DNA of 64,000 nucleotides. It comes from Alphaproteobacteria bacterium SO-S41. Its GTDB lineage: Bacteria > Pseudomonadota > Alphaproteobacteria > Micropepsales > Micropepsaceae. Positions 1-64,000 of this stretch are shown in pieces; the first letter of the stretch is position 1; each line of letters opens with the position of its first letter. The stretch spans positions 1,550,001 through 1,614,000 of the forward strand of contig AP024629.1 in assembly GCA_019670725.1 (NCBI GenBank), in the 5' to 3' direction. The notes beneath the pieces are model-generated. The model was not told the DNA's origin and made no database searches. It saw only the letters and a list, made by a program, of their open reading frames with translations. Both the position numbers and the translations under genes were made by a program.

Positions 1-320
1 GCGCCGACAATGGTGGCCTTCAGTTCGGCACCAACGGGGGCGAGCTGGCGCTGCATGTTGTCAAGCGACGCACCGCCCTGGGTCTCCCAGCTGACGTTGT
101 TGCCCACGGCCGTCGCCGCGCCGCGCAGATCGCCGCCGACCCAGCCGGCATAAATCTGCGTGAGGGCGTAGACCGAATTGTAGTTCCACTGAACGGTCAG
201 CGCGGTGTTGACGATCTGGCCGGGCGCCGTGGGGTGGTCGTTCTTGCCGCCGGCGAAGGCAGCGCCGCTCAGCGCGGCGAGGGTGACACCGGCAACCAGG
301 ATGGTCTTGAACTTGCTCAT
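1..320 (-). CDS. Secreted protein, N-terminal part; possibly curlin-like or HfaD-like surface protein (runs off the window)
   Basis: Reading leftward from an ATG at 320, the frame stays open to the window edge, giving 106 residues. The first ~23 residues form a clear Sec signal peptide (lysines, a hydrophobic stretch, then GAAFA before GG). The mature part has short motifs such as TAVGNNVSWET and a following DNMQ. The spacing of G-N, V and Q resembles HfaA encoded just upstream (AIGNSLNVVV), suggesting a beta-strand repeat of the curlin or holdfast-anchor kind. A purine-rich ribosome site (GGGAGAAAA) sits just before the ATG. A terminator after hfaB separates this gene from the hfa unit, and it has its own sigma-54-type promoter. 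Its position downstream of hfaB is where hfaD lies in Caulobacter, but I cannot confirm family membership from the fragment. Confidence 0.75.
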   Translation of the reverse strand, partial: MSKFKTILVAGVTLAALSGAAFAGGKNDHPTAPGQIVNTALTVQWNYNSVYALTQIYAGWVGGDLRGAATAVGNNVSWETQGGASLDNMQRQLAPVGAELKATIVG

Positions 321-389
321 CGGATTTTCTCCCGTTTAATGCGTGGGGGACACCATGTCCCGAGGAGCTGTCCCCCTCGATGTAATGGG

Positions 390-405
390 AGCAACGGGCG
401 TGCCA
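390..405 (-). promoter_or_regulatory. Sigma-54 (-24/-12) promoter of the secreted-protein gene
   Basis: On the minus strand the bases read TGGCACGCCCGTTGCT, an exact match to the sigma-54 consensus TGGCACG-N4-TTGCW with correct GG-to-GC spacing, preceded by the favoured T. The predicted start of transcription is about 12 nt beyond the TTGC, leaving a leader of roughly 58 nt to the ATG at 320. The 296-nt gap between the two genes contains this promoter, the hfaB terminator, and short inverted repeats (an AAATCGG/CCGATTT pair around 440-471, and TGCCA/TGGCA around 493-508) that could be activator sites. The last point is speculation. Confidence 0.8.
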
Positions 406-557
406 AGAGACGCTGGAAGTGCACTCCGCGAAAATCGGGCATCTCGATAGTTACCGATTTATTGATGTGCATAAGAAGGCCGTTCGGCGCTGTGCCAGCA
501 ATTGGCATTAACGTAAATTCGTCTGAAAACGGCACGCGGATCGTCAGCGGCGGAAAG

Positions 558-587
558 TAAAAAGGCGCCTCCTTTCGGAAGCGCCTC
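558..587 (-). terminator. Rho-independent terminator after hfaB
   Basis: AGGCGC (563-568) and GCGCCT (581-586) form a stem with a few extra inner pairs and a TTTC loop. On the minus strand it is followed by a run of five T at 563-559. It lies about 30 nt past the hfaB stop, so it ends the hfaAB transcript before the next gene. Confidence 0.85.
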
Positions 588-616
588 TTCAGGTCGATTG
601 AAAAGATTGCGGACTA

Positions 617-1636
617 TCAGTCCGTGCTCGTGCGCAGGCCGACTGCGGGAACCGGATCGCTGCCGGAGTAGCCGCGATAGGGATCGGCGCGGCGGGTTTC
701 TTCGTCGCGACGCGCGGCGACCGCTTTGCGAACCGGGGCGGGGCGCTTCACGTCATCTTCGCCGGCGAGGGGATCCTTGCCGCTGCAGAGGTTGGGGTCG
801 ATGCCGAGCTGACGGCTGACCATTTCCAGAACGCCGCGCTCGATGACCGAGCGGACCGCCAATTGGATCGGCTCAAGTGCGCGCTCGCCGACGCCGACAT
901 CGATGATGTTGCCGCCGAGGAAATCGAACACGCCGGCCGAGATTTCGCGGCCGATGATCTGCTTCTGGTAGGAGATGACATCGACGACTTCGAGCGTGTT
1001 GGTGTTCACCAGACGCATGTCGATCGCGACGTTCATCACGTAGGCCTTGTAGCCGAGCTGGCCCTTGGCGCCGGTCGCGGCGGGATCCGAGCCGAAGGCG
1101 TCGGCGCCGACCGAGCGGATGTTGTAGTTCAGCTCGGTGATGCCGCCGACCAGGTAGTAGTCGGAGCCGGGGAACTGACCGGCCGTGATAGCGCGGAAGT
1201 TCTGGCCCACCGTGCCGTCGCCGATGAGGCGGTTATTCGCGTATTTCAGTTCGAGCTCGGCGACCGAGGTATCGAACCGCTCGACCAGGCTGACGCCGGT
1301 CTTGGAGAGCGCGGACATCGCCATGAGGGCGGCGCCCTGGGTCACGCGGCGGCCGCCTTCGTACTCTTCCTTGCCGGTGTAGTCGGCGATCTGGCCGACC
1401 GCGACGCGGAGGGGACGCTTGGTGGCGAGCGCGTAACCGGCGAGGCAGCGCAGGCCGGCGGAGTAGGGCGTCTCGTTCGTGACGACCGGTGCCGTACCCA
1501 GCGGCACGGCGTAGCGGCCATCGCTGCCGGCGACCGGGCTGACGCAGGCGCTGAGCGCCATGGCAGCGGCGATCACTGCAGCCAGCGGATAGGCGGCGAA
1601 GCGCCGGGCCCGCGGCGTGTGCGCGATCTTAGTCAA
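617..1636 (-). CDS. hfaB: Holdfast anchoring protein HfaB, CsgG-family outer-membrane lipoprotein
   Basis: A 339-residue CsgG-family protein. CsgG forms the outer-membrane pore that secretes curli subunits. The Caulobacter relative HfaB secretes and assembles HfaA and HfaD, which hold the polysaccharide holdfast to the cell. The N-terminus has basic residues, a hydrophobic segment and a lipobox LSAC with the lipid-modified cysteine at residue 31. Family-typical stretches include RPLRVAVGQIADYTG, the Y-x-V-x-G-G-I-T-E-L-N strand and the VVDVISYQKQIIGREI hairpin. The C-terminal ~50 residues are charged and probably disordered. The start is a TTG inside the last codons of hfaA (8-nt overlap), implying coupled translation. 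The pairing with hfaA makes the HfaB assignment stronger than plain CsgG. Confidence 0.9.
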   Translation of the reverse strand: MTKIAHTPRARRFAAYPLAAVIAAAMALSACVSPVAGSDGRYAVPLGTAPVVTNETPYSAGLRCLAGYALATKRPLRVAVGQIADYTGKEEYEGGRRVTQGAALMAMSALSKTGVSLVERFDTSVAELELKYANNRLIGDGTVGQNFRAITAGQFPGSDYYLVGGITELNYNIRSVGADAFGSDPAATGAKGQLGYKAYVMNVAIDMRLVNTNTLEVVDVISYQKQIIGREISAGVFDFLGGNIIDVGVGERALEPIQLAVRSVIERGVLEMVSRQLGIDPNLCSGKDPLAGEDDVKRPAPVRKAVAARRDEETRRADPYRGYSGSDPVPAVGLRTSTD

Positions 1637-2051
1637 GCTTCAACCCTCCATTCAGAATGACCGTCTGGTCGCCCGTGTTTTCCTGGGTCGAGTTGACGAT
1701 GACTGTGTTGTAACTGCCGGCGACGACAACGTTCAGAGAGTTGCCGATCGCCGAGGCATTGGTGCTGGCGCCCGTCATGCTGCGGCTGACGCCGTAGGTG
1801 AGACCGCCGGTGCTGGAATACGAGTTGTCGACATACATGCCATTCACGATGACGCGGTTGCCGTTGGCGTCGCGGGTGGAGCCAGTCATAGGTTGGTTCT
1901 CCTCCCCCGGCGTCGTGCCGTAGGGCCGAGCCATCTCATCTGATCCGTCTCCGGACGAACGGCGGACAGTCTGCGCAGACGCGGGTGAAATAAGAGTGAG
2001 CGACGCGGCGGCGAGCAGCAGGACAGAAAGGACGGTGGTGCGGGTGGTCAT
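1629..2051 (-). CDS. hfaA: Holdfast anchor protein HfaA
   Basis: A 140-residue secreted protein with a signal peptide ending ASA before Gln27. The mature chain carries PGEENQPMTGS, then DANGNRVIVNG, then a C-terminal block (AIGNSLNVVV...NTVIVNSTQENTGDQ) typical of the HfaA family, a curlin-like holdfast anchor studied in Caulobacter. The asparagine- and glutamine-rich beta strands fit an amyloid-like subunit exported through the HfaB pore. It is the first gene of the unit, overlaps hfaB by 8 nt, and has a sigma-54-type promoter about 40 nt upstream. Identification rests on the residual motifs plus the CsgG neighbour. Confidence 0.85.
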   Translation of the reverse strand: MTTRTTVLSVLLLAAASLTLISPASAQTVRRSSGDGSDEMARPYGTTPGEENQPMTGSTRDANGNRVIVNGMYVDNSYSSTGGLTYGVSRSMTGASTNASAIGNSLNVVVAGSYNTVIVNSTQENTGDQTVILNGGLKLD

Positions 2052-2090
2052 CGGCAGCGAGCCTCGCGAACTGGGTTTCGCGGAAGAGGC

Positions 2091-2106
2091 TGCAACGCGT
2101 GTGCCA
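2091..2106 (-). promoter_or_regulatory. Sigma-54 (-24/-12) promoter of hfaA-hfaB
   Basis: The minus strand reads TGGCACACGCGTTGCA, which fits TGGCACG-N4-TTGCW with one mismatch at the seventh base. GG and GC are in the correct register. It lies 40 nt before the hfaA ATG, so the leader would be about 28 nt. The region between it and the divergent gene at 2321 (about 215 nt) could hold activator binding sites; I see no other gene there. Confidence 0.75.
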
Positions 2107-2320
2107 CGCCCTAGAGGGCAGTTCGTGGCATACCGACGTGAGGAGGAGCGCGGCGGACGATGGTCAACGAGGGATTAATGTCCCACAACATCCGGTGATA
2201 CATCGCCTGGCTGACACGTCTCGCACCCAAGCCATATGGTTACTTCGTCCCGCGACGGAACGATTTTTCGCCAAACCGGAAATTGTCGTTTAGGTTTACA
2301 AGAGATTGACGGTGGGTGTG

Positions 2321-2923
2321 ATGCCAAAGCTCGAATTCTTCTTCGACTGCTCCAGCCCCTGGACCTATCTGGCATTCAGCCGGGTCCAGGCCTTCGCGGC
2401 CGGCGCCGAAATCATCTGGCGGCCGATCCTGGTCGGCGGTGTCTTCAACGCGGTGAATACAGCAGTCTATGAAAGACGGGCCAAGCCCGAGCCGCGCCAG
2501 AAACGGTACTTCGACAAGGACATGCAGGACTGGGCGCGGCTGTGCGGCGTCAAGATCGTCTGGCCGCCCAGCGTGTTCCCCGTGAATTCGGTGAAAGCCA
2601 TGCGCGGCGCCTATCATGCGATCGACCAGGGCCGGCTGGTGCCTTACGCCACAGAGGTGTTCCAGGCCTATTGGGGCGACAATCGAGACATTTCAGATGT
2701 GTCGGTCCTGCGCGCCTGTGCCGAACGGGCGGGTCTTGAGGGGAGCACCTTCTTGACGGCGGTGGATGCGCCGGAGAACAAGGACAGGCTGCGCCAGGCG
2801 ACGCAGGACCTGATCGACCGCGGAGGCTTCGGCTCCCCCACCATGTTCATCGGCGAGGATATGTATTTCGGCAATGACAGGCTGCCGCTGGTGGAAGCGG
2901 CGCTGAAGCGGGCGAGCACGTGA
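2321..2923 (+). CDS. 2-hydroxychromene-2-carboxylate isomerase / DsbA-like family protein
   Basis: About 200 residues of thioredoxin fold with an inserted helical domain, the layout of HCCA isomerases and kappa-class glutathione transferases. It opens with LEFFFDCSSPWTYLAF, where S-S-P replaces a CxxC pair, as in the glutathione-dependent isomerases. It ends with GGFGSPTMFIGEDMYFGNDRL, the conserved cis-proline and product-site region of the family. The substrate cannot be told; many members act on aromatic or other hydrophobic compounds. I chose the ATG at 2321, preceded by GGTGGG, over an in-frame TTG at 2306. The stop overlaps the GTG of the next gene, so the two are probably co-transcribed. 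Confidence 0.85.
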   Translation: MPKLEFFFDCSSPWTYLAFSRVQAFAAGAEIIWRPILVGGVFNAVNTAVYERRAKPEPRQKRYFDKDMQDWARLCGVKIVWPPSVFPVNSVKAMRGAYHAIDQGRLVPYATEVFQAYWGDNRDISDVSVLRACAERAGLEGSTFLTAVDAPENKDRLRQATQDLIDRGGFGSPTMFIGEDMYFGNDRLPLVEAALKRAST

Positions 2924-3615
2924 CACATATCTTCCCGCCGCCGGACCGATCCTCTGAACCTCTGTTTCTGGTGCCTTGGCAGGTGCCCGCGTTTGCCGGC
3001 CTGTTCGTCGCTATCCATCTGGCGCTTCAGTTCGCCCCGCCGGCCTATCAGGGATGGGTCTATGCGACCTTCGCCCTGGTCCCGGCGCGCTTTTTGACGG
3101 GTGATGCGGGGCTGACGGCCCTCGCGGCTGCGAATCTCCTGACCTACGGCTTCATCCACTTCAACTGGATGCATGTGCTGGTGAACGTCGCGCTGCTGAT
3201 GGCGGCTTCGGGACCCGTGAACCGGAATTGCGGTCCGGTGCGGATGGTCGTGTTGTTCGCCGTATGCACGATTGCCGGCGGGATCTGTCATGTTCTGGTC
3301 TATTGGGGCGGGAACGGACCGGTCATCGGTGCCTCTGCGGGCGCTGCGGGTTTGATTGCCGCAGCGATGCGTTACCGATCCCGGCAACTTTCGCGCGGCG
3401 AAATCGTCGCGCCGATCATGCGTCCCCCCGTGTGGACTTTCACGCTGTTCTGGATCGGGATCAATCTGGCGCTGTTCCTGTGGGACGTGCTGGGCGGCGG
3501 GGCGATGAGCGGGTATGCCACCATCGCGCATATTGGCGGGTATCTGGCGGGATTGTTCCTGGCGCCCGTGATGGTCCGCGGCGCCCGGCCGAAGACCTGG
3601 CCGCGACAGGCGTAA
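2920..3615 (+). CDS. Rhomboid family intramembrane serine protease
   Basis: A 231-residue polytopic membrane protein with about six hydrophobic segments. It shows the rhomboid signature: HFNWMHVLVNV in an early helix, GASAG with the predicted nucleophile Ser139, and the partner His204 in IAHIGGYLAGLF. Rhomboids cut transmembrane substrates inside the bilayer by a Ser-His dyad, so this copy should be catalytic. The GTG start overlaps the stop of the preceding isomerase gene (GTGA), which indicates a two-gene operon. No substrate candidate is evident nearby. Confidence 0.9.
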   Translation: MTHIFPPPDRSSEPLFLVPWQVPAFAGLFVAIHLALQFAPPAYQGWVYATFALVPARFLTGDAGLTALAAANLLTYGFIHFNWMHVLVNVALLMAASGPVNRNCGPVRMVVLFAVCTIAGGICHVLVYWGGNGPVIGASAGAAGLIAAAMRYRSRQLSRGEIVAPIMRPPVWTFTLFWIGINLALFLWDVLGGGAMSGYATIAHIGGYLAGLFLAPVMVRGARPKTWPRQA

Positions 3616-3835
3616 GTTGCGTAGAATTTCCAGCAGGGGTCGATGCGCAGGCTGGCCAACTCAAAGTGGACGACCTGGAACTCTGTTCTGATCAACGATA
3701 TTTATATTTATTATCAATGACTTGCATAGGATTTAGCCGTGCGATGACAGCCGGAGCGTAGAGTAATATTTTAGAGCTTGCGGGCGATCCGCGCGCGTAT
3801 AAACCACAGACCACAAGTATCGCACGGGGACCCGA
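3616..3835 (+). promoter_or_regulatory. AT-rich leader region of the polysaccharide operon
   Basis: This 220-nt gap has no credible gene. Its middle (about 3690-3775) is much richer in A and T than the surroundings, with long runs of A/T around 3697-3717, as expected of a promoter or a nucleoid-protein binding site. I cannot place -35 and -10 boxes with confidence, and there is no match to the sigma-54 consensus. It precedes the eight-gene operon beginning with manC. Confidence 0.4.
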
Positions 3836-4912
3836 GTGACATCTATTTTGCGATCAGCCATCCTCTGCGGCGGCTCGGGAACACGCCTGTGGCCCCTTTC
3901 GAGGGAAGACGCGCCCAAGCAATTCCATCCGCTCGTGGGGGAACACTCCCTGCTCAGCGAAACGGTCCGGCGCACGCATCTTATTCCAAATTCGGGCACG
4001 CCTATCGTCCTGACGGCGCAGGCTTATGCGGGTATCGCGCGGGAGCACGCCCGGCTTGTCGGTGTCGAAGACGTCGAAATCATCCTGGAGCCTGCGCCTC
4101 GAAACACCGCCCCCGCAGCGGCACTGGCCGCGCTCCTGGTTGCGGAAACCGACCCCGAGGCGGTCATTGGCCTGTTCCCATCTGACCACCACGTGGCGGA
4201 CGAGCCCGGTTTCCTTGAAACGGTAGAAGACGCGCGGCGGCTTGCGGAAAGCGGGGCGATCGTAACCCTCGGCATCGTGCCTGACGCGGCGCATACGGGA
4301 TACGGCTACATCAGGCGCGGCGACGCGGTCCAGGGCGGGTTCAAGGTCGATCGCTTTGTCGAGAAGCCGAATGCCGAAACGGCGGCGATCCTGTTCTCGG
4401 ACAAGAATTACTACTGGAACGCCGGTATCTTCTTTTTCCGCGCCGACGTTTTCCTGCGCGAACTCGCGGCGTTCCGTCCCGATATCCTGGCCGCTGCGAA
4501 GCGCGCCTGGGCGCAAGCGAAACGCTCGGCCGAAGGGATCATTGTCGATGCGGACCAGTGGGCGGCATGCCCGAGCGATTCGATCGACTACGCGGTCGCC
4601 GAGCGAACCGCTCATGCCGCGGTGGTGCCCGCCGATATCGGTTGGAACGATGTCGGATCATGGCTGTCCCTGCTGGAGCTTGCCAGTCGAGACCAGGACG
4701 GCAACACCGCGATTGGCGACGTCTCTATCCTGGGGTCGTCGGGATGTTATGTGCGCTCGTCCTCGCGCCACATCGCCATCATCGGCGCAAGCGATATGAT
4801 CGTTATCGAGACGGCTGACGCCATCTTGGTCGTTCACAAGGATGCAACGCAGGACGTCAAGCGCGCCGCCCAGATGTTCAAACACCAAGCCCAGGCGCTG
4901 GCGGCGGAATGA
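3836..4912 (+). CDS. manC: Mannose-1-phosphate guanylyltransferase
   Basis: Transfers GMP from GTP to mannose-1-phosphate, giving GDP-mannose for polysaccharide synthesis. The 358-residue chain has the nucleotidyltransferase signature LCGGSGTRLWPLSR near the N-terminus with PKQF following, the PRNTAPA motif, and FVEKPN. Its length corresponds to the catalytic domain plus a short beta-helix tail. The C-terminal cupin isomerase domain of bifunctional ManC/AlgA enzymes is absent, and the next gene (AGE family) may supply that isomerase step. The GTG start is preceded by GGGGA. The stop overlaps the next start (ATGA). Confidence 0.92.
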   Translation: MTSILRSAILCGGSGTRLWPLSREDAPKQFHPLVGEHSLLSETVRRTHLIPNSGTPIVLTAQAYAGIAREHARLVGVEDVEIILEPAPRNTAPAAALAALLVAETDPEAVIGLFPSDHHVADEPGFLETVEDARRLAESGAIVTLGIVPDAAHTGYGYIRRGDAVQGGFKVDRFVEKPNAETAAILFSDKNYYWNAGIFFFRADVFLRELAAFRPDILAAAKRAWAQAKRSAEGIIVDADQWAACPSDSIDYAVAERTAHAAVVPADIGWNDVGSWLSLLELASRDQDGNTAIGDVSILGSSGCYVRSSSRHIAIIGASDMIVIETADAILVVHKDATQDVKRAAQMFKHQAQALAAE

Positions 4913-6048
4913 GCCCAGCCAGCGAAAATCCCCGCTCGGCCCTGGTGCGTTGGGTCAAGCGCGATGCGCTTCCTCTTTGGCACGAACGCGGCTGGGATGG
5001 AGCGCTTGGGGGATTTGTCGAGCGACTGACACCGAGCGGTGTCCCGGACAGTGCCGCGCCCCGTCGCATGCGCGTTCAGGCAAGGCAGGTTTATGTCTAT
5101 GCCCATGCCGCGGTGCTGGGATGGTATGCGCCGGCGCGAGAGATCGCCTTGCGCGGATTCGAATGGATGAACGCGCGTTGCCGGGCAAAACAGCAGTCCG
5201 GCTTTGTCCACATTGTCGACGCAAACGGCGCCGTGCTTGACGGCAAAATCGATGCCTATGATCAGGCTTTCGGTCTTCTCGCTCTTGCCTGGATGTTTCG
5301 CCTGACGGGCGACGCGCAGATCAGATCCATGATCGACGCCGAACTGGCCTTCATTGACGGGTCGATCGCCGATCCTGCTCACGGCGGATGGCGGGAAGGC
5401 ATCCCGGCGGCGCTTCCGCGCCGACAGAATCCGCAGATGCATGCGTTCGAGGCCATGCTCGCCCTTTACGAGGCGACAAAGGACGTCACGTTCCTGAACC
5501 GCGCAGAGGCCCTTCTTGCCCTCATGCGTGACAGGCTTTTTGATTCCCGATCTGGGTCGCTTGGCGAATTCTTCGACGGCAAGATGCGACCTCTTGAAGA
5601 TCCCGACAGCCGCGTTGTCGAGCCGGGGCACCATTTCGAGTGGACCTGGTTGTTGCTGGCTTATGCCCGGCTAAGCGGTACTGCGCCTTCGCCTTTGGCG
5701 TTGCAGCTCTACGAACGGGCGCGCGAATGGGGGATCGGCGCAAACGGGTTCGTGGTCGATGAAGTGACGCCCGAGGGACGAGCGCGAAAGAGTTCCAGCC
5801 GGCTCTGGCCACAGACTGAATATATCAAAGCCAATCTCGCCCTTCAGGAACACGGCCTGGCGCCTGACGCAGCCCGCCGTGCGGACGAAGCGCTCACAGG
5901 ACTATCCAAAACCTATTTCACGGCGCAGCCGGCTGGTGGCTGGATAGACTGCCTTGATGAAGGCGGTGCGGTAACCGACGCGCGCATGCCGTCTTCGACA
6001 TTCTACCACGTCTTCTGTGCGATCGCCGAGGCCGACAGGGTGGGATGA
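4909..6048 (+). CDS. AGE-family sugar epimerase/isomerase, probably mannose-6-phosphate isomerase type
   Basis: A 379-residue alpha/alpha-barrel protein of the N-acylglucosamine 2-epimerase family. Recognisable active-site segments are MHAFEAMLALYEA, EPGHHFEWTWLL and RLWPQTEYIKAN, with the histidines that act as acid/base in this family. Members interconvert glucose/mannose, fructose/mannose, or their 6-phosphates. Because it is translationally coupled to manC (ATGA overlap), which lacks its own isomerase domain, supply of mannose-6-phosphate from fructose-6-phosphate is the likely role. That is inference from context. It is followed by a further ATGA overlap to a glycosyltransferase gene. 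Confidence 0.85.
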   Translation: MSPASENPRSALVRWVKRDALPLWHERGWDGALGGFVERLTPSGVPDSAAPRRMRVQARQVYVYAHAAVLGWYAPAREIALRGFEWMNARCRAKQQSGFVHIVDANGAVLDGKIDAYDQAFGLLALAWMFRLTGDAQIRSMIDAELAFIDGSIADPAHGGWREGIPAALPRRQNPQMHAFEAMLALYEATKDVTFLNRAEALLALMRDRLFDSRSGSLGEFFDGKMRPLEDPDSRVVEPGHHFEWTWLLLAYARLSGTAPSPLALQLYERAREWGIGANGFVVDEVTPEGRARKSSSRLWPQTEYIKANLALQEHGLAPDAARRADEALTGLSKTYFTAQPAGGWIDCLDEGGAVTDARMPSSTFYHVFCAIAEADRVG

Positions 6049-8105
6049 CCGACCCGCTCGCCTTGCTGCGCCAGCGGATCGGGCGTGTCCCTGCAACGGC
6101 ATCCGGAGCGAAGAGCCATCCCATTCAGCCGCAAGCGCATGCGCTCTTCGCATCGACGTCACCACACCTGCAACGCCTCACGGGATTTGACGGATCGCTG
6201 GGGTGTTCGGCATTCGCGGTCTATGCGCGTCTCGCGTCGTCGCCGCGGCTGACGCCCGAGCTCGTTCGGCGTCTGGCGGATGATCGCGATGCGTTGCTCA
6301 ACTGGTATGTCGCCAATTACGGCGTGCGCCTGCGGCCGCATCGAACGCCGCTGGCGGCCGCCGATATCGCCTATCTCCTGAGCGACGATCCGGTGCTGAC
6401 GCTGACTTTTTCGGTTCCGAGGATCGTGGCGTGGCAGGCGCTGATGCCGTTCTCCGGCGCGCCGTCGCTGCAAGGGGCGGAGTCGGACGCTGAGACGGCG
6501 CTGGCCTATTGGTGGGCGTGTGAGCGTGCGCCGGAGCTTGGCGTCGAGGACTGCCTGGTGCCCGACGCCTATATGCGGGTTCTCAAAGGGGCACCCGCGA
6601 CGGCGTCGCGTCCCACCGTGTTCGAAGCGCTTCTGGCCGCGCGGGAGCCTGCGCTTGCGGCGTTGCTCACGGCGGAAACGCCCGACCGCGACGCCATCGA
6701 TAGCTTTCTGATCCTCACGGCGATCGAGCGTCCGGGATTGCTGCGCTTCTTGCCGCCAAGTGCGTCGCGCGAACGCGCACAGTCGCCGCTGAACAGTCTT
6801 GTCGATAGCCCGGACGATATCGAGAAGCTGCACGATCGACTGGATGAGACCGCGCGGCGGTGCGGCTTCAATATCGCCACCGGCACATATCTCACGCGCG
6901 GCGAGACGGGCGATCGGGCCTGGGCAGTGCCGGAACCGGATTTTGCGCCTGCTAATCCCGGCCTGCTCACCCACACGGCCGATGTCCAGATCGTCGGGCC
7001 GCTGCATCAGGCATCTGGCCTGGGCCGCGCGGCGCGGCTGTCCGTGGCGACGTTCCGGCGCGCGGGCGTCAAAGTGCTCGCAACCGATTTTGCTTACGGC
7101 TTTCCGTCGCCGCCCGAAACGTCCGGAAACACGACGCCGGAGACGGCGGGTAAGGCGGGGGCGACGGTCTTTCATCTCAATCCCGACATGCTGCCGTTGG
7201 CCTTCGCGGCCGGACCAGGGCGGTATGCAGAGCGGCGCGCCGGCTATTTCTTCTGGGAGCTCGACGCTCCCGCCTCGTGCGACTTCCTCGCTCTGGACCT
7301 GATCGACACGATCTGGACGGCGACCCGCTTCGTGCAGGGCGTCTACGCGCCAAGCTTCGGCGGGCCGGTCGATTGTGTCGGGCTCGCCTTGGAACCGTCG
7401 GCCCCACTCGATCGCACCGTGCTCAATTCCGCGCTGCGGGGGAAGCTTGGCGTGCCCGCGGGAACGGCCATCGCGCTCAGTGTTTTCGACGGCTTCTCCT
7501 ATGTCGCGCGCAAGAATCCGGTTGGGACGATCCGGGCTTTCCAGACGGCCTTTACCGGCCGCGGCGATGCGGTGCTCGTCCTGAAGGTTCACAATCGCCC
7601 GCGCGGGCAAAAGGGCGTGCAGCCCGATGACTGGGCCTTGGTCGATGCGGCGGTCGCAAGTGACACACGGATCAGGCTTCTCGACGAGACCGTGTCGCAT
7701 CCGGCGCTGATGGATCTGGTTGCAGGCGCCGATGTCTTCCTGTCGCTCCATCGTGCCGAAGGGTTCGGACTGGGGCCTGCGGAGGCCATGCAGCGCGGCA
7801 CGCCTGTCGTCGTCACCGCCTATGGCGGGACGGAAGATTTCTGCAGCGACGAGACGGCGCTACGGGTGCCCCACACGCTGACGGCAGTCGGCCCGTGCGA
7901 CTATGTTCATGCTGAACCCGGGCGCCGTTGGGCCGAGCCCGATCACGCCGCCGCCGTCAAAGCGTTGCGTGCAGCGATCGACGATCCCACGGCCAGCCGG
8001 GCGCGGGCGGCAACGGCCCAGCAGCGGTTGGCCGCCGAATTCGGCTTTGAAGCCATCGGGCGGCGTTATGTCGCCGCCCTTGAACGCCTGCTGACGAAGC
8101 CGTAA
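6045..8105 (+). CDS. Large glycosyltransferase with C-terminal GT-B (GT4-like) domain
   Basis: A 686-residue protein. The N-terminal ~310 residues are alpha-helical and unlike any domain I recognise. The C-terminal ~370 residues begin VQIVGPLHQASGLGRAAR and contain the glycosyl transferases group 1 signature (SLHRAEGFGLGPAEAMQRGTP, then VVTAYGGTEDF) that binds the nucleotide sugar with the E-x7-E pattern. It most likely adds mannose or rhamnose units made by its operon partners to a surface polysaccharide; the actual donor is unknown. There is no signal peptide, so it works in the cytoplasm or at the inner face of the membrane. It overlaps the upstream gene by ATGA and lies 31 nt before rfbC. 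Confidence 0.85.
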   Translation: MTDPLALLRQRIGRVPATASGAKSHPIQPQAHALFASTSPHLQRLTGFDGSLGCSAFAVYARLASSPRLTPELVRRLADDRDALLNWYVANYGVRLRPHRTPLAAADIAYLLSDDPVLTLTFSVPRIVAWQALMPFSGAPSLQGAESDAETALAYWWACERAPELGVEDCLVPDAYMRVLKGAPATASRPTVFEALLAAREPALAALLTAETPDRDAIDSFLILTAIERPGLLRFLPPSASRERAQSPLNSLVDSPDDIEKLHDRLDETARRCGFNIATGTYLTRGETGDRAWAVPEPDFAPANPGLLTHTADVQIVGPLHQASGLGRAARLSVATFRRAGVKVLATDFAYGFPSPPETSGNTTPETAGKAGATVFHLNPDMLPLAFAAGPGRYAERRAGYFFWELDAPASCDFLALDLIDTIWTATRFVQGVYAPSFGGPVDCVGLALEPSAPLDRTVLNSALRGKLGVPAGTAIALSVFDGFSYVARKNPVGTIRAFQTAFTGRGDAVLVLKVHNRPRGQKGVQPDDWALVDAAVASDTRIRLLDETVSHPALMDLVAGADVFLSLHRAEGFGLGPAEAMQRGTPVVVTAYGGTEDFCSDETALRVPHTLTAVGPCDYVHAEPGRRWAEPDHAAAVKALRAAIDDPTASRARAATAQQRLAAEFGFEAIGRRYVAALERLLTKP

Positions 8106-8136
8106 GCCCGCACCATGCCGTGCCCCGGAGAGCGCC

Positions 8137-8691
8137 GTGTTTGAGCCGACTGCCATCGAAGGCGTGCTGCAATGCGTGCCGCGGCGGCACGAGGACGAGC
8201 GCGGCTATTTCAGCGAGACGTTCCGGCAATCCTGGCTGGAGGCGGCGGGCGTCCAGGTTGTCTTCGTGCAGGAGAACCTCGCCTTCTCGCGGCAGGCCGG
8301 CGTTTTGCGCGGATTGCACTACCAGAGCGGCGCCGCGGCGCAGGGCAAGCTCGTGCGGGTCAGCCGCGGCGCGATCTTCGATGTCGCCGTCGATCTGCGA
8401 CCGGGTTCGGCGACGCATGGGCGGCACGTCACGTTCGAGCTGACGGCGGCGAACGGCCGGCAGGCGTGGATCCCGCCGGGTTTTGCCCATGGGTACCTCA
8501 CGACCGAGCCGGATACGGAAGTGGTCTACAAGACGACCGCCTATTACGATCCCAAGGCCGAGGGCGGCATCGCGTTCGACGATCCTGATCTCGGGATCGC
8601 CTGGCCGATGGCGGCGGCGGGCCTGATCGTTTCGCCCCGCGATCGCGGCTGGCGGCGTTTAGGGGAAAGTCAGATCGGTGGCGGGGAATAA
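8137..8691 (+). CDS. rfbC: dTDP-4-dehydrorhamnose 3,5-epimerase
   Basis: Third enzyme of the dTDP-L-rhamnose pathway (RmlC). The 184-residue cupin has the family signature RGYFSETFR near the start, FVQENLAFS, VLRGLHYQ with the catalytic histidine, and PPGFAHGYLT. The GTG start follows a weak purine stretch. The 3' end overlaps rfbB by 14 nt. All four rhamnose genes are here in the order C-B-D-A, so the cell can make the complete donor sugar. Confidence 0.95.
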   Translation: MFEPTAIEGVLQCVPRRHEDERGYFSETFRQSWLEAAGVQVVFVQENLAFSRQAGVLRGLHYQSGAAAQGKLVRVSRGAIFDVAVDLRPGSATHGRHVTFELTAANGRQAWIPPGFAHGYLTTEPDTEVVYKTTAYYDPKAEGGIAFDDPDLGIAWPMAAAGLIVSPRDRGWRRLGESQIGGGE

Positions 8692-9751
8692 GCCGAAGAT
8701 GCGTGTGATCGTAACCGGCGGTTCCGGCTTCATCGGATCGGCGCTCTGCCGCCATCTCGTGCGCGAGCGCGGGGCGAGCGTGCTCAATATCGACGCGCTG
8801 ACCTATGCCGCGGCACCGGGTACGCTGGCCGATATCGAGGCGCGTCCCGAGTATCGCTTCGCCAAGGGCGACATTCGCGATGCGGCGGCGATGATGCGGC
8901 TTGTCGCCGATTTCAAGCCGACGGCGATCTGCAACGTCGCCGCGGAAAGCCACGTCGACCGCTCGATCTCGGGGCCGAAGGCGTTCCTCGAGACCAACAT
9001 CACCGGCGTCTTCGCGATGCTGGAAGCCGCGCGGTCGTATTGGGATGGCTTGAGCGAGCCGGCGCGGAGCGCGTTTCGCTTTGTGCAGGTCTCGACCGAC
9101 GAGGTGTTCGGCACGGCGGCCGCCGGTACGCGGTTCACGGAAGAGACGCCCTATGATCCGAGTTCGCCCTATTCGGCGAGCAAGGCGGCGGGCGATCATC
9201 TCGTGCGCGCGTGGGGGCGGACCTATGGGCTGCCGGTCGTGCTGACCAATTGCTCGAACAATTACGGGCCGTACCAGTTTCCGGAGAAGTTCATTCCGCT
9301 GGCGCTGCTGAGCGCACTGCATGCCGGCGAGATTCCTGTCTATGGCGACGGTCAGAATGTGCGCGACTGGCTGTTCGTCGATGATCATGCGCGCGGCATC
9401 GCCGATGCGATGGCAAAGGGCGTGCCCGGCGAATCCTATCTCTTCGGCGGCAATGCCGAGCGCCGCAATATCGAAGTCGCCCATGCGATCTGCGATGCGT
9501 TGGACGCCGTCCACCGGCCGAATGAGCCGCGGCGCAATCTGATCCGCCACGTCACCGACCGGCCTGGCCACGACCGCCGCTATGCCGTCGATTTCAGCAA
9601 GGCCGAGCGTGAGCTTGGCTGGACGCCGAGTGTCTCCTTCGAAGACGGGCTGGCGCGCACGATCGCCTGGTACAGCGAGAACGCGTGGTGGTGGCAGCCT
9701 CTGCAGACGCGTTACGACGGCCGCCGCATCGGCTTGTTGAAGACCAGCTAG
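8678..9751 (+). CDS. rfbB: dTDP-glucose 4,6-dehydratase
   Basis: Second step of dTDP-L-rhamnose synthesis (RmlB), a short-chain dehydrogenase/reductase that oxidises, dehydrates and reduces dTDP-glucose using tightly bound NAD. It has the Rossmann motif TGGSGFIGS, the catalytic STDEVFG segment, YSASKAAGDHL with the Tyr-Lys pair, and NNYGPYQFPEK. The GTG at 8678 is preferred over the ATG at 8699 because AGGGGAAAG lies 8 nt upstream of it. It overlaps rfbC by 14 nt. Confidence 0.95.
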   Translation: MAGNKPKMRVIVTGGSGFIGSALCRHLVRERGASVLNIDALTYAAAPGTLADIEARPEYRFAKGDIRDAAAMMRLVADFKPTAICNVAAESHVDRSISGPKAFLETNITGVFAMLEAARSYWDGLSEPARSAFRFVQVSTDEVFGTAAAGTRFTEETPYDPSSPYSASKAAGDHLVRAWGRTYGLPVVLTNCSNNYGPYQFPEKFIPLALLSALHAGEIPVYGDGQNVRDWLFVDDHARGIADAMAKGVPGESYLFGGNAERRNIEVAHAICDALDAVHRPNEPRRNLIRHVTDRPGHDRRYAVDFSKAERELGWTPSVSFEDGLARTIAWYSENAWWWQPLQTRYDGRRIGLLKTS

Positions 9752-9752
9752 C

Positions 9753-10649
9753 GTGGCGATGCGCCTTCTCGTCACCGGCGCAGAGGGCCAGGTGGGGCAG
9801 GCCCTGCTGGCACTGCCCGTGGCGGGCGCGGCGAAGGGGTTAGGTCGCGCCGAACTCGACATCACCGATCGCGGGGCGATCGAGCGGGCCATTGCCGATT
9901 TCGCGCCGACCGTCGTGATCAACGCGGCGGCCTACACCGCCGTCGATGCCGCGGAGAGCGACGAAGCCGGCGCCTTCGCGGTGAACGCCGCGGGCGCCGG
10001 TCTGCTCGCGGCGGCGGCGGCCGAAGCGGGTGCGGGGTTCGTGCATATCTCGACCGACTATGTGTTCGACGGGCGGCTGTCGCGTCCCTATGTGGAAAGC
10101 GATGCCACCGGCCCGCTGAACGCCTATGGCCGCAGCAAGCGGGCCGGCGAGCTGGCCGTCTTGGACGCTCATCCCCGCGCCAGCGTCGTGCGGACGAGCT
10201 GGGTCTATGCGGCGACCGGCCGGAACTTCGTGCGCACCATGGTGGCGCTCGCCCGCACGCGCGAGCGGGTTCAGGTGGTCACGGATCAGCGGGGCGCGCC
10301 GACCTATGCGGGCGATCTGGCAGTGGCGCTGCTGGGGCTCGCGCAAGCGTCGGCGCGCGATGAGGACCCGCGCGTGCTGCATCTCGCCGGCAGCGGCGCG
10401 GCGAGTTGGTTCGAGGTCGCGGCGGCCATTTTCGAAACGCTGCGCGCGCGCGGGTTGAAAGCACCGGTGCTGGAGGGCGTGAGCGCGGCGGCGTGGCCGA
10501 GCCCGGTGCAGCGGCCGCAGAACTCGATGCTTGATTGTCGGCTGGCATCGGAGACATATGGCCTCGCCCTGCCGGACTGGCGCGACGCCTTGAGGCGCTG
10601 CCTGCAGGAAATACTGGACGATAAGAAGCCGATGCCGGGGTTGTTGTGA
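9753..10649 (+). CDS. rfbD: dTDP-4-dehydrorhamnose reductase
   Basis: Final enzyme of dTDP-L-rhamnose synthesis (RmlD), an NAD(P)H-dependent reductase of about 298 residues. It shows the Rossmann motif [32 protein letters not shown], and YGRSKRAGE with the catalytic Tyr-Lys pair. The GTG start follows the rfbB stop by 1 nt, and its TGA overlaps the GTG of rfbA. Ala/Gly runs are prominent, as expected for this GC content. Confidence 0.94.
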
Positions 10650-11515
10650 GGGGTATTCTACTCGCGGGTGGCAGTGGGACGCGGTTGAAGCCGATCACGA
10701 CGGCCGTCAACAAGCAGCTGCTGCCGATCTACGACAAGCCGCTGGTCTATCATCCGCTGACGACGCTCATGCTGGCGGGGATTCGCGAGATATTGCTGAT
10801 CTCGTCGCCGAGCGCGCTGCCGCAGTTCGAGCGGCTGTTGGGCGACGGCAGCCAATGGGGCCTGCAGATTTCCTATGCCGCGCAGGAAGCGCCGCGGGGG
10901 ATCCCGCAGGCGTTCCTGATCGGCGAGGCCTTCATCGCGGGCAAGCCCTGCTGCCTGGCGCTCGGTGACAATGTCTTCTACGGCGCTGGCCTGACGCAGG
11001 AGCTGCAGACGGCCGCCGCCCTGGCCACGGGTGCGACTGTCTTCGCGCATCAGGTGACGGACCCTTCCGCCTTCGGCGTGGTGGAGCTCGACGGCAGCGG
11101 GCGGCCGGTGTCGATCGCGGAGAAGCCGGCGGAGCCGCGCAGCAACTGGGCGGTGACGGGGCTCTATTTCTACGATGGCGATGTCTGCGGTATCGCGCGG
11201 GACCTGCAGCCTTCGCATCGGGGCGAGCTGGAGATTTCCGCGGTCAATGAAGCCTATCTCAAGCGCGGCGATCTGAAGGTGGTGCGCCTGCAGCGCGGGA
11301 CGTCGTGGCTGGATACCGGGACGGTGCAGGGGCTGATGGAAGCCTCCGAGCTGGTGCGGGCGGTGGAGCATACGCAGGGGCTGAAGATCGCCTGTCCCGA
11401 GGAAGTAGCCTGGCGGAGCGGCTATATCACCCAGGACCGGCTGCTGGCGCTCGCCGAGGAGTATGGCAATTCGTATGGCGCGTATCTGAAGCAGCTTGGA
11501 TCGACCAAGTGGTGA
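10646..11515 (+). CDS. rfbA: Glucose-1-phosphate thymidylyltransferase
   Basis: First enzyme of the rhamnose donor pathway (RmlA), joining dTTP and glucose-1-phosphate. The 289-residue protein starts directly with [16 protein letters not shown], followed by [17 protein letters not shown], and later ALGDNVFYG and [19 protein letters not shown], all diagnostic of RmlA. The GTG start overlaps the rfbD stop (GTGA), and its own stop overlaps the start of the repeat-protein gene in the same way. The four-gene set is thus tightly coupled. Confidence 0.95.
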
Positions 11516-12309
11516 GTGGGAGAGGCGCCGCTTGGGTGAGACTTGCCCTGCGGAGGTCTTTCGGCGCGGCCCCGGCGCTGTTCGATGCGGCGTCCTATCG
11601 GCGGCATCTTGGGGTTTGGGCGGCGGTTGGCACGGATCAGTGGGCGCATTATGCCGCGCTGGGCTGGCGGCGCGGGTTTAGTCCTTCGCCGCTGTTCGAC
11701 GCGCCGCGCTATCTGGCGCAGCAGGCGGATGTGCGGATGGCCGGGAGCGAGCCGTTCATGCACTATCTGCAGTTCGGGGCGCGGGAGGGACGCTCGCCGC
11801 ATCCGCTGTTCGATGCGGCGTGGTATCTGCGCCAGCGGACGCCGGCGGACGGTGTCGATCCGCTCAGCGATTACGCCGCCACCGGCTGGCGGCAGGGCGC
11901 GTCGCCGCATCCGCTGTTCCATGTCGCGAGCTACCGCCGCCAGCTGAGCCAGCCGCTCGCGGTGTGCGATCTTGAGCACTATCTGACCGTAGGGTGGCGC
12001 GCCGGGCTGGATCCGCATCCCTATTTCAGCGTCGCGCATTATCTGGAGGCGAATGACGATGTCAGGCGGGCGGGTCTTGAGCCGCTGTCGCATTATGTCG
12101 ATGGCGGGTATCGCGACGACCGATCGGCGCATCCCGAGTTTGACGGGCACGCTTATCGCGTCGCCTATCTCTCGGACGCGCCTGAGACGGCGGACACGTT
12201 GAGGGATTTCGTGACGAGCGGTTGGATTCTAGGCCGCGCGCCAAGCCCTACGGCGGATGCGCTGTGGCGCGCGCGGGCGTTCGAGCGTTTGGCGCCACAG
12301 GCGGCTTGA
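11512..12309 (+). CDS. Protein of tandem ~37-residue repeats (FD..YL / HYL..GWR.G..PHPLFD type)
   Basis: A 265-residue protein composed almost wholly of six tandem repeats plus a partial seventh. The unit runs roughly P-L-F-D-x2-x-Y-L, a variable middle with D-P-L, then D/H-Y-x3-G-W-R-x-G-x-S-P-H. Such units occur as extensions of large glycosyltransferases and other surface-polysaccharide proteins in alphaproteobacteria; here they stand alone. There is no signal peptide or membrane segment. The GTG start at 11512 overlaps the rfbA stop, which strongly supports its reality and its membership of the operon. A role as a scaffold or sugar-recognition module for the glycosyltransferases is only a guess. 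Confidence 0.8.
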
Positions 12310-12364
12310 ACGCCGCCGGGGCCGCCTATAGGGTCCGCCCCCGCTCGAAATTCGGAGGATAATC

Positions 12365-12610
12365 GTGACCACCAAGACCAACTTCGCCAAGGATCAGCTG
12401 AAGTCGCTGGTTGAACGTGTGGAGCGTCTTGAAGAGGAAAAGGCCGCGCTCTCGGCCGACATCAAAGAGGTCTATGCTGAGGCCAAGGGTCACGGCTTCG
12501 ACGTCAAGATCCTGCGCAAGGTCGTGCGCATCCGCAAAATGGATGCGGCTGAGCGTTCGACAGAAGAAGAGATGCTCGATCTCTATCTCAGCGCCCTTTC
12601 GGGACGCTGA
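12365..12610 (+). CDS. gapR: GapR-family nucleoid-associated protein (DUF2312)
   Basis: An 81-residue, highly charged protein matching the GapR/DUF2312 family of Alphaproteobacteria. It has a long coiled coil ([19 protein letters not shown]) followed by [28 protein letters not shown]. In Caulobacter, GapR binds over-twisted, AT-rich DNA as a clamp and aids replication. The GTG start is preceded by CGGAGGA at ideal distance. It is a single gene, 55 nt after the polysaccharide operon and convergent with the following gene. Confidence 0.95.
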
Positions 12611-12618
12611 GCGGCCGC

Positions 12619-13398
12619 TCAGGGTAGCGCGGCCAGTTGCGCCACGGCAGAGCCGATCGGCGCATTCGCCTCGATCCTAAAGGGAATCGCGCGGCCGAGC
12701 GGGTCGCGCCAGAACCAGATCAGCGCGTGTTCGCTGTCGCTTGAACTCGACAGCCAGCCGTCCGGCGATTTTCCGCCGGTACGCACCGAGGTGATTCGGC
12801 ACTTCAGCGCCGGCACGCTTTGGCCGCCCACCTGGCGCTGCTCGACGATTCCGGTGCCGTCTGCGGCATCGAGTGCCAGCGTGTAGCTGCGCCGCCCGTC
12901 AAACACCTTCACACCGCCCTCGCAGACGTCGCGCGCCGGACCGCCGGTGGCGAAGCTGAGCAAGGCTGCGATCGGATCGAGCGCGCCTTGCCGGGCATCG
13001 TCGGGGATTGCCGTGCGCTCTTCTTCGGCAAGGGTCGGCACGATCTCCTGCGTGATCGCCTCCCCGGCTGTCCAGGTGACACGGGTACGCCGGTCGTCGC
13101 CGTTGTAGAGATTGCTGGTGCCGAAAAACTGCGGCTGGACCGCTTCACCTGCGAGCAGCCCGACGCTCATCGCGCTGACGGTGAGGCTGTTCATGAGATC
13201 GACCGCGCCATAGGTGGTGCCTTGAGCGTCGATGCGGTAGCCGCCGTTCTCGAACTGGGCGACGACCGTGAAGTCCGCGGCGCCAACGCCCGCCGCGCTG
13301 AGCTCATAAAGCAGCTTGGTCGATTGCGACTCAGCCTGCGCGCTCGCCGCAGCGGCGCAGAGGCCAGCGATGAAAGCGAAGCGGCGGGTGTTTTTCAT
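12619..13398 (-). CDS. DUF3108 domain-containing periplasmic protein
   Basis: A 259-residue protein with a signal peptide (FAFIAGLCAAAASAQA). The mature part is a beta-rich DUF3108 domain: LYELSAAGVGAADFTV, then the paired strands around DRRTRVTW and VKVFDGRRSYTLAL, and ending IPFRIEANAPIGSA. Proteins of this family are exported and of unknown function; some lie near lipoprotein or envelope genes. It follows ugd by 9 nt on the same strand, so it is probably in the same transcript. A cysteine pair (DVCEGG and LKCRIT) could form a disulfide. Confidence 0.85.
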   Translation of the reverse strand: MKNTRRFAFIAGLCAAAASAQAESQSTKLLYELSAAGVGAADFTVVAQFENGGYRIDAQGTTYGAVDLMNSLTVSAMSVGLLAGEAVQPQFFGTSNLYNGDDRRTRVTWTAGEAITQEIVPTLAEEERTAIPDDARQGALDPIAALLSFATGGPARDVCEGGVKVFDGRRSYTLALDAADGTGIVEQRQVGGQSVPALKCRITSVRTGGKSPDGWLSSSSDSEHALIWFWRDPLGRAIPFRIEANAPIGSAVAQLAALP

Positions 13399-13407
13399 GG
13401 GCGCGCG

Positions 13408-14712
13408 CTAGGGCCGGCCGATGCTGAAATAGTCGAAGCCATGGCGGGTGATTTCCTCGCGCTTGTAGATGTTGCGGAGATCGACGAGGCGCGGCGCGCG
13501 CATCGCGCTCTTGATGCGGCTGAGATCGAGCGCGCGAAACTGGTCCCACTCCGTCAGAATGACGAGGACATCGGCACCGTCGGCAACATCATAGGCGCCG
13601 TCCTTGAGCGCGATGCCGGGGAGCAGGCTTGCGGCTTCCGTCATGCCCTCGGGATCGAAGGCCTGCACGACCGCGCCCGCTGCCAGAAGCGCGGGCACGA
13701 TATCGAGGCTTGGGGAGTCACGCATATCGTCGGTGTTCGGTTTGAAGGTCAGACCAAGAATACCGACGGTCTTGCCCACCGCATCGCCACCGAGCGCGTT
13801 GACGATGCGATCCGCCATGCTTTTCTTACGCCGATCGTTGGCGGTCACCGTCGCCTCAACAAGCGTCATTGGGCTGTTCGCCGTTCGGGCCGTGGTGACG
13901 AGCGCGAGCGTGTCCTTCGGAAAGCACGAGCCACCATAGCCGGGGCTCGCGTTGAGGAATTTCGAGCCGATCCGCTTGTCGAGACCAATGCCGCGCGCGA
14001 CATGCTGGACATTTGCGCCGACGGCTTCACAGAGATCGGCGATCTCGTTGATGAAGGTGATCTTCATCGCGAGGAAGGCGTTGCCGGCATATTTCGTCAG
14101 TTCGGAGGTGCGGCGATCCGTGAACATGATCGGCGTCTCGTTCAGATAGAGCGGCCGATAAAGATCCTGCATCACGGCGCGCGCGCGTTCGTCGTCGCTG
14201 CCGACGACGACGCGGTCGGGGTGCTTGAAATCGTCGATTGCCGCGCCTTCGCGCAGAAATTCGGGATTCGATACGACGGCGAAATCGGCATCGGGCCGGA
14301 CGCGGTGGACGATCGCTTCGATCTCGTCGCCGGTCCCGACAGGAACAGTCGATTTCGTCACGATGACCGTAAAGCCGTCGATCAGCTTGGCGATTTCTTC
14401 CGCCGCGGCGAACACATAGGTGAGATCGGCATGGCCATCGCCGCGCCGGGAGGGCGTCCCGACCGCGATAAAGACGGCATCGGCATTGCGCACCGCTTCG
14501 GCGGCCTTCGTGTCGAAGAAGAGGCGCTGCTCTCGGACATTCTTTGCGACCAGAACATCGAGGCCCGGTTCGAAGATCGGCATCTTGCCTTCGCGCAGGC
14601 CGGCGATCTTGGCTTCGTTGGTGTCGATGCAGGTTACGGTATGACCGAAATCAGCGAAGCAGGCCCCCGACACGAGCCCGACATAACCAGTTCCTATCAT
14701 CGCGACGCGCAT
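13408..14712 (-). CDS. ugd: UDP-glucose 6-dehydrogenase
   Basis: Oxidises UDP-glucose twice to UDP-glucuronate with NAD. The 434-residue protein has the N-terminal Rossmann motif MIGTGYVGLVSG, VGTPSRRGDGHADL, TKSTVPVGTGD and SNPEFLREG. The catalytic Cys263 is in GYGGSCFPKDT, and the UDP-binding C-terminal domain contains LGLTFKPNTDDMRDSPS. The neighbouring gene at 14790-15770 uses its product to make UDP-xylose, and galU in this window makes its substrate. Confidence 0.95.
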   Translation of the reverse strand: MRVAMIGTGYVGLVSGACFADFGHTVTCIDTNEAKIAGLREGKMPIFEPGLDVLVAKNVREQRLFFDTKAAEAVRNADAVFIAVGTPSRRGDGHADLTYVFAAAEEIAKLIDGFTVIVTKSTVPVGTGDEIEAIVHRVRPDADFAVVSNPEFLREGAAIDDFKHPDRVVVGSDDERARAVMQDLYRPLYLNETPIMFTDRRTSELTKYAGNAFLAMKITFINEIADLCEAVGANVQHVARGIGLDKRIGSKFLNASPGYGGSCFPKDTLALVTTARTANSPMTLVEATVTANDRRKKSMADRIVNALGGDAVGKTVGILGLTFKPNTDDMRDSPSLDIVPALLAAGAVVQAFDPEGMTEAASLLPGIALKDGAYDVADGADVLVILTEWDQFRALDLSRIKSAMRAPRLVDLRNIYKREEITRHGFDYFSIGRP

Positions 14713-14789
14713 GACTGTCTCTCAGTTTCAACCGGGGCAGGGAACATCGCCCCGCGCTGCCGCAAGGATATACGACGGATCTTTGACCG

Positions 14790-15770
14790 TCAGGTGGCGC
14801 TGTTCACGACGCTCGCTGCCTGACCGCTTTTCAGGAGCGCGTCAAAATAGGCGATCGTCTTGGTGAGGCCGTCACGCAGCGCGACCTGCGGCTGCCAGCC
14901 CAGAACCTGCTCAGCCTGGGTGATGTCGGGCCGCCGCTGTTTCGGGTCGTCGCTGGGAAGGGGAAGCTGCACCAGCCGGGACTTTGCGCCCGTGAGCTCG
15001 ATAACGGCCTCGGCGAGTTGGCGGATCGTGAACTCGCCGGGATTGCCGATATTGATGGGCCCGGTGATGTCGTCCGGCGTCGCCATCAGGCGCACGAAGC
15101 CTTCGATAAGGTCGTCGACGTAACAGAAGGCGCGGGTCTGGGAACCATCGCCGAAGATCGTGATGTCGCGGCCCATCAGCGCCTGCACGATGAAGTTGGA
15201 AACGACGCGGCCGTCATTGGGATGCATTCGCGGGCCGTAGGTGTTGAAGATGCGGACGACCTTGATCTTCAGCTCGTGCTGGCGCCGGTAGTCGAAGAAG
15301 AGCGTCTCCGCGCAGCGCTTGCCCTCGTCGTAGCACGAGCGCGTGCCGATCGGATTGACGTTGCCCCAATAGCTTTCGGGTTGAGGGTGGACGAGCGGGT
15401 CGCCGTAGACTTCGGAGGTCGAGGCCTGAAAAACCTTCGCACCGAGGCGTTTGGCGAGCCCCAGCATATTGATCGCGCCGACCACGCTGGTCTTCGTCGT
15501 CTGCACGGGGTCGTGCTGATAGTGGATCGGCGATGCCGGGCAGGCGAGATTATAGATTTCGTCGACCTCGATATAGAGCGGGAAGCAGACGTCGTGCCGG
15601 ATGATCTCGAAATTGGGGAAATCCCGCAGATGCCGGATGTTGAGATGCGACCCCGTGAAGAAGTTATCGACGCAAACGACGTGTGCGCCTTCCTTCACAA
15701 GCCGTTCGCAGAGATGCGACCCCAGGAATCCGGCACCGCCGGTGACGAGAACGCGTTTTTCCAGATGCAT
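14790..15770 (-). CDS. uxs: UDP-glucuronate decarboxylase (UDP-xylose synthase)
   Basis: A 326-residue extended SDR enzyme. The segments [58 protein letters not shown] and [13 protein letters not shown] are diagnostic of UXS, which decarboxylates UDP-glucuronate to UDP-xylose. It lies 77 nt upstream of ugd on the same strand, so the pair forms a glucose-to-xylose donor route. Alternative names in databases are SDR family oxidoreductase or NAD-dependent epimerase. There is no membrane segment, unlike eukaryotic UXS forms. Confidence 0.92.
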
Positions 15771-15886
15771 CTAAAAGCCTTGGGAGAACGACCCGGAAGA
15801 GCTTTAGAGGAGGGTGTTCGCGGGTGCAACCGGGCGCGCCGGCGCGGGTCACCGGCACGGCAACGGTCCGGACCTCATTCGAAGCG

Positions 15887-17437
15887 CTATTCCGCCTCGG
15901 CGCCCGCCATGCCCATTTCGCGGAGCTTGCGGTAGAGGGTCGAGCGGCCGATGCCGAGGCGGCGGGCGACTTCCGTCATGTGGCCGTCATACAGCTCGAT
16001 CGCGAAGCGGATGAGGTCGTTCTCGATCTCTTCCAGCCGGCGGAGATGCCCGGCCTCGTCCATCGCCTTGATCTCGACGCCGTTCGCGAGGCGAACCGTG
16101 CCGTTGGAGGCGACGGGGGCGGAGGGCGGCCGCGCGGTCTGGCCGGAATAGGCGACGTCGTGACCGACCGCGAGAGCCATCGGCTGGGCTTCGGCGACCG
16201 CTTCGGAAACGACGGCGCGTTCGGCGACGCGGGCTTCGACCTTCAGCTCGATGCCGAGCTGGGCGGCGACCTGGGGGAAATCCGCCATGGTCAAGTGCGC
16301 GGCGTCGCTGAGCACCACGCCGCGGAAGACGGTGTTCTCAAGCTGGCGGATGTTGCCCGGCCAGGCATAGGCGCCGAGCATGTTGAGCGCCGCCGGCTCG
16401 ATGCCGATGACGCGCTTATTTTCCTCGGCGGCGAAGCGCTCGATGAAGAACTGGACGAGATCAGGCAGGTCGTCCATGCGGTCTCGCAAGGGCGGGACCT
16501 GAACGGGGAAGACGTTCAGGCGATAATAGAGATCCTCGCGGAAGCGGCCTTCCTGGGCGAGTTGGGTGAGGTTGCGGTTGGTCGCCGAGATCAGGCGGAT
16601 GTTGATCTTTACCGGACGCTTGGCGCCGACCGGATCGACTTCGCCTTCCTGGATGGCGCGCAGCAGCTTCACCTGCATGTCGAGACGCAGTTCGCCGATC
16701 TCGTCGAGGAAGAGCGTGCCGCCATCGGCTTCCTGGAATTTGCCGATATGCTTCTCGCTGGCGCCGGTGAAGGCGCCCTTCTCGTGACCGAAGAGGATCG
16801 ATTCGATCAGGTTCTCGGGGATGGCGCCGCAATTGACCGCGACGAACGGCTTGTTCGAGCGTTCCGAGGCTTGCTGGATAGCGCGGGCGAGGACTTCTTT
16901 GCCGACGCCCGATTCGCCTTCGATAAGGATCGGAATGTTGGACTGTGCACCGCGCTCGCCGAGGCGCACGACCATGCGCATCGCCGCGGATTTCGCGATC
17001 ATGTCGCTGAAGCCGAGCGCACCGCCGGTGCGTTTCTTCAGGCGCTGCACTTCGCCGGTGAGGGCCTTCACCTTCAGGGCGTTGCGGATGGAGACGAGAA
17101 TGCGTTCGGGGCTGGCCGGCTTCACCAGGAAGTCGTCGGCGCCGGCGCGCATCGCGGAAACCACGGTTTCGATGCCGCCCTGGGCGGTCAGCACGATCAC
17201 CGGCAGGTCGGGCCGGCCGGGACGCATGCGCTTCAGGGCGGTGATGCCGTCCTCGCCGGGCATGACGAGATCGAGCATCAAGAGGCCGATATCGGGGCCG
17301 TGGGCGCCTTCGAGGACGCGGAACATCTCATCGGCTGAGGCGGCCTGGAGCGTCTGATAGCCGTTGCGCTCGATCACCGCCTGCATCAGCCGGCGCTGGG
17401 TCGGGTCGTCATCGACGATGAGGATCGTATGCGTCAT
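15887..17437 (-). CDS. Sigma-54-dependent response regulator, TacA-like (receiver-AAA+-Fis HTH)
   Basis: A 516-residue NtrC-class activator. The receiver domain (1-~120) has the acidic pair in ILIVDDDPTQRR, the phospho-acceptor Asp56 in MLDLVMP, and the lysine in FLVKPAS. The AAA+ domain carries Walker A GESGVGKE, the sigma-54 contact loop GAFTGA, and Walker B LFLDEIGE. The C-terminus is a Fis-type helix-turn-helix (VARRLGIGRSTLYRKL). Receiver and AAA+ sequences resemble TacA, the Caulobacter phosphorelay-controlled activator of stalk genes. No histidine kinase is adjacent. The ATG at 17437 starts exactly at the receiver; a longer frame to 17503 has no support. It could act on the two sigma-54 promoters near hfaA. 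Confidence 0.92.
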   Translation of the reverse strand: MTHTILIVDDDPTQRRLMQAVIERNGYQTLQAASADEMFRVLEGAHGPDIGLLMLDLVMPGEDGITALKRMRPGRPDLPVIVLTAQGGIETVVSAMRAGADDFLVKPASPERILVSIRNALKVKALTGEVQRLKKRTGGALGFSDMIAKSAAMRMVVRLGERGAQSNIPILIEGESGVGKEVLARAIQQASERSNKPFVAVNCGAIPENLIESILFGHEKGAFTGASEKHIGKFQEADGGTLFLDEIGELRLDMQVKLLRAIQEGEVDPVGAKRPVKINIRLISATNRNLTQLAQEGRFREDLYYRLNVFPVQVPPLRDRMDDLPDLVQFFIERFAAEENKRVIGIEPAALNMLGAYAWPGNIRQLENTVFRGVVLSDAAHLTMADFPQVAAQLGIELKVEARVAERAVVSEAVAEAQPMALAVGHDVAYSGQTARPPSAPVASNGTVRLANGVEIKAMDEAGHLRRLEEIENDLIRFAIELYDGHMTEVARRLGIGRSTLYRKLREMGMAGAEAE

Positions 17438-17688
17438 CAAAATCCGTCCGCCCACCGGCGCCGCCGCCGTTTTCGGCCGTGCGGGCGCGCTCAACTGCAC
17501 CAATTCGGGACGACTATGCGGGCGAAACCCCTAATTCGAGGTTTAACAAGACGGTTTTTTGCAGACGGCGGTCTAAGGCTCTCCGCAAATCAGGGCCCGC
17601 CGCGTTGTCCGGTCGATTTAAGGTTCCGCTGGAATTGGCGGATTGGTATTAACTCCAAGGTCGCATTTTGCGGCCCCATGGAGATCGT

Positions 17689-18510
17689 ATGGCCAATGGT
17701 GCCAGGCTGCCGGTTCGCAGCGCCAGCAACAATACGGTCCCTGGCTCGGTGCTCGCGGCGCAGGCACGGGTTATCGGCGCTCTTGTCGTTCGAGATTTGC
17801 GCACGAGAATCCAAGGCGGCTATGCCGGTTATCTCGTCGCCATACTCTGGCCAATGGCGCATTTCGGGATCGTCTTGACGATCTACTTGCTCGTTGCCCG
17901 GCCACCTTCGTTCGGTACCAATCTGATCTTGTGGATCGCGAGCGGCGCCCTGCCGTTTATCGCGTTTGTGTATCCCGTTCGGCTGGTGCCGATGGCGATT
18001 ATGGAAAGCTCGGCGCTTCTTTCGTTTCCCACTGTCAAATCAATCGATATATTCATAGCTCGCTCTATCGTGGAATTTCTGACTTCTTTCACGATATTTG
18101 TCGTTCTTGGTGCAATGATCTTAGTAATATTGCCGGACGTTAAGGTATATAATTTGGGTTTGATCTTTTTCTCGATTTTTGAAGCGATTTCCCTTGGAAT
18201 ATGTTTTGGTGCATTTGGTTTTGCCGCGGTTCGTGTTTGGCCAAAGCTTATTGTATTGATAAATCTTCAGACGATTCTCGTCTGGGCGACCATGGGAATA
18301 TTCTTCATCCCCGATTCTGTGCCCGAGCCTTTTCGGACTTATATCTCCTTTAACCCCGTTCTTCATGCTGCGGAGCGCATGAGAACGGGGATTTATTCGA
18401 ATTATCAATCCATGACACTCAGCGATCTGTATGTGTTCGGATTTTGTGGCGTTTTTCTTTTGCTTGGTCTTTTTATTGACAGGTTCGTTTCGCCAAATTT
18501 TGTGAAATAA
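17689..18510 (+). CDS. ABC-2 type polysaccharide export permease (KpsM/Wzm-like), AT-rich
   Basis: A 273-residue membrane protein with about six transmembrane helices, in the family that exports capsule, O-antigen or other glycans (the segment RTRIQGGYAGYLVAILWPM is typical before the first helix). The C-terminus has FNPVLHAAERMRTGIY, also common in capsule permeases. The ATG at 17689 follows GGAGA; a TTG at 17668 is less likely. From about 18000 onward the sequence is far more AT-rich than anything around it (18121-18180 is about 30% G+C), suggesting acquisition from another genome. The partner ATPase expected beside such a permease is not here. It is divergent from the sigma-54 regulator. 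Confidence 0.88.
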   Translation: MANGARLPVRSASNNTVPGSVLAAQARVIGALVVRDLRTRIQGGYAGYLVAILWPMAHFGIVLTIYLLVARPPSFGTNLILWIASGALPFIAFVYPVRLVPMAIMESSALLSFPTVKSIDIFIARSIVEFLTSFTIFVVLGAMILVILPDVKVYNLGLIFFSIFEAISLGICFGAFGFAAVRVWPKLIVLINLQTILVWATMGIFFIPDSVPEPFRTYISFNPVLHAAERMRTGIYSNYQSMTLSDLYVFGFCGVFLLLGLFIDRFVSPNFVK

Positions 18511-18537
18511 TCGCGCCAAGTCGCTACCGGCGAGGCA

Positions 18538-20352
18538 ATGATGGCTAAAACCGAGATCTCTGCACCGGCACCCGCCTGGGACCTCCGGGATCTTTATGCA
18601 GGGTTGGACGATCCACGGCTGACCGCCGATCTGAAGCGGGCGCTGGACCTGGCGAAGGCGTTTTCGGCGTCGTTCAAGGGACGGATTTCCGCGCTTGCTG
18701 CGGGCGAGGGCGCCGGGGTGCGGCTGGCCGCGATGATTGCGGATTATGAGGCCTTGGGCGATCTGTCGGGCCGGATCGCGGCGTTTGCGGGCCTTGCGTT
18801 CTCGGCGCACTCCTCGGACCCGGCCGTCGGCAAGTTCTATGGCGACATGCAGGACAGGCTGTCGGAGATAGGCAGCGAGACGCTGTTCTTAGAACTGGAG
18901 CTGTCGCAGATTCCCGATGCTGATCTGGAGGCTGCCCTAGCCACCGCGCCGGGTCTTGCCCGCTACCGGCCGTGGCTGGAGAGCGTACGCGCGTTCCGGC
19001 CGCATCAGCTCGCTGAGGATGTGGAGCGGCTGCTCTATGAGAAGGATCTGGCAGGTGCCAGCGCGTGGAGCCGGTTGTTCGACGAGACGGTCGCGGGGCT
19101 CCGGTACGAGGTGCGCGGCGAGACGCTGACCGGGCCGCAGGCGCTGAACCTGCTGGGCAGTCCGGATGCGGCGCTGCGCCGGGATGCGGCGGCGGCACTG
19201 TCGGAAACCTTTGCGGGGAATGCCCGGACCTTCGCCTTCATCCTCAACACGCTGTCGAAGGACAAGGAGATCGACGACCGCTGGCGCGCCTATCCCGAGG
19301 CGACCTCGTTCCGGCATCTGATGAACCAGGTGGAACCGGAGGTCGTGGAGGCGCTGCGGCGATCGGTGGTCGCGGCGTTCCCGCAGCTGTCGCATCGCTA
19401 CTACAAGCTCAAGGCACGCTGGCTCGGCGTCGAAAAGCTGAACGACTGGGATCGCAATGCGCCGCTGCCGCAGGCGAGCGATGCGCGGATCGGCTGGGAT
19501 GCGGCCAAGGCGACGGTGCTGGGCGCTTATGGCCGTTTCGCGCCACGCATGGCGGAGCTGGCGACGCCGTTCTTCGAGAAGAGCTGGATCGATGCCGAGC
19601 CACGGCCGGGCAAGTCGGGCGGGGCGTTCAGCCACGGCACGGTGCCGAGTGCGCATCCCTATATTCTCATGAACTATCTGGGGAAGCCGCGCGATGTGAT
19701 GACGCTGGCCCATGAATTGGGTCACGGCGTGCACCAGACGCTGGCGGCGAAACAAGGCGTGCTGCTCGCCGCGACGCCGCTGACGCTCGCCGAGACCGCT
19801 TCGGTGTTTGGCGAGATGCTGACCTTCCGGGCGCTGCTGGATGCGGCGCCGTCTCCGCGCGAGCGCGCCATCCTGCTCGCGGGCAAGGTGGAGGACATGC
19901 TGAACACCGTGGTGCGGCAGATCGCGTTCTACGAGTTCGAGCTGCGCTTTCACGCCAAGCGCCGGCAGGGCGAGCTGACGCCCGAGGATATCGGCGCGAT
20001 CTGGATGGCGGTGCAGCAAGAGAGCCTGGGGCCGGCCTTCGACTTCGCGCCGGGCTATGCGAATTGGTGGTGCTATATCCCGCATTTCGTGCGCTCGCCG
20101 TTTTACGTCTACGCCTATGCGTTTGGCGATTGCCTGGTGAATTCGCTTTATGCGCTCTACGAGGACGCGCATCCCGAGTTCGTGCCGAAGTATTTCGCGA
20201 TGCTGGAGGCGGGCGGATCGAAGCGGCATACTGAGCTGCTGAAGCCTTTCGGGCTCAATGCCTCGGACCCGCAGTTCTGGACACGCGGGCTCGGCATGAT
20301 CTCAGGGTTCATCGACGAGCTGGAGCGCGACGCCGCGCTGCTTGATGGCTGA
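18538..20352 (+). CDS. pepF: M3-family oligoendopeptidase F
   Basis: A cytoplasmic zinc metallopeptidase of 604 residues that degrades short peptides. The zinc motif HELGHG (HExxH) is followed by the downstream glutamate in LAETASVFGEM, both as in PepF/M3B enzymes. The C-terminal region has IPHFVRSPFYVYAYAFG, another family hallmark. Two in-frame ATG codons lie side by side at 18538 and 18541. The 3' end overlaps the ABC1 kinase gene by 8 nt. GC content returns to the genome norm here, in contrast to the previous gene. Confidence 0.93.
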   Translation: MMAKTEISAPAPAWDLRDLYAGLDDPRLTADLKRALDLAKAFSASFKGRISALAAGEGAGVRLAAMIADYEALGDLSGRIAAFAGLAFSAHSSDPAVGKFYGDMQDRLSEIGSETLFLELELSQIPDADLEAALATAPGLARYRPWLESVRAFRPHQLAEDVERLLYEKDLAGASAWSRLFDETVAGLRYEVRGETLTGPQALNLLGSPDAALRRDAAAALSETFAGNARTFAFILNTLSKDKEIDDRWRAYPEATSFRHLMNQVEPEVVEALRRSVVAAFPQLSHRYYKLKARWLGVEKLNDWDRNAPLPQASDARIGWDAAKATVLGAYGRFAPRMAELATPFFEKSWIDAEPRPGKSGGAFSHGTVPSAHPYILMNYLGKPRDVMTLAHELGHGVHQTLAAKQGVLLAATPLTLAETASVFGEMLTFRALLDAAPSPRERAILLAGKVEDMLNTVVRQIAFYEFELRFHAKRRQGELTPEDIGAIWMAVQQESLGPAFDFAPGYANWWCYIPHFVRSPFYVYAYAFGDCLVNSLYALYEDAHPEFVPKYFAMLEAGGSKRHTELLKPFGLNASDPQFWTRGLGMISGFIDELERDAALLDG

Positions 20353-21721
20353 TAAACCCGAAAAGCCGCCCAAACGCTTGAAGGACGCCAATACGCTGGG
20401 CGGGCGGATGCGGCGCTATGCCAGCACGACGGTGAGCCTCGGCGGCTTCGCGGCAAAGGCGGCGGTCAATCGCGCGCTGGGGCGAGAGATGGACATGGCG
20501 AAGTCCGCGTCCGAATTGCGGGCGGCGCTCGGCGGGCTGAAAGGTCCCGTCATGAAGGTCGCGCAGCTGCTCGCCACCGTGCCCGACCTGCTGCCGCCTG
20601 AATTCGCGGAGGAGCTGGCGACGCTGCAGTCGAGCGCGCCGCCGATGGGCTGGCCGTTCGTGCGGCGGCGCATGGCGGCGGAACTGGGGCCGGACTGGCT
20701 GACGCGGTTTACGCGCTTCGACCAGGAGGCGAGCGCGGCGGCGTCGCTGGGCCAAGTGCATCGCGCGGTGACGAAGGACGGCGCCGAGGTCGCCTGCAAG
20801 CTGCAATACCCGGACATGGCCTCGGCGGTGGAGGCCGATCTGGGGCAGCTCGATCTTGCCTTCGCGATCTTCCGCCGGGCGGAGAAGGCGATCGATGCGG
20901 AGGACATGAAAGGCGAGATCGCGGCGCGGCTGCGCGAGGAACTGGATTACGCGCTGGAGGCGCGGCACATCGCGCTTTATCGGCAAATCCTGGCGGATAA
21001 GCCGGAGATCAGCGTGCCGGATGTCATCGCGAAGCTGTCGACGCAGCGGCTGCTGACGATGGGTTGGCTGGAAGGCAAGCGCCTGCTCGATTTCAAGGGC
21101 GATACGCAGGACCGGCGCAATGCCATCGCCGCCAACATGTTCACGGCGTGGTGGCTGCCCTTCGTGCGGTTCGGGGCGATCCATGGCGATCCGCATCTTG
21201 GGAATTACACGGTGCGGGATGATCTCGGGATCAACTTGCTGGACTATGGCTGCATCCGGACCTTCTCGCCGTCCTTCGTGGGTGGCGTGATCGGGCTGTA
21301 TCGCGGTCTGCTCGCCAACGACCGGGCGGCGCAGGTGGCGGCCTATGAGACGTGGGGGTTCAAGAAGCTCAGCAATGAGCTGATCGATACGTTGAACATC
21401 TGGGCGCGTTTCATCTATGCGCCGCTGCTCGACGACCGAGTGCGGACGATCGCCGATGGCGTCAGCCCAGCGCAGTACGGGCGGAAGGAAGCGTTCGAGG
21501 TCCATTCGCGGTTGAAAACGCTAGGCCCGGTGAAGCCGCCGCGAGAGTTCGTCTTCATGGACCGCGCGGCGATCGGCCTCGGCGCGGTGTTCCTGCATCT
21601 CGGCGCCGAGCTCAATTTCTATCGCCTGTTCAACGACGCGATGGGCGACTTCAGCGAGGCAGCGCTCGCCAAGCGCCAGCGCAAGGTCTTCGCGGCGGCG
21701 GGTGTCAGCTTGCCTGCCTAG
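20345..21721 (+). CDS. ABC1/UbiB-family (AarF-like) atypical kinase
   Basis: A 458-residue member of the ABC1/ADCK/UbiB family, ATP-binding proteins that support ubiquinone metabolism or lipid transport. Visible motifs are the KxGQ-like segment (KGPVMKVAQ, with A replacing the usual G), the alanine-rich loop ASAAASLGQVHRA, the lysine in VACKLQYP, the catalytic HGDPHLGNY and the metal-binding LLDYGC. No obvious C-terminal membrane helices are present, so this is the soluble bacterial subgroup rather than UbiB proper. The ATG at 20345 overlaps pepF. The stop overlaps the convergent thioesterase gene by 4 nt. Confidence 0.9.
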   Translation: MADKPEKPPKRLKDANTLGGRMRRYASTTVSLGGFAAKAAVNRALGREMDMAKSASELRAALGGLKGPVMKVAQLLATVPDLLPPEFAEELATLQSSAPPMGWPFVRRRMAAELGPDWLTRFTRFDQEASAAASLGQVHRAVTKDGAEVACKLQYPDMASAVEADLGQLDLAFAIFRRAEKAIDAEDMKGEIAARLREELDYALEARHIALYRQILADKPEISVPDVIAKLSTQRLLTMGWLEGKRLLDFKGDTQDRRNAIAANMFTAWWLPFVRFGAIHGDPHLGNYTVRDDLGINLLDYGCIRTFSPSFVGGVIGLYRGLLANDRAAQVAAYETWGFKKLSNELIDTLNIWARFIYAPLLDDRVRTIADGVSPAQYGRKEAFEVHSRLKTLGPVKPPREFVFMDRAAIGLGAVFLHLGAELNFYRLFNDAMGDFSEAALAKRQRKVFAAAGVSLPA

Positions 21722-22158
21722 GCGATCTTCAAGAGCTGTGATTCAAGCTTGGCGCGCATCGTATCGGGCAGGCGGCCTTCCGGTCCTTTGAACGCGATGA
21801 CGCTCTCATGCGTCGCGATGCAGGCGTCCTCCTGGAAACAGGCGGCGGCGAGCGTGAAGGAGGCGTTGCCGATCTTGCTGACGCCGACGCCGATTCGCAC
21901 CGGCGGGCCGTAGGCGCCTTCGCGCAGATAGGCGATGGAGATCGCCGCCACCAGGACGCGCCAAGTCCTGGCGGTGTTGCGGAGCTGGTCTTCGTCGAAG
22001 ATCGTGGTCTGGTTGAACCTGACGCGTGCGTGCTCGAAATACTGCGCGTAGGCGACATTGTTGAGATGGCCGTTGTGGTCCATGTCGGCGAAGCGCGTCG
22101 TGATCTCGACGAAGTAGGGGTAGATCGCGGCGTCGAGGCGGATGGGATCGGGCTTCAT
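21718..22158 (-). CDS. Acyl-CoA thioesterase, hotdog fold (4-hydroxybenzoyl-CoA thioesterase type)
   Basis: A 146-residue hotdog-fold protein. The segment TRFADMDHNGHLNNVAYAQY carries the conserved Asp of the 4HBT/YbgC subgroup and the N-N-V-x-Y pattern. ISIAYLREGAYG and VGVSKIGNASFTL are the central strands. It should hydrolyse an acyl-CoA thioester; the chain is not predictable. It is transcribed alone and ends 4 nt inside the convergent kinase gene. Confidence 0.88.
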   Translation of the reverse strand: MKPDPIRLDAAIYPYFVEITTRFADMDHNGHLNNVAYAQYFEHARVRFNQTTIFDEDQLRNTARTWRVLVAAISIAYLREGAYGPPVRIGVGVSKIGNASFTLAAACFQEDACIATHESVIAFKGPEGRLPDTMRAKLESQLLKIA

Positions 22159-22230
22159 GGACAGCGCTCGTCAATATTGTCGGGATGCGGGCGACCATGC
22201 CCAGTCGCGGCGTTGCAAGGAAGGGCTGTC

Positions 22231-23316
22231 ATGAGCGAAATCGAGGCTAACAAACTGAGCCTGCGGCCGGAATACTGGCGCTATTTCGCGGGCGAGGCCG
22301 CCAAAGGCGGGGATTGTCCGCTTTATGAAGCGGTCTCGAACGCGATCGCCGACGATGCGGAGGTTCAGGCCATCACGCTCACCGCGCGGCCGGGCCAGCC
22401 GCCGGCCAATATGCTGTTTGCAGCGGTCCACTATGCGCTGCTGGACGGGGCGGAGCATGCGCTGCGGTGCTATTACAGCCATCTCCTGAAGCGCGGTGAG
22501 GCGGAGGCCGAGATCGGGCTGGGGACCTATGGCGTGTTCCGCGATTTCGTCATGACGCACCGGGCGGTCATCGACCCGTTGATCGCGGCGCGGGTGACCA
22601 ACACCAACGAGGTCAGGCGCTGCTCCTTCCTGCGCGCGGGCTACGCGACCATCGCGGCGCGGACGAACCAGAAGCTGCATATCGTCGAGTTGGGGCCGAG
22701 TGCGGGGTTGAACCTCAACTGGGATCGCTACGCCTATCACTATGTGCACGCGGATGGGCGCGTGCTGGACGGTGGGCCCGCCTCAAACCTTACCATCGAC
22801 AGTGCATGGCGAGGCGAGACGCCGCCACCCGTGCCGTCCGGGCCGCCGGTGGTCGCCGCGCGGATCGGACTGGAGCTAAACCCGGTCGATCTGACCTCAG
22901 CAGAAGACCGGCGCTGGCTGCTCGCCTTGCTGTGGCCGGGCCTGCCCGACCGGATCGAGCGGATGCGCAAGGCGCTCGAGATCGCGGTGCAGTTTCCGCC
23001 CCCGATCCGGGTGGGCGATGCGCTGGCGCACCTGCCGGAAGAACTTGAGAAGGTCGCACCGGGCAGTGCGGCGATCGTGGCGCATTCCATGGTGACCTAT
23101 CAATGGAACCAGCCGATGTGGGACCGGTTGGAGGCGATCCTCACGGAGGCGTCTGCGCGGCGGCCGATCTTCCGCCTGTTCCAGGATTCCATCGAGCGGT
23201 CGCTGGACCCCGCGAAATATCCGCTGCGGCTGCGCATCTACGACGCTGGTGCGATGCGTGAAGAGGTGCTGGGCGAGGTTCACCACCACGGGGCGTGGGT
23301 GGACTGGGCGGGTTAA
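22231..23316 (+). CDS. DUF2332 domain-containing protein
   Basis: A 361-residue cytoplasmic protein of the DUF2332 family, function unknown. The central segment LHIVELGPSAGLNLNWDRYAY resembles a nucleotide- or SAM-binding glycine motif. Other conserved stretches are RCSFLRAGYATIA, GLELNPVDLTSAEDRRWL and VAHSMVTYQWNQP. The ATG follows GGAAGGG at good distance. Divergent from the thioesterase gene with a 72-nt gap. I can state the family but not a reaction. Confidence 0.88.
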   Translation: MSEIEANKLSLRPEYWRYFAGEAAKGGDCPLYEAVSNAIADDAEVQAITLTARPGQPPANMLFAAVHYALLDGAEHALRCYYSHLLKRGEAEAEIGLGTYGVFRDFVMTHRAVIDPLIAARVTNTNEVRRCSFLRAGYATIAARTNQKLHIVELGPSAGLNLNWDRYAYHYVHADGRVLDGGPASNLTIDSAWRGETPPPVPSGPPVVAARIGLELNPVDLTSAEDRRWLLALLWPGLPDRIERMRKALEIAVQFPPPIRVGDALAHLPEELEKVAPGSAAIVAHSMVTYQWNQPMWDRLEAILTEASARRPIFRLFQDSIERSLDPAKYPLRLRIYDAGAMREEVLGEVHHHGAWVDWAG

Positions 23317-23360
23317 GCGTCTGGCGGCGGCAGGTGTCGGCCCGCCACCTCCCGGCGGAT

Positions 23361-23389
23361 TTGACCCCGGAGCGCGCCTCGCGCATATC
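23361..23389 (+). promoter_or_regulatory. Likely housekeeping promoter of galU
   Basis: TTGACC (23361-23366) and CATATC (23384-23389) are separated by 17 nt, a reasonable match to the vegetative -35/-10 elements of alphaproteobacteria. They would give a leader of about 22 nt before the galU ATG at 23419. Confidence 0.5.
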
Positions 23390-23418
23390 GCGAGACGTAC
23401 AGACGACGGAGTCACGTC

Positions 23419-24300
23419 ATGAAGCCTATTCGTAAAGCCGTCTTTCCCGTCGCGGGCCTGGGGACGCGGATCCTGCCGGCGACCAAGGTGATCGCCAAAG
23501 AGATGCTGCCCATCGTTGACAAGCCCTTGATCCACTATGCGATCGAGGAAGCGCGCGCGGCTGGGATCGACACGTTCATCTTCGTCACCGGCCGGGGCAA
23601 GGAAGCGATCGAGGACCATTTCGACGTCTCGTACGAACTGGAGGACACCCTTACCAAACGCGGAAAAAAGGCGGAGTTGGATGGCCTGACCGCCAGCCTG
23701 CCCGGTGCCGGCGATGCGATCTTCGTCCGGCAGCAGCGGCCACTGGGGCTGGGCCACGCCGTCTGGTGCGCCCGCAGGATCATCGGCGACGAACCCTTTG
23801 CCGTGCTGCTGCCTGACGAGCTGATCTACGGTACGCCCGGCGCGACCGAGGAACTGGTTACGGCCCACAGCCGGATCGGCGGCAATCTCGTTTCGGTGCT
23901 GGACATCCCGCGCGAGGCGACAGGCTCATATGGGATCGTCGATCCCGGCCGCACCATCGACGGGATGACGGAAGTTAGGGGCCTGGTCGAGAAGCCGAAG
24001 CCCGCCGAAGCGCCTTCGACCATGATGCTGGTCGGGCGTTACGTTCTGCAGCCGGAGATTTTCGCGCGGCTCGAGGACCAGGCGCCTGGTGCGGGCAACG
24101 AAATCCAGCTGACCGACGCCATGGCGCGCCTGATCGGCGCCCAGCCCTTCCATGCCGTGCCGATCTCGGGGCGGCGGTTCGATTGCGGCAGCAAGGCCGG
24201 CTTTCTGACGGCGAACCTGGCGCTGGGGCTAGAACGGCCGGACATCGCGCCGGCGCTGCGACAGCAGCTGAGCGAGGCTGGGCTGGTGTTCAAGTCCTGA
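23419..24300 (+). CDS. galU: UTP--glucose-1-phosphate uridylyltransferase
   Basis: Makes UDP-glucose, the precursor for UDP-glucuronate (ugd), UDP-xylose and UDP-galactose (galE), all encoded in this window. The 293-residue protein has the signature FPVAGLGTRILPATKVIAKE, the substrate segment EDHFDVSYELE, PLGLGHAVWCAR and LLPDELI, plus VEKP before the C-terminal domain. The length is standard for bacterial GalU. It is a single gene preceded by a plausible vegetative promoter. Confidence 0.96.
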   Translation: MKPIRKAVFPVAGLGTRILPATKVIAKEMLPIVDKPLIHYAIEEARAAGIDTFIFVTGRGKEAIEDHFDVSYELEDTLTKRGKKAELDGLTASLPGAGDAIFVRQQRPLGLGHAVWCARRIIGDEPFAVLLPDELIYGTPGATEELVTAHSRIGGNLVSVLDIPREATGSYGIVDPGRTIDGMTEVRGLVEKPKPAEAPSTMMLVGRYVLQPEIFARLEDQAPGAGNEIQLTDAMARLIGAQPFHAVPISGRRFDCGSKAGFLTANLALGLERPDIAPALRQQLSEAGLVFKS

Positions 24301-24410
24301 GAACTCCGAGCCGGTCGCCGTCCGGTCCTGGGAGGTGAGGGTCCGGCAGGGCACAATCACCAACAAATTCTTTACCACGTCTCTCTAGATTGGCGCGGGG
24401 GAGAGTTTAC

Positions 24411-25046
24411 GTGGATATCGACGACAAGACGGCAAGTGCCAGTCCTTCGCGGCTGGAAAAATTCCTGCTTGGGCAGGCCGCGGATGAGCGGCGCCATCGG
24501 CGGATTGTCGTCAGCCTGCCCGTCCGTTTCATGACGGAGGACGAGTCGGAGCACCGCGGGTTGCTGTTCGACATGTCCCCCGGCGGCGTTTCCGTGACCG
24601 CCGAGCAGGTTCCGGCGATCGGCTCGCGGGTGATCCTCTATATCGACGATATCGGTCGGGCGGAGGGCATCGTCGCCCGCAGCCATTCGTTCGGCTTCGC
24701 AGTGCGCCTCACCACGACGCAGAACCGCCGCGACAAGATCGCCGAACGCCTGACCTATCACGCGAACCGCCATCGCCTGCGCGACGAGGATCTGCGAGGC
24801 CACGAACGCAAGGAAGTCGATCAGGAAGGCCGCTGCACTTTGCCTGACGGTCAAGAGGTTCCGTGCCGCGTAATCGACCTGTCCCTGACCGGCGCGGCGC
24901 TGGCGCTCGAACCGCGGCCGGCGATCGGCGCTGAAATCGCCATCGGCCGCATGCGCGGCAGGGTGGTGCGTCATATTCCGGGCGGCATCGCAATTCGCTA
25001 TCTCAAGGCGGCGACCTCGCTCACGTCGCCTCTCATGGCCCGCTAG
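24411..25046 (+). CDS. Tandem PilZ-domain c-di-GMP-binding protein
   Basis: A 211-residue protein with two PilZ domains. The first starts at ERRHRRIVVSLPVRF and contains DMSPGG; the second starts at LRGHERKEV and contains DLSLTG. Both have the RxxxR and DxSxxG motifs that bind cyclic di-GMP, so both sites look functional. There is no other domain. The GTG at 24411 is preceded by GGGGGAGAG and is preferred to a TTG at 24390. It lies just upstream of a glycosyltransferase gene, suggesting it may relay c-di-GMP to surface polysaccharide production. Confidence 0.92.
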   Translation: MDIDDKTASASPSRLEKFLLGQAADERRHRRIVVSLPVRFMTEDESEHRGLLFDMSPGGVSVTAEQVPAIGSRVILYIDDIGRAEGIVARSHSFGFAVRLTTTQNRRDKIAERLTYHANRHRLRDEDLRGHERKEVDQEGRCTLPDGQEVPCRVIDLSLTGAALALEPRPAIGAEIAIGRMRGRVVRHIPGGIAIRYLKAATSLTSPLMAR

Positions 25047-25107
25047 ACCAGCGCTGGCGTCACTACGGGCTTATTGCCCGGAGCGGAACAAACCTGCAAA
25101 AGACGGC

Positions 25108-26025
25108 GTGACGTTGAAGCTCAAAAGCACGCCAGAAGAAGCCTTGCAGGGCGCCGGAACGCTATCGGTGAAAAAAGCATCCGGCCTGATCGCCGCCGTC
25201 ATTATCGTCAAGAATGAGGCGCATGCGATTTTCGAGTGGTTGGCGCATCATGCCTCGATCGGCGTCGATCAGTTCATCATCTATGACAACGGATCTACCG
25301 ACACGACTGTCGATCAGATCCGGTCATTTCCGGATCAAAAACGCATCCGCCTGATCAACTGGCCGATGGAATTCGGCCAGATGCCGGCCTACCAGAATGC
25401 GCTGATGCGGTTCGGCCGGCGGTTCAAATGGATGGCATTCATCGACGCCGATGAATTCTTCATTCCGCTGCAGCACGAAACGCTACCCGAGATCCTTGCG
25501 GACTTCGAAAACGACGACGGCCTCATCGTGCCTTGGACGCTGTTCGGCAGTTCGGGTCACGTTACTCGGCCGGGGGGGCTGATCCTGGAGAGCTACACAC
25601 ATCGGGCCGCCGATGACTTCGACGTCAACCGACATACGAAGTGCATCATAAAGCCGAGTGGAATCGCCGGGCCGACAATAACGCCGCACAATTTCATCCC
25701 GCTGCACCCCCGCGGCCTCGTCCGCGAGGACCATGTCGCCATCGATCACGACACGAGCCAGCTTCCGGAAACCTTCGTACCGCAGCGCCTGCGCCTGCAT
25801 CATTATGTTGTCCAGTCGCGCGAGGACTTCGCGAACAAGCAGGCGCGCGGGCTGGCGACGCGCAGCGATCCACGCGACAATTCATTTTTCGACATACACG
25901 ATCAAAATGTCGTCGAGGATGTAACGGCACTCCGCTTCGTTGCGGCCATTCGCGAATGGCAAATGCGACGGCTACCGGCACGCCGGCGCTTCGGTTGGTT
26001 GAGACGCAGGCCGCGCGGGGTGTAG
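25108..26025 (+). CDS. Glycosyltransferase family 2/92-type protein
   Basis: A 305-residue GT-A fold enzyme. It has AAVIIVKNEAHAIFEWLAHH, then FIIYDNGSTDTTVD (nucleotide-binding strand) and WMAFIDADEFFIP with the metal-binding D-x-D. The layout matches the GT92/DUF23 class found in capsule and outer-core loci. A late H-H-Y-V-V-Q-S-R-E-D-F stretch is also typical. The GTG start is 61 nt after the PilZ gene. The C-terminus is very basic. Donor and acceptor sugars are not predictable. Confidence 0.87.
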   Translation: MTLKLKSTPEEALQGAGTLSVKKASGLIAAVIIVKNEAHAIFEWLAHHASIGVDQFIIYDNGSTDTTVDQIRSFPDQKRIRLINWPMEFGQMPAYQNALMRFGRRFKWMAFIDADEFFIPLQHETLPEILADFENDDGLIVPWTLFGSSGHVTRPGGLILESYTHRAADDFDVNRHTKCIIKPSGIAGPTITPHNFIPLHPRGLVREDHVAIDHDTSQLPETFVPQRLRLHHYVVQSREDFANKQARGLATRSDPRDNSFFDIHDQNVVEDVTALRFVAAIREWQMRRLPARRRFGWLRRRPRGV

Positions 26026-26044
26026 CCGTCAACCCGTCGCAGGC

Positions 26045-27013
26045 TCATTCGCTCGTGTTTGCGACCAGGATTGCGTCGGCGACGGCATCGTAGATCTCGA
26101 GGTCGCGGCCTATCAGCTTTTGAACAACAGGCTCTCGGCGCAGGACGGCCGCCAAGGCGGAGCGCGGCTTGCTGGGAACGCCATTGAAGACGCGGTCATC
26201 CACTTCGCAGAGACCGGCCATCTGCGACACAAAAGCGGCCATGTCCGCCTCCACGCCGATGGCTTCGTAGTGCGAGAGGGTATCAAGTGCCTGCGCAACG
26301 GCATCGCGCTCCAGCTTGTCTGCCCAATTCAGCACAGTCAGGCGACGGGTCATGGGGTCGGACAGCATATTCTGCTGATCGGCGTCGAGCCGGCGGACGA
26401 TATCGAGGAGGCGCTCGGCCGCGTCAGGCCCTTCGGCACGCGAGGGAGATAAAAGCGTTCCGACCAGAATATCCACCGGATCGGCCAGAAGGGCCGCAAG
26501 GCGGAACTTGCTTCCCCTCAGATACGGGTCGAGGGCGCGCACATGGACTTTACCGCCCAGGTAAAGCGACGTCGTCAACCGCGCATCGATGCAGGCCTTG
26601 CGCGCATCGGGACCTACCAGATGCAGGTCGGGATAGGCCATGTGGAACGCACTGGCGAGCGCTGCGGCGCAGAGCGACTCTTCGCCCTCACGGCAGTCGA
26701 AGGCGAAGAGTTTCGCTTCCACATAGGCGTATGGCCCGCGCCGCACATAGATGAGCAGGCCCGTATCTTCGTCATAGACGCGCACGTCCTTCGCCGATGC
26801 CAATGCCGGAAAGTCCGTGCAGCCGATCTCAAAGCCGCAAATTCCCGTGTCGTGCAGCCCGCCCGTCACCATGCTTGCGTGCGTGAGCGTCGCGCTCACG
26901 ACGGCATTTTCGCCATCCACTGAAACGATGACCTTGGGATGACGCGAGGGGTTGTCTGGCAGCAACCAGCCCGAAATGTAGTCGCCTCGGTCTTCGTCAA
27001 TCCTGAAGTACAT
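26045..27013 (-). CDS. Uncharacterised protein with an N-terminal beta-sandwich of the glycosyltransferase-associated type
   Basis: A 322-residue protein with no signal peptide. Residues ~1-85 (YISGWLLPDNPSRHPKVIV, then HDTGICGFEI) resemble the small beta-sandwich that accompanies many surface-polysaccharide glycosyltransferases. The rest is helical and unfamiliar to me. It is convergent with the GT gene at 25108, ending 19 nt beyond it. The ATG at 27013 is chosen because the longer frame back to 27145 encodes an arginine-rich, non-family-like extension. A role in glycan assembly is plausible from domain and context only. Confidence 0.65.
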   Translation of the reverse strand: MYFRIDEDRGDYISGWLLPDNPSRHPKVIVSVDGENAVVSATLTHASMVTGGLHDTGICGFEIGCTDFPALASAKDVRVYDEDTGLLIYVRRGPYAYVEAKLFAFDCREGEESLCAAALASAFHMAYPDLHLVGPDARKACIDARLTTSLYLGGKVHVRALDPYLRGSKFRLAALLADPVDILVGTLLSPSRAEGPDAAERLLDIVRRLDADQQNMLSDPMTRRLTVLNWADKLERDAVAQALDTLSHYEAIGVEADMAAFVSQMAGLCEVDDRVFNGVPSKPRSALAAVLRREPVVQKLIGRDLEIYDAVADAILVANTSE

Positions 27014-27213
27014 CTGCCTAACCGCGGCGTTCTTGGGAGGCGGGTTTGCGCAAACTTTTTGCTTTCGCAGGGAGACGCGAAGTCCGCGCCCTCTCGATCC
27101 GCGCGGCATGCCGGAATCGAGGTTGGCAGTCAACCGGCAGGCCAACGGAAGACCGCTTGCAGCGATCGCGGCCAGATGAGACGAAAGCCACGAGACGTCC
27201 TAGACTGGCGCCC

Positions 27214-27684
27214 ATGACCGACGACCTGCTGGAAGAAAAACTGCCCAGGATTCCCGAAGGCTATGTCCAGATGAATTGGACGCAGGGCTTCGGCCGCCAG
27301 ATCGGGCCGCTGTTCGAGCGGATCGGCGAGGGCGGCGCTTATACGCGCGCATTTCTGGTCTCCGAGCATCACACCAATGGCATGAAGAACTGCCACGGCG
27401 GGATGTTGATGTCGTTCGCCGACATGGCGCTGGGACATGCGGTCTCGCTGAATGCGCACCGTTTCTGGGTCACGGTGCGGCTGCTGACCGATTTCATCTC
27501 CGCGGCCGAGATCGGCGACTTCGTGGAGGGGACCGGCGAGGTGGTGGGCGAAGAGGACGATCTCTTCACCGTGCGTGGCCGCATCTGGACGGGCGAGCGG
27601 ACCATCATGTCGGCGACCGGGGTCTTCAAAGCGCTGGGCGCGCGACCTGCGAAACCGCACTGGATCCAGGTGGCCGAAGGATGA
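27214..27684 (+). CDS. PaaI-family hotdog thioesterase
   Basis: A 156-residue hotdog protein. [26 protein letters not shown] is the PaaI signature region, with the conserved N/H-G-G and the acidic catalytic residue at D in the following helix. Strands [21 protein letters not shown] and [20 protein letters not shown] complete the fold. It should hydrolyse acyl-CoA thioesters. The stop overlaps the next start (ATGA), so it forms a pair with the alpha/beta hydrolase gene. Confidence 0.9.
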
Positions 27685-28655
27685 GCGACGGCAAGATCAA
27701 TCTGAGGCACGACGAGGGCGGCAAGGCCGGGCCGCTGGCGACCTATGAAGGGCGCGAGCCGCCATCGCCGCGCTGGTTCTTTCACACGATCGCGAAGGCG
27801 CCCGAGCAATTGACGGCGGCGAGCGGCGGAGTGCGGCTCAACGTGCTGCGCTGGGGCGACCGCTCGAAACCCGGGCTGGTGCTGCTGCACGGCAACGGCG
27901 CCCATGCCTGGTGGTGGGCCTTCATCGCGCCCTATCTGGCGGAAAACTACAATGTCGCCGCGTTCGATCTGTCAGGCATGGGCGACAGCGAATGGCGCGA
28001 CGGCTACGCGATGTCGACCTATGCCGACGAGCCGATCGCGGTGGCGGAGGCGTGCGGCATGTTCGAGCATGACGAACCGCCGGTCGTTGTCGGGCACAGT
28101 TTCGGCGGCTTCGTCACCATGATGTGCGGCGCCAAGCACGGCGCGCGGCTGGCCGGCACGATTCTGGTCGATTCGCCCGTTAATCCACCGGACCGGCCGG
28201 GCGGTCCGCCCCATCGCGAAATGCGTCCGCACCGGGTCTATCCGACGCTGGTCGCGGCGCTGGCGCGGTTCCGCCTCGCGCCCGAGCAGAAATGCGAGAA
28301 CGACTATCTCATCGACTATGTCGCGCGGCGCTCGCTGAAAGAGGTCGAGGGCGGCTGGACGTGGAAGTTCGATCCGGCGATCTGGCAGCGTTTCGAAACC
28401 GGCGACACCGCAGCGGCACTAAGGTCGATCTCGTGCCGGGTGGGCATCCTGCGCGGGGACCGATCGATCCTCATGCCGCCCGAGATCGAGGCCTATATGT
28501 TCGAACTGCTGCAGAAAGCGGTGCCGGTCGCGGGCATTCCCCAGGCCCGCCATCACGTCATGCTCGACCAGCCCCTCGCCTTTATCGCGGCGCTGCGGGC
28601 ATTGCTGGCGGACTGGAACCATTCGCGGCCGAACCGCCGGACTGGCCAGGGGTAA
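27681..28655 (+). CDS. Alpha/beta-hydrolase fold protein
   Basis: A 324-residue cytoplasmic alpha/beta hydrolase. It has the oxyanion stretch [13 protein letters not shown], the nucleophile elbow GHSFGG with the serine, and a C-terminal histidine in [10 protein letters not shown]. The acid is likely the Asp in LRGDRS. The substrate is unknown; epoxide-hydrolase- or esterase-like enzymes share this pattern. It is translationally coupled to the thioesterase gene before it, and galE follows 61 nt later from its own predicted promoter. Confidence 0.9.
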
Positions 28656-28658
28656 ATC

Positions 28659-28688
28659 TTGTCGCAACCCGTTCCGGCTAATCTATAC
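28659..28688 (+). promoter_or_regulatory. Possible promoter of galE
   Basis: TTGTCG (28659-28664) and CTATAC (28683-28688) with an 18-nt spacer lie about 30 nt before the galE ATG at 28717. They are similar in form to the elements proposed upstream of galU and the coxIV-pnt operon. Confidence 0.42.
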
Positions 28689-28716
28689 GCCGATTGGGTG
28701 AGTTCGGAAGGTAACG

Positions 28717-29697
28717 ATGAAAATCCTTGTCACCGGGGGCGCCGGTTACGTCGGTAGCCATGCCTGCAAGGCGCTGGCGCTGGCGGGACATCAGCCGGTC
28801 GTGTTCGATCATCTGGGGCAGGGCAAGGCCGAGCTCGTGCAGTGGGGCCCGCTCGAGATCGGCGACATCCGCGATGCGGCGCGGCTCGATGCCGTCATGG
28901 CGGCGCATCGGCCTGATGCGGTTATTCACTTTGCCGCGCTGTCAGTGGTGCGGGATTCGGTGTCCGATCCCGCGACCTATTACCGCTCGAACGTGGCGGG
29001 CACGATCGAGCTGCTGGACGCGATGCGCCGGGCCGAGGTGAAGCGGATCGTCTTTTCATCGACCGCCGCCGTCTACGGCCTGCCCGAGACATCGCCGGTA
29101 CCTGAGGAAGCGCTGAAGGCGCCGATCAATCCCTATGGCGTCACCAAGCTGACCATCGAGCATGCGCTGGCCGATTACGGCCGCGCCTATGGGCTGCAAT
29201 GGGCGGCGCTGCGCTATTTCAATGCGGCCGGTGCGGACCCGGACGGGCAGCTCGGCGAGCTGCATGAACCGGAGACCCATGCGATCCCGCTGGCCATTGA
29301 AGCGCTGCTGAGCGGCGGGACGTTCAATGTGTTCGGGCAGGACTACGCGACGCCCGACGGCACCTGCATTCGCGACTATGTCCATGTCAGCGATCTCGGC
29401 GAGGCGCATCTGAAGGCCGTCGAATATCTGGCTGCGGGCGGCGCCTCGCGGGCCTTCAATCTGGGGTCCGGGACCGGCGCGTCGGTGCTGGAAATCCTCA
29501 ACGCGATCGAGCGGGTGGCGGGCAAGCCGGTCCCGGTGGTTTATGGCGACCGCCGGCCGGGCGATCCGCCGTCGCTGATTGCCGATTCAACAGCCGCGCG
29601 GACGATCCTCGGCTGGACGCCGACGCGGTCGGATATCCAGACCATCGCGCGCACCGCGCTCGCCTGGCATCGCAAGATGGGAACGCGGCACGCCTAG
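28717..29697 (+). CDS. galE: UDP-glucose 4-epimerase
   Basis: Interconverts UDP-glucose and UDP-galactose. The 326-residue SDR enzyme shows VTGGAGYVGSHACKAL, VIHFAALSVV, SSTAAVYGLPE, the Tyr-Lys pair in NPYGVTKL, and LRYFNAAGADPDG, which is specific for GalE. The next gene is convergent, with a 4-nt overlap of the stops. Confidence 0.93.
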   Translation: MKILVTGGAGYVGSHACKALALAGHQPVVFDHLGQGKAELVQWGPLEIGDIRDAARLDAVMAAHRPDAVIHFAALSVVRDSVSDPATYYRSNVAGTIELLDAMRRAEVKRIVFSSTAAVYGLPETSPVPEEALKAPINPYGVTKLTIEHALADYGRAYGLQWAALRYFNAAGADPDGQLGELHEPETHAIPLAIEALLSGGTFNVFGQDYATPDGTCIRDYVHVSDLGEAHLKAVEYLAAGGASRAFNLGSGTGASVLEILNAIERVAGKPVPVVYGDRRPGDPPSLIADSTAARTILGWTPTRSDIQTIARTALAWHRKMGTRHA

Positions 29698-30701
29698 GCG
29701 GAGAGCGCCTTCGCCAGGAGCGGCAGGCTCACGTCCATCCGGTAGTCGACGCTGGAGTGGTTGTCGGGAAATTCCTCGTAGGTGTGCGGGATGCCGCGGG
29801 CGGTGAGCAGGCGTGTCAGGCGGCGGGCGCCGTAGACGAGATCGAACTGATCGATGTCGCCGCAGTCGATATAGACGCATTTCAGCTTTTTCAGGTCGTC
29901 GGCGCGTTCGGCCGCGAGGGTGAGCGGGTCCCATTTCATCCACTCCGCCCAACGCTCAGGGATGAGTTCGCAGGTATGCGGATCGATCGGCAGGCGAATG
30001 CCATAGGGCGCCGAGGGATCGGGGTCGTAGGTCGCGGCCATCGCGAGATCCATAAGGATATGGATGTCGGCATCGCCGGCCTTGGGCTTGGCCCAGAAGG
30101 CGTCCAGCCAGGGCGCGATGCCGCCAGCTTTGGCGAGGGCGCGGAGCAGGCCGGGCATGTCGCGGAGATAGCAAAGCTCGAACGCCATATCGCCGGAATG
30201 GCTGGCGGCGGCCGACCAGAAGTCCGGGTGGATGAGGGCGTGGGTGATCGCGCCGTAGCCGCCGGAGCTCTTGCCGAAGACCCCGCGTTTGCCGGCGCCG
30301 CCGCACTTGAAGCGGCGTTCGATTTCCGGGACCGCCTCGGTCAGCAGGAAATCGTCCCATCGGCCCATGGTGGTTGAGTTGATGTACTGGTTGCCGCCGA
30401 GCTTGGTGAAGCAGTCCGGGAAGGCGACCACGACCGGCGGCATGGCGCCTGTCGCAATCAGCCGGTCGAGCCGTTCGGGGACGTTTTCACCAAAATTCTT
30501 CCAATTGGTGTGGACGGGACCGCCGGCGGTGTATCCCACGAGATCGACCAGCAAGGGCAGGCCGGCGCCGTCATGGCCTGCCGGAACGTAAACGTCGATC
30601 CGGCGGCGCGGATCGTCGCCGAGGAGGTTATCCCTGAGGACCGCGCTGGGAAGCGTGAAGCTGGTGACGGCGCCTTCGGGGGTCGTGAGGTCGCGGCGCA
30701 T
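29694..30701 (-). CDS. Alpha/beta-hydrolase, esterase D / antigen 85-like
   Basis: A 335-residue hydrolase of the putative-esterase family (S-formylglutathione hydrolase/esterase D type). It contains the nucleophile motif GKSSGGYGA, YINSTTMGRWDDFLLTEAVPEIERRF (typical of the family) and a C-terminal histidine in EEFPDNHSSVDYRM. No signal peptide is visible. The ATG at 30701 follows AAGGAG, so the upstream extension to 30761 is not used. It is divergent from coxIV and convergent with galE. Confidence 0.9.
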   Translation of the reverse strand: MRRDLTTPEGAVTSFTLPSAVLRDNLLGDDPRRRIDVYVPAGHDGAGLPLLVDLVGYTAGGPVHTNWKNFGENVPERLDRLIATGAMPPVVVAFPDCFTKLGGNQYINSTTMGRWDDFLLTEAVPEIERRFKCGGAGKRGVFGKSSGGYGAITHALIHPDFWSAAASHSGDMAFELCYLRDMPGLLRALAKAGGIAPWLDAFWAKPKAGDADIHILMDLAMAATYDPDPSAPYGIRLPIDPHTCELIPERWAEWMKWDPLTLAAERADDLKKLKCVYIDCGDIDQFDLVYGARRLTRLLTARGIPHTYEEFPDNHSSVDYRMDVSLPLLAKALSA

Positions 30702-30764
30702 GGCGGGCTCCTTGCGATTGGACGGGTAGAGTGGCCCGATCGCCGGCCTGACGTAAGTCACAAC

Positions 30765-30792
30765 TTGTCGGGCGGGGCGCGTTTGCTATAAG
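30765..30792 (+). promoter_or_regulatory. Probable promoter of the coxIV-pnt operon
   Basis: TTGTCG (30765-30770) and TATAAG (30787-30792) are 16 nt apart and lie 45 nt before the coxIV ATG. The TATAAG box is a good -10 match in otherwise GC-rich DNA. Confidence 0.5.
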
Positions 30793-30836
30793 GCGGCCTC
30801 GCGCGGCCGGTTGCCGCACGTGCAGGGGGCAGGGTC

Positions 30837-31091
30837 ATGGCCGACCACGAGTATGTTCACGGCAGTCAGGATATCCACGAGCAGCGGGCGACTTTCGCCC
30901 TGTTCTGGTCGCTGACCAAATGGGGCAGCGTGCTCTGCGTCATCTTGCTGGTGCTGCTCGCGGTCACGCGGACCAATGCCGCGAACTGCAAGAACGGCGA
31001 AGAAGCCGCCCGGCACATCAATGCCTGCGGCAAGCTGCATGCGGTCGAAGCCACCGAAGGTGAGGCGCCTGCCGAAGCGCCGGCGCACTGA
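30837..31091 (+). CDS. aa3-type cytochrome c oxidase subunit IV
   Basis: An 84-residue protein with one transmembrane helix (about residues 30-46) preceded by a short hydrophilic segment ending TFALFWSLTKWGS, the pattern of the small bacterial COX4 subunit. The C-terminal ~35 residues have two cysteines (NCKN, NACGK), acidic residues and an Ala-Pro tail, which is longer than in most subunit IVs. Placement directly upstream of pntA is common in Alphaproteobacteria. Its stop overlaps the pntA ATG by 1 nt. Confidence 0.88.
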   Translation: MADHEYVHGSQDIHEQRATFALFWSLTKWGSVLCVILLVLLAVTRTNAANCKNGEEAARHINACGKLHAVEATEGEAPAEAPAH

Positions 31092-32218
31092 TGAAAATCG
31101 CGGTTCTGCGCGAACGGCGGCCTCATGAGAAGCGGGTTGCCGCCTCTCCCGAGACCGTCAAGAAGCTGATTGCCCTGGGCGCCTCGATCGCGATCGAGAC
31201 CGGCGCCGGCCAGGGCTCGCGGGTGCCTGATTCGGCGTTCGAGGGTGCGGGTGCGACGATCGTCGCAGATGCCGCTGCTGCTGTGGCCGATGCCGACATT
31301 CTGCTGACCGTGCAGCGCCCGGATGCGGCGGTGCTGGCGAACGCCAAGCCGGGCGTGCTGGTGATCGGACTCCTCGCCCCCTATGCCGAGAAAGAGGCGC
31401 TGGCGCCGCTGTCGGCCAAGGCGGCGCTGTTTGCCATGGAATTCGTGCCGCGGATCAGCCGCGCGCAGGCGATGGATGCGCTGTCGAGCCAGGCCAATCT
31501 CGCGGGCTACAAGGCCGTGATCGATGCGGCCTCCGAATTCAGTCGCGCCATGCCGATGATGATGACGGCGGCCGGTACAGTCGCCCCGGCCCGGGTGCTG
31601 GTGTTCGGTGCGGGCGTTGCGGGGCTGCAGGCGATCGCGACGGCGCGGCGGCTGGGCGCCATCGTGTCGGCGACCGACGTCCGTCCCGCTTCGAAGGAAC
31701 AGGTTGAATCGCTGGGTGCGACCTTCGTCGCGGTCATTGACGACGAGTTCAAGCAGGCCGAAACCGCCGCGGGCTATGCCAAGCCGATGAGCCCCAAATA
31801 CCAGGCCAAGCAGGCCGCGCTAATCGCCGAGACGATCAAGAAGCAGGATATCGCGATCTGCACCGCGCTGATCCCCGGCCGTAAGGCGCCGGTGCTGATC
31901 ACCGAGGAGATGGTGGCGACCATGAAGCCTGGCTCGATCATCGTCGATCTCGCGGTCGAGCAGGGCGGCAACTGCCCGTTGTCGAAGCCGGGCGAAGTTG
32001 TCGAAGTGAACGGCGTGACGCTGATGGGGCATTTGAATGTCCCCAGCCGCATCGCGCAGGATTCGTCCAACCTCTATGCCAAGAACCTGCTGAACCTCGT
32101 CACGCTGCTGGTCGACAAGTCGACCAAGACGTTGAACGTGCCGTGGGACGATGAGATCGTGAAGGGCGCGCTCGTCGCCAAGGACGGCGCGATCGTTCAC
32201 CCGCAATTGCAGGGTTAG
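31091..32218 (+). CDS. pntA: NAD(P)+ transhydrogenase subunit alpha 1 (NAD-binding)
   Basis: Soluble domain I of the proton-translocating transhydrogenase that reduces NADP+ with NADH. The 375-residue protein has the alanine dehydrogenase/PNT N-terminal fold ([19 protein letters not shown]), the NAD-binding [37 protein letters not shown], and [16 protein letters not shown]. It is the separate-subunit form seen in Rhodospirillum. pntAB follows 11 nt downstream. Confidence 0.95.
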
Positions 32219-32229
32219 GGAAAACGAAG

Positions 32230-32529
32230 ATGGACCATTTCGTTTCGTTCTTCTCGCTCTTCGTGCTGGCGATCTTCGTCGGCTACTTCGTGGTGTGGAG
32301 CGTGACGCCCGCGCTGCACACACCGCTGATGGCCGTCACCAACGCGATTTCTTCCGTCATCATCGTCGGCGCGTTGATCGCGCTGGCGGTGCCGGCCCTG
32401 AACGCGGTGTCGTGGGTTTCCAAGGTGTTCGGCTTCCTGGCGGTGATCCTCGCCAGCGTGAATATCTTCGGCGGCTTCCTCGTCACCCAGCGCATGCTCG
32501 CAATGTACAAGGCGAAAGCCAAACACTGA
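32230..32529 (+). CDS. pntAB: NAD(P)+ transhydrogenase subunit alpha 2 (membrane)
   Basis: A 99-residue protein carrying three transmembrane helices of domain II. The sequence [29 protein letters not shown] is the conserved PntA-2 core, followed by [22 protein letters not shown]. It pairs with PntB's membrane part to form the proton channel. Ribosome site near GGGAAAACG. Next gene starts 11 nt downstream. Confidence 0.94.
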
Positions 32530-32540
32530 GGAGGCGGACC

Positions 32541-32825
32541 ATGTTCGGCATTCCGGTAGACCAGCTTGCGTTTTACGTGATCGTCGGGGCGGGTGCGCTG
32601 TGCCTGCTGATGGCGTTGATCAGCATGGACCGCCTGATGCGGGCCGCGGGCTTCATCGTGCTGGCGGTTTCGATCGCGCTGCTCGCGATGTGGATCCAGA
32701 ACCAGGCGCAGATCCTGTTCCTGGTCGTCGCCGGCGTCGCCGCGATCATCGCGTTTCTATTCATGGCATCGAGCCGTACGCCGTTGCCGTCCGACATGAA
32801 GGGCCTCAGCACGTCCGGCAAGTAA
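32541..32825 (+). CDS. Small uncharacterised membrane protein within the pnt operon
   Basis: A 94-residue protein with three predicted transmembrane segments (about residues 9-29, 34-52 and 56-76), and a polar C-terminal tail. The ATG is preceded by GAGGAGGCGG, an excellent ribosome site, and sits 11 nt after pntAB and 29 nt before pntB, so it is clearly part of the operon. I recognise no family; it is not one of the three canonical pnt subunits. It could be an accessory subunit of the transhydrogenase membrane domain or an assembly factor, which is inference from position. Confidence 0.8.
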   Translation: MFGIPVDQLAFYVIVGAGALCLLMALISMDRLMRAAGFIVLAVSIALLAMWIQNQAQILFLVVAGVAAIIAFLFMASSRTPLPSDMKGLSTSGK

Positions 32826-32854
32826 GCCGGACGGAGCGGGCAGGGGGATTTTAA

Positions 32855-34261
32855 ATGAACGCCAGCATCGCAGCGCTGCTCTATCTCGCAGCCGGCGTTC
32901 TGTTCATCATGGCGCTGCGCGGGCTCTCCAGCCCGGCGTCGAGTCGGCGCGGCAATCTCTACGGCATGGTCGGCATGGCGATCGCGATTGGCACGACGCT
33001 GATCGCCGAGACCGCTGAGGCCGGCACGGTGACGTGGATCCTGATCGTGCTCGGCATCGCCATCGGCGGCACCGTGGGCGCGATCACCGCGCGGCGCATC
33101 GCGATGACGCAGATGCCGCAGCTCGTCGCGGCGTTCCACAGCCTGGTCGGCATGGCCGCGGTTATGGTGGCGGCGGGCGCGCTCTATAGCCCCATCGCCT
33201 TCGGGATCGGCACGCCCGGCGACATCCGCGGCGAGAGCCTGCTGGAAATGGCGCTGGGCCTGGCGATCGGCGCGATCACCTTCTCCGGTTCGGTCATCGC
33301 CTTCGCAAAGCTGGACGGGCGCATGTCGGGCTCGCCTATCATCCTGCCCTTCCGCCATCTCATCAATATCGCGCTGGCGGCGGCGATCGCCGGGCTTATC
33401 TTCCTCTTCGTGCGGGCCGGCGGCGACTATACGTGGCTGTTCTGGATCATCGCGATCCTGTCGTTCGTAATCGGCGTGACGCTGATCATCCCGATCGGCG
33501 GCGCGGACATGCCGGTGGTCGTCTCGATGCTGAACTCCTATTCGGGGTGGGCCGCGGCGGCACTGGGCTTCACGCTGCACAACGAGGCGCTGCTCATCAC
33601 CGGTGCGCTCGTCGGCTCGTCGGGCGCGATCCTCAGCTACATCATGTGCAAGGGCATGAACCGCAGCTTCATCTCGGTGATCCTGGGCGGGTTCGGCGGC
33701 GACAGCGGCCCGGCGACCGGTGCGGTCGAGACGCGGCCGGTGAAGCAGGGTTCGGCCGACGATGCCGCCTTCATCATGAAGAATGCCGGCAGCGTCATCA
33801 TCGTCCCCGGCTATGGCATGGCGGTGGCGCAGGCGCAGCATTCGCTCCGCGAGATGGCCGACAAGCTGAAGGCCGAGGGCGTGAAGGTTTCCTACGCGAT
33901 CCACCCGGTCGCGGGGCGCATGCCCGGCCACATGAACGTGCTGCTGGCCGAAGCGAGTGTGCCGTATGATGAGGTCTTCGAGCTGGAGGACATCAACAGC
34001 CAGTTCGCGCAGGCCGATGTCGCCTATGTCATCGGCGCCAATGACGTGACCAATCCGTCGGCCAAGACCGATCCCAAGTCGCCGATCTTCGGCATGCCGA
34101 TCCTGGACGTCGAGAAGGCGAAGACCGTGCTTTTCATCAAGCGCGGCATGGGCAGCGGCTATGCCGGCGTCGAGAACGAGCTGTTCTTCCGCGACAACAC
34201 GATGATGCTGTTCGCCGACGCCAAGAAGATGACGGAAGAGATCGTCAAGGCGTTGGGGTGA
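32855..34261 (+). CDS. pntB: NAD(P)+ transhydrogenase subunit beta
   Basis: The 468-residue beta subunit: eight or nine transmembrane helices of domain II, then the NADP-binding domain III. Clear motifs are ITARRIAMTQMPQLVAAFHSLVGMAA, VVSMLNSYSGWAAAALGF, IVPGYGMAVAQAQH, HPVAGRMPGHMNVLLAEA and ANDVTNP. It forms the enzyme with PntA and PntAB. The stop overlaps the GTG of the GNAT gene. Confidence 0.95.
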   Translation: MNASIAALLYLAAGVLFIMALRGLSSPASSRRGNLYGMVGMAIAIGTTLIAETAEAGTVTWILIVLGIAIGGTVGAITARRIAMTQMPQLVAAFHSLVGMAAVMVAAGALYSPIAFGIGTPGDIRGESLLEMALGLAIGAITFSGSVIAFAKLDGRMSGSPIILPFRHLINIALAAAIAGLIFLFVRAGGDYTWLFWIIAILSFVIGVTLIIPIGGADMPVVVSMLNSYSGWAAAALGFTLHNEALLITGALVGSSGAILSYIMCKGMNRSFISVILGGFGGDSGPATGAVETRPVKQGSADDAAFIMKNAGSVIIVPGYGMAVAQAQHSLREMADKLKAEGVKVSYAIHPVAGRMPGHMNVLLAEASVPYDEVFELEDINSQFAQADVAYVIGANDVTNPSAKTDPKSPIFGMPILDVEKAKTVLFIKRGMGSGYAGVENELFFRDNTMMLFADAKKMTEEIVKALG

Positions 34262-34746
34262 CCGGCGCGCTCGCCATCCGCGAAGCGATCTTGCCGGACG
34301 ACGAGCCGTATTTTCGCCGTTTCATCGACGGTCTGCAGGATTTCGAATTCCCTATGGAGCCGAACCGCCGCCGCGACGCGACGGTGGCGGCGGACTATTT
34401 GGCGGTCCTGATGGACGGGGTCGCGACGAAAGACGGCAAGATCTTCGTGCTGGCCGATGAAGCCGGTACGCCGGTCGGCTGGGCCGTCGGTATGATCGAG
34501 CAGGACGATGTGTTCGTCTCCGACGACTGGCGCACCTATGGCCTGATCGCCGAGCTCTATATCGATCCGGCGGCACGGGGCCAGCGCGGCGGCACGCGGC
34601 TGATCGCGGCCTGCGAGGCGCATTTCCGGGCGCGGGGCGTGACGCTGTCGGCGCTGGGCGTGCTGTGGGGCAATGACAATGCCCGGGGGCTTTACGGCAG
34701 TCTGGGGTACGCCCCGACCTCCCTGCGCATGCGCCGGAGGCTCTGA
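34258..34746 (+). CDS. GNAT-family N-acetyltransferase
   Basis: A 162-residue GNAT protein. Y-I-D-P-A-A-R-G-Q-R-G-G-T-R-L is the acetyl-CoA pyrophosphate-binding motif A (R/Q-x-x-G-x-G/A with slight variation), followed by ALGVLWGNDNARGLYGSLGY, the conserved asparagine-tyrosine segment. The acceptor is unknown. It is coupled to pntB by a GTGA overlap, though the biochemical link is not clear. Confidence 0.88.
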   Translation: MTGALAIREAILPDDEPYFRRFIDGLQDFEFPMEPNRRRDATVAADYLAVLMDGVATKDGKIFVLADEAGTPVGWAVGMIEQDDVFVSDDWRTYGLIAELYIDPAARGQRGGTRLIAACEAHFRARGVTLSALGVLWGNDNARGLYGSLGYAPTSLRMRRRL

Positions 34747-34859
34747 TCACGACGTGAGGGCCTGACCCTACTGCGACAGTGTTGCGATGGCGGAGGCCTC
34801 CGGACTCTGGCTAGTCTTCGTCGACGCGCTGAATTTCGGCGTTGATTGAGGGGGCAATC

Positions 34860-35351
34860 ATGATGCGGGCAATGATTTTTGCGGTCGCTCTTGCGTTCGG
34901 TGTTTCTGGCCAAGTCAGCGCCAATGTGGCGCCGCCCGATCCGCCGGGAGTGGAAGAAGAGGCGGCCGGGGTCGTCATCGCCTATCTCGAGAACTTCAAC
35001 TCTGGCAGTGCCGACGGTATTCTTTCGACCTATTCCGACAATCCCGGTTTCATCTGGGTCGAGAACGGCCATGTCGCCTATCGCAGCAAGGCCGATGCGG
35101 CGGCCGGCATGGCGACGGCCATGGGCGCGATGAGAGGCACCCAGTTGAAGACCTCGATGGACGAGTTGCGCATCGTCGCCACCGGCCCTGACTCCATGTT
35201 CGCCTATGTCCCGCTCAAGATCTCGACCCCGGCCGCGTCGGGTCTGGGCGAGCGCCCCACCCGCGACGGCGTGGTGACCATGACGCTGGTGCGCGAGAGT
35301 GGCGAGTGGCGGATTCTCTCCGGCCACATCGCCACAGATCCGGCGCCCTGA
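34860..35351 (+). CDS. Exported SnoaL/DUF4440-like (NTF2-fold) protein
   Basis: A 163-residue protein with a signal peptide (AMIFAVALAFGVSGQVSA) and a mature domain of the NTF2-like type: VVIAYLENFNSGSADGILSTYSDNPGFIWVENG, then strands ending TMTLVRESGEWRILSGHIA. Ketosteroid-isomerase-like and DUF4440 proteins share this form. Two ATG codons (34860, 34863) follow GAGGGGG. Single gene. Function unknown. Confidence 0.8.
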   Translation: MMRAMIFAVALAFGVSGQVSANVAPPDPPGVEEEAAGVVIAYLENFNSGSADGILSTYSDNPGFIWVENGHVAYRSKADAAAGMATAMGAMRGTQLKTSMDELRIVATGPDSMFAYVPLKISTPAASGLGERPTRDGVVTMTLVRESGEWRILSGHIATDPAP

Positions 35352-35445
35352 GGCCGGAGCGACTTGGATCGCGACAAAAAGCGCGTGGCGGTGGGGTGCG
35401 GCGCGGGTGTTTGCTCGGCATGGGACGGGGCGTTCCAACGAGTAG

Positions 35446-36237
35446 ATGTTCATGGCAGGCAATCCGCCGACTCTTCGAAACGGCAGCATGGGGCCTTATG
35501 TCCAGCTGCTGCAGACCGCACTTAACGTCGTTCCTTCCGCCTACACCTATCTCTCCCTCGACGGCATTTTCGGCCCGCTGACCGATAAGCGGGTGCGCGA
35601 GTTCCAAGCCTGGACCGAGCTCGTCATCGACGGCGTCGTCGGCCCAAATACGTGGGGCATGCTGGAATCGCTCGCCGGTGCGCTCGACGAGATCCAGCGA
35701 ACCGCGCGGCTGCGACAGGAAATCGTCAACAAAGCGCTCGATGAATACCGGCTGTACGGGCAGGGTATTCACGCCAAGAAGGCGGGCGAGGCCGATCCGA
35801 ACTCCCAACGGCCGTTCCGGGCGGGCCACGAGCGGCTATGGACCTATTTCCAGATTGCCGCGCCGAACACGTTCAACGAAGAGCCGGTCACGCATCTCCA
35901 CAAGGCCGGCAAGTTGGAACCCTGTGCCCATTGGTGCGGAATTTTCGCGCTGTTCTGCCACATCCAGGCGAAGGTCCCCGATCTCGGGCGGTGGAAGATC
36001 GGCAGCGGCATTTCCTCGGTGCGCGGCTTTCGCGGGACAACGACCCCGACCACGGGCGATGTCGGGTTCGCCAATAACGGCTTCGAGCACCATGTGGTGA
36101 TCGAACGCTCCTATCTCGCGCCGGACGGCTCGATGCTGTTCGACACGATCGAGGGCAATAGCGGCGCCGATAGCTGCATCACCCACAACTACAAACAGCC
36201 CGAATCGCGCTTCGCGACGTATTTCACCGCGTTTTGA
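35446..36237 (+). CDS. Peptidoglycan-binding protein with C-terminal cysteine-hydrolase (CHAP-like) domain
   Basis: A 263-residue protein. Residues ~8-73 form a PG_binding_1 domain (GPYVQLLQTALN, LDGIFGPLTDKRVREFQ, IDGVVGPNTWGML). A helical linker follows (to ~105). The C-terminal part has CAHWCGIFALF with predicted nucleophile Cys164, then GDVGFAN, HHVVIE with His215/216, and IEGNSG with an acid at 236. This order and spacing resemble CHAP or NlpC-like amidases and peptidases. There is no signal peptide. It shares its N-terminal design with the protein at 39386, 3 kb downstream. A cell-wall hydrolase, or a delivered toxin-like enzyme, is possible. Confidence 0.8.
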   Translation: MFMAGNPPTLRNGSMGPYVQLLQTALNVVPSAYTYLSLDGIFGPLTDKRVREFQAWTELVIDGVVGPNTWGMLESLAGALDEIQRTARLRQEIVNKALDEYRLYGQGIHAKKAGEADPNSQRPFRAGHERLWTYFQIAAPNTFNEEPVTHLHKAGKLEPCAHWCGIFALFCHIQAKVPDLGRWKIGSGISSVRGFRGTTTPTTGDVGFANNGFEHHVVIERSYLAPDGSMLFDTIEGNSGADSCITHNYKQPESRFATYFTAF

Positions 36238-36243
36238 CGCCGC

Positions 36244-38112
36244 CTAGGAGGCGATGAAGCCGCCGATCTGGCGGTTCCAGAGTCCCGCATAGGCGCCGCC
36301 CTTGGCGAGCAGTTCCAGATGGCTGCCGTCCTCGATGATCTGGCCATCCTCCAGCAGGATGATGCGGTCCATCCCGGCGATGGTGGAGAGGCGGTGGGCG
36401 ATGGCGATGACGGTGCGGCCCTCCATGAGGCTGAGCAGCGCCTCCTGGATGAGGTGTTCGCTCTCGCTGTCGAGCGAGGAGGTCGCCTCGTCGAGGACCA
36501 GGATCTTCGCATCCTTCACCAGCGCGCGGGCGATGGCGACGCGCTGGCGCTCGCCGCCGGAGAGTTTCAGCCCCTGTTCGCCGACGATCGTGTCGTAGCC
36601 CTCGTCGCGCTGGGTGATGAAATCGTGCGCGAAGGCCTGCTTGGCGCTGGTCTCGACAGTCTGCTGGGACGCGCCGGGATTGGCGTAGCGGATGTTCTCG
36701 CGGATCGGGCGGTGGAAGACGCCCGGCATCTGCTGCACCTCGGCGACGGCGAGGTTCAGCGAATCCCAGGTGACGCGCGAGATGTCCTGGCCGTCGATCT
36801 CGACCGTGCCGTTTTGCGGCTCGAACTGGCGGCGCAGCAGCTTGATCAGCGTCGACTTGCCCGCGCCTGATTTGCCGACGAGGCCGACCTTCTGGCCCGG
36901 GCGGATGACGAGATCGAGATCGCGGAAGACCGGGTGTCCGTCACCATGCGCGAAGGTGATGTGGCGGAAGGCGATCTCGCCGCGCGTGACCTCAAGCGGC
37001 TTGGCGTCCGGGGCATCGACAATCTCGTGTTCCTTCGTGACGAGAGCGAGGGCCTCGTCAAGCGTGCCGAGCTGCTCGAAGAAATCGAGCATGCGGAACG
37101 AGAGGTCCTGCACCGAGCGCGCGATCATGTTGCCGAGGAAGAAGATCATGGTGAAGGCGCCGAGCGTGATCGTGCCCTCGACCGTGCCGGTGACCGCCAT
37201 CCAGATGAGCGCGAGCTGAAGACCCAGCATGGCGGTTGCCATGAAGAGCTTCATCCAGGTGAGGAAGCGGCGCAGGCGCCGCGAGGCGTTCATCTCGTCG
37301 GCGAGGAAGCGCGAGAGATATTTGCGCTCGAAGGCCGATTTCGCGAAGGCACGGACGAGATCGACATTGGTGATCGCGTCGATCAGGCGGCCGGTCGAGG
37401 TCGAGACCTCTTCCGAGAAGGCCTTGGAGAGCTGCACCGAACGGCGCGCCAGGCGCTGAACGACCAGGAGGTAGACGAAGGTCCAGCCGACCAGCACCGC
37501 GGCGTAGAAGGGCGACTGGAAGGCGAGGAGGATGGTGCCGGAGATCATCAGCACGATGATGCGCGTGATGTCGAAGGTGCAGAGATAGAGGAGGCCGGTC
37601 GTGGCTTGACCCGCCTGTTTGATCTTCTGACCGAGCTTGCCGGCGAAATTCTCCTGGAAGTAGCGTGAGGAGTGCCCGAGCAGCCAGGCGAAGAGATATT
37701 TCTGGGCAAGGGCGCGCAGGCGCGGGCTCATCGAGCGGTCGACGACGTCGTGCAGACGGTAGAAGAGCGAGGGCAGGAGCCAGAGCAGGCCCAGCGCCGC
37801 GAACCAGGAGAGAATCAAAGCGTAGTCATGCGGCGGGCCGGCATTGACTGTCGCTGTCACGGCATTGACGAGACGCCCCAGCGCGAAGGGGCCGAGCGAT
37901 TCCAGCACGGTCGCGATCGCGCCGATGACGATCAGCGTGGCGACCTGGCGGCGATAATGCCGCTTCACGAGAAAGGCGATGAAGCCGAAAGGCGTAACCG
38001 GCGGGCGGACGCCCGACTCGGCCTCGGCCAATTGTTCGATATCGTCCAGCGGCGGCTGGTTTGCCGCCGGCTCGGACGGCGTCGCAGGGCGACCGTTTCC
38101 AAGCACGTTCAT
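36244..38112 (-). CDS. ABC transporter with fused permease and ATPase (MsbA/exporter type)
   Basis: A 622-residue half-transporter. The first ~330 residues carry about six transmembrane helices (VATLIVIGAIATVLESLGPFA onward). The C-terminal ATPase has Walker A VGKSGAGKST, the signature LSGGERQRVAIARAL, Walker B ILVLDEATSSLDSE and a switch histidine in IAHRLSTI. It works as a homodimer exporting a lipid, peptide or glycan-linked molecule. The long N-terminal cytoplasmic segment (~45 residues, Pro-rich) is unusual. It lies on the same strand as rpsU but beyond its terminator. It is not a partner for the ABC-2 permease at 17.7 kb, which needs a separate ATPase. Confidence 0.93.
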   Translation of the reverse strand: MNVLGNGRPATPSEPAANQPPLDDIEQLAEAESGVRPPVTPFGFIAFLVKRHYRRQVATLIVIGAIATVLESLGPFALGRLVNAVTATVNAGPPHDYALILSWFAALGLLWLLPSLFYRLHDVVDRSMSPRLRALAQKYLFAWLLGHSSRYFQENFAGKLGQKIKQAGQATTGLLYLCTFDITRIIVLMISGTILLAFQSPFYAAVLVGWTFVYLLVVQRLARRSVQLSKAFSEEVSTSTGRLIDAITNVDLVRAFAKSAFERKYLSRFLADEMNASRRLRRFLTWMKLFMATAMLGLQLALIWMAVTGTVEGTITLGAFTMIFFLGNMIARSVQDLSFRMLDFFEQLGTLDEALALVTKEHEIVDAPDAKPLEVTRGEIAFRHITFAHGDGHPVFRDLDLVIRPGQKVGLVGKSGAGKSTLIKLLRRQFEPQNGTVEIDGQDISRVTWDSLNLAVAEVQQMPGVFHRPIRENIRYANPGASQQTVETSAKQAFAHDFITQRDEGYDTIVGEQGLKLSGGERQRVAIARALVKDAKILVLDEATSSLDSESEHLIQEALLSLMEGRTVIAIAHRLSTIAGMDRIILLEDGQIIEDGSHLELLAKGGAYAGLWNRQIGGFIAS

Positions 38113-38197
38113 GGTGGCGTCTTTCTTATTTTAGGCGCGGGAACTTAGGCCGAATTTGCGATTCGTCCAGTGCCGAACGCCGCCTGGTCGCGCAAAA

Positions 38198-38226
38198 GCA
38201 AAAAGCCGCGGGTCGCCCCGCGGCTT
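38198..38226 (-). terminator. Rho-independent terminator after rpsU
   Basis: A perfect 10-bp stem, AAGCCGCGGG (38203-38212) with CCCGCGGCTT (38217-38226) and a TCGC loop, is followed on the minus strand by TTTTTGCTTTTG. It lies 25 nt beyond the rpsU stop and separates it from the ABC exporter gene. Confidence 0.93.
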
Positions 38227-38250
38227 CATCAGATGGCCGATAGGCCGATC

Positions 38251-38481
38251 CTACTTCTTGACGGCCGGGGCGCCGGGCAGCAGGCCCTCGCGCTGCAGGC
38301 GCTTGCGCTGAAGCTTGCGGGCGCGGCGGATCGACTCCGCCTTCTCGCGGGCCTTCTTGACGCTGGGCTTTTCGTAGTGGTTCCGCAGCTTCATCTCGCG
38401 GAACAGGCCTTCGCGCTGCATCTTCTTCTTCAGCGCCTTCAGGGCCTGATCAACGTTATTGTCGCGGACAATGATCTGCAC
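38251..38481 (-). CDS. rpsU: 30S ribosomal protein S21
   Basis: A 76-residue basic protein beginning [20 protein letters not shown], then LKLRN-type [27 protein letters not shown], the S21 signature. The start is GTG at 38481, with AGAAGG upstream; the frame is open further upstream but the extra residues are not S21. The C-terminal tail [10 protein letters not shown] is lineage-specific. It is followed by a strong terminator. Confidence 0.95.
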
Positions 38482-38606
38482 GGACGACCTTCTCGAAAGT
38501 CTAAAGAATTCGGGGCGGTGGGTACTCGGACCCTCCGGGGAGGCGGCGAAATAGCAAAAGGTGGGGGGGATGTCCACCCAGAAGGGCCGGGTGCCCCAGA
38601 AAATCA

Positions 38607-38655
38607 AAGCCCTCGTCGCCAGCGGAGCGCGCACGCTCCGGTGGCCCGAGGGCTT
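38607..38655 (-). terminator. Long imperfect hairpin downstream of the DUF465 gene, probable terminator
   Basis: AAGCCCTCG (38607-38615) pairs with CGAGGGCTT (38647-38655), enclosing GCCA/TGGC and a 7-bp CGGAGCG/CGCTCCG stem with a 4-nt loop. On the minus strand the stem is followed by TGATTTTCT, a weak T-run. A second small hairpin, CGCCC-TAATT-GGGCG (38661-38675), lies beside it. Together they occupy most of the 209-nt gap between the DUF465 gene and rpsU, where I see no gene. A small RNA or a repeat element is an alternative. Confidence 0.55.
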
Positions 38656-38690
38656 CGTGACGCCCTAATTGGGCGCGCGAGGCGGTAAAC

Positions 38691-38867
38691 CTAGTGAGTC
38701 GTCTCGAAACGGAGCCGTTCCAGCTCCTCCTTGATGCGCAGCTTCTGGCGCTTCATCGCCACGATCTTGAGCTCGTCGTGACCGGGATGGGCCAGTTCGT
38801 CGGCGATCGTCTCTTCGAGGCGGCGGTGTTTCTCCGACAGCTGGTGGATGTGCGACTCAAGCCCCAT
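38691..38867 (-). CDS. DUF465 (YdcH-type) small coiled-coil protein
   Basis: A 58-residue, highly charged helical protein: GLESHIHQLSEKHRRLEETIADE, then MKRQKLRIKEELERL, the pattern of the DUF465/YdcH family of small proteins, whose function is unknown. The ATG at 38867 fits the family start; the frame extends 15 residues upstream but without family similarity. A purine-rich stretch (GGAGAAGGAGA) precedes it. A second family member lies divergently at 39074. Confidence 0.88.
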   Translation of the reverse strand: MGLESHIHQLSEKHRRLEETIADELAHPGHDELKIVAMKRQKLRIKEELERLRFETTH

Positions 38868-39073
38868 GGGACCTGTCTCCTTCTCCTGCTTCTGGATGGA
38901 GAATTCCAACACGGTTTTACCGTTCTGTCACGGGGCGTGAGCGCTGATTTATTCGATTTAATGCGTGCTGCGCCGCACAACCGCCGTGTGCGCTTAACAG
39001 AAGGAAAACGAGACAGGGTTTTCCTGTGCAGCTAAGGTTGGGTTTGAGGGATTGGGGTGGGACCGACATCGGC

Positions 39074-39298
39074 ATGAGCGAATTCGGGCCGGGTGCAAAC
39101 GACGAGGACAGGGTTATTCAGGCGCGGCTTGGCCTGCTGCGGCAGGAGCATCGCGACCTCGATAGCGCCATCACCGCCCTCACCGATTCGCAGGCGCGCG
39201 ACCAGTTGCTGCTGGCGCGGCTGAAGAAGAAGAAGCTGGCCCTCAAGGACCAGATCCTGCAGCTCGAAAACCAATTGATCCCCGACATCATCGCCTGA
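39074..39298 (+). CDS. Second DUF465 (YdcH-type) small coiled-coil protein
   Basis: A 74-residue helical protein with RLGLLRQEHRDLDSAITALTDS followed by LLLARLKKKKLALKDQILQLE and ending QLIPDIIA, which is the DUF465 layout with a typical C-terminal tail. The ATG at 39074 is preferred; a GTG at 39026 lacks a ribosome site. It is divergent from the other DUF465 gene, sharing a ~200-nt regulatory gap. That gap contains an AT-rich stretch around 38940-39000 likely to hold promoters for both. Confidence 0.85.
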   Translation: MSEFGPGANDEDRVIQARLGLLRQEHRDLDSAITALTDSQARDQLLLARLKKKKLALKDQILQLENQLIPDIIA

Positions 39299-39385
39299 CG
39301 CGGCGATGCGCCGCGTCGCCGGGCGGCATTCGCGCGGCTATGGATTTGGACGCGGGGGGCGGACCTTCGAACTGGAGCCGCCGAT

Positions 39386-40159
39386 ATGACACTTCTCTGG
39401 AAGGGCGACGTTCTGCCCACCGTCTCGACGGCGCAGATCCTGCTGCGGCGTCACCGGCCCCAAACCGTGATCACAACCGACGGCATTTTCGGACCGAAGA
39501 CCGGCAAGGCGGTCTGGAATTTCCAGAACCACCACGTCCTGAAAAAGGACGAGATCATCGGGCCGAAGACCTGGCACAAACTGGAGGATGTCAGCCGTTT
39601 CCGCACCGTCGACGTGGTGGACGGGACCGATCCCTCGCTGGTGCAGCTGGAGGCGGCCGACCTGCGCAAGGACGGCTATGACCCGATCGTGCTGTTCGGC
39701 ATGTCGAACGGTTTGGAGGTCGCGATGAACCAGATCGCAGCGCGCGGCGGCAATCGCGAGACGATGCTGCTGCGCTTCCACGGGCACGGGAATAACGGGC
39801 TACAGAACGTCACGGGCGGCGAGATCAACGGCGCGCCGCATCTTGCCGCGATCTCGCTGTCCAATTTCGCGCAGATCGAGCACCTGCTGGTGCGCATCAA
39901 GGGCATTTTCGTTGAATTCGGCGCGGTTCAGTTGCTCGGCTGCGATGTCGGCGGCGGCAAGGGCTCAGCGCTGGTCGAGAAGCTCACCAATACCTGGGGC
40001 GTGCCGGTGACGGCGGGCATTCACACGCAGTTCGGCGGCGGCGACAAGACGTTCCGCTTCGAGGGCGCGGTGGTCACGAAGGTGCCCGGCGGCGGCACGC
40101 TGAAATCGTGGTCGTCGGCCATGGAGCTGAAGCACGGCATGGTGTCGGTCGACAGCTAG
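39386..40159 (+). CDS. Peptidoglycan-binding protein with clan CD-like (caspase/DUF4347-like) C-terminal domain
   Basis: A 257-residue protein. Residues ~8-67 form a PG_binding_1 domain (TDGIFGPKTGKAVWNFQ, IIGPKTWHKLEDV). The rest resembles caspase-fold domains of the DUF4347 type: a strand leading to FHGHGNNG with predicted catalytic His132/134, a later strand VQLLGCDVGGGKGS with predicted nucleophile Cys186, and WGVPVTAGIHTQFGGG, which recalls the family's G-x-x-V-x-A segment. There is no signal peptide. The frame is plausible throughout and preceded by GGAG. Its N-terminal half is organised like the 35446 protein. Proteolytic activity is inferred from motifs alone. Confidence 0.75.
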   Translation: MTLLWKGDVLPTVSTAQILLRRHRPQTVITTDGIFGPKTGKAVWNFQNHHVLKKDEIIGPKTWHKLEDVSRFRTVDVVDGTDPSLVQLEAADLRKDGYDPIVLFGMSNGLEVAMNQIAARGGNRETMLLRFHGHGNNGLQNVTGGEINGAPHLAAISLSNFAQIEHLLVRIKGIFVEFGAVQLLGCDVGGGKGSALVEKLTNTWGVPVTAGIHTQFGGGDKTFRFEGAVVTKVPGGGTLKSWSSAMELKHGMVSVDS

Positions 40160-40893
40160 CGGCCGTTCGCGGCGCGGGTCCTAGTCTTGCGCTCGTACAT
40201 CGCGCGGTCGGCGCGGGCCATCGCCTCGGCCGGGTTCTCGCCGGCACGGAATTCATAGGCGCCGGTCGTGTAGGAGAGCGGGATCGCCTTGCCCTCCCAG
40301 ACCAGCGGGCAGGCCTTGATGATCTCGGCCATCATCTCGGCCTTCTTCTCGGCGTCGGCCTGGTTCGCCTTGGCGAGAATGATGCCGAACTCGTCGCCGC
40401 CCAGGCGCCCGATGAGGTCGGAGTCGCGAATGTGGCCCTGCAGGACCTCGCAGACCTGGAGCAGCGCCGCGTCGCCGGCCGCGTGGCCGTACTGGTCGTT
40501 GATGTCCTTGAAGTTGTCGAGGTCGATATAGACGAGGCTGGCGGGCAGGCCGTAGCGCTCGACGAAGGAGAGGATGCGCGACATCTCGCGCACAAAGGCG
40601 CGGCGGTTGAGGCAGGGGACGAGGACGTCCTGGTCGACCTCCCATTCCATCTGGTTGAGGCGCTTGCGCTGATTCTGGAGTTCCTGGCGGAGGTGATCGA
40701 CCTCGCCCATCAGCTTCATGATGGCGTCGCGCACGCGCGGCGTGAACTCGCCGCTGGGAATGCCGAGGACATTCTGGACGTCGGCGATGGTGCGTACATT
40801 GGCGAGCGCACCGGTTCCCTGGGTTCCCGACGACGACCGCGTCGACGCAGAGCCGACGACACCACCGGCTTTAGTCGTGCCTGAAACCCGCAT
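40156..40893 (-). CDS. GGDEF diguanylate cyclase with intact I-site
   Basis: A 245-residue soluble protein that should make cyclic di-GMP. The GGDEF domain has DLDNFKDINDQYGHAAGD (substrate and metal binding) and the intact active motif RLGGDEFG. The inhibitory site RDSD lies exactly five residues before it, so product feedback is expected. The N-terminal ~75 residues are low-complexity then helical (coiled coil from MKLMGEVDHLRQELQNQRKRL), which may promote dimers. The ATG at 40893 is used. It ends 4 nt inside the preceding gene and is divergent from purE. The double PilZ protein in this window is a potential receiver. Confidence 0.93.
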   Translation of the reverse strand: MRVSGTTKAGGVVGSASTRSSSGTQGTGALANVRTIADVQNVLGIPSGEFTPRVRDAIMKLMGEVDHLRQELQNQRKRLNQMEWEVDQDVLVPCLNRRAFVREMSRILSFVERYGLPASLVYIDLDNFKDINDQYGHAAGDAALLQVCEVLQGHIRDSDLIGRLGGDEFGIILAKANQADAEKKAEMMAEIIKACPLVWEGKAIPLSYTTGAYEFRAGENPAEAMARADRAMYERKTRTRAANGR

Positions 40894-41033
40894 GGGTGGA
40901 AAAGCTCTCTGACGCTGAAGGCGGCAGAATGTGCCGGGAGTCGAAACCAAACCGTTAACGAGGCTCTTGCGCTGCGGTTGCGCGGGCGCGGCGTTCCCTT
41001 CTATATCGCCGCCTACCCGGGGAAGATGGACCC

Positions 41034-41582
41034 ATGGCTGCCGCGTCTAAGCGTTTGAAGACTCGCTCGAAACTGCCGGCGCCGCCGCTGGTCGGGGTCA
41101 TCATGGGAAGCCAGTCGGACTGGTCCGTCATGAAGCATGCCGCGGACACGCTGGCCTCGCTGGGCGTGCCCTATGAGGCGCAGATCGTTTCCGCCCATCG
41201 CACGCCCGAGCGCATGTACGCCTATGCCGACAGCGCGCAGGAGCGCGGGCTGAAGGTGATTCTAGCCTGCGCCGGCGGCGCGGCCGCTCTGCCGGGCATG
41301 GTCGCCTCGATGACGCCGCTGCCGGTGCTGGGCGTGCCCGCCGCGGCGACGGGGCTGCAGGGTTTCGACAGCCTGATGTCGATCGTGCAGATGCCGGCGG
41401 GCATTCCGGTCGGTACGCTGGCGATCGGCCGGGCGGGCGCGGTGAATGCGGCGCTGCTGGCGACCGCGATCCTCGGCCTGTCCGATGCCAAATTGATGAA
41501 GCGGCTGGAGGAACACCGTAAGCGCCAGACGGCCGCCGTGCCGCTGGAGCCCAAGGACGAGGCAGCGAGCCATGGCGGATGA
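41034..41582 (+). CDS. purE: 5-(carboxyamino)imidazole ribonucleotide mutase
   Basis: Converts N5-CAIR to CAIR in purine biosynthesis. The 182-residue protein has [40 protein letters not shown] and IPVGTLAIG, all PurE hallmarks. It has an N-terminal basic extension of ~20 residues. It overlaps purK by 11 nt, the usual PurE-PurK coupling. Confidence 0.96.
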
Positions 41583-42669
41583 CACACCGGTTCCCCTGAC
41601 CCCGGGATCGACCATCGGGATTCTCGGCGGCGGCCAGTTGGGCCGCATGCTCGCCACCGCCGCGGCGGAGCTCGGGTTCCGCATCCATGTCTTCGTGCCC
41701 GACGCGACCTCGCCGGCCTCGGAAGTCGCGGCGGCGCATACGCGCGCGGACTACACCGATGTCGAGGCGTTGAAGACGTTCGCGGCGGCGGTCGATGTCA
41801 TCACCTATGAGTTCGAGAATGTGCCGGCGGAGTGCGCCGTGCTGCTGGCCGGATTGAAGCCGGTGCGGCCGGGACCGCTGGCGCTGGATGTCGCGCAGGA
41901 CCGGGTGCGCGAGAAGGACTTCGTGCGCTCGCTGGGCATCGGCACCGCGCCCTATGCGGCGGCGGCGACCGCCGATGAGGCGCGGGCGGCGTTCAAGGCG
42001 CTGGGCGGCAAGGCGGCGATCGTGAAGACGCGGCGCTTCGGCTATGACGGCAAGGGCCAGGTGCGCGTCACTAGCGCTGATGCGGCGGCGGAAGCGGTGA
42101 CGCAGCTTGCCACGCCCTGCATCGTGGAAGGCGCAATCGACTTCAAGGGCGAGATCTCCATCGTCGCGGCGCGCGGCATCGACGGGCGGATCGAGGCGTT
42201 CGATCCGGTCGAGAACCACCACAAGGACGGCATCCTGCACCAGACCTTTGCGCCGTCGACGATCTCGGCCGGGCCGGGCGCGGAGGCGTGGCGCATCGCG
42301 GGGGCGATCCTGGAGGCGCTGAACTATGTCGGCGTGATCGGCGTCGAGCTGTTCGTGATGCGCGACGGCAGCCTGCTGGTGAACGAGCTGGCGCCGCGGG
42401 TGCATAATTCCGGGCACTGGACGATGGATGCCTGCAATGTCAGCCAGTTTGAGCAGCATATCCGCGCCATCGCGGGCTGGCCGCTGAAGCCGGCGGTGCG
42501 GTTCGCGGACTGCGTGATGACGAACCTGATCGGTCCCGACGTGCTGAACTGGAAGACCTATGCGGCCGAACCGCATGCGGCGATCCATCTCTACGGCAAG
42601 CGCGATGCGCGGCCGGGGCGAAAGATGGGGCACGTGAACCGGCTCTATCCGCTGAACGGGCGGCCCTGA
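41572..42669 (+). CDS. purK: 5-(carboxyamino)imidazole ribonucleotide synthase
   Basis: ATP-grasp enzyme making N5-CAIR from AIR, bicarbonate and ATP. The 365-residue protein begins with [13 protein letters not shown], followed by [36 protein letters not shown] and [16 protein letters not shown], which are specific for PurK. Translation is probably coupled to purE through an 11-nt overlap. The next gene follows by 3 nt. Confidence 0.96.
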
Positions 42670-42672
42670 GCC

Positions 42673-43278
42673 ATGTACCGGCCGCCGCACTTCCGGCCGC
42701 ATGAAGAAGGCGCGGCCTATCGGGCGATCGAGACGTGGCCGCTGGCGCTGTTGGTGACGGCGGGGCTGGAGGCGACGCATCTGCCGATGTGGCGCGAGGG
42801 CGACGTGCTGACCGGGCATGTCGCCAAGCCCAATCCGCACTGGCAGCAGACGATGGACGGCGCGGCGGCGCTGGCGGTGTTCAGCGGGCCGTCGGCCTAT
42901 ATCTCGCCCGGCTTCTACGCCAGCAAGGCCGAGCATGGACGCGTGGTGCCGACCTGGAACTATGTCGCGGTGCATGTGCACGGCCACATCGCGTGGCTGC
43001 ATGACGAGGCGGAGAAGCTGCGGATCGTCCGTGCGCTGACGGATCGGTTCGAGGCGGCGGAAGCCAAGCCCTGGTCAGTGGACGATGCACCGGCGGCCTA
43101 TGTAACGGCGATGCTGAGCGGGATCGTCGGGGTCAGGCTGACTATCGAGCGGGTCGAGGCGCAGTTCAAGCTGAGCCAGAACCGGGCGGAGGACGATCGC
43201 AGCGGCGTCGAGCTGGGGCTGGATGCGCGCAGCGATGTCGGGTCGCGGGAGATTGCGCGGTTGATGCGGGGGAAGTGA
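42673..43278 (+). CDS. FMN-binding PaiB-family protein
   Basis: A 201-residue protein of the PaiB (FMN-binding negative transcriptional regulator) family. MYRPPHFRP, THLPM, GHVAKPNPHW, ISPGFYASK and VVPTWNYVAVHVHG are characteristic, with the split-barrel fold that binds FMN. PaiB regulates sporulation and protease genes in Bacillus, but proteobacterial members have no known role. It lies 3 nt after purK, so it is likely the last gene of that unit. Confidence 0.92.
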   Translation: MYRPPHFRPHEEGAAYRAIETWPLALLVTAGLEATHLPMWREGDVLTGHVAKPNPHWQQTMDGAAALAVFSGPSAYISPGFYASKAEHGRVVPTWNYVAVHVHGHIAWLHDEAEKLRIVRALTDRFEAAEAKPWSVDDAPAAYVTAMLSGIVGVRLTIERVEAQFKLSQNRAEDDRSGVELGLDARSDVGSREIARLMRGK

Positions 43279-43292
43279 GGGCGGCGCTTTAC

Positions 43293-43352
43293 GCCTTGCC
43301 CCCTCCACCGCTTCGCGGTCCCCCTCCCCCGTAAACGGGTGAGGATCAAGGC
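43293..43352. repeat. Degenerate palindromic intergenic repeat
   Basis: GCCTTG and CAAGGC flank a ~48-nt core of C-rich blocks with two short hairpins (ACCGC-TTC-GCGGT and CCCGT-AA-ACGGG). The composition, ending GGTGAGGAT, recalls the dispersed intergenic repeats found many times in alphaproteobacterial genomes. It fills most of the gap between two convergent genes. Confidence 0.55.
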
Positions 43353-43363
43353 AAGCAGCGCGT

Positions 43364-44029
43364 TCATTTTCCTTTGTTGGGGTAGCGCATCGCGCCAAGG
43401 ATCTTGAAGGGGTTGGGGAGTTTCGAGGCGAAGTCGGCGAGGCCGGCCTTGGCTTTCTCGATGCTCATGACGTTTTCGATGCGGCGGTCGAGGAAGGTCC
43501 AGGTGTCGGCGGCGTCTTCGCTCTCGTCGGCGAACCAGTAGAGCAGCGTCGTGGTCATCACGCCCTGCAGCAGGATGCGCTTGGTGTAGTAGTTGAAGTC
43601 GCTCGAGGTATCGCCGATGCCGCGCCAGATCGCGTCGGCGGTGCGAAACGAGAGCTCGCCGCCGAAGGGCGCGTTGAGCGGCAGCGCGAGATAGGCGGCG
43701 GCGCGGCGGGCGGCGATCTTGTGCGCCGTCATCTTCTCGATGCGGAGGCGGGCGCCCCTAGCAATGCGGGCGCGGATCTTCAGGTCTTTGAGGTCGGCGG
43801 CTTCCAGTTCGACGCGGACTTCGTCGTCGAGCTTTTCGCTCCAGGCGCGCAGCAGGTCCTTGGGGCCGCCGGGAAAGGCGAGGGCGGCACGCTCCGGCGC
43901 GATCTTGAGGGACTTCGCGGCTTCCTCGAGGGCGCGTGGCGTGAAGCCGTCAAAGGCGGCATTCTCGATCGCGGCGTCGAGCAGCTTGGCGCGCTCCTTG
44001 GCGAGCTTGGCTTCGTCCTTGGCGGTCAT
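43364..44029 (-). CDS. COQ9-family ubiquinone biosynthesis protein
   Basis: A 221-residue protein. The N-terminus is a TetR-like helical domain (LLDAAIENAAFDGFTPRALEEAAKSL), and the C-terminal region AIWRGIGDTSSDFNYYTKRILLQGVMTT, TLLYWFADESEDAADTW is diagnostic of COQ9, a lipid-binding protein that presents ubiquinone precursors to COQ7 in mitochondria. Bacterial COQ9 is a marker of Alphaproteobacteria. It lies 2 nt downstream of def on the same strand. Confidence 0.92.
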   Translation of the reverse strand: MTAKDEAKLAKERAKLLDAAIENAAFDGFTPRALEEAAKSLKIAPERAALAFPGGPKDLLRAWSEKLDDEVRVELEAADLKDLKIRARIARGARLRIEKMTAHKIAARRAAAYLALPLNAPFGGELSFRTADAIWRGIGDTSSDFNYYTKRILLQGVMTTTLLYWFADESEDAADTWTFLDRRIENVMSIEKAKAGLADFASKLPNPFKILGAMRYPNKGK

Positions 44030-44031
44030 GG

Positions 44032-44580
44032 TCAGTCCTGCCTGATGAAGTGGCGCGCTTCGCTTTCGAAGATCAGCTTGGTCAGATCGTCCATGCGCTG
44101 GGGGTAGAGCATGCCGTCGAGATGGTCGAATTCGTGCTGGACGACGCGGGCGTGGAAGCCGCGGGCGATGCGGGTGATCGCCTGCCCGTCGAGGCCGATG
44201 CCGGTATAGCGGATGAGGCTGGGCCGGGCGACGAGACCGCGGAGGCCGGGGACCGAGAGGCAGCCTTCCCAGCCTGCTTCGCGCTCGTCCGAGAGAATCT
44301 CGATCACGGGGTTGGCGAGGACGGTGAGCGGCGCGGTGTGGTCGAACATCTCGTCTTCCGCGAGACCGGGATCGGCGCGGTCGCCGGGCGCCTGGAAGAC
44401 GACGAGGCGGAGCGGGACATGGATCTGCGGCGCGGCGAGGCCGGCGCCGTTGGCGTCGATCATGGTCTCGATCATGTCCTCGGCGAGCTTGCGGATTTCC
44501 GGCGCGGTCGGGTCGGCGACCGGATCGGCGACGCGGTTGAGGACGGGGTGGCCCATGCGGGCGATCTTGAGGATGGTCAT
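44032..44580 (-). CDS. def: Peptide deformylase
   Basis: Removes the formyl group from nascent proteins. The 182-residue enzyme has all three metal-site motifs: [16 protein letters not shown] (cysteine ligand), and QHEFDHLDG with the HExxH-type histidines and glutamate. The N-terminal Met-Thr-Ile-Leu-Lys-Ile is standard. Its gene is followed by COQ9 at 2 nt. It may be preceded by a short gene at 44590-44757. Confidence 0.95.
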
Positions 44581-44589
44581 GGCGGAGTC

Positions 44590-44757
44590 CTACGCGGCCC
44601 TAAAGTCTTGCGCTATCACGAAACGATATTGCGCGTTGGTGGCGAAAAGCATCTTCGTTTGGTGCCTGCGAACGATGCGGGATATTCGAACGTCGCTTGA
44701 CGCCGGGGGCACGTTATTCGAATGGCATTCGAACGCTGGTTTTTCGACATTGCTCAT
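44590..44757 (-). CDS. Possible small protein upstream of def
   Basis: A 55-codon frame with an ATG at 44757 preceded by AGGAG at an 8-nt spacing and ending 9 nt before def. It has no recognised family; the C-terminal half (ISRIVRRHQTKMLFATN) is basic and the rest polar. TTCGAA-containing repeats at about 44688-44735 lie inside it. The region 44758-44988 to its right holds no other credible gene, so this 408-nt gap may simply be the def promoter region. The ribosome site and spacing are the only support. Confidence 0.28.
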   Translation of the reverse strand: MSNVEKPAFECHSNNVPPASSDVRISRIVRRHQTKMLFATNAQYRFVIAQDFRAA

Positions 44758-44988
44758 GGCGGCGGCTCCTGAGACCGGCGGGAGTTGAACGTCGATTTTT
44801 CGGGTATTCGGTCGTGACTTATCCACAGGTTGGGTCTGCTCCTCTGCGCGCCTTTCCATCGCGACCTCTGAATATAGGAATTATGTCCTTTGCGCAAGGC
44901 TGAGGCGGCGAATGCCCCAGAATGGGGGATGGACCCGCGCCGGCCGCCGGGCGTCCATGCGCCGACCACGTCCGGGAGGGAATGACCT

Positions 44989-45477
44989 GTGCGCCTGAAA
45001 TTTTCCGCCTTTCTGATCGGCCTGTCGCTTATCGGCGCGTCCGGGACTGCGCTCGCAGCGCCGGACAAGACGCTGGCGCAGCTCTGCGCGCGCATCTGCG
45101 GCGGGTCGTGGACGAACAGCGACGGGCCGGTGACGCAGTTCTATCGCTTCGAGATGGACGAGCGGTACGGCGTCATTCGCGGCCGGTTCGGGCCCAGCAC
45201 CGACAAGCCGCAGACGCCGTCGGATTCGATGATCGTCTATGGGTTCGACAAGGCAGCCGGCGGGCTGTGGTCGGTGCAGAGCTTTCGCGGTGAAGCGCCG
45301 CGCCTCGGTACAGTGAGGCTGGAGAGCGACGGGTTCACGGTGGTCGAGCAGAGCAGCGCGGGCACGGTCGCGTCTGCCTTCACCTTCGACAAGACCACCA
45401 TGACCCAGCGGACGGCGGTATCGAGCGCCGCGGGCGGGCATATCGCCGAACCCATCGTCTACCAGCGGTCGAAATAG
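44989..45477 (+). CDS. Secreted protein of unknown function
   Basis: A 162-residue protein with a signal peptide (KFSAFLIGLSLIGASGTALA). The mature part has a possible disulfide pair in LCARICGG and a repetitive beta-strand pattern (VTQFYRFEMDERYGVIRGRFG, GLWSVQSFRGE). The family is unknown to me. The GTG start is preceded by GGGAGGGAA. It ends directly at the stop of the convergent adenylate cyclase gene. Confidence 0.75.
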   Translation: MRLKFSAFLIGLSLIGASGTALAAPDKTLAQLCARICGGSWTNSDGPVTQFYRFEMDERYGVIRGRFGPSTDKPQTPSDSMIVYGFDKAAGGLWSVQSFRGEAPRLGTVRLESDGFTVVEQSSAGTVASAFTFDKTTMTQRTAVSSAAGGHIAEPIVYQRSK

Positions 45478-46644
45478 TCAGAGCGCGAAGACCTCGCGGG
45501 GTTCATCGAAGCCCTTGAGGGTGTGGGTGCCGATCGAGGTGAGGCGCGCGCGCCAGGCGTCGGGCGCGACGGCGGCGAGGGCGCCGCTGAGGAGCGTCGG
45601 CCGGCCGAGCGTGCCGCAGAGGGCTTCGAGGCGGGCGACCTCGTTCACCGCGGGGCCGATCGCGGTGAAGTCGAGGCGGCCGGCGGCGCCGACATTGCCG
45701 TAATGGACGTCGCCGATATTGAGGCCGATCGACATGCCGAGACCGGGCGGCGAGGCCGCCTGGATTTCCTCGGCCGCGGCGAGCGCCTCGGCGGCGACAT
45801 CGGCGGCGGCGCGGTTCTCGAGCAGGAAGATGGCGAGCGCGCCGTCGCCGATGAATTTCAGCACCTCGCCGCCATGGCGGCCGACAATGCCGGCGATGCG
45901 GTCGAAGCTGTCGTTGAGCAATGCCACGACCTCGGCGATCGGTCGCGTGTTGCTGAAATGGGTGAAGCCCTTGATGTCGGCCATCATCACGACGGCGGGG
46001 CTTTCGGTGACGCCGCCGCGCACGATATTGCCGGTGAGGACGCGGGAGGCGGCATCGCGGCCGAGATAGGCGGCGAGGACGTCGCGGGCGATGGTGGTGA
46101 CGAAGCGGCTTTTCACCGCGGCGGCGATGGGCTTGGTGAGCGCCATCAGGTGGGGCAGCGTCTCGTCTGAAAAGCCGCCGGGGCGCCGCGTGGTCAGCGA
46201 TGCGACGAGGCCGAACTGGCCCTCCGCCGCCCAGGTCGAGATCCAGTCGAAGCCCTCGCGGAAGGCGATCCATTCCGTCATGCCGGCGGCGGCGAACTCC
46301 TCGAAGACCGGAAAGTCGAAGGGCTCGTTCGGGCGGTCGAGCCGCTGGCGCATGATGTTGAGATTGGCCATCTGCATGTGATGCAGCGGGCTGCGCAGCC
46401 AGGCCTCGGTCGGCGTGACGCCGTGCCCGACATCGAAGCGTTCCGGCGCGGCGTCGGGGTGCCAAGTGACGGAGAGCGCGCTGACCATGGGATGCAGCGT
46501 GCTGGTCGAGACATGCGCACGGGCGATGTCGAGGCCGGCCTCGTTCAGCCGCTCGCCAAGGCCTGCCACCATCTGTTCGATGGGCGTGTCGGCCAGCGCC
46601 TGGCCGGCAATCCAGACGAAGATCGGGGTGAGGTCAGTCGCCAT
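45478..46644 (-). CDS. Class III adenylate/guanylate cyclase
   Basis: A 388-residue protein. The N-terminal ~200 residues follow the pattern of rhizobial Cya proteins: TSTLHPMVSALSVTW, SPLHHMQ, FDFPVFEEFAAAGMTEW and RRPGGFSDETL. The C-terminal catalytic domain has MMADIKGFTHFSN (first metal Asp), FIGDGALAIF (second Asp) and GLNIGDVHYGNVGAAGRLDFTAIGPAVNEVARL. Soluble, with no membrane helix. It should convert ATP to cAMP, with the purine selectivity unconfirmed. The ATG at 46644 is preferred; a longer frame to 47103 is unlikely because it overlaps the divergent SDR gene. Confidence 0.88.
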   Translation of the reverse strand: MATDLTPIFVWIAGQALADTPIEQMVAGLGERLNEAGLDIARAHVSTSTLHPMVSALSVTWHPDAAPERFDVGHGVTPTEAWLRSPLHHMQMANLNIMRQRLDRPNEPFDFPVFEEFAAAGMTEWIAFREGFDWISTWAAEGQFGLVASLTTRRPGGFSDETLPHLMALTKPIAAAVKSRFVTTIARDVLAAYLGRDAASRVLTGNIVRGGVTESPAVVMMADIKGFTHFSNTRPIAEVVALLNDSFDRIAGIVGRHGGEVLKFIGDGALAIFLLENRAAADVAAEALAAAEEIQAASPPGLGMSIGLNIGDVHYGNVGAAGRLDFTAIGPAVNEVARLEALCGTLGRPTLLSGALAAVAPDAWRARLTSIGTHTLKGFDEPREVFAL

Positions 46645-46735
46645 GCTCAAGTCCGGCCCGTGAGGCCTGTTGCCCGGCGGGTGATCGGGGATACCATCGC
46701 CCCGGCAAAACATAAAACAAGACCGGGAGAGAGAC

Positions 46736-47638
46736 ATGGCTGGGTTGTGCGAGGGCCGGGTCGTTATCGTGACGGGCGGCGGACGCGGGATCGGGCGCGA
46801 GTACTGCCTGATGCTGGCGGAGGAAGGCGCGAAGGTCGTGGTCAACGATCTCGGCAATACGCGCGACGGCTCGGGCGACGGCAGTCTGGGGCCAGCCGAG
46901 GAGGTGGTCGCCGAGATCAAGGCGAAAGGCGGCGAGGCGGTCGCGAACGGCGCCGATGTGAGCGACTGGGCGCAGGCGAAGGGGATGATCGACCAGGCGG
47001 TCGCGACCTTCGGGCGGCTGGATGCGCTGATCAACAATGCCGGCATCCTGCGCGACCGGATGCTGGTGAACATGACCGAGGCCGAATGGGATGCCGTCAT
47101 CAAGGTGCACCTGAAGGGGACCTTCGCGCCGACGCATCATGCCGCGAATTACTGGCGCGATCTCAACAAGGCGACGGGCGAGCAGGTGAATGCGCGCATC
47201 ATCAACACCTCGTCGGTGTCGGGCATCTACGGGAATATCGGGCAGACCAATTACGGCGCGGCCAAGCAGGGGATCGCGGCATTCACGATCATCGCCTCGC
47301 GCGAGCTGCGCCGTTACGGCGTGACGGTGAACGCGATCGCGCCGGGGGCGCTGACGCGGCTGACCGAGGATCTGCGCGAGGTGACGGAGGAGCGGAAGGC
47401 CAGCGGCGATCCCAAATGGGTGGCGCCGATCGCGGTGTGGCTGTGCAGTGCGGAGTCGAAGGATGTGTCGGGCCGGATGTTCGAGGCCTCGGGCACGGTG
47501 CTAGGCATCGCCGAGGGCTGGCATCGCGGGCCGACCGCGACGCCGGTGAAAGACCCGAACCTGATGGGGCCGATCGTCGCTGAACTGGTGGCCAAGGCGC
47601 GGCTGAATGCGGGGATGGACGGGAAGGATCTGGATTAG
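46736..47638 (+). CDS. SDR-family dehydrogenase (3-hydroxyacyl-CoA dehydrogenase/MFE-2 type)
   Basis: A 300-residue short-chain dehydrogenase. It shows VTGGGRGIGREYCLMLAEEGAKVVVNDLG, NNAGILRDRML and the Ser/Tyr-Lys catalytic set in SSVSGIYGNIGQTNYGAAKQG. The long insertion with DGSGDGSLGPAEEVV is typical of the peroxisomal MFE-2-like dehydrogenases acting on 3-hydroxyacyl-CoA. It is followed by an enoyl-CoA hydratase gene. RBS: GAGAGAG. Confidence 0.9.
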   Translation: MAGLCEGRVVIVTGGGRGIGREYCLMLAEEGAKVVVNDLGNTRDGSGDGSLGPAEEVVAEIKAKGGEAVANGADVSDWAQAKGMIDQAVATFGRLDALINNAGILRDRMLVNMTEAEWDAVIKVHLKGTFAPTHHAANYWRDLNKATGEQVNARIINTSSVSGIYGNIGQTNYGAAKQGIAAFTIIASRELRRYGVTVNAIAPGALTRLTEDLREVTEERKASGDPKWVAPIAVWLCSAESKDVSGRMFEASGTVLGIAEGWHRGPTATPVKDPNLMGPIVAELVAKARLNAGMDGKDLD

Positions 47639-47663
47639 GGCCTAGCGCCCGGGCCTTGCCTCT

Positions 47664-47734
47664 TTGTCATGCCCGCGAAGGCGGGCATCCAAATGCAGTG
47701 AGCCGATGGATGCCCGCCTTCGCGGGCATGACAA
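47664..47734. repeat. Long perfect inverted repeat (palindromic element)
   Basis: The 28-nt left arm (47664-47691) and right arm (47707-47734) are exact inverted copies around a 15-nt loop. Each arm is itself a near-palindrome (GCCCGC-GAAG-GCGGGC). Such elements recur in the intergenic DNA of Caulobacter-like genomes and may form cruciforms, terminate transcripts from both sides, or act as protein targets. It sits between the SDR and enoyl-CoA hydratase genes. Confidence 0.85.
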
Positions 47735-47794
47735 TTGAGGTAAGCTCTGCGCATCACATATCAATCAAGAAAAGCAACGTTAGGCAGGAACGAG

Positions 47795-48619
47795 ATGTCA
47801 CACGCGATCAAGACGGCCGAGGCCGATGATGAAGTGCTTTATGCGGTCAGCGAGGGGATCGCGACGATCACGCTGAATCGGCCGGCGCGGATGAACACGA
47901 TCTCGCGCGACATGCTGAACCAGCTGACCGACCGGTTGCTGCAGGCAGAGAACGACAAGGCGGTGCGCTGTGTCGTGCTGACGGGGACCGGGCGTGCGTT
48001 CTGCGCCGGGCTCGATCTCACCGAAGTGACCGGCGCCAAGCGCGAGGGCGGGATCAGCGATGCGTCGAACAACGCCGTGACGCTGGATTTGAAGCACACG
48101 CCGCCGACCGTGCTCTACAACATGAATACGCCGACGGTCTGTGCGTTGAACGGGTCGGCAGCGGGCTATGGCATGGATACCGCGCTCGGGTGCGACATCC
48201 GCATCATGGCAGCGGGCGCGAAGATGGCGGCGGCCTTCACCAAGCGCGGCATCGTGCCGGAGAGCGGTGGGACGTGGTTCCTGCCGCGGCTGATCGGCTG
48301 GGCCAAGGCTGCGGAACTGATCTTCACCGGGCGGACGCTGAAGGCCGATGAGTGCCTGGCGATGGGGCTGACCAATCATGTCGTGCCGGATGCGGAGCTC
48401 GCCGGCGCGGCGCAGGCTCTGGCGCGCGAGATCGCCGACAACGCGCCGCTCGCGGTGCAGGCGGCCAAGCGCATGATGCGGATCGGCATGGACGAGACGT
48501 TCGGCGATCACGTCCATCACGTCTTCCTGCAATTGCTGCCGCTGCTGAAATCGGCCGACGCGCGCGAAGGCATGCTGTCGTTCATGGAGAAGCGCGCACC
48601 AAAGTTCGAGGGGCGCTGA
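47795..48619 (+). CDS. Enoyl-CoA hydratase/isomerase
   Basis: A 274-residue crotonase-fold protein. TITLNRPARMNTIS, the oxyanion stretch VVLTGTGRAFCAGLDLTE, GSAAGYGMDTALGCDIRIM and RGIVPESGGTWFLPRLIG are typical. The glutamate in PESGG is the likely base. The reaction is probably reversible hydration of an enoyl-CoA in a beta-oxidation-like pathway together with the upstream dehydrogenase. A perfect inverted repeat separates the two. Confidence 0.93.
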   Translation: MSHAIKTAEADDEVLYAVSEGIATITLNRPARMNTISRDMLNQLTDRLLQAENDKAVRCVVLTGTGRAFCAGLDLTEVTGAKREGGISDASNNAVTLDLKHTPPTVLYNMNTPTVCALNGSAAGYGMDTALGCDIRIMAAGAKMAAAFTKRGIVPESGGTWFLPRLIGWAKAAELIFTGRTLKADECLAMGLTNHVVPDAELAGAAQALAREIADNAPLAVQAAKRMMRIGMDETFGDHVHHVFLQLLPLLKSADAREGMLSFMEKRAPKFEGR

Positions 48620-48620
48620 G

Positions 48621-49154
48621 ATGTCGCGCATGCCCCTGGCGGAGCCCGAGACGCTGCCGCCGTACCTCAAGCAGATGCACGACGCGATTCCGGAGGAGAA
48701 TTATCTCGGCCGGCATTTCGCGCGGGTGTTCGCCGCCAATCCGGCGCTGGTGGAGGACTACCAGAAGTTCTACGGGCCGTGGCACGTTGGCGGCGCCGGG
48801 CTGCTGGAGCCGCGGCTGAAGGAGCTGGTGCGGTTGCGCATCGCGACGCTGAACGGCTGTGTCCTTTGCAAGACCGTGCGGATGGCGCCGGCGGTCGTGA
48901 GCGAGGATGAGGCGGCGGCGGGCGTCGACGATGCGGACGCGGCGGAGTTCTCGCCGCGCGAGCGGGCGGCGATCCACTTCGCGGAACGTATGGCGCTGGA
49001 CCATCACAATATCGGCGATGGGGACGTCGCCGCGTTGCGCCGGCATTTCAGCGACGGCGAGTTCCTGGAGCTGGCGATGATGACGGGCCAGTATATCGGC
49101 TTCGGCCGGGTGCTCGCGATGCTGCAATTGGAAGTCGCATCCTGTCCAATCTGA
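48621..49154 (+). CDS. Carboxymuconolactone decarboxylase / AhpD-like protein
   Basis: A 177-residue helical protein. CVLCKTVRM carries the CxxC motif of AhpD-like members with the downstream helix, and LKELVRLRIATLNGCV is the shared family segment. AhpD-type proteins have weak peroxidase/disulfide activity; the true role is unknown. It starts 2 nt after the enoyl-CoA hydratase gene, and the flavoprotein gene follows. Confidence 0.88.
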   Translation: MSRMPLAEPETLPPYLKQMHDAIPEENYLGRHFARVFAANPALVEDYQKFYGPWHVGGAGLLEPRLKELVRLRIATLNGCVLCKTVRMAPAVVSEDEAAAGVDDADAAEFSPRERAAIHFAERMALDHHNIGDGDVAALRRHFSDGEFLELAMMTGQYIGFGRVLAMLQLEVASCPI

Positions 49155-49174
49155 GTAATCAGCGCACCGCCGCC

Positions 49175-50401
49175 GTGATCGGCGGCGGGCCGGCGGGGTT
49201 GATGGCGGCGGAGGTGCTGAGCGCCGCAGGTCTTGCGGTGACCGTGTATGAGCGGATGCCCTCGGTGGCGCGCAAGTTGCTGATCGCGGGGCGGGGTGGG
49301 TTGAACCTCACGCATTCCGAGCCGTTCGAGGATTTCATCAAGCGGTACGGGCCGGAGGCCGCGTGGCTACGTCCCATGCTGGAGGCCTATCCGCCGGCGG
49401 CGCTGGTCGCCTGGGCGGAAGGCCTCGGGGAAGCGATGTTCACGGGGACAAGCGGGCGGGTGTTTCCCAAGGCGATGAAGGCCTCGCCTTTGTTGCGCGC
49501 ATGGCTGGCGCGGCTGGCGGCGCAGGGCGTGACGATCCGGACGCGGACGGAGTGGCTGGGCTGGGAGGCGGGCGGCGCGCTGCGGTTTCAGGGCGTGGCG
49601 GGCGAGGAGACGGTGCGGCCGGATGTGACGGTGCTGGCGCTCGGCGGAGCGAGCTGGCCGAAGCTCGGGTCGGATGGAGCGTGGGTGCCGGTGCTTGAGG
49701 GAACCGGCGTCGCGGTGATGCCGCTGACGCCGGCGAATATGGGCATCACTATCGCGTGGAGCGAGACGTTCCGGGAGCGCTTTGCGGGAGAGCCACTGAA
49801 GAATGTCACCGCCAGCGTGTCGTCCGGCATCGGGCCGCATGTCGCGGCGATCCGGGCACGGGGCGAAGCGGTGGTGACCGCCTACGGACTTGAAGGCGGC
49901 ATCATCTACGTCTTGTCACGGATGCTGGGTCGCACGCTGGAGCGCGGCGGCGCGCCGGTCATGACGATCGACCTGCGACCGGAGCTGGTCGTTGGGACGC
50001 TGACCGACCGCATCACGCTGGCGGCGCCGGGGCAGTCTACGACGAACATGCTGCGCAAGGCGGCGAAGCTGTCGCCGCTGGCGGTGAATTTGATGCGCGA
50101 GGGCATTGGCCGCGAGCTTCCGCGCGAGCCCGCGGCGCTGGCCAAGGCGATCAAAAACGTGCCGCTGCAAGTGGCCGGCGTGCAGGGGCTGGACCGGGCG
50201 ATCTCCAGCGCCGGCGGCGTGACGCGCGGGGCGGTGGACGAGGCGCTGATGCTGAAGGCGCGGCCGGGCGTCTTCGTCGCCGGCGAAATGCTGGATTGGG
50301 CGGCGCCGACAGGCGGGTATCTGCTGCAGGCGAGCTTCGCCACCGGGGTCACGGCGGCGAAGGGTGCGCTGGCCTATGTTCAGGCGGCATCGCAGCGATA
50401 G
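49175..50401 (+). CDS. BaiN/TIGR03862-like FAD-dependent oxidoreductase
   Basis: At least 408 residues. Starts essentially at the FAD motif IGGGPAGLMAAEVL, followed by RKLLIAGRGGLNLTHSE, SGRVFPKAMKASPLL, VLALGGASWPKLGSDGAW, GVTRGAVDEALML and PGVFVAGEMLDWAAPTGGYLLQ. These are features of the HI0933/BaiN-like flavoprotein family. The annotated GTG cuts the normal N-terminus; upstream in the same frame there is no ATG, only CTG at 49142 or 49151, so the true start may be unusual. The 3' end overlaps the convergent GNAT gene by 22 nt. Confidence 0.88.
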   Translation: MIGGGPAGLMAAEVLSAAGLAVTVYERMPSVARKLLIAGRGGLNLTHSEPFEDFIKRYGPEAAWLRPMLEAYPPAALVAWAEGLGEAMFTGTSGRVFPKAMKASPLLRAWLARLAAQGVTIRTRTEWLGWEAGGALRFQGVAGEETVRPDVTVLALGGASWPKLGSDGAWVPVLEGTGVAVMPLTPANMGITIAWSETFRERFAGEPLKNVTASVSSGIGPHVAAIRARGEAVVTAYGLEGGIIYVLSRMLGRTLERGGAPVMTIDLRPELVVGTLTDRITLAAPGQSTTNMLRKAAKLSPLAVNLMREGIGRELPREPAALAKAIKNVPLQVAGVQGLDRAISSAGGVTRGAVDEALMLKARPGVFVAGEMLDWAAPTGGYLLQASFATGVTAAKGALAYVQAASQR

Positions 50402-51144
50402 TGGTAGCGGTTGATATCGGCGGTGAAGCCGAGGCCGCGATAGAGGCGCAGGGCCGCATCGTTGTCGGCTTCGACCTGCAGCGTTGCGGCGGTGGCGAGA
50501 CCGTCGCGGGCGGCGCGGGTGAGGAGCGCCGTCAGCGTTCTCTGTGCGAGGCCGCGCTGGCGCAGAGCGGGATCGGTCGCGACCCATTGCAGCGAGATCA
50601 TGCGGTCATGCGCCGCGCCATAGGCGGCCGAGACGATCGCGCCTGCGCCGTTGCGGCAGGCCGCATAGAGCGTGGGGATGGCGATGAGACCGAGGATGCG
50701 GTGACGCAGGGCGATCGCTGCGGCGGGCGTGCCGAGGAAGCGCGCATGGGCGGCGCGCCAGGCATTGGTGGGGCGGGCCGTGAATTCCACGTCGATGGGT
50801 GGAGTGGCGGCGAGGTCGAGCGCCTCCGCGATGGACGGCATCAGGACGGTGCAGGTTTCGCCTTCCAGGCCGTAGTCGCGGGTGGCGAGTGCGCGATCGA
50901 GTGCGGGATCGTCGGTCGAGCGGATGCGGAAGCAGGGCGGGAGGCCATGCGCGCGGAAGGCGGCTTCGGCGTGGGCGATCTTGGCGGCGAGATCGAGCCG
51001 GCCTTCGTGGAGCACGTTGACCGAGTTGATGCGGCGCGTCTCGCCGCCGCCGAAGCGGAGCAGCCAGCCGTCATAGTGCAAAGTGTGGATGGCCGGCCAG
51101 GCATTGAGGCAGGCTTCCTCGGCGAGGTCGTGCAGGCGGTTCAT
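50380..51144 (-). CDS. GNAT-family N-acetyltransferase, two-domain
   Basis: A 254-residue protein. The C-terminal GNAT domain has VATDPALRQRGLAQRTLTALL (acetyl-CoA binding) and LQVEADNDAALRLYRGLGF. The N-terminal domain (WLLRFGGGETRRINSV) matches a known N-acetyltransferase extension with a conserved G-G-G-E-T-R-R-I-N-S. The substrate is unknown. It is transcribed alone and ends 22 nt inside the flavoprotein gene. Confidence 0.88.
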   Translation of the reverse strand: MNRLHDLAEEACLNAWPAIHTLHYDGWLLRFGGGETRRINSVNVLHEGRLDLAAKIAHAEAAFRAHGLPPCFRIRSTDDPALDRALATRDYGLEGETCTVLMPSIAEALDLAATPPIDVEFTARPTNAWRAAHARFLGTPAAAIALRHRILGLIAIPTLYAACRNGAGAIVSAAYGAAHDRMISLQWVATDPALRQRGLAQRTLTALLTRAARDGLATAATLQVEADNDAALRLYRGLGFTADINRYHYRCDAA

Positions 51145-51186
51145 AAGTGCGCTCCTTCAAAGGAAAGCCGGAGCGCGCGCCAAAAC

Positions 51187-51215
51187 AAAAAAAGCCCCGC
51201 GTGTCCGGCGGGGCT
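51187..51215 (-). terminator. Rho-independent terminator for the PQQ dehydrogenase gene
   Basis: AGCCCCGC (51193-51200) pairs with GCGGGGCT (51208-51215) around a 7-nt loop. On the minus strand it is followed by seven T (51193-51187). It serves transcripts coming from the right, about 190 nt after the stop at 51404. Confidence 0.88.
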
Positions 51216-51350
51216 TGGGCTTCCAACACACAGTCAGACGCTATCCACCCCTTAAGGCGGTGCGGCGTCGCGACGATGAGGCGTGGTTGGTCATGGGGTT
51301 TCGTATCAGGCAGATGGTGGGGCGTCTATTCCTGAGGGACTCAGGCATGG

Positions 51351-51390
51351 ATCCTCGGGTTCCGACGCCTGCGGCGGCGGCCCCGAGGAT
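51351..51390. repeat. Inverted-repeat remnant (ATCCTCGGG/CCCGAGGAT)
   Basis: 9-nt arms at 51351-51359 and 51382-51390 flank a 22-nt loop. The form, preceded by CTCAGGCATGG, looks like one of the dispersed palindromic elements of alphaproteobacterial genomes. It lies between the PQQ-dehydrogenase stop and its terminator. Confidence 0.5.
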
Positions 51391-51403
51391 GACGGTGGTG
51401 GTG

Positions 51404-52540
51404 TTATTTTGGCGTGACCTTGAGGACCTGGCCGGCGTCTTCGTCGGTGAGGAGGTAGAGTGTGCCGTCATAGTCGACGCGGACGTCGCGGATGCGGTGA
51501 TCCAGTTCCGTGAAAAGGCGTTCGTGGCGGGTGACCGTGCCGTCGGCGCCGACGGCGATCAGGTCGACGCATTTTTCGGCGAGCGAGCCGGCGAGGAGGA
51601 CGCCGTCCCAGCCGGGGAAGAGCGTGCCGCGATAGACCGCGAGGCCCGACGGGGCGAAGCGTTCGGGCTTCCACACCGCGACGGGCTGAACGGTGCCTTC
51701 CTTCTCCGTGTACGGAGAAATGACCGAGCCGGAATAGTCGAGCGAGTAGGTGGCGATCGGCCAACCATAGTTCGAGCCGGGCTTGATGAGATTCACTTCA
51801 TCGCCCGAGAGCGCGCCGTGCTCGGTCTGCCAGACCGCGCCGGTCGTGGGGTCGAGGGCGAGACCCTGCTGGTTGCGGTTGCCGTAGGTGTAGACCTCGG
51901 CCTTCGCGCCGGCTTCGCCGACAAAGGGATTGTCGGTGGGCGCCTTGCCGTCGGTGTCGATGCGCAGGATCTTGCCGAGGCCGCTCGATTTGTCCTGCGC
52001 CTTTTCGCGGTATTCGAAGCCGTCGCCGGTGGTGAGCAGCAGCGTGTTGTCGGGCAGGACGACGAGGCGGCCGCCGAAATGGGCGTCGGTGTCCTTGTCC
52101 GGCGCGTTGCGATAGATGACCGTCACATCCTGCAGCGCCTTGCCGTCGAAGCGCGCGCGGGCGACGGCGGTGTGGTTCGCCTCCTCCGTCCCCTCCGCAT
52201 AGGAGAGGTAGACGAAATTGTTCGAGGTGAAGTTGCGGTCGAGCGCGATGTCGAAATAGCCGCCCTGACCCTGCTTGAACGCGGCGGGCAAACCGGTGAT
52301 CGCCTCGGGCACCAGCTTACCGTCGCGGATGAGGCGGAGGCCGTTATTGCGCTCGGTCACCAGCATCGAGCCGTCGGGCAGGAAGGCGAGCGACCAGGGA
52401 TGGTCGAGCCCTTCGGCGATGGGGGTGACGGTGTAGGTGCCGGGATCGACCTTGGTCGGTTCGCCCATGATCGGCGAGGCCATAGCAGCGCCGGCGAGGG
52501 CGGTGGACAGGAACAGGGCGGCCAGACTGCGGGTCGTCAT
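51404..52540 (-). CDS. PQQ-dependent aldose sugar dehydrogenase, secreted
   Basis: A 378-residue periplasmic beta-propeller with a signal peptide (SLAALFLSTALAGAAMA). Conserved pieces are GLDHPWSLAFLPDGSMLVTER, GGYFDIALD, AHFGGRLVVLPDNTLLLTTGDG, GNRNQQGLALDP, WQTEHGALSGDEVN and the catalytic-site region APSGLAVYRG. It oxidises aldoses with PQQ and Ca2+, passing electrons to the respiratory chain. The ATG at 52540 follows GAGGAG, so the frame to 52555 is not needed. It is divergent from a membrane protein gene. Confidence 0.92.
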   Translation of the reverse strand: MTTRSLAALFLSTALAGAAMASPIMGEPTKVDPGTYTVTPIAEGLDHPWSLAFLPDGSMLVTERNNGLRLIRDGKLVPEAITGLPAAFKQGQGGYFDIALDRNFTSNNFVYLSYAEGTEEANHTAVARARFDGKALQDVTVIYRNAPDKDTDAHFGGRLVVLPDNTLLLTTGDGFEYREKAQDKSSGLGKILRIDTDGKAPTDNPFVGEAGAKAEVYTYGNRNQQGLALDPTTGAVWQTEHGALSGDEVNLIKPGSNYGWPIATYSLDYSGSVISPYTEKEGTVQPVAVWKPERFAPSGLAVYRGTLFPGWDGVLLAGSLAEKCVDLIAVGADGTVTRHERLFTELDHRIRDVRVDYDGTLYLLTDEDAGQVLKVTPK

Positions 52541-52627
52541 GTGTCGTCTCCTCAAGGCGGGCTTTCCGTGCCGCGCGTTCTGGCCTTACATGACCAGCAA
52601 TAAACGGGAACGCAAAGGGGGCGGGCC

Positions 52628-53083
52628 ATGATCCGCGTGATTCTTGGTTTCGTGCTGGCCGTGCTGGTCGCCTTTCTGGTGGGCGGGGCGGCCCTGAGCT
52701 GGTTCGACCAGGCGGGCTATCTGGCCGCGGCGGGGGCCGGTACGACGCTTTCCATCGGCGAGCGGCTGAGCTGGTACGTCAATGAATTAAAGGGGCTGGG
52801 CGTTACGGTCGGGTTCTATCCGATTCTGCTGGCAGCGGGGCTGGCGATCGCCTTCCTGGTGGCGGCGATCGTGCAGCGGGTCGCGCCGGGCCTGCGCTTC
52901 TGGTGGTATGCGGGCGCGGGCGCGGTGGCGCTGATCGTGATGGTGTTCTCGCTGAAGCTGGCGATGGGCCTGAAGGTGCTGCCCGGCGCCCGCACGATGG
53001 CGGGAGTCGCGGCGCAGGGTGTCGCCGGCCTGATCGCCGGCGCGGTCTTCGCGATCACCAGCCGGCGGACGCAGGGGCGCTAG
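52628..53083 (+). CDS. Uncharacterised four-helix membrane protein
   Basis: A 151-residue protein with about four hydrophobic segments (residues ~4-22, 58-80, 90-110 and 124-142) and a small periplasmic loop (NELKGL). No family recognised. Starts ATG at 52628 directly after GGGGGCGGGCC. It ends 4 nt inside the convergent OmpA gene. Confidence 0.75.
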   Translation: MIRVILGFVLAVLVAFLVGGAALSWFDQAGYLAAAGAGTTLSIGERLSWYVNELKGLGVTVGFYPILLAAGLAIAFLVAAIVQRVAPGLRFWWYAGAGAVALIVMVFSLKLAMGLKVLPGARTMAGVAAQGVAGLIAGAVFAITSRRTQGR

Positions 53084-54318
53084 TTCGCGCAGTCCTGGTT
53101 GGCGATTTCGACGCGGCGGTTCTTGGCGCGGCCCGCGTCGTCGTCATTGCTGGCGACGGGGATGGTCTCGCCATAGCCCTTTGAGGTCAGGCGGTCCGGT
53201 GCGATGCCGCGGACGATGAGCCAGTCCATGACCGATTGGGCGCGCGCTTCGGAGAGGGTCTGGTTGTACTCGTCGCTGCCGACATTGTCGGTGTGGCCCT
53301 GGACCTCGAGGCGGAGGTCGGGCTCCTTTTGCATAAGGTCGAAGACGCGCTGGAGCACGCCGTCGGATTCAGGTTTCAGCGTCGACTTGTTGAAGTCGAA
53401 GAGCACGCCGTAAAGCGCGACGTGGCATTCTTCCTTCAGCGTCTTCGCCATATCGTCATGCACGCCGGCATCGGCGACCTGGATCGTGTAACCGCCGCCG
53501 CCGTCGTGGAGATAAGCCCAGATGTCGCGGCCGTCGTTGAGGTAATGCGCGGTCAGCGTGCCGTCGGTCTGGCCCGATCCGGCCGAGCGCTGGAGGACGG
53601 TCCAGCCCGCCTTGGCGAGCGCGTTCTCATATTGCACGACGAAGTAGAGCGGCGAGAGGAAGGGCGGCTCGCTATAGCTCTTGACGATGTAGCTGGTGCC
53701 GACGAGCTGCGCTTCCTCGTCGGGGTTGGTCTGGATCGACATCGGGCCATCCTGGCGGCTGCTCGCCTGGAATTCCGAGTTCGGGAGCGGCGGGATAAAG
53801 GGGAAGTCGCCGCTGTCGTCCTTGACCTTTTCGGGCTTCGCGGCGGGCGCGGGAACGGCGAAGGCAAGGTTCGGGGGGCCTACTTCGACGATATCGAAGC
53901 GGATGTCGTCGCGGCCAAAAACGCGGGCATAGGCCCAGCTGTCCTTGCCGCCCTTTTCGTAGCGCAGCATCACGGCGAACGGGTTGGAATCGTATTCGCT
54001 GACCGTCCAGCCATTGGCGAGGAAGGCGGGCTTCAGGACCTCCCACAGCGCCTTGCCGGGTGTGTCGTCGGCGACACCATTGATGATGAGAGTGAGCGTC
54101 CAGTGGCGGCCGCGCTTCAGAACCGCCTCTTCGGTGCCGGGCGTGTAGAACGTGCCCTCCCCGAAATCCTCGACATAGAGCGCGTTGCCGTCATCGGCGA
54201 TCACGACGTCGGCGGGCAGCGTCAGGTAGGGCGGCAAGGTCTTGGCCGGTGGGGCGACGGCGAGGGCGGAAGACGCGAGGACGCAGAGGCCGAATAGCAG
54301 CGAGGCGAAGCGGTTCAT
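53080..54318 (-). CDS. OmpA-family outer-membrane protein
   Basis: A 412-residue exported protein with a signal peptide (FASLLFGLCVLASSALA). The first ~280 residues hold two similar beta-rich segments (around HWTLTLIINGVADDTPGKAL and YENALAKAGWTVLQRS). The C-terminal OmpA domain has LFDFNKSTLKPES, LRLEVQGHTDNVGSDEYNQTLSEARAQSVMDWLIVRGI, and KNRRVEI, the peptidoglycan-binding core. It should anchor the outer membrane to the cell wall. Convergent with the membrane protein gene; divergent from the broken hydrolase gene at 54485. Confidence 0.9.
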   Translation of the reverse strand: MNRFASLLFGLCVLASSALAVAPPAKTLPPYLTLPADVVIADDGNALYVEDFGEGTFYTPGTEEAVLKRGRHWTLTLIINGVADDTPGKALWEVLKPAFLANGWTVSEYDSNPFAVMLRYEKGGKDSWAYARVFGRDDIRFDIVEVGPPNLAFAVPAPAAKPEKVKDDSGDFPFIPPLPNSEFQASSRQDGPMSIQTNPDEEAQLVGTSYIVKSYSEPPFLSPLYFVVQYENALAKAGWTVLQRSAGSGQTDGTLTAHYLNDGRDIWAYLHDGGGGYTIQVADAGVHDDMAKTLKEECHVALYGVLFDFNKSTLKPESDGVLQRVFDLMQKEPDLRLEVQGHTDNVGSDEYNQTLSEARAQSVMDWLIVRGIAPDRLTSKGYGETIPVASNDDDAGRAKNRRVEIANQDCAN

Positions 54319-54484
54319 GGACGGGACTCATGGGATGAGGCGGCGAGAATTCGGTCACGGCGGGAAGCAGCGCAACGCGGCATTTGCGCGCGCGTCGAGG
54401 CGATGACAGCTTCGTGCGTCACGCCGACGTGAGTGGCGTGACCCCAGCTACGCGCCGAAGCTTGGCGTCTTGCTGGGGGACGCC

Positions 54485-55360
54485 ATGACCGTTTTACGCT
54501 TCGCCGTGCCGTTCGTTCTTTTGCTGGGCGCAGCGCGCGCCGATGCGCCGGCGCTCTACAGTTATGACGCGGGCAATCCGCCTCAGGTGGCGCTGAGCGA
54601 ACCGCATGCGGTGGGCGATGGCGTGACGGCGTCGGACTTCAGGTTTACGTCGGCGGGCGGTCAGGCGGTGACGGGCGAGATCGTGTTCGGTGCCGGCGCT
54701 GGGCCGCATCCCGGCGTGCTGTTCGTGCATTGGCTGGGCGAGCCGAAGACGACCAACCATACCGAGTTCGAGCCGGATGCGATCGCGCTGGCGGGGAGGG
54801 GCGTCACCTCGGTGCTGATCGATACGATGTGGTCGAAGCCCGATTAGTTCGAGTCCGTCGGGCCGGATGCGGCGGCGGACGGGACGCTGGTGGAGGCGCA
54901 GGTGATCGCGATGCGGCAGTCGCTCGATCTGCTGCTGACGCGCGAGGGTGTCGACGCCGCGCGCATCGCCTTTGTCGGGCATGATTTCGGCGCGATGTTC
55001 GGCGCGCTGATGGCGAGCGCTGATCAGCGGCCGAAAGTCTGGGTGCTGATGGCCGCGGTGCCGACGCTCGCGGAGTGGTATCGGCTCGGCAAGGACAAGT
55101 TGCCGGACGCGGAAGGCTATGCGGCGACGCTGGGGCTTTACTCGATCACCGACGGGCTGGCGAAACTGAGCGGCAAGGATCTGCTGTTCCAGTTCGCGAC
55201 GCGCGATCATTACGTGCCGGAAGCGAAGGCGCTGGCGTTTATCGGCGCGGCGCCGGGGCCGAAAACGGCGGCGTTTTATGACGCCGATCACGATCTTGCC
55301 GTTCCCGCCGCGACGGCCGAGCGCAATGCCTGGCTGCTGACACATTTGAATGTTGAATAG
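54485..55360 (+). pseudogene. Exported alpha/beta-hydrolase (dienelactone-hydrolase-like), interrupted by one in-frame TAG
   Basis: A signal peptide (LRFAVPFVLLLGAARA) is followed by a hydrolase fold: GVLFVHWLGEPKTTNHTEFEP, then VTSVLIDTMWSKPD, a TAG at 54845-54847, and in exactly the same frame FESVGPDAAADGTLVEAQ, AFVGHDFGAMFG, FQFATRDHYVP and the final histidine in YDADHDLAVP. A single change (for example TGG to TAG) explains the interruption, so the gene is probably inactive unless read through. The elbow GHDFGA has Asp at the nucleophile position. The ATG at 54485 follows GGGGGACG. A shorter inverted repeat (GTCACGCC/GGCGTGAC, 54418-54442) precedes it. Confidence 0.8.
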
Positions 55361-55403
55361 GGGTGGGCGCGGAACCATTTCATGGGGGTCGCGTTCTGAC
55401 GCG

Positions 55404-55424
55404 AAAGCCCGTGTTGCGGGCTTT
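55404..55424 (+). promoter_or_regulatory. Perfect hairpin just before the superinfection-immunity gene
   Basis: AAAGCCCG (55404-55411) and CGGGCTTT (55417-55424) with a 5-nt loop lie directly before the GGAG ribosome site and ATG at 55435. It may terminate transcription of the broken hydrolase gene or control translation initiation of the next gene. There is no T-run, so I do not call it a plain terminator. Confidence 0.5.
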
Positions 55425-55434
55425 GGAGATGACG

Positions 55435-55707
55435 ATGCTGACCGTGCTGCTGCTGATCGCCTTTGCCGCCTACATGCTGCCGACCATCGTCGGCGCGTTC
55501 CTGGGCGTGCCGCGGCTCGGTATCATCTTTCTGGTGAACCTGTTTCTCGGCTGGACCATCGCCGGCTGGGCGGTCGCGCTGATGTGGGTGCTGCAGCGCA
55601 CGGGCATGCTCGATCGCCCCGTGATGTTGCGCGACCGCGATCCGCGCTACATCCCGCCCTTCGCGCTTAAGCCGCGTTCGGCGTGGTCGAACCGCACGGC
55701 GTACTAG
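55435..55707 (+). CDS. Superinfection immunity protein-like small membrane protein
   Basis: A 90-residue protein with two transmembrane helices. FAAYMLPTIVGAFLGVPRLGIIFLVNLFLGWTIAGWAVALMWVL matches the Imm_superinfect family, named after the phage T4 Imm protein that blocks DNA injection by other phages. Bacterial copies are widespread and of unproven function. The ATG at 55435 follows GGAG; 55429 is an alternative. It lies between a decayed gene and a convergent synthetase gene, with no phage genes nearby. Confidence 0.82.
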   Translation: MLTVLLLIAFAAYMLPTIVGAFLGVPRLGIIFLVNLFLGWTIAGWAVALMWVLQRTGMLDRPVMLRDRDPRYIPPFALKPRSAWSNRTAY

Positions 55708-55717
55708 CCGCCGCGCG

Positions 55718-57352
55718 TCAGCCGATCGGCCGCGCCTGGTCGCGCAGCTTGAATTTCTGAACCTTGCCCGTTGAGGTCTTCGGCAATTCGCCGAAGACGA
55801 CTTTCTTGGGCGCCTTGTATTTCGCGATCTCCGATCGAACGAAGGCGATGAGTTCGTCTTCGGTGGCGGAGGCGCCGGGCTTCAGCGTGACGAAGGCGAT
55901 GGCGATTTCGCCCCACTGCTCGTCGGGGCGGCCGACGACGGCGGCTTCGAAGATGGCGGGGTGGCGATAGAGGACATCTTCCACCTCGATGGAGGAGATG
56001 TTCTCGCCGCCTGAGATGATGATGTCCTTCGAGCGGTCCTTGAGGCGGATATAGCCGTCCTCGTCCCAAACGCCGAGATCGCCGGAATGGAACCAGCCGT
56101 CCTTGAAGGCGGCTTCAGTGGCGCTGGGGTTTTTCAAATACCCCTTCATGATGACGTTGCCGCGGAAGAAGACCTCGCCCATCGCTTCGCCGTCCTTGGG
56201 GACGGGGATCATGGTTTCGGGGTCCATAATCGCGAGTTCTTCCAGCACGACATAGCGGACACCCTGGCGCGCTTTCATCGTCGCCTTCTCGGCCGGCGGC
56301 AGTTCGTCCCACGCGTCGTTCCAGGCGTTGATGCAGGAGGGCCCGTAGGTTTCGGTGAGGCCGTAGAGATGCGTCACGTGGAAGCCGGCGGCTTCCATCT
56401 TCTGGAGCACTGCGGCGGGCGGCGGGGCGGCGGCGGTGTAGAACTCGATGGTGCGGCCGCCGGTGGATTTTATCTCGTCGGGCGCGTTGATCAGCATATT
56501 CATGACGACGGGCGCGCCGCACATATGGGTCACGCCATGGCGCTGGATGGCGTCGTAGATCCGCGGCGCCTCGGTCTTGCGAAGGCAGACATGGGTGCCG
56601 GCGACGGCCGAGATGGTCCAGGTGAAGCACCAGCCGTTGCAGTGGAACATCGGCAGCGTCCAGAGATAGACGGGATGCTGGCCCATCGCGGCGGTGATCG
56701 CGTTGCCCATGGAGAGCAAATAAGCGCCGCGGTGGTGGAAGACGACGCCCTTGGGATTGCCCGTCGTGCCCGAGGTGTAGTTGAGGGCGATGGCGTCCCA
56801 CTCGTCGGCGATGCGGATGCCTTCGTATGAGGGATCGCCCTTGGCGATGAAGACCTCGTAGTCGATCTCGCCGACGCTCTCGCCGCCGGTGTGTTCGGGA
56901 TCGTCGACGCCGATGACGAGGGGCTTCGCCTTGCAGAGCGCGAGCGCGGATTTGGCGAGAGCGCCGAATTCGCGGTCGGCGATGAGGACTTTCGCCTCGC
57001 CGTGATCGAGGATGAAGGCGATCTCCTGGGCCGAGAGGCGGTAGTTGATCGCGTTGACGACGCCGCCGGTCATGGGGACGCCGTAATGGGCTTCGAGCTG
57101 GGCGGGGATGTTGGGCAGCAGGGTCGCGACGGTCGAGCCGGTCGCGATGCCATGCGCGGCGAGGACGGACCCGAGGCGGCGGCAGCGGGCGTGGAATTCG
57201 CCGTAGGTGAAGGTCGTGCCGCCATGGACGACGGCGGGGCGGTTCGGGAAGGTCGCAGCGGCGCGCGCGAGGAAGCTGAGCGGGGTCAGCGCCTGGAAGT
57301 TGGCCGTAGTCTTCGGCAGGTCGCGATCGAAGGGATTGGGCGGCGTCGTCAC
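55718..57352 (-). CDS. Acyl-CoA synthetase (AMP-forming)
   Basis: A 544-residue adenylate-forming enzyme. The AMP-binding motif is YTSGTTGNPKG, with HLYGLTETYGPS and GWFHSGDLGVWDEDGYIRLKDRSKD for the hinge and ATP, then the C-terminal lysine in LPKTSTGKVQKF. Family-specific stretches (GGVVNAINYRLSAQEIAFIL, MFHCNGWCF) place it with medium-chain or methylmercaptopropionate-CoA ligases (DmdB-like). The substrate is not certain. It is transcribed alone toward the superinfection-immunity gene. Confidence 0.92.
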   Translation of the reverse strand: MTTPPNPFDRDLPKTTANFQALTPLSFLARAAATFPNRPAVVHGGTTFTYGEFHARCRRLGSVLAAHGIATGSTVATLLPNIPAQLEAHYGVPMTGGVVNAINYRLSAQEIAFILDHGEAKVLIADREFGALAKSALALCKAKPLVIGVDDPEHTGGESVGEIDYEVFIAKGDPSYEGIRIADEWDAIALNYTSGTTGNPKGVVFHHRGAYLLSMGNAITAAMGQHPVYLWTLPMFHCNGWCFTWTISAVAGTHVCLRKTEAPRIYDAIQRHGVTHMCGAPVVMNMLINAPDEIKSTGGRTIEFYTAAAPPPAAVLQKMEAAGFHVTHLYGLTETYGPSCINAWNDAWDELPPAEKATMKARQGVRYVVLEELAIMDPETMIPVPKDGEAMGEVFFRGNVIMKGYLKNPSATEAAFKDGWFHSGDLGVWDEDGYIRLKDRSKDIIISGGENISSIEVEDVLYRHPAIFEAAVVGRPDEQWGEIAIAFVTLKPGASATEDELIAFVRSEIAKYKAPKKVVFGELPKTSTGKVQKFKLRDQARPIG

Positions 57353-57508
57353 GGGTTTCCTCGAGGCTCAGGCTTTGGTGACACTAGTCACGAGGGCGTG
57401 CGACCCTCAAGCCGTCTTCGCTGCGGCCTTGAATTTGGCCAAATTGGAGGCCATTCCCTATCCCTCGTGCGCGCCCGCGCGGCGCCCCATCAATTTGCGA
57501 GAGTATTC

Positions 57509-58375
57509 ATGGCCGTGTCCCTGCCGACCCGTGCTGCCGCCGCGATGGCGTTGGGCCTTTTCCTGGCGCCGATGCCGGCGCTGTCGCAGTCCGCGATGGA
57601 TCCCTATGACCTAGAGCAGCGGCTGCAGCGGATCGAGGAGCAGCTCCGCAATCTGCAGGACAGCCAGGGCAGCGGTACCGATGCGGGCGGGCCGGGCGTC
57701 TCCATCCAGCGGATGAACGATATCGAGGAATCGATCCGTAACCTCACGGGGCAGGTCGAGCAGCTCGGCTATGACGTGCGTACCGTGAAGGACAAGGTCG
57801 ACCGGCTGGAGACCGAGACGAATTTCCGCCTGAACCAGTTGGAGGGCAATCCGAACGCGCCGAAGCCGGCGGATACGGCGGGCAGCACGGACGGCGGGCC
57901 CGCGCCGGCGAGCGAGCCCGGTGCGGAAGAGGGCGGGCCGAAGCCGCCGGGCAAGATCGGCGACGTGCCGGCGCCGCAGCCGGGCGGCAGCGCCGAGGCG
58001 ACCTATAACCAGGCGATGGATCACCTGACCCGCGCCGAATACACCGAGGCGCTGGCGCTGTTCAAACAGGTGGTCGAGAACTATCCCGACACCGACTATG
58101 CCGCGCAGGCGCAGTACTGGATCGCCGACATCCACTACGTCCAGAAGGACTACGAGGCGGCGGCGCTCGCCTTCGCCGCAGTGCTGAAGAAGTATCCCGA
58201 TGCCGGACGCGGGCCGGAGGCGATGCTGAAGCTCGGCCTGTCGCTGATCAATATCGACAAGAAGAAAGAGGGCTGCTCGGCCCTCGGCGCGATCAAGTCG
58301 AAATATCCCAAGGCGAGCGATGCCATCCTGAGCCGCGCCGAGCGCGAGGCGAAGAAGGCCGGGTGCGGCAAGTAG
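57509..58375 (+). CDS. cpoB: Cell division coordinator CpoB (YbgF), Tol-Pal associated
   Basis: A 288-residue periplasmic protein with a signal peptide (AAAMALGLFLAPMPALS). An N-terminal coiled coil (EQRLQRIEEQLRNLQD and NDIEESIRNLTGQVEQL) drives trimerisation; a Pro/Gly-rich linker (~115-160) follows; the C-terminal TPR-like region (AEYTEALALFKQVVENYPD, AQYWIADIHYVQKDY) completes the YbgF layout. It coordinates outer-membrane constriction with peptidoglycan synthesis. tol-pal genes are not in the window but may lie elsewhere. It overlaps tilS by 13 nt. Confidence 0.93.
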   Translation: MAVSLPTRAAAAMALGLFLAPMPALSQSAMDPYDLEQRLQRIEEQLRNLQDSQGSGTDAGGPGVSIQRMNDIEESIRNLTGQVEQLGYDVRTVKDKVDRLETETNFRLNQLEGNPNAPKPADTAGSTDGGPAPASEPGAEEGGPKPPGKIGDVPAPQPGGSAEATYNQAMDHLTRAEYTEALALFKQVVENYPDTDYAAQAQYWIADIHYVQKDYEAAALAFAAVLKKYPDAGRGPEAMLKLGLSLINIDKKKEGCSALGAIKSKYPKASDAILSRAEREAKKAGCGK

Positions 58376-59406
58376 AAGCCGCCTTCGCGGACGCGCTGGC
58401 CGTTCTCGATCCGCCGGGGCCGTTGGCGCTGGCGGTTTCGGGTGGGCCGGATTCTACGGCGCTGATGCATCTGGCGGCGGGTTTGAAGCCCGTCGTTTTC
58501 ACGGTCGATCATGGTTTGCGGGACGCATCGGCTGGCGAGGCGGCGGAGGTCGGTGCGTGGGCGGCGCGGTTGGGCCTGGTGCATGAAACGCTGCGCTGGG
58601 AGGGCGAGAAGCCCGTAGCGGGATTGCAGAACGCGGCGCGCGCGGCGCGCTATCGGTTGCTGTCTGCGGCCGCCCTGCGCCACGGCGCGGCGGCGCTGCT
58701 GACTGGGCATACATTGGACGATCAGGTCGAGACGGTGGCGATGCGCCGGGGCAAGGGCAGCGGCGCGATCGGGCTGGCGGGAATGGCCTCGCAGGTGCGG
58801 CTGCCCGGCAGCGAGGCGCGGCTGGTCCGGCCGCTGCTGGGCGTGCGCAAGGCAGCGCTGGTCGCCTATCTCGATGAGCTGGGGCAGGCCTATGTAACCG
58901 ATCCCTCGAACGCGAATCTGCGCTTCGACCGGGCGCGGCTGCGGGCGGCGGGCGTTGAGGACATTCCGGTGGAAGCGATTGCAGCGGCGCAGGGTGTGCG
59001 GCTCCGGCTGGAGCGGGCGGCGCTGGCCTTTCTGGAAAGCGCGGCGGTGCTCGACGGAGCCCATTTCATTCTCGCGAATCGCGGCGCGCTGGTGGCGCTG
59101 GAGGCCGAGCTGGCCGATGTCGTGCTGACGGCGTTGCTGCGGCGGGCGGGGTGGGGTGATCATCCCGGGACGCGGGGCGAGCGAGATCGGGTGCTGGAGG
59201 CGATTCGGGTGGATGGGCCTTTTGCCGGGCGGACGCTGGCTGGGTGCATCATCCGGCGGGCAAGCCGGGCGGAATCCGGTGGAAATGGCGATTTCCTGGC
59301 CTTCGCGCCGGAACGGCTAGGACAAACGCCGGCTGTGGGCTGGTGGCTCCCCTTTGCCCAGTTCCCACAGATCGGACCCGACGGGCGGTCGCTAACCGAA
59401 ACATGA
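58363..59406 (+). CDS. tilS: tRNA(Ile)-lysidine synthase
   Basis: Modifies cytidine 34 of tRNA-Ile(CAU) to lysidine. The PP-loop ATP site is LAVSGGPDSTALMH, followed by FTVDHGLR, LLTGHTLDDQVET and GAIGLAGM. The 347-residue form with a short C-terminal part is usual for alphaproteobacteria. The GTG start overlaps the cpoB 3' end by 13 nt. A short gap and a hairpin precede ftsH. Confidence 0.93.
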   Translation: MRQVEAAFADALAVLDPPGPLALAVSGGPDSTALMHLAAGLKPVVFTVDHGLRDASAGEAAEVGAWAARLGLVHETLRWEGEKPVAGLQNAARAARYRLLSAAALRHGAAALLTGHTLDDQVETVAMRRGKGSGAIGLAGMASQVRLPGSEARLVRPLLGVRKAALVAYLDELGQAYVTDPSNANLRFDRARLRAAGVEDIPVEAIAAAQGVRLRLERAALAFLESAAVLDGAHFILANRGALVALEAELADVVLTALLRRAGWGDHPGTRGERDRVLEAIRVDGPFAGRTLAGCIIRRASRAESGGNGDFLAFAPERLGQTPAVGWWLPFAQFPQIGPDGRSLTET

Positions 59407-59562
59407 AGTTTGCGAGCGTGTCGCTTCCGTGACTGGTATGTCCGGACGTTCACCCCTATCTTTGCCCATGGGAGCCGGGGAGATACGGGCGTTTGTCCGT
59501 CGTAACCTGCCGTTGAGGCGGACCGGCGATACTTCGCGCCCGGCGTGCATAAAGTAGCGGTT

Positions 59563-59581
59563 GCGGGCCCTTTTGGCCCGC
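59563..59581 (+). promoter_or_regulatory. GC hairpin in the ftsH leader
   Basis: GCGGGCC (59563-59569) pairs with GGCCCGC (59575-59581) around a 5-nt loop, 27 nt before the ftsH GTG. The 201-nt gap from tilS to ftsH holds no gene; this may be a weak terminator of tilS or a leader structure of ftsH. Confidence 0.45.
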
Positions 59582-59607
59582 GTCATTTCGGTTAGGCGGA
59601 TCGAAAC

Positions 59608-61527
<1,920 letters not shown>

Positions 61528-61550
61528 GTTCCGGCCACAGCTTGAGATTG

Positions 61551-61582
61551 AAAACCCCGGTGCGCTGCGCCGGGGTTTTTGT
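61551..61582 (+). terminator. Rho-independent terminator after ftsH
   Basis: AAAACCCCGG (61551-61560) and CCGGGGTTTT (61570-61579) pair perfectly around a 9-nt loop, followed by TTGTTTG. It lies 24 nt beyond the ftsH stop. The 200 nt from here to the next gene show no credible small gene; they presumably hold the promoter of the TonB-dependent receptor. Confidence 0.93.
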
Positions 61583-61798
61583 TTGTGCGAGCCGCGCGGC
61601 GGCTTGAGCGAAATTGTCCGCTTGTGATTGCGCGGAGCGGTCATGGCGCGGGGTTTCGGCTTCCTCCAATCATCGCGTCCTGCGGATCCTGAAGAGATCG
61701 CGCGACGTGCGGCACCGCGCCAGCGTCGCGACAAGCATGCCTGAGCCGGAGCCGGCCGGGATCAAGACGCGCCATTTGGAAACGGACTGGAGGATCTC

Positions 61799-64000
61799 AT
61801 GAACATGTCGTCACGCGGCTGCGCTGCGCGTTCGGTGCTGAAGCTGCTGCTGCTTTCGACGGCGCTGGCCGCGCCGGCCTTCGCGCAGGATACGGCGCCC
61901 GCAACGACGGAGGCCGCTTCATCGGGGGATGAGGAAATCGTCGTCACCGCGCAGCGCCGCAAGGAGGCGGTGAACTCGGTCGGCATGGCGGTGCAGGCCT
62001 TTACCGGCGAGACGCTGAAGGAGCTGCGGGTCAACAACGTGCAGGACCTTTCGACAGTCGCGCCGAGCTTCAGCGTGTCGCGGTCGTATCAAGGCGTGCC
62101 GATCTTCACGCTGCGCGGCATCGGCTTCAACACGATCAATCTCGCGGCGACCTCGACGGTCGGCACCTATTACGACGAGGTCGCGTATGCGTTCCCGTTC
62201 ATGCTGACCGGCCCGATCTTCGACCTGCAGCGCGTCGAGGTGCTGAAGGGGCCGCAGGGCACGCTCTATGGCCGCAACACGACGGGCGGCCTGATCGACT
62301 TCATCACCAACAAGCCGAGCGACGAGGCGGCTGGCTCGCTGACCGCGGAGGTCGGCAATTTCGGAACGTATAACGCAGAGGGCTATGTCACCGGCGCGCT
62401 GGCCGACAACCTGCAGGGGCGGCTGTCGTTCCGCACCGAGGATTCGACGGAAGGCTGGCAGGAGAGCAGCACGCGGCCCGGCGACAAGCTGGGCGAGGTG
62501 CATCGCTACGGCGCGCGGGGCGAACTCGCGTGGCAGGCGAGCGACAAGCTGACCTTCGACTTCTCGCTCTCGGGCTGGATCAACAAGTCGGACAGCCTCG
62601 CGGGACAGGCAATCGGCTTCACGCCGGCGACCAATCCGGCGAATGGCGGGGCGACGAGCCTCTTCAACGCGCCGGGGATTCCGGCCTTCATCGCGGGGCA
62701 TAATCCGGGGGCGGATGGTCTGGGTGATGCGAACTGGAACAATCGCACCGCGGACTGGGCGCCCTATGCGGTGCGGGCGACCGACATTGGGACGGGTCTT
62801 GGCCTGCCCGGGCCGCTGCGCGAGGATAATCGCTTCTGGGCGGCGTCGCTGACCACGCGGTATGACATTTCCGACACGCTGCGCTTCGTCGCGCTGACCG
62901 GCTATCAGGACCTGACACGCGACGCGTTGTTCGACTGGAGCGGCGCGCCGGCCAATATCCTGGCGCAGGATGCGCACGGCACCGTGCGGTCGTTCTCGCA
63001 GGAAATTCGGTTCGAGGGCGAGTCGGGCGCCGTGAACTGGCTGGTCGGCGCCTATTACGGCAACGACAAGGTGCTGGATTCCAACCGCACGCTGCTGGGC
63101 GACAACGCCAATTCGAATCTGCTGAGCACCATCACCTATCTATTGCAGATCGGCGCGGCACCGGCGCCGTTCAATATCGGCTTTCCCTTCAATCCCGGCG
63201 GCTACACGCCGGCGCAGTCGCTGGCGGCATTCCGCACCTATGAGGATATCGGCAATCTCGACGCCGATACGTGGAGCGTGTTCGGCAATGCCGACTGGCA
63301 GATCAGCGATCAGTTCAAGGTGACCGCGGGCCTGCGCTACACCGAGGACAGCCACGATTTCAACGGCTGCTCGCGCGACTTCAACGGCAACATGTTGCCG
63401 AACGTGAACACGTTCAACCAGCTCGCCTTCCTGCTGTCGCAGGGCAAGCCGCTGGACCTCATCTCGCAGGGCGAGTGCGTCACCTTCCACCCGGATACGG
63501 CCACGTTCGGCGAGGTGCGCCACACGCTGACCGAGGACAATGTCGCCTGGCGCGTGGTTGCGAACTGGACGCCGGAGGAGGGCATCCTCGTCTATGCCTC
63601 GATTTCGCAAGGCGCGAAGGTGGGTACGACGCCGATCAATGCGGCGAACGTCTCGACGCAGGAACTGCCGGCGAAGCAGGAAATCCTGCTGGCCTATGAA
63701 GCGGGCGTGAAGGCGAAGCTGGCCGGCGGCAAGGTGCAGCTCAATGCGTCGGTCTTCTACTACGACTACACCGACAAGCAGTTGAGCGTGTACTTCAAGG
63801 ACCCGATCTACACGGCGCTGGCGCGGCTGGACAATATTCCGGAATCGAACGCCTGGGGCATCGATGCGGACCTGACGTGGCGCATCACCGACGGGCTGAC
63901 AGCGATCGCTTCGGCGACGTACCTGAACACCGAGATCGTCGGTTACAACGGCATCAACGCGGCGGGGCAGAACCAGCTCTATGACGGCGTGTCGTTCCCG
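61799..64000 (+). CDS. TonB-dependent receptor, N-terminal and most of the barrel (runs off the window)
   Basis: The ATG at 61799 opens a frame that stays open for 734 codons to the window edge. There is a signal peptide (VLKLLLLSTALAAPAFAQ), a TonB box region (EEIVVTAQRRKE), the plug domain (LRVNNVQDLSTVAPSF, RVEVLKGPQGTLYGRNTTGGLIDF), and a beta-barrel with repeated aromatic strand ends (for example QEIRFEGES, LRYTEDS, GLTAIASATYLN). It imports a large or scarce solute across the outer membrane using TonB energy; the ligand is unknown. AGGA lies before the ATG. It is downstream of the ftsH terminator. Confidence 0.92.
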   Translation, partial: MNMSSRGCAARSVLKLLLLSTALAAPAFAQDTAPATTEAASSGDEEIVVTAQRRKEAVNSVGMAVQAFTGETLKELRVNNVQDLSTVAPSFSVSRSYQGVPIFTLRGIGFNTINLAATSTVGTYYDEVAYAFPFMLTGPIFDLQRVEVLKGPQGTLYGRNTTGGLIDFITNKPSDEAAGSLTAEVGNFGTYNAEGYVTGALADNLQGRLSFRTEDSTEGWQESSTRPGDKLGEVHRYGARGELAWQASDKLTFDFSLSGWINKSDSLAGQAIGFTPATNPANGGATSLFNAPGIPAFIAGHNPGADGLGDANWNNRTADWAPYAVRATDIGTGLGLPGPLREDNRFWAASLTTRYDISDTLRFVALTGYQDLTRDALFDWSGAPANILAQDAHGTVRSFSQEIRFEGESGAVNWLVGAYYGNDKVLDSNRTLLGDNANSNLLSTITYLLQIGAAPAPFNIGFPFNPGGYTPAQSLAAFRTYEDIGNLDADTWSVFGNADWQISDQFKVTAGLRYTEDSHDFNGCSRDFNGNMLPNVNTFNQLAFLLSQGKPLDLISQGECVTFHPDTATFGEVRHTLTEDNVAWRVVANWTPEEGILVYASISQGAKVGTTPINAANVSTQELPAKQEILLAYEAGVKAKLAGGKVQLNASVFYYDYTDKQLSVYFKDPIYTALARLDNIPESNAWGIDADLTWRITDGLTAIASATYLNTEIVGYNGINAAGQNQLYDGVSFP

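What the first reader, a model, noticed from the sequence alone, without database searches (positions are those of the whole stretch)
39386..40159. Candidate caspase-like protease with a cell-wall targeting domain
After a PG_binding_1 domain the protein has the order beta strand-H-G-H-G ... hydrophobic strand-L-L-G-C-D-V-G-G-G-K-G-S ... G-V-P-V-T-A. This is the arrangement of DUF4347/CHAT-type clan CD domains, usually found in very large adhesins or in prokaryotic caspase systems. A compact 257-residue version joined to peptidoglycan binding would be a novel architecture.
Basis: inference. Interest (0 to 1): 0.7.

Follow-up and report, generated by a model that had tools for sequence, protein, structure and literature searches.

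The report
Caspase-like protein with wall-binding module
A small bacterial protein joins a cell-wall-binding module to a caspase-like cutting domain; a relative of it sits inside a gene cluster for a molecular syringe, so it is probably a protein that the bacterium injects into other cells.

Summary
ORF 39386-40159 (257 aa) has an N-terminal PG_binding_1 domain (over Pfam's cut-off) and a C-terminal domain related to DUF4347 (single-sequence hit below the cut-off, profile-profile hit far above shuffled controls). His134 and Cys186 are the conserved pair (26 and 28 of 28 aligned sequences); His132 is not conserved. A 22-sequence profile aligns these columns with His186/Cys240 of the solved relative Tce1 (PA0256, PDB 9QPE), a type VI secretion (T6SS) cargo and putative cysteine protease. 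No usable structure model could be made (pLDDT 31 and 40), so the fold rests on homology.

The gene is under purifying selection and shows no signal peptide. Its 34%-identical homologue with the same architecture, in another alphaproteobacterial family, lies in a T6SS cluster. The window's genome has a T6SS about 2 Mb away, and nine further proteins with PG_binding_1 near the N-terminus and no clear signal peptide. Best explanation: a T6SS effector with a Tce1-like peptidase domain behind a PG_binding_1 module. Delivery and proteolysis are inferred; the gene itself is an orphan. New variant of a known kind, moderate interest.

The parts
39386..40159 (+). whole gene, 257 aa, no signal peptide seen; PG_binding_1 + DUF4347-like domain
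   Evidence: purifying selection; weak N-terminal hydrophobicity
39374..39377 (+). GGAG ribosome-binding site, 8 nt before the ATG, kept in the orthologue
39419..39583 (+). PG_binding_1 domain, residues 12-66
   Evidence: Pfam PF01471 31.7 bits, cut-off 23
39671..40084 (+). DUF4347-like (predicted clan CD-type) domain, residues about 96-233
   Evidence: hhalign A3 vs A6 columns 26-163; PF14252 20.5 bits at residues 155-211
39785..39787 (+). codon of His134, predicted catalytic histidine
   Evidence: invariant in the 22-sequence alignment A7; 26 of 28 when the six A6 rows left out of A7 are counted
39941..39943 (+). codon of Cys186, predicted catalytic cysteine
   Evidence: 28 of 28 sequences; aligned columns match Tce1 Cys240

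Best explanation
The gene encodes a type VI secretion effector without a signal peptide. Its C-terminal domain is a divergent DUF4347 domain of the Tce1 (PA0256) type, predicted to be a His134/Cys186 cysteine peptidase with the caspase-hemoglobinase arrangement. Its N-terminal PG_binding_1 domain is a module shared with other proteins of the same genome; it may help dock the protein on the spike or tube, or hold it at the recipient's cell wall. Shown by computation: the two domains, the conserved pair, purifying selection, the homologue in a T6SS cluster, and a T6SS in the same genome. Inferred: secretion by that T6SS, proteolytic activity, the role of the PG_binding_1 domain, and the target (unknown, in a bacterial or a eukaryotic cell).
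For: (1) The homologue L045:3709-4521 (G288, another family of the class, 34% identical, same two domains) lies in a T6SS cluster: ClpB/ClpV-type ATPase (cut by the end of the stretch), Hcp, VgrG, PAAR, FHA with T6SS_FHA_C, then 3 bp on the homologue, then a 93-aa Phage_base_V protein whose gene overlaps its end by 4 bp. (2) The 22-sequence profile finds PDB 9QPE chain G (E 2e-7); its HG and GC columns fall on chain residues 77 and 131, which by my count from Lys110 are His186 and Cys240, the dyad proposed for Tce1, a cargo seen inside the Hcp3 ring (PMC13323088). (3) The window's genome has TssC, two Hcp, VgrG and a ClpV-type ATPase. (4) TssC is in 7 of 8 tested genomes with a compact relative against 70 of 385 in the class sample, and in both carriers of the order, where 5 of 96 genomes have it. 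(5) Ten of the genome's 13 PG_binding_1 matches lie near the start of proteins in which I see no signal peptide; in one the second domain is Peptidase_C70, also fused to PG_binding_1 in G002 and G004. (6) PG_binding_1 is a published T6SS-toxin-associated domain (PMC10673891).
Against: In the window's own genome the gene is an orphan among housekeeping genes (S21, DUF465 and GGDEF by Pfam; ABC transporter, purE and purK by eye), about 2 Mb from the T6SS cluster; among the ORFs of 36-44 kb I saw no vgrG, hcp or PAAR (the rest of the window was not annotated). G003's orthologue is on another contig than its TssC. Of the seven places read by ORF (L044, L045, L046, L049, L102, L103 and the window, about 4 kb each side), only L045 is in a T6SS cluster. 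The link to 9QPE depends on the adhesin-type sequences: the window protein alone and the five-sequence profile A5 do not find it, A6 does (1.3e-5) together with biased hits to designed TIM barrels. Five genomes of the class sample with short but canonical DUF4347 frames have no TssC, nor has G791 (326-aa protein); counting the five, 6 of 11 have TssC (p 0.006 instead of 3e-5), and the split into divergent and canonical was made after the fact. Four of the five TssC genomes of the order belong to the window's genus, and the within-genus test is not significant (p 0.6). Genome size was not controlled. No immunity gene was recognised among the neighbours. PMC10673891 found PG_binding_1 in vgrG loci only in gammaproteobacteria.
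Confidence: 0.55

Rival explanations
1. A peptidase of the cell's own envelope: the PG_binding_1 domain anchors it to the cell's own wall, where it processes surface or periplasmic proteins; it leaves the cytoplasm by an unrecognised route or on lysis.
For: PG_binding_1 scores above its cut-off; PMC3501461 suggests cell-wall binding for caspase homologues with such a domain; the gene sits among housekeeping genes.
Against: No signal peptide or lipoprotein motif seen (hydrophobicity 1.36 against 2.54 for one lipoprotein control); found in only 2 of 96 genomes of the order, which is odd for a housekeeping enzyme; homologue in a T6SS cluster.
Confidence: 0.22
2. A pseudo-enzyme: the DUF4347 domain keeps its fold and binds a partner but does not cut; the protein is a structural or carrier accessory of a secretion machine.
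For: No DUF4347 protein has a proven substrate in the passages I read; Tce1 was not toxic in yeast (PMC13323088); 2 of 19 adhesin domains lack the His.
Against: His134 and Cys186 are kept in all nine non-adhesin rows of A7; for Tce2, mutating the predicted active site alleviated toxicity in yeast (PMC13323088).
Confidence: 0.12
3. A cytoplasmic caspase-like protein of a defence or cell-death pathway.
For: Caspase-like folds occur in such pathways (family knowledge, recalled).
Against: No PADLOC match for the protein or its homologue up to E 1; no defence-like neighbours among the ORFs of 36-44 kb; a peptidoglycan-binding domain is out of place there.
Confidence: 0.05
4. A leftover or relative of a phage endolysin.
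For: The N-terminal part matches PHROGs endolysins (best 3e-13).
Against: Those matches cover only the wall-binding part; the C-terminal part has no match in 50,697 phage records up to E 1, and four scans of viral contigs, one of them with an adhesin-type domain, gave no relative; no phage genes recognised beside it.
Confidence: 0.03

Closest known systems
Tce1 (PA0256) of Pseudomonas aeruginosa, T6SS Hcp3 cargo, PDB 9QPE, and its companion Tce2 (PA2372) (PMC13323088)
   Same: compact protein with a C-terminal DUF4347-type domain (Tce1); the conserved HG and GC align with Tce1's proposed dyad His186/Cys240; a T6SS in the genome
   Different: Tce1's N-terminal domain is predicted to be a beta-sandwich and Tce2 lacks Tce1's extended N-terminus, whereas this protein has PG_binding_1; Hcp binding not tested here; Tce2's sequence was not compared
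DUF4347 (PF14252) domains of very large adhesin-like proteins
   Same: same domain by profile-profile comparison
   Different: those lie mostly in frames of about 450 to 10,000 aa; here 257 aa, divergent, below Pfam's cut-off on its own
PG_binding_1-linked T6SS toxins of gammaproteobacteria (PMC10673891)
   Same: PG_binding_1 at the N-terminus of a T6SS-linked protein
   Different: alphaproteobacteria, and a DUF4347-type C-terminal domain; the passages I read do not name DUF4347
Prokaryotic caspase homologues with a peptidoglycan-binding domain (PMC3501461)
   Same: wall-binding domain plus a caspase-like domain
   Different: the surveyed caspase homologues are another family of the superfamily (my reading); DUF4347 is not named in that paper's main text

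Membership tests
DUF4347 (PF14252) | score over Pfam's gathering cut-off of 24.6 bits | tested here: not met
   20.5 bits, E 4.3e-4; the homologue L045 scores 29.8. I therefore call it a divergent relative, not a Pfam-called member
DUF4347 (PF14252) | profile-level homology over the domain | tested here: met
   hhalign prob 95.3 (A3) and 97.3 (A5), controls far lower
DUF4347 (PF14252) | HG and GC motifs | tested here: met
clan CD cysteine peptidase | His/Cys dyad in the right order | tested here: met
   His134 then Cys186, 26 and 28 of 28 sequences
clan CD cysteine peptidase | caspase-hemoglobinase fold | tested here: inconclusive
   models of pLDDT 30.9 and 39.9, strand-helix order compatible but not usable for a fold search; inferred through 9QPE
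clan CD cysteine peptidase | proteolytic activity | not testable with these tools
   needs an experiment
Tce1-type T6SS effector | sequence relation to 9QPE chain G | tested here: met
   profile of 22 sequences, E 2e-7, and of 19 adhesin domains, 1.3e-5; but the single sequence finds only its PG-binding half in the PDB and the five-sequence profile A5 does not find 9QPE
Tce1-type T6SS effector | N-terminal beta-sandwich as in Tce1 | tested here: not met
   PG_binding_1 instead; the Tce1 feature is from PMC13323088
T6SS effector | T6SS in the same genome | tested here: met
   TssC, Hcp x2, VgrG, ClpV-type ATPase
T6SS effector | linkage to T6SS genes | tested here: inconclusive
   not linked in the window; linked in G288
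T6SS effector | no signal peptide | tested here: met
   hydrophobicity scan and reading, not SignalP
T6SS effector | T6SS-dependent secretion | not testable with these tools
   needs an experiment
PG_binding_1 (PF01471) | score over the cut-off of 23 bits | tested here: met
   31.7 bits
CHAT, gingipain | profile-profile relation | not tested
   no Pfam hit listed up to E 10; no profile comparison made

The most novel reading that the evidence does not exclude
In this alphaproteobacterial genus PG_binding_1 is a general N-terminal loading module for T6SS effectors: one genome carries about ten signal-less proteins in which the same domain heads different C-terminal parts (DUF4347 peptidase, C70 papain-like, CHAP-like, metalloprotease-like, unknown), and the DUF4347 protein is a caspase-like effector that the module carries.
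Probability: 0.25. Interest if true: 0.65.

Novelty: new variant of a known kind. Interest (0 to 1): 0.45.

Why it matters
If true, it links the DUF4347 domain, whose function is unknown in Pfam, to T6SS delivery in a second class of bacteria, and makes PG_binding_1 a usable marker for unrecognised T6SS cargo in alphaproteobacteria. It also gives a small, testable protein for asking whether DUF4347 domains are active cysteine peptidases, which the passages I read leave open for Tce1.

Tried and rejected
The weak PDB matches to caspase-3 (E 0.35-0.68) are not significant and were not used; nor were the designed TIM barrels that the profiles A6 and A7 also hit (no stretch passing on its own).

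More homologues: one genome-contig scan gave only the orthologue; viral contigs, plasmids and phages gave nothing. Weak hits in G175, G082, G340, G486 and G543 were rejected after reading the ORFs (no HG/GC pair, no ORF, or a frame antisense to a long gene). Large frames L047 (G224) and G320 (about 910-920 aa) were kept out of the 'compact' count. Most of the other hits lie in frames over 700 aa; these and G602 (411 aa) were not read.

Phage endolysin and defence readings: judged unlikely. eCIS: no Phage_sheath_1 in G000 or G003; it is present in G288 and G205, so for these two a contractile system other than T6SS is not excluded, but L045's neighbours are T6SS-type (FHA with T6SS_FHA_C, PAAR, Hcp). 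A stand-alone OB protein like that of G288 was sought in the held parts of the window's genome: best hit in L111 at E 0.063, within the VgrG gene.

Rows dropped: A6 took 19 of the 30 DUF4347 loci given out (long, stop-free matches). The alignment A7 took 13 of those 19; the six left out include the two without His (L018 with SEG, L028 with TYG). The 26 of 28 count puts them back.

Full report
What is there. The ORF at 39386-40159 (+) encodes 257 residues. Pfam finds PG_binding_1 at residues 12-66 (31.7 bits, cut-off 23) and a weak DUF4347 match at residues 155-211 (20.5 bits, cut-off 24.6, E 4.3e-4). NCBIfam and PHROGs match the N-terminal part (cell-wall hydrolases, endolysins), apart from one insignificant PHROGs hit (E 0.53) in the C-terminal part.

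It is a real gene. An orthologue in the same genus (G003, L007; apparently the same stretch as L013, JAEUMK010000104.1) is 82% identical. Differences fall 34/23/88 on the three codon positions of 257 codons, NG86 dN 0.12 and dS 0.61, and a GGAG site is kept before the ATG. It follows a DUF465 gene in both genomes (Pfam in the window, by eye in G003). It is rare: 2 of 96 genomes of the order have it.

What the C-terminal domain is. A search of 385 genomes of the class with PF14252 found matches in 39, mostly in frames of roughly 450 to 10,000 aa, and a few compact proteins. One of these, L045:3709-4521 (-) in G288, has the same two domains and is 34% identical; it passes the DUF4347 cut-off (29.8 bits), while its own PG_binding_1 match is below the cut-off (17.9 bits, E 0.0035). 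Other compact relatives are L102, L046, L044, L049 and L103. Profile-profile comparison of the window protein and four relatives with 19 adhesin-type domains gave probability 97.3 and score 72.8, against at most 17.6 in 100 column shuffles and 13.6 for the reversed alignment. In an alignment of 22 sequences only His134, Gly135 and Cys186 are invariant. Six of the 19 adhesin domains were not in that alignment; two of these lack the His, so the full count is His 26 of 28 and Cys 28 of 28.

Link to a solved structure. The profile of the 22 sequences finds PDB 9QPE chain G, E 2e-7; the 19 adhesin domains alone find it at 1.3e-5; the five-sequence profile A5 and the single protein do not. So the link runs through the adhesin-type domains. 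That entry is the Hcp3-Tce1 complex (PMC13323088, passages read): Tce1 is PA0256, which an earlier paper describes as a DUF4347 protein (PMC8262886, passages read). The resolved part starts at Lys110. In the HMMER alignment the aligned His and Cys are chain residues 77 and 131 by my count, that is 186 and 240, the dyad the authors propose. The authors found Tce2 toxic in yeast in an active-site-dependent way and Tce1 not toxic; on E. coli the two papers differ (about 2 log loss of survival with PA0256 in 2021, no marked effect in 2026). Tce1's N-terminal domain is predicted as a beta-sandwich, so this protein's architecture differs. My own models of the window protein were too poor to use.

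Where it acts. The homologue in G288 lies in a T6SS cluster, read on the minus strand: ClpB/ClpV-type ATPase (L115:18545-19996, cut), Hcp (17896-18381), VgrG (15930-17792), a further gene (by eye), a PAAR gene on the other strand (L045:5998-6303, PF05488 2.5e-22), an FHA protein with T6SS_FHA_C (2.1e-43), the homologue 3 bp on, and a 93-aa Phage_base_V protein (3.4e-7) whose gene overlaps its end by 4 bp. The window's genome also has a T6SS: TssC at 3659538, two Hcp, VgrG and a ClpV-type ATPase. The gene itself is about 2 Mb away.

How strong is the association. TssC is found in 70 of 385 class genomes. The four genomes whose divergent compact protein came from the same sample (G205, G243, G288, G322) all have it (Fisher p 0.001); adding the window's genome and G308, found by other searches but members of the sample, gives 6 of 6 (p 3e-5). 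Against this, I set the group after seeing the data; five genomes with short canonical DUF4347 frames (G435, G138, G093, G165, G154) are not among the 70, and counting them gives 6 of 11 (p 0.006). G791, tested, has none. Genome size was not controlled. In the order, 5 of 96 genomes have TssC and both carriers are among them (p 0.002), but four of the five are of one genus, and within the genus p is 0.6.

The N-terminal domain. The genome has 13 PG_binding_1 matches, the most of 96 genomes of the order (next highest 7); it is also one of the few in a single contig. In its genus the TssC-positive genomes have 13, 7, 4 and 5 matches and the TssC-negative one has 2, but elsewhere the number does not follow TssC: the eleven genomes of genus g5 have 2 to 7 without TssC, and the TssC-positive G005 has 3. 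Of the 13, three are ordinary by eye: two transglycosylase-like proteins (L096), of which one starts like a lipoprotein, and an amidase-like protein with the domain at its end (L101). The other ten, the window gene included, have the domain near the N-terminus and show no clear signal peptide (the most hydrophobic stretch, L095b with 2.17 at residue 30, lies inside the PG_binding_1 domain). Their second parts differ: Peptidase_C70 (L099; same fusion in L008 and L010 of G002 and G004), an M35-like match below the cut-off (L094), a CHAP-like part by eye (window 35446-36237), HEGTH by eye (L100), the rest unknown. PMC10673891 (passages read) lists PG_binding_1 among six domains fused to the N-terminus of T6SS toxins or encoded alone in vgrG loci, limited to gammaproteobacteria in that survey. 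I did not see any of the ten next to T6SS genes; of their surroundings I listed ORFs only for the window, L094, L095 and L097, not for L098-L100.

Conclusion. The most likely function is a T6SS-delivered, Tce1-like cysteine peptidase with a PG_binding_1 module (0.55). Eight searches of the held open-access library (DUF4347 itself is in 4 papers) showed me no report of PG_binding_1 joined to DUF4347; I read passages of eight papers only, and subscription papers are mostly not held.

Noticed in passing
window 35446-36237 (+): A second protein that starts with PG_binding_1 and has no clear signal peptide; its C-terminal part looks CHAP/NlpC-like by eye (WCGIFA ... HHVVIE) but has no Pfam match.
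   Followed up: partly
L099:3117-3818; L008:1324-2154; L010:1027-1863 (-): PG_binding_1 fused to Peptidase_C70 (AvrRpt2-like papain fold) in three genomes of the genus (G000, G002, G004), all TssC-positive.
   Followed up: partly
L045:3431-3712 (-): Stand-alone 93-aa Phage_base_V (spike OB) protein whose gene overlaps the end of the PG_binding_1-DUF4347 gene in G288's T6SS cluster; role unknown.
   Followed up: partly
L097:3978-4385 and 4393-5280 (+): Stand-alone PG_binding_1 gene just upstream of a 295-aa ORF without Pfam match; may be a two-gene form of the same arrangement.
   Followed up: no
L095:8538-9644 and 9754-10893 (+): Two neighbouring PG_binding_1 proteins (368 and 379 aa) with C-terminal parts that look alike by eye and have no Pfam match.
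   Followed up: no
L094:7828-8958 (+): PG_binding_1 (20.3 bits, 23.7; cut-off 23) plus an M35-like metallopeptidase match (HELTH) below the Pfam cut-off.
   Followed up: no
window 40156-40950 (-): GGDEF protein convergent with the finding's gene, overlapping its last 4 bp; I did not see it at this place in G003's syntenic stretch when reading ORFs.
   Followed up: no
L053:4853-5611 (+): Beside the ABC transporter, where the window has the CHAP-like PG_binding_1 gene, G003 has a different 252-aa ORF without Pfam match; possibly an exchange site.
   Followed up: no
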